A DNA stretch of 34,529 nucleotides. Origin: an uncultured Kiloniellales bacterium (GTDB lineage Bacteria > Pseudomonadota > Alphaproteobacteria > Kiloniellales > JAKSDN01). The notes beneath the pieces were generated by a model. The model had not been told where the DNA came from. It saw nothing but the letters and a program-made list of their open reading frames with translations, and did not search any database. Positions 1 to 34,529 of this stretch are shown in pieces. The first letter of the stretch is position 1, and every line of letters starts with the position of its first letter. Position numbers and translations under genes: made by a program. The DNA is taken from contig CAMYKD010000066.1 in the NCBI GenBank assembly GCA_947258885.1, positions 1 to 34,529 on the forward strand, read 5' to 3'.

Positions 1-162
1 CGGTGCCAGCTGTTCCAACGCCGCCTTGGCGCCGGCCAGCAGGAACTCGCAGCGCTCCTCCGACTGGTCCTCGGGCAGGCGCAGGCCGGCCGTCAACGTG
101 ACGCCCAGCCAGCCGGCGATCAGCGTCTCGCCGCCTTCGGCGATCACTTGATAAGGATCCAT
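1..162 (-). CDS. N-terminal fragment of an unrecognised protein (runs off left edge)
   Basis: An open frame on the minus strand starts with ATG at 160-162 and is still open at the window edge (54 codons visible, beginning MDPYQVIAEGGETLIAGWLG). An AGGGAGG ribosome binding site lies about 6 nt upstream of the ATG (complement of 169-175), and a near-consensus promoter precedes it, so this is a real gene start. The visible part has no signal peptide, no clear membrane segment and no motif I recognise; it is fairly acidic with an Ala/Leu-rich second half. The function is unknown and the rest of the gene is needed for any family assignment. Confidence 0.7.
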   Translation of the reverse strand, partial: MDPYQVIAEGGETLIAGWLGVTLTAGLRLPEDQSEERCEFLLAGAKAALEQLAP

Positions 163-184
163 GGCTTGCCTCCCTGAAAGTCTT

Positions 185-203
185 ATGATAGGAAATATAT
201 CAT
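185..203. promoter_or_regulatory. Candidate operator: ATGATA-7-TATCAT inverted repeat
   Basis: ATGATA at 185-190 and TATCAT at 198-203 form a perfect 6-bp inverted repeat with a 7-nt spacer. It overlaps the -10 element and the predicted transcription start of the left-edge gene, the usual place for a repressor site. The regulator is not identifiable from sequence, and AT-rich short repeats can arise by chance. Confidence 0.4.
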
Positions 204-222
204 CTAAAACGACGTTTGTCAA
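194..222 (-). promoter_or_regulatory. Sigma70-type promoter of the left-edge gene
   Basis: Read on the minus strand there is TTGACA (complement of 217-222, a perfect -35), a 17-nt spacer and TATATT (complement of 194-199, 5 of 6 matches to the -10 consensus). Transcription would start near 187, about 25 nt upstream of the ATG at 162. This is the best match to a consensus housekeeping promoter that I found in the window. Confidence 0.75.
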
Positions 223-301
223 GAACAAACCGGCATAGCTTCGCTTTCGAAAACGACGAAGGGTCGCCCTGGAGGCACAGCGGAACCAAAGAGGGAAACA
301 G

Positions 302-341
302 GGACTGGCTCCGTTTGACGCCAGGCAAACGATGCCTGTCC
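302..341 (+). repeat. REP-like hairpin, left copy
   Basis: The outer stem GGAC(T)GGC pairs with GCC(T)GTCC with one T-T mismatch, and the inner stem CGTTTG (312-317 region) pairs with CAAACG (326-331 region) around a small loop. The sequence between the conserved ends differs from the right copy mainly at paired positions. Confidence 0.65.
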
Positions 342-391
342 CTCTTTCCCGGGCCGCCGGACGCACCCGGCTTGGCAACCCGCGAAAATGA

Positions 392-431
392 GGACAGGCA
401 CGGATTCGCTGGCGCGAATGCGAGCCAGTCC
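392..431 (-). repeat. REP-like hairpin, right copy
   Basis: This is the inverted partner of the left copy. The inner stem here is ATTCGC/GCGAAT around a short loop, while the ends GGACTGGC and GCCTGTCC are identical to the left copy when read on the minus strand. Confidence 0.65.
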
Positions 432-622
432 CCGTTTTCGCTCCCCGCCGCACCAAATCCACCTCTTGGTTCTCTGTGCCCCGGCGCACCCGCGGTAAAC
501 CCTTTTGATTTCAAAGAGTTACATGATGATGTTCACTTCAGAATCGGCGTATAACTCATTGAAAACACAGATATTTCTACCGTACATGGGCTCGTTTGCT
601 CAAAAAGGCGGCCGGGCCGCCT

Positions 623-652
623 GCCCCGCCGCAAACGCGGCGGCGCGGGGCC
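623..652 (+). other. GC-rich stem-loop in the presumed glnS leader
   Basis: GCCCCGCCGC, an AAAC loop and GCGGCGGCGCGGGGC can pair into a strong hairpin about 100 nt upstream of the glnS start. No U-tract follows, so it is not a classical intrinsic terminator. It may be leader structure or simply a by-product of high GC content. Confidence 0.3.
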
Positions 653-749
653 ATGGCACCGGCCCCTTGGATGTGCTAAAGAGCGGCCGCGTCCCGGGGC
701 GGCCCGGGGATCCTTCCACCAGCGAGCCGGGACCGGAGCGCGAGCAGCC

Positions 750-2459
<1,710 letters not shown>

Positions 2460-2472
2460 TGCGGCCCGTGCC

Positions 2473-3891
2473 ATGAGCGCCGAGACCTCTTCGATCGTCA
2501 CCCGCTTCGCGCCCTCGCCGACCGGCTTCCTGCACATCGGCGGCGCGCGCACGGCGCTCTTCAACTGGCTCTACGCGCGCCACCACGGCGGCCGCTTCCG
2601 GCTGCGCATCGAGGACACCGACCGTAAGCGCTCCACGCCCGAGGCGATCCGGGCGATCCTCGACGGCCTCGAATGGCTCGGCCTCGACTGGGACGGCGAG
2701 GTCGTCTACCAGTCCGAGCGCGCCGGGCGCCACGCGGAAAGCGCCCGCGCGCTGCTGGCCGAGGGCAGGGCCTATCGCTGCTACTGCACGCCCGAGGAGC
2801 TGGCCGAGATGCGCGCCGAGGCGCGCGCCCAAGGCCGCGCCAAGCTCTACGACGGCCGCTGGCGCGACCGCGACCCCGCCGAGGCGCCGCCGGGCGTCCA
2901 GCCGGTGATCCGCCTCAAGGCCCCGCAGGAGGGCGAGACGGTGATCGACGACCTGGTGCAGGGCCCGGTCACGGTCGCCAACGCCCAGCTCGACGACATG
3001 GTGCTGCTCAGGGCCGACGGCACGCCGACCTACATGCTCTCGGTCGTGGTCGACGACCACGACATGGAGGTCAGCCACGTGATCCGCGGCGACGACCACC
3101 TGACCAACGCGTTTCGCCAGGGCCAGCTCTACCAGGCGCTCGGCTGGACGCCGCCGGCCTTCGCCCACATCCCGCTGATCCACGGCGCCGACGGCGCCAA
3201 GCTGTCCAAGCGCCACGGCGCGCTCGGGGTCGAGGCCTACCGGGACCTGGGCTACCTGCCCGAGGCGCTGCGCAACTACCTGCTGCGCCTCGGCTGGTCG
3301 CACGGCGACGACGAGATCATCTCGACGGCACAGGCGGTCGAATGGTTCGACCTCGACGCGGTCGGCCGCGGGGCCGCGCGCTTCGACTTCACCAAGCTGG
3401 AGAGCGTCAACGGCCACTACATGCGCGAGGCCGAGGATGCCCGGCTGCTCGACCTGGTCCGCCCGCGCCTCGAGGCCAAGACCGGCCGGCGCCTGGACGA
3501 CGCGGCGCTGGACCGCCTCGCGCGCGGCATGGCCGGCCTGAAGGGGCGCGCCAAGACCCTCGAGGAACTGGCGGAGAACGCGGCCTTCTACGCAGCGGAG
3601 CGGCCCCTGCCCCTGACGCCGAAGGCGGCCAAGCTGCTGGGGGACGAAGCGCCCGTCGTCCTCGGCCGCCTGCTGGCGCGGCTGCAGGACCAGGAAGACT
3701 GGAACGAGGCCGCGCTCGAGGCGCGGGTCCGCGACTTCGCCGAGGCCGAGGGCCTCAAGCTGGGCAAGGTGGCCCAGCCGCTACGCGCGGCGCTGACCGG
3801 CTCGAACGCCTCGCCGGGGATTTTCGAGGTCATGGGGGTGCTCGGCCGGGCGGAGTCCTTGGCGCGGATCGGCGACCGGGCCGCCGGCTAG
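2473..3891 (+). CDS. gltX: Glutamyl-tRNA synthetase
   Basis: This 472-aa class Ic synthetase attaches glutamate to tRNA-Glu. The N-terminal [18 protein letters not shown] carries the HIGH-type motif (HIGG, residues 21-24) and the KMSKS loop is KLSKRHGA starting at residue 243. The length is typical for bacterial GluRS, with an alpha-helical anticodon-binding region at the C-terminus. The ATG lies 13 nt after the glnS stop and has only a weak ribosome binding site, which fits translation coupled to glnS. Alphaproteobacteria often carry two GluRS paralogues; whether this one is discriminating or also charges tRNA-Gln cannot be told from sequence alone. Confidence 0.95.
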
Positions 3892-3892
3892 A

Positions 3893-3921
3893 TTGATCGC
3901 CGGGCCCGGAGGCCTTATGCT
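3893..3921 (+). promoter_or_regulatory. Candidate gltA promoter
   Basis: TTGATC (3893-3898), a 17-nt spacer and TATGCT (3916-3921) each match the sigma70 consensus at 4 of 6 positions. The element sits just after the gltX stop and would start a transcript near 3928, about 45 nt before the gltA ATG. It suggests gltA can be transcribed independently of glnS-gltX. Confidence 0.45.
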
Positions 3922-3972
3922 GCGGCGCCGCTAGACCCCCCGACCAAGCAGGTCGCAGACAGAGGATCGACC

Positions 3973-5289
<1,317 letters not shown>

Positions 5290-5304
5290 CGGCCGGCCGG
5301 TCCG

Positions 5305-5730
5305 TCAACTCCGCTCGATCAGCTCGATCTTGTAGCCGTCCGGATCGTCGATGAAGGCGATCACGCTGCCGCCGTGCTTCATCGGCCCCGGCGGCCTGGG
5401 AATGGCGACGCCCTCGGCGGCCAGCTGCTCGCAGGTGCCGTAGATGTCCGGAACGCCGACCGCCAGATGTCCGAAGCCTGTTCCGAGGTCGTAAGGTGCC
5501 TCCTGGCCCCAGTTGTGGGTCAGCTCGATCACCGCGTCGCTCGCCTCGTCGCCGTAGCCGACGAAGGCCAGGGTGAACTCGCCTGAGGGATAGTCGGTAC
5601 GGCGCATCAGCGTCATGCCGAGCAGGCGGGTATAGAAATCGATCGACTTGTCCAGGTCCTTGACCCGGATCATGGTGTGCAGCAGCCGGAAGTTTCCGGC
5701 GCCGGCGCCACCGGCCGTTGCTTCGCTCAT
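5305..5730 (-). CDS. gloA: Lactoylglutathione lyase (glyoxalase I)
   Basis: A 141-aa vicinal-oxygen-chelate enzyme that converts the hemithioacetal of methylglyoxal and glutathione to S-lactoylglutathione. Two beta-alpha-beta-beta-beta modules are visible and the four expected metal ligands are present: His18 (LLHTMIRV), Glu69 (AVIELTHN), His88 (GFGHLAVG) and Glu136 (YKIELIE). The frame opens upstream at 5757, but the ATG at 5730 has an AGGAGG site 4 nt upstream and gives the standard N-terminus, so the shorter protein is chosen. It begins 19 nt after the lpxB stop and is probably the last gene of the long minus-strand operon. Confidence 0.93.
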   Translation of the reverse strand: MSEATAGGAGAGNFRLLHTMIRVKDLDKSIDFYTRLLGMTLMRRTDYPSGEFTLAFVGYGDEASDAVIELTHNWGQEAPYDLGTGFGHLAVGVPDIYGTCEQLAAEGVAIPRPPGPMKHGGSVIAFIDDPDGYKIELIERS

Positions 5731-5749
5731 GGCTCCTCCTGGGGGTGTT

Positions 5750-6958
5750 TCAGGCATTATAGGTCTTCCGGTCGGCGCCGCCAGACCCGATCACCGAAAG
5801 GATCGCGCGGGCCGCCCGGAGGCTGGGCGCGGGCCCGCCCAGACCTAGCAGCCCGGCCGCCGCGGCACAGCCCTCGCGCTGCGTCCGCCGGGCCGCCGGG
5901 TCGCGCAGCAAGGGCTGGAGCGCCGCCGCCAGCTCGCTGGGCGTGCAGCGCCCTTGGAGGCGCTCCGGCTGGACCTCGCGCGCCAGCACTAGGTTGACGA
6001 CGCTGACGTGCTCGACCCTGATCATCCGGGCGGCCAGAAAGGCGGTCAGGGGATTGACCCGGTAGGCGATCACCGCGGGCAGGCCGGCGACGGCCAGCTC
6101 GACCGCCACCGTGCCCGAGGCCGCCAGCGCGGCATCGGCCGCGGCAAACGCCTGGAATTTCGCTTCGGTCCCGGTCAGGACCTCCGCCGGCACGGACCAG
6201 TCACCCACGGCCTCTTCGACCATGTCCGCGACGGTTCCCACCGTGGGCACGAGCGCGCGCAGCCCCGGAAAGCCTTCGGCGAGTAGACCCAGAGTCCTGC
6301 CGAAGACCGGCGCCAGGCGCCCGACCTCACCGCGCCGGCTGCCGGGCAGCACACAGAGCACCGGCGCCTCGGGCGGAATCGCTCGGTCCGCGCGCAACGC
6401 GGCGCCGTCGGGTCGCGCTGTCCCGACCGCCTCTACGGCCGGGTGCCCGACGAAGGTCGTGGCCAGACCGTGTGTCTCGAAATAGGGTGGCTCGAAGGGC
6501 AGCAGTGCCAGGAGGTGGTCCAGATAGCCGGCCATCCGGCGCGCCCGCCAGGGCTTCCAGGCCCAGACCGAGGGGGCCACGTAGTGCACCAGCCGGACGC
6601 CGCTTCCCTTGAGGCGCCGACTGACCCGGAGGGTGAAGGCCGGCGAATCGATGGTGACCAGGACGTCCGGCCGGGCGGCCTGGACGGCGGCAACCGTGTC
6701 CCCGATGCGCCGGTAGATGCGACGGGCGTGGGGCAGAACCTCGACGAGCCCCATGACCGCCAGCTCGTCGATCGGAAAGAGGCTGGCCAAGCCCTGCCCG
6801 GCCATGGCTTCGCCGCCCACGCCCGCGAAGCGGATCCTCCCGCCGGTCTCCGCTTTCAGGGCGGCCATCAAGCGCGCGCCCAGCTGATCGCCGGACGGCT
6901 CGCCGGCGACCAGGAAGACGAGCGGAGGCCGCTCCTCGCCGGCGGTCGCCCCCGTCAT
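5750..6958 (-). CDS. lpxB: Lipid-A-disaccharide synthase
   Basis: The 402-aa inner-membrane-associated GT19 glycosyltransferase joins UDP-2,3-diacylglucosamine and lipid X into the tetra-acyl lipid A disaccharide. The N-terminus carries the conserved GEPSGD (residues 19-24), followed by FAGVGGEAM and the FPIDELAVMG segment typical of LpxB; the C-terminal half holds the nucleotide-sugar-binding region (VLPGSRRGEV). The start ATG overlaps the lpxI stop by 4 nt (ATGA), so the two genes are translationally coupled and supply consecutive pathway steps. Confidence 0.96.
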   Translation of the reverse strand: MTGATAGEERPPLVFLVAGEPSGDQLGARLMAALKAETGGRIRFAGVGGEAMAGQGLASLFPIDELAVMGLVEVLPHARRIYRRIGDTVAAVQAARPDVLVTIDSPAFTLRVSRRLKGSGVRLVHYVAPSVWAWKPWRARRMAGYLDHLLALLPFEPPYFETHGLATTFVGHPAVEAVGTARPDGAALRADRAIPPEAPVLCVLPGSRRGEVGRLAPVFGRTLGLLAEGFPGLRALVPTVGTVADMVEEAVGDWSVPAEVLTGTEAKFQAFAAADAALAASGTVAVELAVAGLPAVIAYRVNPLTAFLAARMIRVEHVSVVNLVLAREVQPERLQGRCTPSELAAALQPLLRDPAARRTQREGCAAAAGLLGLGGPAPSLRAARAILSVIGSGGADRKTYNA

Positions 6959-7776
6959 GAATTCGTCTGTATTCCGACGACGAAGAGGCCTGCGGAGTCG
7001 GCTACCGGACCCAATGCGTCGCCGCCGATGACCAGGGCGCCACCGGCCTCGACCGCGATGCCGCGCAGCCCAGCCGCCGCCGCCACCTCGACGGTGCGCT
7101 GGCCGATCGTCGGAAGGTCGGCACGGTGCTCCTGGCCCGGTTTCTTGATCTTGACCAGCACGCCACCGGGCCCGGCCCGGCGCAGCTCCCCGGCCCGTTG
7201 TAGGAGGGCATCCGTCCCCTCCGCCGCCTCCACGGCCAGCACGATCCCCTGCTGAACGACCACGCCCTGACCGACATCGGCCGCGCCCAGGACCTTGGCA
7301 ACCGCTAGACCCCGTTCGATGTCCGCCTCGGCTTGCGCATCGGGCTCGAGGCGGCCGTAAATCCTGGGTTCGGCAAGCAGTTGCGTCAGGATCTCGTCCA
7401 CGCCGATGACGCCGAATCCCTCTTCCTCCAGGCTGCGGACGACCGCGCTCAGAAGGCCGTCGTCCCCCACGCTGCTCATGCCGACCTTGGCCAGCCAGCG
7501 CGCCGTGCGCAGGTCCGGCTTGAGCTCGGCGAGGCTCGGTCGGGTAATCGCCCCCGCCATGACCAGCTCGGAAACCCCGGCCTCTTTTAGTATCTCGAAT
7601 GCAGAGCCGGCGGCGCCGAGCCGGATCCAGGCGTGCGCGGCCCCGGCGACGGTGGCGGGATCGGTATGCCCTTCGAAGGCCAGCACGAAGACCTGCCGCC
7701 CGTCCAGTCGGCAGGCCTCGACCAGTCGGGCGGGAAGCTCGCCGCCTCCAGCCAGAACTCCGAGCGTACCCGCCAT
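6955..7776 (-). CDS. lpxI: UDP-2,3-diacylglucosamine pyrophosphatase LpxI
   Basis: A 273-aa protein of the LpxI (DUF1009) family, which hydrolyses UDP-2,3-diacylglucosamine to lipid X and UMP, the step done by LpxH in many gammaproteobacteria. The N-terminus MAGTLGVLAGGGELP is typical of the family, and the C-terminal domain contains the conserved region around VLVKIKKPGQEHRADLPTIG. The frame extends upstream to 7851, but that extension would overlap lpxA; the ATG at 7776 lies 1 nt after the lpxA stop. It sits between lpxA and lpxB as in other alphaproteobacteria, supporting the role. Confidence 0.94.
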   Translation of the reverse strand: MAGTLGVLAGGGELPARLVEACRLDGRQVFVLAFEGHTDPATVAGAAHAWIRLGAAGSAFEILKEAGVSELVMAGAITRPSLAELKPDLRTARWLAKVGMSSVGDDGLLSAVVRSLEEEGFGVIGVDEILTQLLAEPRIYGRLEPDAQAEADIERGLAVAKVLGAADVGQGVVVQQGIVLAVEAAEGTDALLQRAGELRRAGPGGVLVKIKKPGQEHRADLPTIGQRTVEVAAAAGLRGIAVEAGGALVIGGDALGPVADSAGLFVVGIQTNS

Positions 7777-7777
7777 G

Positions 7778-8566
7778 CTACGACTTCGGTTTGCAGAGCG
7801 CCCGCGCGGAGTCCGACCGGATGAAGCTGAGCAACTCGCTGACCGACGCATTCTCGTTGAAGTGCCGCTCGGTCTCGCGGAGCCGCTCCGCCACGGTCCC
7901 GCTTGCGGCGAAGATGCTGTCGTAGGCGGACTGCAACGACTGAATCTCGTCCCGCGAAAACCCGCCGCGCTTCAGACCCACGACGTTCAAGCCCTTGAGG
8001 GTCGCCCGTTCGCCCATCACCAGGCCGAAGGGTATTACGTCGTGCTCGACACCGGACATGCCGCCGACCATGGCGCGGCGGCCGATGCGCACGAACTGGT
8101 GCACCGCGGCGAGTCCGCCGATGATGGCGTCGTCCTCGATGACGACGTGCCCGGCCAGGGTGGCGTTGTTGGCCATGATCACGCGGTCGCCGATCTGGCA
8201 ATCGTGCGCTACGTGCGCGCCCATCATGAACAGACACCCGTCTCCGACACGCGTCACCATGCCGCCGCCCTCGGTGCCCGGGTTCATGGTGACATACTCG
8301 CGGATCGTGTTGTTCGCGCCGATGACGAGGTCCGACGGCTCGCCGGCATACTTGAGATCCTGGGGGCGGTGGCCGATCGACGCGAAGGGAAAGATCTCGG
8401 TTCCGGCGCCGACCCGGGTCCTGCCTTCGACAACCGCATGGCTGTGCAGCACCACGGACTCTTCGAGAACCACGTCCGGGCCGACGACGCAGAACGGACC
8501 GATCTGGACATCTTTCCCGAGCGTCGCCTTTGACGAAATGACCGATGATGGAAGGAGATCCGCCAT
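7778..8566 (-). CDS. lpxA: UDP-N-acetylglucosamine acyltransferase
   Basis: The 262-aa enzyme, the same length as E. coli LpxA, transfers a 3-hydroxyacyl chain from ACP to UDP-GlcNAc, the first step of lipid A synthesis. Hexapeptide repeats of the left-handed beta-helix fill residues 5-190, and the catalytic His is His121 in the VAHDCQIG segment. The C-terminal helical part (from about 195) is present. The ATG at 8566 shares one base with the fabZ stop (TGATG), so translation is coupled; longer upstream starts would lie inside fabZ. Confidence 0.97.
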   Translation of the reverse strand: MADLLPSSVISSKATLGKDVQIGPFCVVGPDVVLEESVVLHSHAVVEGRTRVGAGTEIFPFASIGHRPQDLKYAGEPSDLVIGANNTIREYVTMNPGTEGGGMVTRVGDGCLFMMGAHVAHDCQIGDRVIMANNATLAGHVVIEDDAIIGGLAAVHQFVRIGRRAMVGGMSGVEHDVIPFGLVMGERATLKGLNVVGLKRGGFSRDEIQSLQSAYDSIFAASGTVAERLRETERHFNENASVSELLSFIRSDSARALCKPKS

Positions 8567-9036
8567 CAATCGTCCATGATCATGGCGGCAAAGCGGGCCG
8601 AAGCCACCAAGGTGCCCTCGACCCGAACTTCGCCGGAGAATTTCCATACATTGCCGCGGCTGCGCAGCTTCTCGACATGGATCTTCAGGGTGTCGCCCGG
8701 GGACACGGGCTTGCGGAACCGCGCCTCGTCTATGGTCATGAAATAGACCAGCTTGCCGGCCGCGTCGCTCTCCAGGGTTTGGACCACAAGAACCGCCGCG
8801 GTCTGGGCCATGGCTTCCACGATCAGGACCCCGGGCATGACCGGCTGGCGCGGAAAATGTCCCTGAAAGAAGGATTCGTTGATGGTCACGTTCTTGATGC
8901 CGACCGCGCTCTTGTCGATCTCGAGCTCAACGATCCGGTCGACCAACAGAAAGGGATATCGGTGCGGTATCATTTCCATGATCCGCATGACGTCTATCGG
9001 AGCCACCTCGCTCGGCTTCCGGGTCTGTTCATCCAT
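8566..9036 (-). CDS. fabZ: 3-hydroxyacyl-[ACP] dehydratase FabZ
   Basis: A 156-aa hot-dog-fold dehydratase of fatty acid elongation that removes water from 3-hydroxyacyl-ACP. The signature [19 protein letters not shown] begins at residue 60 and holds the catalytic pair His60 and Glu74. FabZ competes with LpxA and LpxD for 3-hydroxyacyl-ACP, which explains its place between lpxD and lpxA. It starts 10 nt after the lpxD stop and shares its last base with the lpxA start. Confidence 0.97.
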
Positions 9037-9046
9037 TCCCTATGCC

Positions 9047-10060
9047 CTATGACTTCAGTTGACGATGCCAGATCGAAACCAGCCGAAAGAATCGCTTGAT
9101 GGGTATCGCAGGAATGCCGCACACGGTCTGTTTCGGCGCTACGTCCCGCATGACACCGCTCTTGGCGGCGACCCGGGCCCCCTGCCCCAGTGTCAGATGT
9201 CCGGCGACACCGGCCTGGGCGGCCAGCATGACCCGGTCCCCGAGTATCGTGCTTCCGGCAACACCGGACTGAGCGACCAGGACACATGCTCGACCAATCT
9301 GAACGTTGTGCCCGATCTGTACGAGGTTATCAATCTTCGACCCCGCCCCAACGACGGTATCCGGACCGGACCCCCGATCGATCGTACTATTGGCACCGAT
9401 CTCGACATCGTCCTCGATGATGGCGCGCCCGATCTGCGGCACGTCCCGATAGCCCTCCGGATCCAGGGAGAAGCCGAAACCCCGGTTGCCGACGCGCACG
9501 CCAGGATGCAGCAGGCAGCGGTTGCCCACCAAGCAATGGCTCAGCGAGGCGCCGGGTCCGATTTCCGTATCGTCACCTATGACGACCCCCTCTTCGATGA
9601 CCACCTGCGCCGCAATTCGACAGCGTGCGCCGATCTTGACCCGCGGCGCAACGACCACATACGGGCCCAGCCGGGTTCCCTCGCCGATCCTCGCGCTGGG
9701 ATCGACTATGGCGGTGCCATGAATGTCACCGGCAATTTCGGCTGCGGGGTAAAAGGCCTGTGCCACCTTGGCATACCCGTTATAGGGTGCATCCGTCAGC
9801 AGAAGGTCCATAGTCTCGGGCGCGCGCGGCGCGTAGCGCGGATCTATGATGCAGGCTCCCGCCTGGCTCGCCTCCAGTGCCGGCAGATACCGCGAATTGT
9901 CGAGGAAGCCGAGTTCGGAGGGCCCTGCGGTTCCAATCGGCGCAACATCGGTGATCAGCCGATCCGGATCCGCGGCTTTGGATAGCATGGCCCCGGCAAT
10001 GTCTGCCAACTGCCCGAGACTGAACGGGCCTGCAACGCGGAAGAAACGAGGATCAGCCAT
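9047..10060 (-). CDS. lpxD: UDP-3-O-acylglucosamine N-acyltransferase
   Basis: The 337-aa enzyme adds the second 3-hydroxyacyl chain, at the amine of UDP-3-O-acylglucosamine. The N-terminal uridine-binding domain (about 1-100) is followed by hexapeptide repeats (about 110-290) and a C-terminal helix. The catalytic His is His251 in NLVQIGHNVQIG. The ATG lies 7 nt after the skp stop and the stop lies 10 nt before fabZ, placing it inside the operon in the usual order skp-lpxD-fabZ-lpxA. Confidence 0.97.
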   Translation of the reverse strand: MADPRFFRVAGPFSLGQLADIAGAMLSKAADPDRLITDVAPIGTAGPSELGFLDNSRYLPALEASQAGACIIDPRYAPRAPETMDLLLTDAPYNGYAKVAQAFYPAAEIAGDIHGTAIVDPSARIGEGTRLGPYVVVAPRVKIGARCRIAAQVVIEEGVVIGDDTEIGPGASLSHCLVGNRCLLHPGVRVGNRGFGFSLDPEGYRDVPQIGRAIIEDDVEIGANSTIDRGSGPDTVVGAGSKIDNLVQIGHNVQIGRACVLVAQSGVAGSTILGDRVMLAAQAGVAGHLTLGQGARVAAKSGVMRDVAPKQTVCGIPAIPIKRFFRLVSIWHRQLKS

Positions 10061-10067
10061 GTCGGGC

Positions 10068-10640
10068 CTAGTTCTGAGGCGCCGTAGTTTCGACCTTGGA
10101 CAATTTCTGGTTCAACCGCTTCAAGACCTCCGATGTTATTTCGAGCTCCGGTCTGACCAGGACCACGGCACTTTTCTCGATCACTAAGTCGACCTCGCGC
10201 TCCTCGGCGATTGCCCGGGCGATCTCGACCAAGACCTTTTGAACTTGTTTCATGCCCTGGTTGAACTGTTTCTCCAGGCCCTTCCGGCGCGACTGTACCT
10301 CCCCTTGCAATGTAGCGACCTGCTCCTCGAGTTCGCGGCGCTTCTGAGCGAAAGCCTCTGCGGAGAGTATGGTCCGCTGGCGTGCCAATTCCTGGTCGGC
10401 CGTTCGCAAGGATTCTTCCTTCTTCCGAAGTTCCTCCTGATAGGCCGATCGTTGAGCGTCGATGCGTTTTTGCAACCCCATTACGGCCTCGGATTCGCGG
10501 TAGATCCCTTGTGTGTCGATCACAGCAATGCCAAGCGCACCGGTGACTTGGGCCTGCACCGGCGGAACAATCCCGAACATCGATTGTAGGGTCAGCAAGA
10601 GTCCCGCGATGCGGGACAGAGTTCGTCGCCGGTCTTGCAT
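10068..10640 (-). CDS. skp: Periplasmic chaperone Skp/OmpH family
   Basis: A 190-aa protein of the Skp/OmpH family, which holds unfolded outer-membrane proteins in the periplasm. A signal peptide is visible (MQDRRR, then a hydrophobic stretch, ending near PPVQA-QV), followed by the conserved IAVIDTQGI and a long Glu/Lys/Arg/Gln-rich coiled coil (about residues 50-130) that would form the tentacles. The frame opens much further upstream inside bamA; the ATG at 10640, 4 nt after the bamA stop, gives the proper signal peptide. The link to bamA is functional: Skp delivers clients to the BAM complex. Confidence 0.92.
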   Translation of the reverse strand: MQDRRRTLSRIAGLLLTLQSMFGIVPPVQAQVTGALGIAVIDTQGIYRESEAVMGLQKRIDAQRSAYQEELRKKEESLRTADQELARQRTILSAEAFAQKRRELEEQVATLQGEVQSRRKGLEKQFNQGMKQVQKVLVEIARAIAEEREVDLVIEKSAVVLVRPELEITSEVLKRLNQKLSKVETTAPQN

Positions 10641-10644
10641 AGGC

Positions 10645-12933
10645 CTAGAATTTGGTACCGAAGCTGAAGCGTAGCACTTCGGTCTCGTCGAAATCTTCTT
10701 TGATCTGCGCATATCCGAGATCCAGCTGGAACGGGCCCAAGGGCGAGAGCCAAGAAAATCCTGCACCCACGGACACCCTGGGCGAGGAAGAATCCAAGAC
10801 CTGTACATCACCGTCCACCCCCCATGCCGCACCAATATCGCCGAATAGTCTACCACGGATCTGCAGTTCTTCCGGCAGTCCGAGCGGAAAGCTGACTTCC
10901 AAGGTGCCGTTATAGAATTTCTTTCCGCCCAAGGCATCGCCGGTGGTCGCGTCGCGCGGCCCGACCCCGGCAAATTCGAAGCCTCTCAACGATTCGGAAC
11001 TCAGAAAGAAACGGTCCCCCACACGAGTGTCCTGGTCAATGCCGAAAATCAGTCCGGTCTCGCCCTTGAGCGCCAGGGTGATCTGCTCCGTGATCGGCAG
11101 GTAGTAGCCCCCCCCGATCGTCGATTTGAGAAACCGCACGTCGCCACCCAGACCCGCAAACTCCGTGGACACACTTACGATCATGCCGTCATGCGGATCG
11201 AAGCGGGAATCCCGGGTGTCGAACGTGAGCTCCTGGCTGATGCTGGATTGCAGGCGTGAGCCTTCGTCGTCCTGGACGACCACCGAGGCATCGTCGTCGA
11301 CGTTCGTAATCTCTTCATGCTGCAGCGTATAACGCCAGACCTGCCGGACATCCTCCACCAGATTGTAACCGGCGCGCAAGGATCCGCCGATGCGCTCTTC
11401 GTCGAAGGAACTCTCGTCCTGTTCCGCGGTGAGCCGGAACAGATCGAAGCCTGCCGCGAGATTTCGGTCGAGAAAATAGGGCTCGGTGAAGCTCAAATTC
11501 AGCGAGGAGTTCTCGGCAGCGAGTGTAAAATTCAACCTGAGGTCCTGTCCTTTGCCCAAGAGGTTGCGCTCCCGCAGCCCGACATTACCCAGCGGTCCAG
11601 AGGTCGTGGAGAAGCCAGCACCGAACGACAAATCCCCGGTCGACTGCTCCTCCACATCGACTGTGATGACCGTCCGATCCGGGGCGCTACCGGTCTCGTT
11701 CGCAATGTCCACCTTGCTGAAGTAGCCCAGATTTTGTATCCGCCGGCGCGAACGGCGCAACTTGGAGCTGTTGAAGGCGTCGCCCTCCACCAAACGGAAT
11801 TCCCGGCGAATAACCTCGTCCAGCGTGCGCACGTTGCCCTGCACCTCGATCCGTTCCACAAAGACCTTCGGGCCCTCCTGGATCTTGTATGTGAGATCGA
11901 TGCTCCTAGCTTCGCGATTGCGCTCGGTCCCCGGACGGACATCAACGAATGCATAACCCAGATTGCTCAACCTCTCGGCCAAATTTTCGACCGATTCCTC
12001 GATGACCGAGGCATCATACCAATCGCCCTCCTTGCTCTCTAGCTCGCCCTTCAAGCTCTCAGGATCCAGGTCGCGCAAGGTCGAGGTAAGATCAATCTTA
12101 CCAAACCTGTAGCGCTCTCCCTCTTCCAGGGTGAAGGTTATGACGAAGCCTTCCCGATCAGGGGCTAGTTCGGCAATCGCGGAAAGCACCCGAAAATCGG
12201 CATAACCCTCACTCAGGTAGAAGCGACGCAACAGTTCCCGGTCGAAGGTGAGACGATCCGGATCGTAGGTGTCGGTCGTCGAGAGAAAGCGCCAGAACGC
12301 CGACTCGCTGGTCGTGATCTCGCCCCGCAGATCGCCATCTGAAAACGCCCGGTTGCCGATGAAGTCGATCGACTTGATGCCGGTGCTGGGTCCTTCGTTG
12401 ATCTCGAAGACCAAGTCGACACGGTTTTGTGGAAGTTGAATGGCCTTCGGTTCCACTGTCGCCCCATACCGACCGGTTCGGCGAAACAGTTTTACGATTC
12501 TCTGAACGTCGTTCTGGACCTTGGTACGGGTGAACACGGTGCGCGGACGAAGCTCGATCTCCGCGGCCATCGTATCATCGTCGATCCGATCGTTTCCCTC
12601 GAAGGCGATACGGTTGATGATCGGGTTCTCGACGACCGTTACGATCAGCACGTTGCCGGCCCGCCGCAAGGTGACGTCGGCGAAGAGGCCCGTCGCAAAA
12701 ATACTCTTCAAGGATTCATCCAGCAGCAGGGAGTCGAAGGGCTCGCCCGGATTGACGCGCAGATACGAGCGCACCGTCTCGGGCTCGATCCGCTGCGTGC
12801 CCTCGATACGCACCTCCGCGATGATGCCTCCGGAGAAGATCGTCTGTGCAAACAGCGGTGCAGGGCGGTAGCAGGACATTCCGCCGGCCAGCACAGCGGC
12901 AAGCATTACGACCGTAACCCCTTTGTACCTCAC
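10645..12933 (-). CDS. bamA: Outer membrane protein assembly factor BamA
   Basis: BamA is the Omp85 core of the machinery that folds and inserts beta-barrel proteins into the outer membrane. The 762-aa product has a signal peptide (hydrophobic stretch ending near APLFAQ), five POTRA domains (about 35-420, visible as repeated IxxIxFxGN-type segments) and a C-terminal 16-strand barrel that includes the GxRG-like LRGFEFAG segment and ends in Phe. The frame can open with TTG at 12960, but GTG at 12933 has GGGGGAG about 6 nt upstream and yields a normal signal peptide, so GTG is chosen. It lies 30 nt after rseP. Confidence 0.95.
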   Translation of the reverse strand: MRYKGVTVVMLAAVLAGGMSCYRPAPLFAQTIFSGGIIAEVRIEGTQRIEPETVRSYLRVNPGEPFDSLLLDESLKSIFATGLFADVTLRRAGNVLIVTVVENPIINRIAFEGNDRIDDDTMAAEIELRPRTVFTRTKVQNDVQRIVKLFRRTGRYGATVEPKAIQLPQNRVDLVFEINEGPSTGIKSIDFIGNRAFSDGDLRGEITTSESAFWRFLSTTDTYDPDRLTFDRELLRRFYLSEGYADFRVLSAIAELAPDREGFVITFTLEEGERYRFGKIDLTSTLRDLDPESLKGELESKEGDWYDASVIEESVENLAERLSNLGYAFVDVRPGTERNREARSIDLTYKIQEGPKVFVERIEVQGNVRTLDEVIRREFRLVEGDAFNSSKLRRSRRRIQNLGYFSKVDIANETGSAPDRTVITVDVEEQSTGDLSFGAGFSTTSGPLGNVGLRERNLLGKGQDLRLNFTLAAENSSLNLSFTEPYFLDRNLAAGFDLFRLTAEQDESSFDEERIGGSLRAGYNLVEDVRQVWRYTLQHEEITNVDDDASVVVQDDEGSRLQSSISQELTFDTRDSRFDPHDGMIVSVSTEFAGLGGDVRFLKSTIGGGYYLPITEQITLALKGETGLIFGIDQDTRVGDRFFLSSESLRGFEFAGVGPRDATTGDALGGKKFYNGTLEVSFPLGLPEELQIRGRLFGDIGAAWGVDGDVQVLDSSSPRVSVGAGFSWLSPLGPFQLDLGYAQIKEDFDETEVLRFSFGTKF

Positions 12934-12963
12934 GATTGCTCCCCCAAAAGAAAGCCGCAACCG

Positions 12964-14100
12964 TCAGGTTACTAGATCCTTAATAAAATCAAAGACCTTC
13001 ACGTGGTTGACGATATCGTTCCAGGTCGCGAATACCATCAAGCTCAATACCAGGGCGAGGCCGATGCGAAATCCGTATTCCTGAGCCCGTTCACCCAAAG
13101 GACGCCCGCGCACGGCTTCGATGGCGTAGAACAGCAAATGTCCACCGTCGAGAATCGGTATCGGAAACAAATTGATCAGTCCCAAGCTGATCGACAAGAG
13201 CCACATTAACTGCACCACCGAACCCCAGCCGTACTCGGCCACCTGTCCGGACATCTTCGCGATTCGCAACGGGCCGCCCAGTTCGGTCGCGCTGCGGTCG
13301 CCCACGATCATCTGGCCGACGGCTTTCAGGATAGCGAGCGTATGGGCGCCGGTCCTCTCCGTGGCCTGCCACAGGGCGGTGAAAGGCCCGTGCCGGACGA
13401 ATTCGATGCCGCTGTGGCTGATGCCCAACCGGCCGACCTCCTGGCGATTGCCAAAGTCGTCGGTCACCTCGGTCATTCTTGGAGTCGCCACCAGAGGGAC
13501 TTCGTTTCCGTCGCGCAGAACCCGGATTTCGATCGCTTCGCCCAGCCCTAGCGATACGATCCACTGTATGTCCTGGAAACTGCTGATTCCCGTGTCGTCG
13601 ATCCGAACGATCCGGTCGCCGGGCTGCAAGCCGGCCTGTTCGGCCGCGCTGTCGGGTATGACCGTGCCAACGACCGGCGGCGTGAAGGGTTGACCGATGG
13701 CCATGAAGACCGCGGCCATAAGGACGATGGCGAACAGGAAGTTGGCGAGCGGCCCGGCGGCCACGATCCAACTCCGCTGGCCGAGCCGTTTGCAGGGAAA
13801 AGCCTCGGCGCGCTCTTCCTCGGTCAATTCCGACAATTCGGTGTCCGGCCGACTCGCGGCGTCGGCATCTCCGAACATTTTCACATACCCGCCCAGCGGG
13901 ATCAGGCTGAACTTCCAACGGGTCTTGGCCCTGTCGGTCCATCCGAACAACTCGGGGCCGAACCCGATGGAAAAGACTTCGACGCGAACGCCGTTGAGCC
14001 GCGCTACCAGATAGTGGCCCATCTCGTGGACAAAGACCAGCACGGTGAGAATGCCCAAGAACGGCAGGCCGTAACCGTATAGTCCACTCGGAATTTCCAT
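12964..14100 (-). CDS. rseP: RIP metalloprotease RseP (site-2 protease)
   Basis: A 378-aa inner-membrane zinc protease that cleaves transmembrane segments, classically of anti-sigma factors in the envelope stress response, and also remnant signal peptides. The zinc motif HEMGH is at residues 25-29 in the first membrane segment; the third ligand lies in NLFPIPILDGGHL near residue 315. One PDZ domain (about 115-190, VIPDSAAEQAGLQPGDRIVRI) is clear, where E. coli RseP has two. A 149-nt gap separates it from dxr, the longest between two genes in this operon apart from the region after rpsB. Confidence 0.95.
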   Translation of the reverse strand: MEIPSGLYGYGLPFLGILTVLVFVHEMGHYLVARLNGVRVEVFSIGFGPELFGWTDRAKTRWKFSLIPLGGYVKMFGDADAASRPDTELSELTEEERAEAFPCKRLGQRSWIVAAGPLANFLFAIVLMAAVFMAIGQPFTPPVVGTVIPDSAAEQAGLQPGDRIVRIDDTGISSFQDIQWIVSLGLGEAIEIRVLRDGNEVPLVATPRMTEVTDDFGNRQEVGRLGISHSGIEFVRHGPFTALWQATERTGAHTLAILKAVGQMIVGDRSATELGGPLRIAKMSGQVAEYGWGSVVQLMWLLSISLGLINLFPIPILDGGHLLFYAIEAVRGRPLGERAQEYGFRIGLALVLSLMVFATWNDIVNHVKVFDFIKDLVT

Positions 14101-14196
14101 TGTTTTATTTTCCCGTGCCGTCGTTTTTATTAAGTGCCATTAACCGAACCCGAGACCGCCGCAACCCAGGCCGGAAGTAATGGTACTCTAAACCAA

Positions 14197-14234
14197 CTAT
14201 CCCCTTAAATAGGATAAGATTTCATGTCTTGAAA
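14197..14234 (-). other. Two short inverted repeats in the dxr-rseP gap
   Basis: Within the 149-nt AT-richer gap between dxr and rseP there are TATCC/GGATA (14198-14202 and 14212-14216) and TTTCA/TGAAA (14220-14224 and 14230-14234). Either could form a small RNA stem or a protein site. No U-tract follows on the minus strand and no clear promoter was found, so the role is open. Confidence 0.25.
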
Positions 14235-14249
14235 GGGGGGTAGCTGAAA

Positions 14250-15440
14250 TCAACCGCCGTTGGACAGGCGGCACGCCAGGGACCGCGCCTCGCGGTCGAC
14301 CTGCTGCACGTCGTCCAGGCTGTTCAGGGCCGCCGCCGGAATGGCTTCCAGAACCCGTTCGACAATTTCCGCGATATTGAGGAATCCGTTCCTCCCGCTG
14401 AGAAATCCCTGTACCGCGATCTCGTTGGCTGCATTGAGAACGGTCGGCGCACTGCCTCCGGCGCACAGGGCCTGTCGGGCCAGTCGGAGCGCCGGAAAGC
14501 GATCGGGGTCCGGGGCCTCGAAGGTCAACTGCCCGATCGCCGCCAAGTCCAGCCGGCCCACCGGCGCGGCCATGCGCGCCGGCCATGCCAGGGCATAGGC
14601 GATCGGCGTGCGCATGTCCGGTTGACCTAGTTGGGCCAATACCGAGCCATCGATATAGGAAACCATGGAATGGACCACCGATTGCGGATGAACCAGGATC
14701 TCGATCTGCGGCTCGGGCAACCCGAAGAGATGGTGTGCTTCGATCAGCTCCAACCCCTTGTTCATCATGGTCGCCGAATCGACCGATATTTTCGCGCCCA
14801 TGTCCCAGTTCGGGTGTGCCACCGCCTGATCCGGCGTCACCCCGGCCATGGCCTTCCTGGATAAGTCTCGAAATGGCCCGCCGGAGGCGGTAAGGACGAT
14901 CCGCTCCACCGCTTCCAGATGCCGTGTTTCGAGCACCTGGAAGATCGCGTTGTGCTCCGAATCGACCGGCAGCAGGGTCGCGCCATGGCGCGCGATTTCC
15001 GCCACCATGAGAGCGCCCGCACAGACGAGCGTTTCCTTGTTGGCAAGGGCGATCGAGGCACCACGACGGACGGCCGCAAGGGTCGGAGCCAGACCGGCCG
15101 CACCGACGATTGCCGCCATGACCCAGTCGGCCGGCCGGTCTGCGGCCTCGACCAAAGCATCCTGACCGGCCGCGACGCCGATACCGGTGCCGGCCAGCGC
15201 CTCCTTGAGGTCACCATAACGGCTTTCATCGGCAATGACCGCCAACCTGGGGCCGAGACGCCGTGCCTGATCGGCCAACAGCGCCACGTTTTGATGGGCG
15301 GTCAAGGCCTCGATTTCGAAGGCCTCGGGGTTGCGCTCGATCAAATCCACCGTGTTACAGCCGATCGACCCGGTGGATCCCAGAACCGTTACCCTGCGCG
15401 GCGCCTCCAGGGGCCGCAGCTGTGTAGACGCAACTTCCAT
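14250..15440 (-). CDS. dxr: 1-deoxy-D-xylulose 5-phosphate reductoisomerase
   Basis: The 396-aa enzyme converts DXP to 2-C-methyl-D-erythritol 4-phosphate with NADPH, the committed step of the MEP isoprenoid pathway. The NADPH-binding loop GSTGSIG is at residues 21-27, ANKE at 133-136, and the metal-binding acidic motif DSEHNAIFQ begins at Asp160. The ATG at 15440 is 2 nt after the cdsA stop; the frame runs further upstream but only through cdsA. It feeds the isoprenoid precursors used by UppS, encoded two genes upstream. Confidence 0.97.
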
Positions 15441-15442
15441 GG

Positions 15443-16297
15443 CTATAAAGACGCCCCCCTCAACCAAACCAGCAGGGCCACCGCCGGGCCGGCAGCCAAG
15501 ATCCCGTCCAACCGGTCCATCAGTCCGCCGTGTCCGGGAATGAGATTGCTTGAATCCTTTACACCGAATCGTCGCTTTACGCCGGATTCGAACAGGTCGC
15601 CCATCTGGGACCATACCGCCAATCCCGCGGCCACCAAAACCAGTGTAATCGGACTTACCCCCAACAAGAACAGTCCGGCCAGAGCTCCTATCGTCCCCGC
15701 CGCGACGATGCCGCCCGCCAAGCCGGCCCAAGTCTTGTTGGGACTGATTCCGGGGGCCATTTTCGGCCCGCCGATCAGGCGCCCCGCGGCATAGGCGCCG
15801 GTGTCCGTCGCCCAGACCACGAAAAGCAGCCAAAACAAGACCTCCCGGCCTCGATCTGGATGTTCGCGCAACCACATGATGCTCAAACAGGGCAAGGCGG
15901 TATAGAGCACTCCCAGGGCATACCAGAACGGCGGTCGGCCGGTTTCCCGACTTGCCAGGACCGCAACCGCCATGGCTCCGGCCGCTATGATCCAACCGGC
16001 AATCGTGTACTCGCGCAGGCCGGCGGCAGCCATGGCCGCCGTAACGACCGCGATTGTCAGATACCCCGGCCTGTCAAGCTCGCCATGGCCGCAGAGGCGC
16101 GACCACTCCCAAGACAGAATGGCGGCAACCGCAGTCAGCAGGATGTCGAAATACGGCGGCCCCAGGTAGATCAACGCGAGAGCAGCAGGGCCTAGCACCA
16201 GGGCCGACACGACCCGGAGAGTGAGGTTGCCCGCGCTAACCGGAACCAACCGCCGCACCGTATCGCCGATCTCGTTGCTGGAACTCACTGATCGCAT
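15443..16297 (-). CDS. cdsA: Phosphatidate cytidylyltransferase
   Basis: CdsA makes CDP-diacylglycerol from phosphatidate and CTP in the inner membrane, the branch point of phospholipid synthesis. The 284-aa protein has about eight hydrophobic segments, and the family signature spans Ser238 to Asp264 ([11 protein letters not shown] ... [11 protein letters not shown]). The ATG at 16297 would overlap uppS by 62 nt; it has AAGGA about 10 nt upstream. A GTG at 16258 would still lie within the overlap but shorten it, and would remove 13 polar residues, so the start is uncertain. Confidence 0.94.
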
Positions 16298-16973
16298 TGG
16301 TGAGATCGTCCTTGGAAAAATCGGGCCAAAGCTTGTCGATGAAGACCAGTTCGCTATAGGCCGACTGCCAGAGAAGAAAATTACTGATGCGCTGCTCCCC
16401 GCTGGTGCGAATCACCAAATCTGGATCTGGCACCTCGGCGGTCGCCAGTTGACCGGAGAAACAGGCTTCGTCGATCGTTGCGGGGTCGAGGCGCCCTGCC
16501 GCCACGGCCTCTGCCAGTTGGCGGACGGCGGACAGGATTTCCTGGCGCCCGCCGTAGCTGATTGCCACCGTGAGGTTGAGGCGACAATTGTCACGGGTCC
16601 GCTCCTCGGCATCGTCGATCAGCCGCACGATATCGTTCTGAAGCCTGTGCCGTTCGCCGATGACACGGAGCCGAATGCCGTTCTCATGCAGCTTCTCGAT
16701 GTCGGTCTCCAGGTAACGGCGCATAAGCCCCATCAAGTCGTCGACCTCGGGGGCTGGCCGCTTCCAGTTCTCCGAGGAAAAACCGTAGAGCGTGAGGTAG
16801 CCGATGCCGAGGTCGAGCGCACAATCCACCGCGCGTCGCACCGCCTCGGCACCGCGCCGATGACCGACGGTGCGCGGCAGGCCGCGTGCCGCGGCCCAAC
16901 GACCGTTGCCATCCATGATGATTGCGACATGAGCCGGCGGCGGCCCTACCAGATATGGCTGCAGTGCCTCCAT
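16236..16973 (-). CDS. uppS: Isoprenyl transferase (undecaprenyl diphosphate synthase)
   Basis: A 245-aa cis-prenyltransferase that extends farnesyl diphosphate to undecaprenyl diphosphate, the lipid carrier for peptidoglycan and O-antigen. The signature AIIMDGNGRWA is at residues 17-27 with catalytic Asp21; YGFSSENWKRP and the C-terminal RTSGEQRISNFLLWQ segment that binds the allylic substrate are present. It starts 3 nt after the frr stop and its end overlaps cdsA. Confidence 0.96.
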   Translation of the reverse strand: MEALQPYLVGPPPAHVAIIMDGNGRWAAARGLPRTVGHRRGAEAVRRAVDCALDLGIGYLTLYGFSSENWKRPAPEVDDLMGLMRRYLETDIEKLHENGIRLRVIGERHRLQNDIVRLIDDAEERTRDNCRLNLTVAISYGGRQEILSAVRQLAEAVAAGRLDPATIDEACFSGQLATAEVPDPDLVIRTSGEQRISNFLLWQSAYSELVFIDKLWPDFSKDDLTNAISEFQQRDRRYGAAVGSG

Positions 16974-16976
16974 GGA

Positions 16977-17534
16977 TTAGACCTGCATGATCTCGGCTTC
17001 CTTCTGAGCCAGCACTTCGTCGACCAGTTTGACGTGTTCGTCGGTCAGCGCCTGTACCTCGTCGGCCCACATGTGATGCTCGTCCTGAGAGATCTCGCCG
17101 TCCTTTTCCATATGCTTGAGGTTTTCCATGCCGTCCCGCCGCACGTTGCGCACGGCGATACGCGCCTGCTCGGCGTACTTGCCCGCGATCTTGGTCAATT
17201 CGACGCGCCGCTCCTCGGAGAGTTGCGGTATGGGCACGCGGACCTGCTGGCCGTCGGTCGCGGGATTCAGTCCCAGTCCGGAGTTGAGAATCGCCTTCTC
17301 TACGGCCGAGACAAGCGATTTGTCCCAGACCTGGACCGTGATCATGCGCGGCTCGGGCACGCCAATCGTGCCGACTTGGTTGAGGGGCATGGTGGCACCG
17401 TAGGCCTCGAGAGTAATCGGCTCCAACAGGCTGATCGATGCGCGGCCGGTGCGCAGTCCGGCAAACTCCCGGCGCAAGGCCTCGATCGCCCCATCCATGC
17501 GTCGCTTCAGATCGTTCAGGTCCGGATCCGCCAC
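16977..17534 (-). CDS. frr: Ribosome recycling factor
   Basis: A 185-aa tRNA-shaped factor that, with EF-G, splits post-termination ribosomes; the length matches the family exactly. The conserved LRTGRAS segment (near residue 27), the central beta domain with [11 protein letters not shown], and the ending typical of RRF are present. The start codon is GTG (complement of 17532-17534), 3 nt after the pyrH stop, with GAGG about 11 nt upstream inside pyrH, indicating coupled translation. Confidence 0.97.
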
Positions 17535-17537
17535 GGT

Positions 17538-18263
17538 TCAGTCCTCGCCATTGATCGTCGTGTACTGTCCCTTGCCGCAGAGCACGTCGGCAAAAGCTCC
17601 GGGTTCATAGATCGAGAATACCAGAATCGGAATGTCGTTTTCACGTGCCAAGGAAATGGCCGAGTGATCCATGACGCCCAAGTCCTCGGCCAGGACCTGC
17701 CGATAGGTCAGTCGCTCGTAGCGCTTGGCGCCCTGCACGCTGACCGGATCCGCATCGTAGACCCCGTCCACCTTGGTCCCCTTCAAAAGGGCATCGCAGC
17801 CCATTTCCGAGGCACGCAAGGCCGCCGCAGTATCGGTCGTGAAGAAAGGATTGCCCGTGCCGGCGCCGAAAATCACGATCCGGCCCTTCTCCATATGACG
17901 AACCGCCCGGCGCCTGATATAAGGCTCGGCGACGGTGGCCATCGGTATGGCGGATTGAACCCGTGTCGGCACACCCAGCTTCTCCAGGGCGTTCTGCATG
18001 GCCAGGGAATTGATCACCGTGGCCAGCATTCCCATGTAGTCGGCGGTCGCCCGCTCCATGCCCGTCGCCGCGCCCGATAGGCCGCGAAAGATGTTACCCC
18101 CGCCAACCACCACGCAGACCTCGATGCCGAGATCGTGTACCGCCCGCAGATCGACGGCGATTCGATCGACAATGGCGGGGTCCAGTCCATACTCCCGCTC
18201 GCCCATCAGGGCCTCGCCGGAGATCTTCAGCAGCACCCGATTGTATTGCGGCGCGTCGTCCAT
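17538..18263 (-). CDS. pyrH: UMP kinase
   Basis: The 241-aa amino-acid-kinase-fold enzyme phosphorylates UMP to UDP and is regulated by GTP and UTP in many bacteria. The N-terminal LLKISGEAL (phosphate loop, residues 11-19), the [10 protein letters not shown] segment (52-61) and the [16 protein letters not shown] region are all typical. The frame opens 39 codons earlier, but the ATG at 18263 gives the standard 241-aa length. An AGGGAGG lies about 20 nt upstream, rather far for a ribosome binding site. It is placed between tsf and frr as in most proteobacteria. Confidence 0.96.
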
Positions 18264-18397
18264 GGAACCGATGGGTCTGGCCTCCCTGCCCTCCCCTTCA
18301 AGGGCGCCGGACCGGTGGTGCCGGCCGCCAGCGGGGCTGCATGATACACATATTCGGGACATCGTCGCCCCAGAAAGCAATCGCGGTGGCCAGCCCC

Positions 18398-19324
18398 CTA
18401 TTGGCCGAGCTGGGCCGCGACTTCGCCGGCGAAGTCCTCGGGCCCCCGATCGATCCCCTCGCCCAACTGAAAGCGGTAGAACTCGGTCACCGTCACCGCC
18501 GTCCCGAGGTCCGTGCTTGCGTTGTCGAGCACCTTGCGCACCTTCGTTTCGCCGTCGATGACAAAGGTCTGTTCGAGCAGACAGACCTCTTCGTAGTACT
18601 TGCGGAGCCGCCCCTCGACCATTTTGGCGACGATCTCCTCCGGCTTGCCCGAGGCCCGCGCCTGCTCGGCCAGCACGTCGCGCTCGCGCTCCAGGGCCGC
18701 CGGGTCGACGTCACCGCTGTCAATGGCTTGCGGCGCGGACGCCGCCACGTGCATGGCAAGTTGTTTGCCCAGAGCCACAAGCCGATCCTGGTCGCCACCC
18801 GATTCGAGCGCCACGAGCACGCCGATCTTGCCGAGGTCAGGCGCCGCCTGGTTGTGAACATAGGACGCGACCACGCCCTCCCCGACCGACGCCGCGGCGA
18901 TGCGGCGCAGGTTCAGGTTCTCGCCGATCACAGATATCAGCTGGGTCAGCTCTTCTTCGACCGTCCGTCCCGTGCCCGGATAGGCCGCGGCCTTCAAGGC
19001 CTCCAGGTCGCCGCCGGCCTCGAGGGCCAGGGCCGCGACCTGGCCGACGAATCTCTGAAACTTGTCGTTCCGCGCCACGAAGTCGGTCTCGGAGTTGACC
19101 TCCACGAGAGCACCGCGGGTGCCCTCGGTCGCCAGCCCGATCAAGCCCTCCGCGGCGATCCGGCCCGCCTTCTTGGCGGCCGCGGCCAGACCTTTCTTGC
19201 GCAGCCAGTCCACCGCGGCTTCCAGATCGCCGTCGTTTTCCGTCAACGCCTTCTTGCAGTCCATCATGCCGGCGCCGGTCTTCTCGCGCAGCTCCTTGAC
19301 CAGCGCAGCCGTAATCTCGGCCAT
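18398..19324 (-). CDS. tsf: Elongation factor Ts
   Basis: EF-Ts is the guanine nucleotide exchange factor that recycles EF-Tu. The 308-aa product has the N-terminal UBA-like domain (1-55, with [16 protein letters not shown]), the TDFVARN motif (residues 80-86) that contacts EF-Tu, and two core subdomains. A good AAGGTGAG site lies just upstream of the ATG. The gene follows rpsB as in nearly all bacteria. The 133-nt gap to pyrH holds a possible minus-strand -10 element (TATCAT, complement of 18341-18346) without a good -35. Confidence 0.97.
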
Positions 19325-19342
19325 ATCTCACCTTTACATTAG

Positions 19343-19367
19343 AAAAACGTTACAACTCTTTGAGAGT
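19343..19367 (-). terminator. Possible weak terminator or attenuator between rpsB and tsf
   Basis: On the minus strand ACTCT-CAA-AGAGT (complement of 19355-19367) forms a short stem of 5-6 bp, followed about 7 nt later by TTTTT (complement of 19343-19347), just upstream of tsf. An attenuating hairpin between rpsB and tsf is known in E. coli. The stem here is short and the U-tract is offset, so termination would be partial at best. Confidence 0.3.
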
Positions 19368-19417
19368 CTTACAGAAACAAGACATAAAACTCGCGCGCAT
19401 CTCCCGAACAACCCCGA

Positions 19418-19520
19418 TCAGGCGCTTGCCGCGGCCGCTTTGGCCGGCGCGGTCTCGGAATCGGGCCCGCCTTTACTTCCTTCGGCGGACGCTTCACCAC
19501 TCGGCTCCGTGGCCTTCGGG
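19418..19520 (-). pseudogene. Remnant of the original rpsB 3' end, out of frame
   Basis: In the frame left after the 5-nt deletion, minus-strand sequence from about 19676 to 19418 encodes an acidic Ala/Glu/Pro/Thr-rich tail (segments such as [20 protein letters not shown] and [20 protein letters not shown]) and ends in a TGA at 19418-19420. The composition matches the upstream in-frame tail, so this is very likely the former C-terminus of S2. The part beyond the present stop (19418-19520) is now untranslated. Confidence 0.75.
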
Positions 19521-20567
19521 TCATCCGTCTTGTCGTCCGTGCCTTCGGCCTCGGTGGGCTCGGCTTGCGGGACCTCGGCCGGCTCGGCTTTGACGGCCGG
19601 CGGCGATTCGGCCTCTGCGGCCTCGGGCCCTTCGGCAGCCGGCTCTTCGGCTTTCTCCTCCGCGGCCGGCTCTTCTCTGATCTGGCGCCGGCTCTCCGGC
19701 TTTCTCCTCCGCGGCCGGCTCTTCTGCTGTCTGATCTGGCGCCGGCTCTCCGGCTTTCTCCTCCGCGGCCGGCTCTTCGGCTGTCTGATCTGGCGCCGGC
19801 TCTTCGGCTACGGTCTCCTCCGGAAGACTTTCCCTGGGCGCCTCTTCGGCCTCACCCACATCGCTGCCCCGCGCGGTGAGCTCCTCCTGAATTCCGTCGA
19901 GTACCGCGTCGGCCACCAAATCGCAGTAGAGGCTGATCGCCCGGATGGCGTCGTCGTTGCCCGGAATGGGATGGTCTATGCCGAGGGGATCGGAGTTGGA
20001 GTCCAGCACGGCAACCACGGGAATCCCCAATTTGCGGGCTTCCGCCACGGCGATGTGCTCCTTGTTCGTATCGATCACGACGAGCACGTTCGGCAATCCG
20101 CCCATTTCCTTGATCCCGCCGAGGGCGCGTTCCAGCTTGTCCCGCTCGCGGGTCAAGTTCAGGATCTCCTTCTTGGTCAGGCCCGTGTTCTCCTCCGCCA
20201 GGCGTTCATCGACGTCACGCAGCCGCTTGATCGAATTGGAGATGGTTTTCCAGTTCGTCAGCATGCCGCCCAGCCAGCGGTGATTCACGTAGTACTGGCC
20301 GCATTTCTTGGCGGATTCGGCGATCTTCTCGCTGGCCTGGCGTTTGGTGCCGACGAACAGCACTCGACCGCCCCCGGCCACCACTTCGCGGACCAGGTTG
20401 AGCGCTTGGTGCAGCAGGGGCACCGTCTGCTCGAGATCGATGATGTGAACGCCGTTGCGCACGCCGAAGATGTAAGGCGACATCCTCGGGTTCCAGCGGC
20501 GGGTGGTGTGTCCAAAGTGAACGCCAGCTTCCAGAAGCTGGCGCATGGAGAAGCTCGGCAGCGCCAT
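19521..20567 (-). CDS. rpsB: 30S ribosomal protein S2 with repeat-encoded, frame-shifted tail
   Basis: Residues 1 to about 230 are a complete S2 ([26 protein letters not shown], and [12 protein letters not shown] followed by [16 protein letters not shown]), which sits on the 30S head-body junction. A C-terminal extension follows, as in many Rhodospirillales S2 proteins: an acidic Glu/Ala/Pro tail with 18-aa repeats ([18 protein letters not shown]). After residue 297 the frame changes, because one 54-nt repeat has lost 5 nt, and the last 51 residues become Arg/Gly-rich, ending at 19521. In the other frame the acidic tail continues to a TGA at 19418-19420, which implies an ancestral protein of about 384 residues. 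The S2 core is intact, so the gene should function. An indel error in assembly is possible. The GAGGG before the ATG supports the start. Confidence 0.93.
19651..19807 (-). repeat. 54-nt tandem repeat array in the rpsB tail
   Basis: Three adjacent units: 19754-19807 (54 nt), 19700-19753 (54 nt) and 19651-19699 (49 nt). The first two differ at only a few positions and encode the 18-aa repeat in frame. The third lacks 5 nt (GCTGT on the plus strand) at the junction 19676/19677. A partial unit (GGCTCTTCGG) continues at 19641-19650. The deletion could have arisen by slippage between the short TCT and CTG motifs in TCTGCTGTCTG. Confidence 0.88.
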
Positions 20568-20691
20568 ATTTCCCTCTTTTCCGGTTTAGCCTCCGCGGGC
20601 GGATGATCCGGCCGAGCCGGACACCGGAGCGACGCTCGAGGATGTCTCCCCCGATAGCCACATGCCCACGTGCGAAATTCAAGTGTGCCGC

Positions 20692-20720
20692 TAGATAAAG
20701 GCAGATCCCGGAAATTGCAA
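20692..20720 (-). promoter_or_regulatory. Candidate rpsB promoter with a leader of about 118 nt
   Basis: On the minus strand TTGCAA (complement of 20715-20720), a 17-nt spacer and TATCTA (complement of 20692-20697) resemble a sigma70 promoter (4 of 6 and 3 of 6 matches). It lies 32 nt after the dnaE stop and predicts a start near 20685. The leader to the rpsB ATG at 20567 contains several small potential stems (CACGTGGGCATGTG; CCGGCTCGGCCGG), compatible with autoregulatory leader structure known for rpsB in other bacteria. This promoter would drive the whole downstream operon. Confidence 0.45.
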
Positions 20721-20751
20721 GGAAAATCCGGATATTTCAGCCCTTTGCCGG

Positions 20752-23700
20752 TCAAATCTCCTGAACCACGACGCCGGGGATCGCCTTGATCGCCTGGCGC
20801 ACCTGGGCCGAGAGCCGGTAGCCCCCGGGGAGCTCCATTTCCACCTCCTGCCCACCGTCGAGACCGAGAACCAGGGCGACACGGCCGCTCCCGCCGGCCA
20901 CCGCCTGGCGCCTCAGCACCGCCTGGAGACTGTCGAGCGGCGCCGGATCGCTCAGAAAGAGCTTGAGGTCCGTGCCGGCCTGGGCCACCGCTTGGTCCAG
21001 GGGTGCGATCTCCTGCGCCGTCAGCCGCGGCGCCTCACCGTCATCCCTGCTATCGAGACTGACTGTGACAAGTAACGGCTGGCCGCTCTCCAGGAGGTCG
21101 CGGGCCCCTGCAAGCAGTTCCGAGAACACGATGACTTCGAACATGCCGCTGGTATCCGAGAGCTGCACAAAGGCGAAACGGTTGCCCTGGCGCGATGTGC
21201 GCTCCTGCTTGCCGATCACGATACCGGCCAGCCTTTTTCGGCCGGAGTCCGTCCCCGACCGGGCTGACAGTTCGGCATAGCTGGTCACGCGCAGGCGCCC
21301 CAGGGTGCCGCCGTAGGCATCCAAGGGATGAGCCGAGAGATAGAACCCGATGGCTTCGAACTCGTGCCGCAGCCGTTCCACGGCCGGCCAGTCCTGGATT
21401 TCGGGGAGGGCAAGCCGCGCGTGCTGCTCCGCCGCATCTCCGCCGAACAGGTTGACCTGCGCGGACTCCCGTTCGCTGGCCGCGGCCGCGGCGTAGCGGA
21501 TCAAGGTCTCGGCCCCCTCGAAGACCTGGCGCCGGTTGTCGCAGAGAGTGTCGAAGGCGCCGGCGCAGGCCAAATTCTCCACCTGCCGCTTGTTCACGAC
21601 CCGGTTGTCCAGACGCCCGGCCAGATCGCCCAGGTCCTTGAACGAACCGCCGGCCTCGCGCTCGGCCACCAGGGCCGCCATGGCGGCGGCACCGACGTTC
21701 TTGACCGCCGCCAGGGCATAGCGGATCGCCGGACTGCCGTCCGGCTGTCGCTCGACCCCGAAATCCGCCTGCGAGGCATTGACGTCGGGCGGCAGCAAGG
21801 GAACTCCGAGCCGGTCGAGTTCCTGACGGAAGACGTTGAGCTTGTCGGTATTACCCATATCGTAGGTCATCGAGGCGGCGAGGAACTCGACCGGGTAGTT
21901 GGCCTTTAGATAGGCTGTCTGATAGGCGACCATGGCGTAGGCGGCGGCATGGCTCTTGTTGAAGCCGTAGCCGGCGAACTTGTTGACCTGCTCGAAAATC
22001 TCCACGGCCTTGGCCTCGGGCACACTGCGCGCCACGGCGCCCTCGACGAAGCTCTTGCGCTGGGCCTCCATCTCCGACTTGATCTTCTTGCCCATGGCCC
22101 GTCGTAGGAGATCGGCACCGCCCAGGCTGTAGCCAGCCAGCTCCTGGGCGATCTGCATGACCTGTTCTTGGTAGATCATGATCCCGAAGGTCTCCGTCAG
22201 GATCCCTTCCAGGGTCGGATAGAGGTAGTCCGGCGTTTCCCCGTGTTTGCGGTTGATGTAGCTGGGGATGTTGTCCATCGGGCCGGGCCGGTAGAGCGCC
22301 ACGACAGCGATGATGTCCTCGAAACGGTCGGCCTTGAGGCGGCGCAGCACGTCGCGCATGCCCGAGGACTCCAATTGGAACACGCCGACCGTTTCCGCCC
22401 GGCCCAGCATTTCGTATGTCTTCGCGTCGTCGAGCGGTATGTCCTCGAGTTCGAAGTCCATCCGGCATTCGCGTATAAGGTCACGTGCCCGGGCCAGGAC
22501 CGTAAGCGTCTTCAAACCCAGGAAATCGAACTTCACCAGCCCCGCCTGCTCGACGAACTTCATGTTGAACTGGGTGACCGGCATCTCCGAACGCGGGTCG
22601 CGGTAGAGCGGCACCAACTGGTCGAGCGGCCGGTCGCCGATCACTACCCCGGCGGCGTGGGTCGAGGCGTGGCGGTAGAGCCCTTCCAGCTTGAGCGCGA
22701 CGTCGATCAGCCGGGCGACTGCCTGATCCTCGGCGCGCATCTCCTGCAAGGCCGGCTCGCCGTCGATCGCCTGCTGCAGGGTGACCGGACTGGCCGGGTT
22801 GTTGGGCACCAGCTTGCAAATCCGGTCGACCTGCGGATAGGGCATCTGCAGCACCCGGCCCACGTCGCGCAGCACGGCGCGAGCCTGTAGCTTGCCGAAG
22901 GTGATAATCTGCGCCACCCGGTCGTGGCCATACTTGTCCTGGACGTAGCGGATCACCTCGTCGCGCCGGTCTTGGCAGAAATCGATGTCGAAGTCCGGCA
23001 TCGAGACGCGCTCGGGATTGAGGAAGCGTTCGAACAGCAGGCCCCAGCGCAGCGGATCCAGATCCGTGATGGTGAGAGCCCAGGCGACCACCGAACCGGC
23101 GCCCGAGCCGCGCCCCGGCCCCACCGGGATGCCTTCCTTCTTGGCCCACTTTATGAAGTCGGCGACGATCAGGAAGTAGCCCGGAAAGCCCATCTGCTCG
23201 ATCACGCCGAGCTCGTAGTCCAGCCGGTCGCGGTAGCCTTTTTCCTTGGCCGCGCGGGCGGCCTCGTCGAGGCCCGGGGTGCCGGTCTGAGTCGCCAGCC
23301 GTACCTCGAGACCGGCCCGGGCCTGGGCGCGCAGTTCCTCGGCTTCGCTGCGTCCCTCGCCGGTCGGAAAGGCGGGCAGGATGGGGGCGACCGGCTCGGG
23401 ATGGAAGGCACAGCGGCGGGCGATCACCAGCGTGTTGTCCACCGCCTCGGGCAGGTCGTCGAAGAGCCGGCGCATCTCCTCGGCCGACTTGAAGCGGTGC
23501 TCGGGCGTCAGACGCCGCCGCTCGGCTTGCGCCACGTAGGCGCCCTCGGCGATGCACAACAGCGCGTCGTGCGCCTCGTAGATCTCGGCCTCGGTGAAGA
23601 AGGCCTCGTTGGTGGCGACCAGCGGCAACTCATGCTCGTAGGCGAGATCGACCAGCCGCTCTTCGATCTCGCCTTCCTCGGGCAGGCCGTGGCGCTGAAT

Positions 23701-24225
23701 CTCGACATAGAGCCGCCCGGGAAACAGCCGGGCCAGGGTCAGCAGCATGCCCTCCGCCCATTCGTCCCGTCGCTCGCGAAGGAAGCGGCCGACCGCCCCT
23801 CGCGGCCCGCCAGTGAGCGCAATGAGACCCTCGCTGTGGCCTTCGAAGGCCGTCAGCTCCAGTTCCGCTGCCTCGCCGGGTTCGCCGCCCAGATAGGCCT
23901 GGCTGACCAGCTGAAGCAGGTTGCGGTAGCCGGTCTCGTTCTGGACCAGGAGGACCAGCTGGTCCGGCGCCGGTCTGGCCCCGTTCTGCGCCGCCGGGTC
24001 GCTGCGGGAGACGGCCAGCTGGCAACCGATGATCGGCTGGACGCCGGCAGCCGCCGCCGCGGAGGAGAACTCGAGCGCGCCGAACAGGTTGCCGCTGTCC
24101 GCCACCGCAACCGCGGGCATGGCGTGCCGGCGGCACAGCGCGACCAAGTCCCCAATCCGGATCGCGCCCTCGGACAGGGAGTAAGCCGAATGGACTCTCA
24201 GGTGAACGAAATCTGCATGCGACAT
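20752..24225 (-). CDS. dnaE: DNA polymerase III subunit alpha
   Basis: The 1157-aa replicative polymerase of the DnaE1 type. An N-terminal PHP domain (from about residue 5, FVHLRVHSAYSLSEGA) is followed by the Pol C-family palm with catalytic Asp411 and Asp413 (MPDFDIDFCQD) and Asp567 (KFDFLGLKTL), fingers with YRPGPMDNIPSYINRKHG and GYGFNKSHAAAYAMVAYQTA, a helix-hairpin-helix region (ALAAVKNVGAAAM), an OB fold (about 990-1070) and a C-terminal tau-binding region. The length agrees with E. coli DnaE (1160). The ATG at 24225 gives the normal N-terminus, though its ribosome binding site is weak. It is separated by 184 nt from rpsB. Confidence 0.97.
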   Translation of the reverse strand: MSHADFVHLRVHSAYSLSEGAIRIGDLVALCRRHAMPAVAVADSGNLFGALEFSSAAAAAGVQPIIGCQLAVSRSDPAAQNGARPAPDQLVLLVQNETGYRNLLQLVSQAYLGGEPGEAAELELTAFEGHSEGLIALTGGPRGAVGRFLRERRDEWAEGMLLTLARLFPGRLYVEIQRHGLPEEGEIEERLVDLAYEHELPLVATNEAFFTEAEIYEAHDALLCIAEGAYVAQAERRRLTPEHRFKSAEEMRRLFDDLPEAVDNTLVIARRCAFHPEPVAPILPAFPTGEGRSEAEELRAQARAGLEVRLATQTGTPGLDEAARAAKEKGYRDRLDYELGVIEQMGFPGYFLIVADFIKWAKKEGIPVGPGRGSGAGSVVAWALTITDLDPLRWGLLFERFLNPERVSMPDFDIDFCQDRRDEVIRYVQDKYGHDRVAQIITFGKLQARAVLRDVGRVLQMPYPQVDRICKLVPNNPASPVTLQQAIDGEPALQEMRAEDQAVARLIDVALKLEGLYRHASTHAAGVVIGDRPLDQLVPLYRDPRSEMPVTQFNMKFVEQAGLVKFDFLGLKTLTVLARARDLIRECRMDFELEDIPLDDAKTYEMLGRAETVGVFQLESSGMRDVLRRLKADRFEDIIAVVALYRPGPMDNIPSYINRKHGETPDYLYPTLEGILTETFGIMIYQEQVMQIAQELAGYSLGGADLLRRAMGKKIKSEMEAQRKSFVEGAVARSVPEAKAVEIFEQVNKFAGYGFNKSHAAAYAMVAYQTAYLKANYPVEFLAASMTYDMGNTDKLNVFRQELDRLGVPLLPPDVNASQADFGVERQPDGSPAIRYALAAVKNVGAAAMAALVAEREAGGSFKDLGDLAGRLDNRVVNKRQVENLACAGAFDTLCDNRRQVFEGAETLIRYAAAAASERESAQVNLFGGDAAEQHARLALPEIQDWPAVERLRHEFEAIGFYLSAHPLDAYGGTLGRLRVTSYAELSARSGTDSGRKRLAGIVIGKQERTSRQGNRFAFVQLSDTSGMFEVIVFSELLAGARDLLESGQPLLVTVSLDSRDDGEAPRLTAQEIAPLDQAVAQAGTDLKLFLSDPAPLDSLQAVLRRQAVAGGSGRVALVLGLDGGQEVEMELPGGYRLSAQVRQAIKAIPGVVVQEI

Positions 24226-24299
24226 CGCGATAAGAATTCCACTTGGAACCGTCCCTGTCAGCGGGAACAGGCAGGCAACAAACGGTGGTGAACCCCGGG

Positions 24300-24323
24300 T
24301 TATCCACAGGATCTCGTGGACAA
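24300..24323. promoter_or_regulatory. Inverted pair of DnaA-box-like sites upstream of dnaE
   Basis: TTATCCACA at 24300-24308 is a perfect match to the consensus DnaA box. The facing sequence TTGTCCACG (complement of 24315-24323) is one base from the variant box TTGTCCACA. The two lie 6 nt apart in inverted orientation, about 75-100 nt upstream of the dnaE start, in the divergent spacer between dnaE and the PilZ gene. This suggests that DnaA may bind here and link dnaE transcription to replication state; that is inference. Confidence 0.55.
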
Positions 24324-24410
24324 GGGGCCACGATCACCCAGCTATGCCGTTCGCCGCGCCCAGCGCTGTTCATAAATCGTTAATCAAGATCTGCCAAGCA
24401 AGGCGGCAAG

Positions 24411-24428
24411 GATTGCAACCGGTTGCGA
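24411..24428. promoter_or_regulatory. Palindromic operator-like site before the PilZ gene
   Basis: GCAACCGGTTGC (24415-24426) is a perfect 12-bp palindrome, extended imperfectly to TTGCAACCGGTTGCGA, centred on CG. It ends 9 nt before the PilZ ATG. The form resembles operators of LacI-family repressors. No such regulator is encoded in the window. Confidence 0.4.
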
Positions 24429-24435
24429 GTCCACC

Positions 24436-24780
24436 ATGTTTCCGCGCTATACCTACGAGACCCTTGACGGCATGGAGCGCCGTGACCGGCAACGCTATCC
24501 GGTTCCGACTCCGACGGCCATATCGCTGATCGCCGGCGGTCGGGAATACAGCGGCGTCATCGAGGACGTGTCCCTCTGCGGCGCGCGGATACGGTTCGAT
24601 AGTCCGGTCACGCTTGCCGGACCTGTCGAGATCGCACACTCGGCGGTCGGCAGGTTCCACGGCGAACTCAAGTGGCGCGCGGGAAACACTTCGGGCCTGC
24701 GGTTCGACGACACCGAGGCCGCCATCGGCCTGTGCGTCCACTGCCTGAAACAAATGGTGCCGATTCGCAGGCCTGCCTAG
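24436..24780 (+). CDS. PilZ domain protein (predicted c-di-GMP receptor)
   Basis: A 114-aa single-domain cytoplasmic protein. Both c-di-GMP-binding motifs of PilZ are present: RxxxR at Arg16-Arg20 (ERRDRQRYPV) and DxSxxG at Asp44-Gly49 (EDVSLCGARI). The rest fits the small PilZ beta-barrel, ending with the usual GLRFDD-type segment and a short helix. It probably changes the activity of a partner when c-di-GMP rises; the partner is unknown. It is transcribed opposite to dnaE and lolD, 12 nt ahead of a lipoprotein gene. The ATG has no strong ribosome binding site, and the palindrome at 24415-24426 covers the region where one would lie. Confidence 0.88.
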   Translation: MFPRYTYETLDGMERRDRQRYPVPTPTAISLIAGGREYSGVIEDVSLCGARIRFDSPVTLAGPVEIAHSAVGRFHGELKWRAGNTSGLRFDDTEAAIGLCVHCLKQMVPIRRPA

Positions 24781-24792
24781 GGAAAGTCGGAC

Positions 24793-24966
24793 ATGTCGAG
24801 CATTCGGAGCACGGCCATGGTCGCGGCCATCGCCATCCTGACCCTACTCGCGGCTTGCGCCCCCGAGATCGGCAGCAAGGAATGGTGTGCCGACATGAAG
24901 CAGAAGCCCAAGGGAGACTGGACCGCCAGCGAGGCGGCCGATTACGCCAAGCATTGCCTGTTCTGA
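24793..24966 (+). CDS. Small DUF3012-type lipoprotein
   Basis: A 57-aa open frame starts 12 nt after the PilZ gene. It has a hydrophobic signal (residues 9-21) ending in the lipobox LLAAC, with the lipidated Cys22, so it should be exported and anchored by lipid. The mature part EIGSKEWCADMKQKP-KGDWTASEAADYAKHCLF keeps the pattern I recall for DUF3012: WC, a KPKGDWTA core and a final HC. Cys32 and Cys55 could form a disulfide. The function of the family is unknown. Being next to PilZ suggests cotranscription, but no functional link is proven. Confidence 0.8.
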   Translation: MSSIRSTAMVAAIAILTLLAACAPEIGSKEWCADMKQKPKGDWTASEAADYAKHCLF

Positions 24967-25034
24967 GATCCAGCTCCCTTGCCGGTGCGTCCGGGCTGAC
25001 GGCCTTGGCAGGACCTGCGGAACGGCACGGACGC

Positions 25035-25727
25035 TCAATTCTGCACGACGACGCCGTCCTCCAGCCTGAGGGTGCGGTCCATGCGTCCGGCCAGATCCTG
25101 ATTATGGGTCGCGACCAGGGCGGCCAGCCCCCCGTCGCGCACCAGCTTCATGAGGCTGTCGAAGACCGAACCGGCGGTCTGGGGATCCAAATTGCCGGTC
25201 GGCTCATCGGCCAGCAGTATGGCGGGACCATTGGCCAGCGCCCGCGCGACGGCGACACGCTGCTGTTCGCCGCCTGAAAGCCGTGCCGGCCGGTGGCCGC
25301 CGCGCTCTCGCAGCGCGAGCATGTCGAGCAGTTCGGCGCTTCGCGTCCGGGCCTTGGCGCGCTCCACGCCGGCGATCATCTGCGGCACGACGATGTTTTC
25401 CAGCGCAGAGAACTCCGGCAGGAGGTGGTGATACTGGTAGACGAATCCGATGGTGTTGCGGCGAAGCGCCGTGCGCTCCCCGTCGGGAAGCCGCGAAGTT
25501 AGCCGGTCCTCGACCACGACCTCGCCGGCGTCCTGCCGCTCGAGCAGCCCGGCGATGTGCAGAAGTGTCGACTTGCCAGAACCGGACGGCCCGACCAGGG
25601 CCACCAGTTCGCCCGGACGAAGCTCAAGCGTCACGTCGCGCAGCACCTTCAGCTCGCGACCGCCCTGGCGGAAGGTCTTGCGAATGCCCTCCAGCCGCAA
25701 ACGCTGCCCGGCGGCCGGTTCACTCAT
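25035..25727 (-). CDS. lolD: Lipoprotein-releasing ABC transporter ATP-binding protein LolD
   Basis: The 230-aa ATPase powers release of outer-membrane lipoproteins from the inner membrane to LolA. Walker [10 protein letters not shown] is at residues 46-54, the Q-loop region [18 protein letters not shown] follows at 95-112 (the segment after the Q-loop is typical of LolD/MacB-type ATPases), the signature LSGGEQQR is at 150-157 and Walker B LLADEPTG at 171-178. The frame extends 28 codons upstream, but the ATG at 25727 fits the family and overlaps the lolC stop by 8 nt, so translation is coupled. Confidence 0.95.
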
Positions 25728-26967
25728 AGCGTAGCGCCTCGACGGGATCGAGCCGCGCAGCGCGCCACGAAGGATAGAGCGTGGCGAGGAACGACAGCAC
25801 GAGCGCGACAACGGCGACCGCGACCACCTCCACGGGGTCGATCTTCGACGGCAGGTGCGAGAGAAAGTAGATCTCGGCCGGGAACAGCTCGGTCCCGGTC
25901 AGGGTCTGAAGCAGGGTGCGAATGACCTCGATGTTCCGGGCCAGGAGCACGCCGGCCAGGCAGCCGAAGAATGTACCGACGACACCGATGAAAGTGCCCG
26001 TCATCAGGAAGATGCGCAGGATCATACCCCGTGTCGCGCCCATCGTGCGCAGTATGGCGATGTCGTGGCCCTTGTCCCGGACCAGCACGATCTGCCCGGA
26101 GATGATGTTGAACGTCGCGACCAGGATGATGAGCGTCAGTATCAGGGCCATGACGTTGCGTTCGACCTGGACCGCGCTGAAGAAGCTCGAGTTGGCCTGC
26201 TGCCAGTCGACCGTGCGAAAATCACCCCCCAGGGCCGAGCGGATGTGGCGTCGTATCGCTGCTATTTCCTCGGGATTCTCGACGAACAGCTCGATGGCGT
26301 TCACGCTCTCCGACAGCCGGAAATAGAGTTGCGCGGCCTCCAGCGGCATGTAGACGAAGCTGCTGTCGTATTCGTACATGCCGATCTGGAACAACGCGAC
26401 GATGCGATAGGTCTTGAGGCGCGGCATGGTCCCCATGATCGTCTGGTTCCCACGCGGCGTTACCAGGGTGACGCCGTCGCCGACCGTCAGGCCCAGTCGC
26501 CTGGCCAGTCGGCTGCCCAGCAGGACCACGTCCTCGCCGCGGAAGTCCTCGAGCGATCCCGCGACGATATTGTCGGCGATCAGGGCACGTCCCGTCAGGG
26601 TTTCGGGCCGCACGCCGCGCACCAGGCCGCCCAGGGCCCGGCCGCCGGACGTCACCATCACCTGTCCTTGGATCTGCGGCACGACGCTGGAAACCCCGAT
26701 GATCTGACGCAGGCGAAGGGTCGTGGATTCGAAATCCTCCATCGGACCCTGATCGGCAAAGACGGTGAGGTGGCCGTTTACGCCGAGGATGCGCGACAGC
26801 AGGTCGGCGCGGAAGCCGTTCATCACCGCCATCACGACAATCAGCGTCGCCACGCCCAGGGCAATGCCGATCACCGAGAAAATGGCGATCACCGAGAGCG
26901 AGCCTTCCTGGCGGCGGGCACGCAGGTAGCGCCTGGCCACCATGCGCTCGAAGGCGGTAAACATCAT
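25720..26967 (-). CDS. lolC: Lipoprotein-releasing ABC transporter permease LolC/LolE
   Basis: A 415-aa FtsX-family permease. One membrane segment lies near the N-terminus (about 27-49, [20 protein letters not shown]), followed by a large periplasmic domain (about 50-265) and three C-terminal segments, the usual LolC/LolE layout. The N-terminal [17 protein letters not shown] and C-terminal [19 protein letters not shown] are typical. Many alphaproteobacteria have a single permease serving as a homodimer (LolF-like), and only one is present here. Two adjacent ATGs (26967 and 26964) are possible starts. It lies 22 nt after proS. Confidence 0.94.
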
Positions 26968-26989
26968 CTGCGGACTATCCGGTTCAGTA

Positions 26990-28315
26990 TCAGGCGGTCA
27001 GGCGCGCCAGCGCGGATTCGCTCGACAGTTCCTGCCTGTCACCGCCGCGCCGTTGTTTCAACTCGACCACGCCCTGTTTGACGCCGCGCGGCCCGACGAC
27101 CAGTTGCCAGGGCAGGCCGATCAGGTCCATCTCGGCGAACTTGGCACCGCCGCGTTCCTCGCTGTCGTCGTAGAGGACTTCGATGCCGGCCCCGCGCAGC
27201 CGGCCGTAGATCTCTTCGCAGACCCGGGTGCAGTCGGCATCGCCGGCCTTGAGGTTGATCAGTCCGACCTTGAAGGGCGCGACAGCCTCGGGCCAGACGA
27301 TTCCGGCGTCGTCGTGACTCGCCTCGATGATCGCGCCCGCGAGGCGCGATACGCCGATGCCGTAGGAGCCCATGTGCACGGCGACCTGGCTGTCGTCCGG
27401 CTTGGTCACGAAAGCGCCCAGCGGCTCGGAGTACTTGTCGCCGAAATAGAAGATGTGGCCGACCTCTATGCCGCGCCCGACATGACGCCGGTCCTCGGGC
27501 ACGCGGCGCTCGAACTCCGCGGCATCGTGCTTTTCGTCCGTGCGGGCGTAGAGGCTGGTGAAGTGGTCCACGATCTTCGCCAGACCCTCGACATCCCGAT
27601 ACTCGACATCGGAACCGAGGACGTCGAAATCGACGAAGTCCCGGTTGCAGTGGACCTCGGACTCGCCGGTGTCGGCCAGGATGATGAACTCGTGGCTCAG
27701 GTTGCCGCCGATCGGCCCGGTGTCGGCCTCCATGGGAATCGCCTTCAGGTCCATGCGCGCGAAGGTCCTGAGGTAGGCTACGAACATCTTGTTGTAAGCC
27801 TCTCTGGCGCCTTCATAATCGAGGTCGAAAGAGTAGCTGTCCTTCATCAGGAATTCGCGCCCGCGCATGATCCCGAAACGGGGCCGCACCTCGTCGCGGA
27901 ACTTCCATTGGATGTGGTAGAGCAGCTTGGGCAGGTCGCGGTAGCTCTTGACCGCGCTCTTGAAGATGTCGGTGATCAGTTCCTCGTTGGTGGGACCATA
28001 GAGCATCTCCCGGCCGTGCCGATCCTCGATGCGCAGCATCTCCTTGCCATAGTCCTCGTAGCGCCCCGACTGCTTCCACAGGTCGGCCGATTGGATGGTC
28101 GGCATGAGGATTTCCTGGCAGCCGGCGGCGTCCTGCTCCTCGCGCACGATTCGCTCGATGTTCTTGAGCACGCGAAAGCCGAGCGGCAGCCAGGAGTAGA
28201 TGCCGGCGCTCGCCTGCCGGATCATGCCGGCGCGCAGCATCAGCCGGTGCGAAACGATCTGCGCCTCGGCGGGGGTTTCCTTCAGCGTGGGCAGGAAGTA
28301 GGCGGAGCGGCGCAT
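26990..28315 (-). CDS. proS: Prolyl-tRNA synthetase (short type)
   Basis: A 441-aa class II synthetase that charges tRNA-Pro. TNEE is at 109-112, motif 2 ([17 protein letters not shown]) at 139-155, motif 3 lies in [16 protein letters not shown], and a C-terminal anticodon-binding domain follows. The roughly 180-aa editing insertion found between motifs 2 and 3 in E. coli ProRS is absent, as is usual in alphaproteobacteria, so hydrolysis of Ala-tRNA-Pro would depend on a separate enzyme elsewhere. GAGGAG lies 5 nt upstream of the ATG. It heads a proS-lolC-lolD operon. Confidence 0.96.
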
Positions 28316-28523
28316 CGAACTCCTCGGCGTCGAATTCCATGGTATGCGCGCCCTTGGAACAGGACGCCGCCCGCCGCGGCCACGGGCGTGCAGAGACTAT
28401 GGGAAGGCCGCCACGTTGTCCATGGCCCGACGGCGGGAAATTGCGGCTCCGGAACGGCCGCGAGAGACCGTCGGCACAAGACCGGATATGGTACTATGGC
28501 GACGAGGAGATCGGAGACGGGAC

Positions 28524-28898
28524 ATGGAAAACCGCCGGCAAAGGAACGCTTTCTGGGCGGCCGTGCTTTTCTGGGTTGTCGTCGCGCTCATCGCCGCCGT
28601 GGTTTCCTTCTCCTATATCGGCTGGCTGGGCGTCGGGTTGCTTGGCTTGATCGGGCTCTTGGTATCCATTCGACTCGACCTGCACGGCGGACATGCCGTG
28701 CCGGACACCGGGCAGGGCACGACGGCGGTCGGGCTCTACGCCAAGCAGCTGGAGGAACAGACGCGATCCTCGCCGGATCAGAAGCTGGCCGACAAGGAGC
28801 GGCGCGCCGAGCGATCGAAGCTGCTTTACCTGATCAATACGGTCTGCATGTGCCTGATCATTTTCGGCTTTTACATGTTCATCCGGTTTCAGCTCTGA
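28524..28898 (+). CDS. Small unrecognised membrane protein
   Basis: A 124-aa protein of unknown family. Hydrophobic segments lie at about 10-29, 31-49 and 100-121; between them is a soluble, charged stretch (50-99) with LYAKQLEEQTRSSPDQKLADKERRAERSK, likely helical. A basic N-terminus (MENRRQRN) suggests that end is cytoplasmic. The frame opens earlier, but the ATG at 28524 has GGAG 8 nt upstream and precedes the first membrane segment directly. It is divergent from proS with a 208-nt spacer holding only a weak -10-like TACTAT (28492-28497). Confidence 0.7.
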   Translation: MENRRQRNAFWAAVLFWVVVALIAAVVSFSYIGWLGVGLLGLIGLLVSIRLDLHGGHAVPDTGQGTTAVGLYAKQLEEQTRSSPDQKLADKERRAERSKLLYLINTVCMCLIIFGFYMFIRFQL

Positions 28899-28940
28899 GC
28901 ACGCGGCCGGTGCCGGACTCGATGCGCGTCCAGACAGTCC

Positions 28941-29366
28941 TTAGCCCCCGGCCAGCCGCTCCCGGCATTTCGCGGCCAGTTCCGCCTCGCCCGCGTCTTC
29001 CAGCGGCCGGCCGTTGAAGTATGCGCGCCCGTCCCGCAGCTCGATGGTGCCGATGAGGACCCTGGCCTCGACGGCTGGGTGGCCCGGGCCGGAGCCGAGA
29101 CGCTCGAAGAGGTCGAGTTCGATCGGGATCAGAAGATTCTCGGACGGCTGAATCGAAATATCGCCTTCGGGTTCGGCCGGCGCGACTGCATGGCCGCGCA
29201 CATCGATACCAGGTTGATAGGCGACGTCGGGCGCCGGCCGGTGGGCGACAAGGCGCTTGCAGTCGGCCTGCGTCATGCGCAGGATGGCATCCGCCGCCGA
29301 CGCAGGGATGGCGGCCACGAGCAGGAGCGACAGGCTCGCTGTCAGACTGGCACCAAGGCGCTGCAT
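28941..29366 (-). CDS. Unrecognised periplasmic protein
   Basis: A 141-aa protein with a clear Sec signal peptide: hydrophobic residues 6-22 and a cleavage site near PASA-AD (24/25). The mature part holds two cysteines (Cys36 and Cys134) that could form a disulfide, and the motif CKRLVAHRPAPDVAYQPGID with several prolines, followed by a beta-rich region (IELDLFERL, ARVLIGTIELRDGRAYFNGR). Similar small secreted proteins occur in alphaproteobacteria, but I do not know a function. It is convergent with the small membrane protein gene (42-nt gap) and divergent from the permease gene. Confidence 0.75.
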   Translation of the reverse strand: MQRLGASLTASLSLLLVAAIPASAADAILRMTQADCKRLVAHRPAPDVAYQPGIDVRGHAVAPAEPEGDISIQPSENLLIPIELDLFERLGSGPGHPAVEARVLIGTIELRDGRAYFNGRPLEDAGEAELAAKCRERLAGG

Positions 29367-29375
29367 GGCCGAACT

Positions 29376-29393
29376 TTAGCCACGCCAGGCTAA
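29376..29393. promoter_or_regulatory. TTAGCC-6-GGCTAA inverted repeat upstream of the periplasmic protein gene
   Basis: TTAGCC (29376-29381) and GGCTAA (29388-29393) form a perfect 6-bp inverted repeat 10 nt upstream of the minus-strand ATG at 29366. It may be an operator or an RNA stem in the leader. No convincing promoter could be assigned around it. Confidence 0.3.
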
Positions 29394-29521
29394 CAAAGCC
29401 ATAAGCCCTGTTCGCCGGTCGCAAAAGGGGGAAGTGAGAGCGCAGCTAGGGCGCGACGGTACCGGCTAGGCTTCGGTCCCAGGGCGGCACGCGGCCGGTT
29501 GCGAGATCCGAGGGGGAAAGA

Positions 29522-30808
29522 ATGCTGAAACTGTTCAAGCTGGCCGAACATCAGACGACCGTGCGGACAGAGGTCCTGGCGGGTTTCACGACCTTCCTGA
29601 CGATGGCCTACATCACCTTCGTCAACCCGGCGATCCTCTCCGATGTCGGCATGGATTTCGGGGCGGTCTTCGTGGCGACCTGCGTGGCGGCGGCGGTCGG
29701 CACGCTGATCATGGGGCTCTACGCCAACTTCCCGATCGCGTTGGCGCCGGGCATGGGACTGAACGCCTTCTTCGCCTATGCCGTGGTCGGCAGCATGGGC
29801 TACGCCTGGCAGACGGCGCTCGGCGCGGTGTTCATTTCCGGCGTGCTCTTCGTCATCCTCAGCTTGCTGCCGGTGCGCGCCTGGATCATCAACTCGATCC
29901 CCAAGACCCTCAAGCTGGCGATCTCGGCCGGAATCGGGCTGTTTCTCGCGATCATCGCGCTGAAGAACGCCGGCATCGTGGTGGACCATCCGGCCACGCT
30001 GGTCACCTTGGGCGACGTCACGGCCCCGGCCGTCCTGCTCGCCGCGGCCGGCTTCGTCATCATGATCGTGCTCGACGCTCACAGGATCCCGGGCGCGGTG
30101 ATCATCGGCATCCTCGCGGTCACCGCCGTCGGCGTCCTGTTCGGCGTCTCCGAGTGGAAGGGCCTGGCCTCGCTGCCGCCCGATCCCATGCCGACCTTCC
30201 TGCAGCTCGATCTCGCCGGGGCGTTCGAGATCGGCCTGCTGACAGTGATCTTCACCTTCCTGCTGGTCGACCTGTTCGATACGGCCGGCACCCTGGTCGG
30301 CCTCGCCCACCGCGCCGGCATGCTCGACGCCAAGGGCCATCTTCCGGGGGTCGGCCGGGCGCTGCTGGCCGACAGCACGGCGACGGTGGCCGGCGCCCTG
30401 ATGGGCACTTCGACGACCACCAGCTATATCGAGAGCGCGGCCGGCATCAAGGCGGGCGGCCGCACCGGGCTGACCGCCGTGGTCGTCGCGGGCCTGTTCC
30501 TGCTCACCCTGTTCTTCTCGCCCCTGGCCCAGACCGTGCCCGGCTATGCGACCGCGCCGGCCCTGCTCTACGTCGCCTGCCTGATGGCCCGTGGCCTGGC
30601 GGAGATCGATTGGGAGGACGCGACCGAATATGCGCCCGCGGTGATCACCGCGATAGCCATGCCGCTGACCTTCTCGATCGCCCATGGCATCGGCATCGGT
30701 TTCATCACCTATGCCGTCGTCAAGATCGTCGGCGGCAAGTGGCGCGAGTGCCCGCCCGCCGTCCTCGTGATCGGCGTGCTGTTCGCCCTCAAGTTCGCCG
30801 CATTCTGA
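29522..30808 (+). CDS. NCS2-family purine permease (AzgA/GhxP type)
   Basis: A 428-aa inner-membrane transporter of the COG2252 branch of the nucleobase-cation symporters, which import adenine or guanine/hypoxanthine with protons. Hydrophobic segments fill the protein in the expected inverted repeat of about 14 segments. Family motifs are visible: TFLTMAYITFVNPAILS (24-40), LAPGMGLNAFFAY (74-86), LVDLFDTAGTLVGLA and GTSTTTSYIESAAGI (near 295). The exact substrate cannot be read from the sequence. A GAGGGGG site precedes the ATG. It appears to be a single-gene unit. Confidence 0.92.
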   Translation: MLKLFKLAEHQTTVRTEVLAGFTTFLTMAYITFVNPAILSDVGMDFGAVFVATCVAAAVGTLIMGLYANFPIALAPGMGLNAFFAYAVVGSMGYAWQTALGAVFISGVLFVILSLLPVRAWIINSIPKTLKLAISAGIGLFLAIIALKNAGIVVDHPATLVTLGDVTAPAVLLAAAGFVIMIVLDAHRIPGAVIIGILAVTAVGVLFGVSEWKGLASLPPDPMPTFLQLDLAGAFEIGLLTVIFTFLLVDLFDTAGTLVGLAHRAGMLDAKGHLPGVGRALLADSTATVAGALMGTSTTTSYIESAAGIKAGGRTGLTAVVVAGLFLLTLFFSPLAQTVPGYATAPALLYVACLMARGLAEIDWEDATEYAPAVITAIAMPLTFSIAHGIGIGFITYAVVKIVGGKWRECPPAVLVIGVLFALKFAAF

Positions 30809-30948
30809 GCGGCGGTTCGTTGTCGGCGCTTGGCGCCTGATCCGGATTTGAACGAAGGCTACTCGTCTGGCGGGTACCCCGTAATCGGACCTATGCGCCG
30901 ATTGTGAACAAACATTTCAATTTTCGATAGTGAGACTCGACGTCCGAT

Positions 30949-30969
30949 TCTGGGCAGGGCGAGCCCAGA
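30949..30969 (+). other. Perfect 7-bp inverted repeat downstream of the permease gene
   Basis: TCTGGGC and GCCCAGA flank a 7-nt loop (AGGGCGA). It could form a stable RNA stem about 140 nt after the permease stop. No U-tract follows directly, so it is not a standard intrinsic terminator; it may help end the transcript with Rho or be a protein site. Confidence 0.35.
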
Positions 30970-31151
30970 CCCCTCGTTCTCGACAGCCTGGCTTGCTCCC
31001 GAATCCTTCCATTACTCTTTTGTTATTAAATAATATTTTGGTTGTTCAATCCGCTCGAGTCGGGTCTTGGGCGAAACGGCGGAGGTTTACGAAAACTTCA
31101 CAACCCTGGCGTCACTATGGTCGTTCGAGTTCGGTCATGGATTATTCGTGC

Positions 31152-31157
31152 TACAAT
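31152..31157 (+). promoter_or_regulatory. Candidate -10 element (TACAAT) for the PilJ-N-like gene
   Basis: TACAAT matches the -10 consensus at 5 of 6 positions and would place the start near 31164, about 40 nt before the ATG. No good -35 lies at the right distance (GTTCGG or TTCGGT is the nearest), so an activator or another sigma factor may be needed. Confidence 0.3.
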
Positions 31158-31203
31158 ATGCAGGTGTGGTGCTGCCGCTATATGCGACGTGGAAGGACGT
31201 GGG

Positions 31204-32115
31204 ATGTCTTCGTCTAGTTTTCTAGAAAAACCGGCCGAAAAGCGCACCGGTCGGCTTATAACGATGGTCTGTGCGATCGCGCTGGGGGTTACCGCGGGGG
31301 CCGGCGCGGGTCTTGCCGAGACCAAGAACCTCAATCACATCATCAACTTCGCCGGCATGCAGCGCACGCTGACACAAAAGATCAGCAAGGAATCCCTGCT
31401 CGTGGCGCTGGGAGTCGATCGGGAAGAAAATCTCCGGAACCTAGAAGAAAGCAGAGCCTTGTTCGACCGTACGTTGAAAGGTCTACGCAACGGCGATGCT
31501 GTCCTGGGCCTGCCACCGACAACCGAGCCCGATGTTTTGGACCATCTCGGCAAGGTCGAGGAGCTGTGGCCGCTGCTCGAAACCGTCGTCCGTAACAGTG
31601 TCGCCGGCCAGAACGTCACGGCCCAGGGTATCGACACCATTGTCGAACTGAATTTGCCTCTCTTGCAGGCTGCGGACGACACGGTGAAGGCCTATGAGCG
31701 GGGGGCACGCGGCGGAAACGTCAATCTCGTTTCCATGCTCACGGTGGCCCTCGACGTGTCGGGGCAGCAGCGGATGCTGAGCCAGAAGATGTTCAAGGAG
31801 TATCTTCTGATCGCCTATGGCTACGAAGAGCGAAGCAACCGGCGGAACCTGCGCGGTACCATTAAGCTGTTCGATCGCACGCTCCAGAGTTTGATTGAAG
31901 GCGACAACGATCAGGGAATTCTGCGCGCACCAACCCCGGAAATCAGGGCCCGGCTGCGGGTTGTCGAACGGCTGTGGGACGAAATCCGGCCGCAATTGGA
32001 GCCATTTGGGAAGGCCGGAAGACCCGATCCCGGCGCCATCGCGAAAGCGGCACAAGTAAATCAGCTGCTGCTCGAAGAATTGGACCAGGCCGTGACCCTG
32101 TACGAACGCTTGTAG
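31204..32115 (+). CDS. Secreted protein with two PilJ-N-like (type IV pili MCP N-terminal) domains
   Basis: A 303-aa protein with a signal peptide (basic RTGR, hydrophobic 19-37, cleavage near GLA-ET) and two copies of one helical domain. Copy 1 begins AGMQRTLTQKISKESLL (50-66) and copy 2 SGQQRMLSQKMFKEYLL (186-202). Further matching segments are LFDRTLKGL/LFDRTLQSL, VEELWPLLE/VERLWDEIR and DDTVKAYERG/DQAVTLYERL. The QRMLSQ motif marks the PilJ-N family, the ligand-sensing region of PilJ chemoreceptors, related to NarX-type sensors. There is no second membrane segment, HAMP, kinase or methyl-accepting region, so it is probably a free periplasmic binding or sensing protein. The ligand is unknown. 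The frame opens at 31042, but the ATG at 31204 has AAGGA upstream and gives the signal peptide. Confidence 0.85.
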   Translation: MSSSSFLEKPAEKRTGRLITMVCAIALGVTAGAGAGLAETKNLNHIINFAGMQRTLTQKISKESLLVALGVDREENLRNLEESRALFDRTLKGLRNGDAVLGLPPTTEPDVLDHLGKVEELWPLLETVVRNSVAGQNVTAQGIDTIVELNLPLLQAADDTVKAYERGARGGNVNLVSMLTVALDVSGQQRMLSQKMFKEYLLIAYGYEERSNRRNLRGTIKLFDRTLQSLIEGDNDQGILRAPTPEIRARLRVVERLWDEIRPQLEPFGKAGRPDPGAIAKAAQVNQLLLEELDQAVTLYERL

Positions 32116-32144
32116 TGGTGCCGCGGACCCCAGGACGGGCCACG

Positions 32145-32381
32145 TTACCGGGCGCGGAACGTGATGAGTTCGCTCTCGATCAGCACATAGGCGATGCCCC
32201 AGAGAACCGCGGCGATCACGGTGGTAATGAAGGCCTTACGGAGCATCATGGGCTTGGCCGGCGCACTGGTCGCATGGCCTGGCGCGTGCTCGTCGGGCAC
32301 CCGGACACCCCAGGGAAGCACCGTGAACAGCACGACCCACCAGATCATCACGTAGACCAGCACACCGGTAAACCAGTTCAT
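32145..32381 (-). CDS. DUF1467 family membrane protein
   Basis: A 78-aa protein with two membrane segments: residues 5-26 (GVLVYVMIWWVVLFTVLPWGV) and about 49-68 (AFITTVIAAVLWGIAYVLIE), separated by a short loop with PDEHAPGHATSAPAKP. The WWVVLFTVLPWGV pattern and the place between mce and proS identify the alphaproteobacterial DUF1467 family; its function is unknown. It starts 26 nt after the mce stop, within the rnj-mce-DUF1467 run. It is convergent with the PilJ-N-like gene. Confidence 0.85.
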   Translation of the reverse strand: MNWFTGVLVYVMIWWVVLFTVLPWGVRVPDEHAPGHATSAPAKPMMLRKAFITTVIAAVLWGIAYVLIESELITFRAR

Positions 32382-32407
32382 GACGGGAGTCCCGCGCCGC
32401 CCTGTGT

Positions 32408-32812
32408 CTAGACCTGCTCCAGTTCGATCAGCGTACCGGAGAAATCCTTCGGATGCAGGAACAGGACCGGCTTGTCGTGCGCGCCGGTCTTCGGCTCGCC
32501 GTCGCCCAGAACCCGCGCTCCGCCGGCGACCAGCCGGTCGCGCGCGGCCAGGATATCGTCGACCTCATAGCAGAGGTGGTGCATGCCGCCGGAGGGATTG
32601 CGCGCCAGGAAGCCATGGATCGGCGAGTCCGCACCCAAAGGAGAAAGCAGCTCGATCTTGGTATTGGGCAGCTCGACAAACACCACCGTGACACCGTGCG
32701 CCGGTTGGTCCAGAGGCTCGGAAACCCGGCCCCCCAAGACGTTCCGGTACTGCGCGGCGGCCGCCGCCAGGTCCGGCACTGCAATGGCCACGTGGTTCAA
32801 GCGTCCAATCAT
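32408..32812 (-). CDS. mce: Methylmalonyl-CoA/ethylmalonyl-CoA epimerase
   Basis: A 134-aa vicinal-oxygen-chelate enzyme that interconverts the (2R) and (2S) epimers of methylmalonyl-CoA, linking propionate metabolism to succinyl-CoA. Likely metal ligands are His7 (LNHVAIAV), a His of the HHLCYEV pair (78-79) and Glu130 (GTLIELEQ). The whole sequence follows the MCE pattern, including KIELLSPLG and FLHPKDFSGTLIE. GGGAG lies upstream of the ATG. The gene follows rnj by 52 nt. Confidence 0.93.
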   Translation of the reverse strand: MIGRLNHVAIAVPDLAAAAAQYRNVLGGRVSEPLDQPAHGVTVVFVELPNTKIELLSPLGADSPIHGFLARNPSGGMHHLCYEVDDILAARDRLVAGGARVLGDGEPKTGAHDKPVLFLHPKDFSGTLIELEQV

Positions 32813-32864
32813 GTCGCGCGCTCCCTTCCGGGCCCGGATTAACAGATAACGTCCGGCGATTCCA

Positions 32865-34529
32865 TCACAAGCGGATCAGGTGCACCCGGGTGACCGGCTT
32901 CTTGCCGACCGCACGAAACAAGGCGCGGCGCACGGCCAAGCGGGCGGTCTCGCTCACTCGTTCGTCGCTGGTCCGGGCGCCGGGCGGCAGCTTGCTCACA
33001 TCATCCTTGAGCGCGTCGAGCGCCTCGAGGACGACCTCGACCTCGGTCTCGGGGTCGAGCACCCCCTGCAGCGCCAAGCGCGGCTCGGCCCGGAGCGCGC
33101 CCTCGGCGTCCACCACGAGAGTGACCAGGGCGACGCCGTTGTAGAGCAGGCGCTGGCGTTCGCGCAGCACCGGGCTCCGGTCCGGAATCAACCGTGTCCC
33201 ATCGAGGATCAGGCGCCCCGTCGGCACGTGATCGAAGATTTCCACGGCTCCGGGTGCGAGGTTGATCAGGGTCCCGTTCTCGGCCACGATCGCCTGCGGC
33301 ACCTGGCACGCCCGCGCCAGCTCGGCATGTTCGGCCAAGTGGCGCGCCTCGCCGTGCACCGGGATCGCGACCTGCGGGCGGACCCACTGATACATCTGCG
33401 CCAACTCGTCGCGCGCGGGATGGCCCGAGACGTGGGTGAAGTGATCCCGGTCCGTGACCACCTTGATGCCCTGGCGCACCAGTTCGTTCTGAAGGGCGCT
33501 GATCGCCTTTTCGTTGCCCGGTATGACGCGGGAGGAAAACACCACGGCGTCGCCCCGCTCGAGGCTCACCTCCGGGTGATCGTCGCGAACGATGCGCGAC
33601 AGGGCCGAACGCGGTTCGCCCTGGCTGCCGGTGCACAGCAGCAGCACCTCGTCGCGCGGCAGAAAACCGACGTCGCGGTCGGACACTAGGGGCGGCAGGT
33701 CGGCGAGGTAGCCGCAGTCCCGCGCCGCCTGATAGATCCTGTGCATGGAGCGGCCGACCAGCGCGACGTGCCGGCCGTGCGCCTCGCCGACCCGCATCGC
33801 GGTCTCCAGCCGCGCCACGTTGGTGGCGAAACAGGCAACGACCACGCGCCCCTCGAAGCCGCCGACGAGCTCGGTCAGGCTTTCGCGCACCTCGCCCTCG
33901 GACCCCGACTCCCCCTCGACCAGCGCGTTGGTCGAATCGCACACCATGGCAAGCACGCCTTCCTCGGCGAGCCGCCGCAGAGCGGCCTCGTCGTAGTCGT
34001 CGCCGACCAGCGGTTCGGGATCCAGCTTCCAGTCGCCGGTATGGAGCACGGTTCCCGCCGCGGTCCGGATCGCCACGGCATTAGGCTCGGGAATCGAGTG
34101 CGTCAGGGTGATCAGCTCCAGTTCGAAGGGGCCGACCGTGAAGCGCCCCGACATCGGCACCTCGGTTATTTCCGCGTCCTCGGCAAAGCCGTTTTCCCGC
34201 AGCTTGCGCCGCAGCACGCCCGCGGTGAAGGGCGTGGCGTAGATCGGGCAGCGGAGGCGCGGCCAGAGGTAGGGCACGGCGCCGATGTGATCCTCGTGGG
34301 CGTGGGTCAGGACCAGGCCCGCCAGCTTGTTCTTCTGGTCTTCGATGAAGGTCGGGTCCGGCATGACCAGGTCGACGCCCGGCAGGCGCTCCTCGGCAAA
34401 GGTGATGCCCAGGTCGATCATCAGCCAGGCGCCATCGTGACCATAGAGGTTCAGGTTCATGCCGATCTCGCCGGTCCCGCCGAGCGGCAGGAACCAGAGG
34501 TCGCCTGGCCCTGCCAGCCTGCTCGCCCG
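32865..34529 (-). CDS. rnj: Ribonuclease J (5' end beyond the window)
   Basis: A metallo-beta-lactamase / beta-CASP ribonuclease with 5'-3' exonuclease and endonuclease activity in RNA maturation and decay. The zinc motif THAHEDHIGAVPY is at residues 52-64 counted from the internal Met at 34460; the beta-CASP domain includes CTGSQGEPRSALSRI, and HVSGHPARDEL and PVHGEARHL follow, with a C-terminal domain. That Met is not the start: the open frame continues upstream for 23 codons to the edge and encodes DLWFLPLGGTGEIG, the normal N-terminal segment of RNase J. About 10 residues or fewer are probably missing. It leads the rnj-mce-DUF1467 cluster. Confidence 0.95.
   Translation of the reverse strand, partial: RASRLAGPGDLWFLPLGGTGEIGMNLNLYGHDGAWLMIDLGITFAEERLPGVDLVMPDPTFIEDQKNKLAGLVLTHAHEDHIGAVPYLWPRLRCPIYATPFTAGVLRRKLRENGFAEDAEITEVPMSGRFTVGPFELELITLTHSIPEPNAVAIRTAAGTVLHTGDWKLDPEPLVGDDYDEAALRRLAEEGVLAMVCDSTNALVEGESGSEGEVRESLTELVGGFEGRVVVACFATNVARLETAMRVGEAHGRHVALVGRSMHRIYQAARDCGYLADLPPLVSDRDVGFLPRDEVLLLCTGSQGEPRSALSRIVRDDHPEVSLERGDAVVFSSRVIPGNEKAISALQNELVRQGIKVVTDRDHFTHVSGHPARDELAQMYQWVRPQVAIPVHGEARHLAEHAELARACQVPQAIVAENGTLINLAPGAVEIFDHVPTGRLILDGTRLIPDRSPVLRERQRLLYNGVALVTLVVDAEGALRAEPRLALQGVLDPETEVEVVLEALDALKDDVSKLPPGARTSDERVSETARLAVRRALFRAVGKKPVTRVHLIRL

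Follow-up and report, generated by a model that had tools for sequence, protein, structure and literature searches.

Two hairpins that lie side by side in one element, with nearly the same base and with stems that differ by whole base pairs, raise the question of whether a structure has been maintained while its sequence drifted, or whether two REP subfamilies have been joined. Both readings had been offered in a preliminary description of the window, i.e. the stretch of 34,529 nucleotides from an uncultured Kiloniellales bacterium that was analysed here. Our answer is that the element is probably a non-autonomous REPIN-type repeat which was copied by a RAYT and whose stems have been exchanged as cassettes, with some compensatory mutation in addition.

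The element occupies positions 291-443 of the window (153 nt; its end, observed at about 443, had previously been placed at 445) between a reading frame starting at 162 (minus strand) and glnS at 750, and contains two inverted 42-nt core hairpins. Half A (291-352, plus strand) has an outer stem GGGAAAC/TCTTTCCC around the core hairpin at 301-342 (plus strand), whose base reads GGGACTGGCTC/ATGCCTGTCCC with two T.T mismatches and whose apical stem spans 312-331 (plus strand). Half B (382-443, minus strand) has an outer stem GCGAAAAC/CATTTTCGC around the core hairpin at 391-432, with the apical stem at 402-421 (both minus strand). The halves are separated by a spacer, 29 nt long in this copy, which forms a hairpin of its own (353-376, plus strand) in the fold of the single-stranded DNA. 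Against dinucleotide shuffles the 62-nt halves fold as single strands with z scores of -6.97 (A) and -5.92 (B), and the whole element with -7.04. The minimum-energy fold of the element consists of three hairpins and its centroid fold pairs across the halves; local and cross-half folds thus compete.

The window copy lies inside a further inverted repeat, with a left arm GGCACAGCGGAACCAA at 274-289 and a right arm TTGGTTCTCTGTGCC at 466-480 (both plus strand), which was recognised by reading the sequence and, for the left arm, also in an RNA fold. Apparently, the REPIN is an insertion nested into a palindrome of the ACAGAG type. Palindromes of this type are present at the same upstream position in some copies of the family to which the frame starting at 162 belongs; this family is present in multiple copies in the genus, and the frame itself has a promoter-like TTGTTCTTGACA upstream (window 1-290). 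At the window site, the one site inspected, a clean empty site was not seen; synteny breaks there at about 540. Elsewhere in the window, positions 20567-20674 (minus strand) match the Rfam rpsB sRNA with 44.4 bits (gathering threshold 40).

Read in the same orientation and numbered along the 42-mer (one higher than in the earlier numbering), the two hairpins show exactly the three paired swaps that had been described: 12-31 is C-G in A and G-C in B, 14-29 is T-A and A-T, and 17-26 is G-C and C-G. The swap is real, yet not clean. Pairs 13-30 (G-C in A, C.C in B), 18-25 (A.G, G-C), 11-32 (C.A, C-G) and 1-42 (G-C, G.T) are incompletely compensated, and pairs 15-28, 16-27 and 19-24 have the same type in both hairpins. 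Since the stem of A belongs to a class that we call A2 and the stem of B to class B1, the swaps between them mainly reflect a difference between classes. Within its class the window's A stem carries one compensatory change, T16-A27 as compared with C16-G27 in the other five A2 stems. This paired change speaks for stepwise compensatory drift, according to which a hairpin selected for transposase recognition or for a role in RNA changes one pair at a time, the two halves having diverged in place. As the main source of the stem differences we consider such drift unlikely, in view of the comparisons described below.

The element is not a single occurrence. With the 153-nt element as query, 60 matches at E <=10 were obtained in the window's genome (G000), a number that includes the query itself, reverse-strand matches and weak chance matches; 8 other copies are approximately full length and 71-83% identical to the query. 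From 42 hairpins of G000, G001 and G002 (the latter two being the other genus genomes searched) a covariance model was built, which gave 26, 34 and 12 matches, respectively, at E 0.01, corresponding to 25, 33 and 12 hairpins after removal of two opposite-strand duplicates. Those of G000 are arranged as 9 inverted pairs and 7 singles. The window's own hairpins match model R1 with E values of 2.7e-8 (A) and 1.5e-9 (B), a model that was itself built with both of them. With stricter filters, the three genus members were the only ones to match the covariance model among 61 genomes of the order; the other 58 gave no match. An inverted pair of REP hairpins with a spacer, present in many copies dispersed over the genome, is in keeping with a REPIN, and the designation as REPIN-like is further supported by RAYT genes of other genomes whose ends match.

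Intergenic DNA often contains palindromes, which counts for the view that the two hairpins are a chance pair or ordinary transcription terminators. This is very improbable, given a multi-copy family with defined ends, z scores of about -7 for folding, covariation, and RAYT genes with matching ends elsewhere. A lack of both further copies and a RAYT had been named as the finding that would reduce the element to a chance pair; copies were found, as were RAYTs in other genomes, though none with these ends in the genus.

For comparison of the copies we collected 48 hairpins from 40 loci, allowing up to 2 mismatches in each head and an insert of 14-26 nt; the 6 hairpins that were not 42 nt long were excluded from the alignments. 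The core base GGGACtGGCtC/GtGCCtGTCCC (22 nt, two T.T mismatches) is retained across the copies, partly by construction, as the heads served to select the hairpins. The apical part is in most cases self-complementary, and its sequence varies among copies and lineages. In the window, half A deviates from it by A for G at 32 and half B by T at 42. Forms of 27-28 nt, which fell outside the collection, have lost the apical stem and kept the base; they are seen at L003, L005, L011, L273, L274, L275 and L276, in several species. At L010, L013, L254, L271, L274 and L275, single hairpins combine a left outer arm of the B type with an A-like right one and resemble collapsed pairs; the sequence of L271, GTGCCAGTCCC, looks like a join at GCC. 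At L012, compared with L257, the core of half B has been lost in G000 between GGGGA and CCCC, and the outer stem is retained.

The two halves of the element represent two subtypes. In A halves the outer stem is GGGAAA/TTTCCC and the apical stems fall into classes A1-A3, in B halves it is GCGAAAA/TTTTCGC, with classes B1-B4; the two sets of classes are disjoint in 42 classified hairpins, with three stems (L006 B, L007, L244) lying 4-6 letters from their nearest class. Thus, the proposal that two REP subfamilies were joined fits the difference within the element better than drift does. All 14 intact pairs of the genus are heterodimers. The same was found in an unrelated phylum, in Desulfoscipio geothermicus DSM 3669 (Bacillota; 93 copies), where all five close inverted pairs combine an X with a Y hairpin (chance from stem frequencies 0.016). 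For the 14 natural genus pairs the minimum free energy minus the sum of the local folds was a modest +0.2 to -12.1 kcal/mol, and 7 of them folded across the halves. When the A stem was placed in both halves, all 14 folded across the halves, with differences of -11.4 to -32.0 kcal/mol. That homodimers are predicted to fold in this way is near-trivial physics, yet it gives a reason for heterodimers: unlike stems in A and B would prevent the halves from collapsing into one long cruciform.

Covariation was analysed in an ungapped alignment of 42 hairpins (37 distinct) from the three genus genomes. In the named structure, which was read from the same sequences, 94.1% of the pairs were standard as compared with 82.1% after shuffling, and the covariation score was 0.306 as compared with 0.113; none of 500 shuffles, which ignore relatedness, came as high in either measure, and slid structures scored at most 0.080. 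Both measures support the covariation noted earlier. Changes on both sides occurred in 7 of the 17 pairs, every one of them in the apical stem. For these 42 hairpins the number of such pairs (7, shuffled 5.7; 86 of 500 shuffles as high) and the number of further pair types (23, shuffled 20.9; 58 of 500) are unexceptional. With the outer stems included, the score was 0.325 as compared with 0.117 (0 of 500 shuffles as high), and the pairs changed on both sides and the further pair types were equalled in 9 and 35 of 500 shuffles, respectively.

Because of the two properties of this test, its disregard of relatedness and its self-derived structure, the Desulfoscipio data set matters. There, three two-pair haplotypes, all of them fully paired, account for 59 of 63 Y stems (TT..AA in 24, CT..AG in 23, CA..TG in 12), and just 4 are mixed, which argues against drift by single steps. 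On the other side, G.T intermediates do occur among the genus hairpins, as do mismatched intermediates in B stems. The strand test based on wobble pairs (27 G.T versus 5 A.C; 11 versus 5 when distinct kinds are counted) is suggestive only.

In the genus, individual elements were compared between two or three genomes. Orthologous loci were found by all-against-all comparison of the element loci and by alignments. Ten are available for the A half: L004/L246/L261, L005/L251, L006/L248, L011/L250, L012/L257, L016/L247, L022/L260, L003/L249, L007/L273/L276 and L027/L253. By our reading, the class of the A stem differs at five of them (the L004 set, L005, L016, L022, L027) and is the same at five; in this count the elements at L022 and L027 are truncated with the stem intact, the 41-nt hairpin of L260 is not classed, orthology is weaker on one side at L016 and L027, L016 is without a B half, and L003/L249 is rearranged. 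Where both copies are intact 42-mers, the swapped A stems differ at 7, 12 and 8 of the 20 apical positions, and around them the heads show 0-1 changes (22 positions) and the outer stems 0-2 (20 positions). Moreover, for every swapped stem there is a counterpart at some non-orthologous locus from which it differs by only 0-2 letters. Both observations argue against drift. In its favour, L006/L248 and L007/L273/L276 differ by few changes within one class, and the latter set shows a paired A-T/G-C difference at 18-25.

Full-length stems of B halves can be compared at 2 loci. In L261, 8 of 20 apical positions differ from L004/L246, with 0-1 changes in the head and 2-4 in the outer stem. The B stem of L006/L248 has 4 of 20 letters changed, which moves it from class B2 to B4, both distant; by our count this would be drift rather than exchange.

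L005 and L251 are 92% identical over 1,340 bases; the other G001 matches to L005 are element copies or weaker, partial matches to the flanks, of which the longer ones have 67-77% identity. At L005/L251 the A stem has been replaced, head and outer stem are identical (0 of 42 positions differ), and the B half is the same short form in both genomes with one letter changed. At L004/L246 the A stem has likewise been replaced, with 3 of 42 differences in outer stem and heads and a nearly identical B half. These two loci also bear on the idea that different REPINs were inserted independently into the same sites, by target preference or by excision and re-insertion. In favour of this idea, RAYT elements are regarded as mobile, and one paper on REPINs (PMC3116915) cites titles on REPs that serve as targets of insertion sequences. 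Against it stand, at both loci, the near-identical B half and the near-identical A heads and outer stem beside a replaced A stem; we consider independent insertion improbable.

The outer pair -1/+1 is associated with the stem class (p 0.008): C-G occurs with A1 in 9 copies and with A2 in 1, and A-T with A1 in 1 and with A2 in 5. All four combinations are thus present. One of the exceptions, L251, is an orthologous swap, as L005 of G000 has C-G with A1 and L251 of G001 has C-G with A2. The direction of change is available only from L004/L246/L261, where the G001 copy has a local duplication: if G001 and G002 are sisters, as is suggested by 95.8% identity at L273/L276/L007 versus about 92%, the A stem changed in G001 and the B stem in G002. 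The swap at L005/L251 is unpolarised, because in G002 the orthologue of L005 is broken up by contig ends.

The window copy itself seemed to offer the best case of a swap, since its flanks align with those of L255 at 71% and both apical stems differ. Orthology of L255 was ruled out, because the flanking gene is multi-copy and has closer relatives (81% and 84%) elsewhere. L255 is therefore left out of the ten loci, though its A1 stem, which is set in an A-T frame, does count among the four combinations.

As the genus genomes are fragmented (236, 550 and 640 contigs), chimeric joins could have arisen at swap loci, short-read assemblers having connected the wrong copies over conserved flanks. In addition, L010 and L013 are separated from a contig end by no more than about 130 bases, and runs of N adjoin L002 and L012. 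At about 60 nt, the repeat that surrounds a stem is shorter than usual assembly word lengths, and swaps recur at several loci. Covariation is also found in Desulfoscipio DSM 3669, though this is no test of exchange. We regard it as improbable that the swaps are assembly artefacts.

Drift alone appears insufficient for the stem differences at the orthologous loci, and exchange between copies would explain them. As judged from these alignments, exchange seems to matter more than stepwise drift, because whole-cassette replacements sit in near-constant bases and outer stems. Of the earlier statement that structure is maintained while sequence drifts, one part stands, as genuine compensatory changes do occur; the large differences between orthologous stems are instead replacements of whole classes.

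Which enzyme could have copied the element was asked in the same genomes and beyond. Of the genomes behind the stretches with the basal module that are described below, the RAYT searches covered 20 for PF01797 and 28 for P0001. P0001, the clearest case of a RAYT gene with matching ends, is that of L153 (JAJRQB010000092, a deltaproteobacterial MAG); it scores 88.2 bits with NCBIfam REP_Tyr_transpos (cut-off 80), matches Pfam Y1_Tnp and has hairpins of this kind on both sides. Six exact hairpins occur in that genome, and 4 of them are located at this gene. Two further family hairpins (L153 702-730 and 818-856) lie in frame inside the gene, with no stop. Among 28 P0001-like genes from hairpin-bearing genomes (P0001 included; from 30 loci, L237 and L238 yielding no frame), 7 have GGGAC[AT]GGC at a distance of up to 250 bp or immediately inside the reading frame, and in 3 of these the motif is present at both ends. 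The latter are L213, with hairpins on both sides, and L217 and L235 from Nitrospira, whose ends read GGGACAGGCTAC, not GGGACAGGCAC; L235 is a fragment. Tandem GGGACAGGCTAC motifs about 840 bp from the L214 RAYT were not counted. Because exact hairpins have a density of only about 0.7 to 25 per Mb in the seven genomes with both hairpins and P0001-like genes, the both-sided matches are unlikely to be due to chance; one-sided ones could be so in part.

In the genus the situation is different. The three genomes, which are 91-97% complete, contain 14 Y1 genes (2 in G000; L172 is L224 of the P0001-like set), and none of the 14 has the ends of this family, so that the RAYT sought in the window's genome and genus was not found there. 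A head with one mismatch, GGGACTGGCGC, lies inside the gene in 4 of the 14, a single head each, which we read as coding coincidence. As mobilisers these genes were rejected: 8 of the 10 with flanks examined have other terminal inverted repeats (L031, L032, L171, L172, L174, L175, L176, L178). No terminal inverted repeat was seen at L179 and L182, the latter cut by a contig end, and L173, L177, L180 and L181 were covered by the motif scan only. The terminal repeats at L031, L032, L171, L174, L175 and L176 are of six unlike types, all different from the window's family. The mobiliser of the genus may lie in an assembly gap or have been lost, or its role may be taken in trans by a different RAYT.

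The basal module extends far beyond the genus. At least 117 stretches, in many phyla according to the record titles, carry it with other apical parts; as the scan fixed the 22 basal letters, only the folding of the apical part is an independent result. Among 87 distinct inserts outside the genus, 65 fold better than 95% of letter shuffles and 22 do not; in the genus this holds for 35 of 41.

The interpretation that we consider probable is the following. Most likely a RAYT (a Y1/HUH transposase) once copied the element, reading the bases of the hairpins as single-stranded DNA, as would be expected by analogy with the recognition by TnpAREP (PMC8266576, in vitro). The apical part would then need only to fold, so that any folding stem is tolerated. 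Stems could move as cassettes between halves of the same type in dispersed copies, by short-tract gene conversion or by template switching, for which about 20 near-identical letters are available on each side. Together with some compensatory mutation, such exchange would produce the paired swaps, and selection for local folding would act on the result. A more specific version is tentative and, in our estimate, rather unlikely: tips of about 20 nt within the 42-nt hairpin would move as folded single-stranded cassettes, either by the RAYT or by hairpin-directed template switching, and between halves of the same subtype only. Heterodimers would thereby be kept, and shape would be inherited independently of sequence.

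Several known systems resemble this family in part. Integron attC sites are folded single-stranded hairpins, in which the enzyme reads unpaired positions. The window family is likewise a folded single-stranded DNA hairpin and differs in the enzyme. In a study on TnpAREP, attC sites are discussed as an analogue of REP hairpins (Corneloup et al. 2021, PMC8266576). That study, in vitro work on three systems, describes for E. coli a conserved bulge in the hairpins and an upper half with a structural role only. The stem mismatches are similar here, and a conserved base with a free apical stem resembles the non-specific upper half (PMC8266576). Unlike in E. coli REPs as described there, no GTAG was found within 10 nt of the foot in any of our 48 hairpins, and the RAYT is different; CGTC, looked for in the same way at either foot in hairpin orientation, was likewise found in none of the 48.

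In Pseudomonas fluorescens, compensatory changes in REPINs are common in the spacer hairpin (Bertels and Rainey 2011, PMC3116915). The two inverted REPs, the spacer and folding as single-stranded DNA are shared with the window's element. The differences are that no cognate RAYT with the same REP flanks, the usual companion of a REPIN, was found in the genome, that the element is about 153 nt long with halves of two subtypes, and that the changes affect the apical stems of the two REPs instead of the spacer hairpin.

TIRtrons and TIRYTs have TIR repeats that share GGGGWSAS (Di Nocera et al. 2013, PMC3733652). A sequence that fits this consensus, GGGGACAG, is present in 12 of 20 B halves and 13 of 48 hairpins overall; the window's B half reads GAGGACAG. 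Like TIR repeats, the hairpins are palindromic, match the ends of RAYT-like genes and occur as single and dimeric copies; hairpins on both sides of a RAYT-like gene were seen in another genome (L213), and the close variant GGGACAGGCTAC on both sides at L217 and L235, as compared with 0 of 14 genes in the window's genus. Unlike for TIR repeats, no mobiliser was found in the genome, the apical stems are variable and the stems appear to be exchanged between copies. The same text mentions heterodimeric REP pairs with unlike stems and suggests protection from cruciform-cutting enzymes (PMC3733652); to this our data add the 14 of 14 genus pairs, the 5 of 5 pairs in an unrelated phylum and the folding calculation.

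Gene conversion of REPs was raised as a question in the title of a 1988 review, which stands in the reference lists of both papers (PMC3116915, PMC3733652). Compensatory changes in REPINs have already been published. Among the literature matches listed for REP or REPIN and gene conversion, none was seen to describe stem cassettes being exchanged at orthologous loci, which is weak evidence of absence; the matches listed for the head motifs as text are unrelated by title. No host function of the element has been shown. The value of the family lies in its orthologous copies: sister species can be compared locus by locus, the stem serving as a variable marker between near-constant flanks. This comparison makes exchange, tract length and the barriers between subtypes measurable. 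With its base module in many phyla, the family also provides biochemical work on RAYTs with a substrate whose recognised portion seems to be distinct from a portion that only folds.
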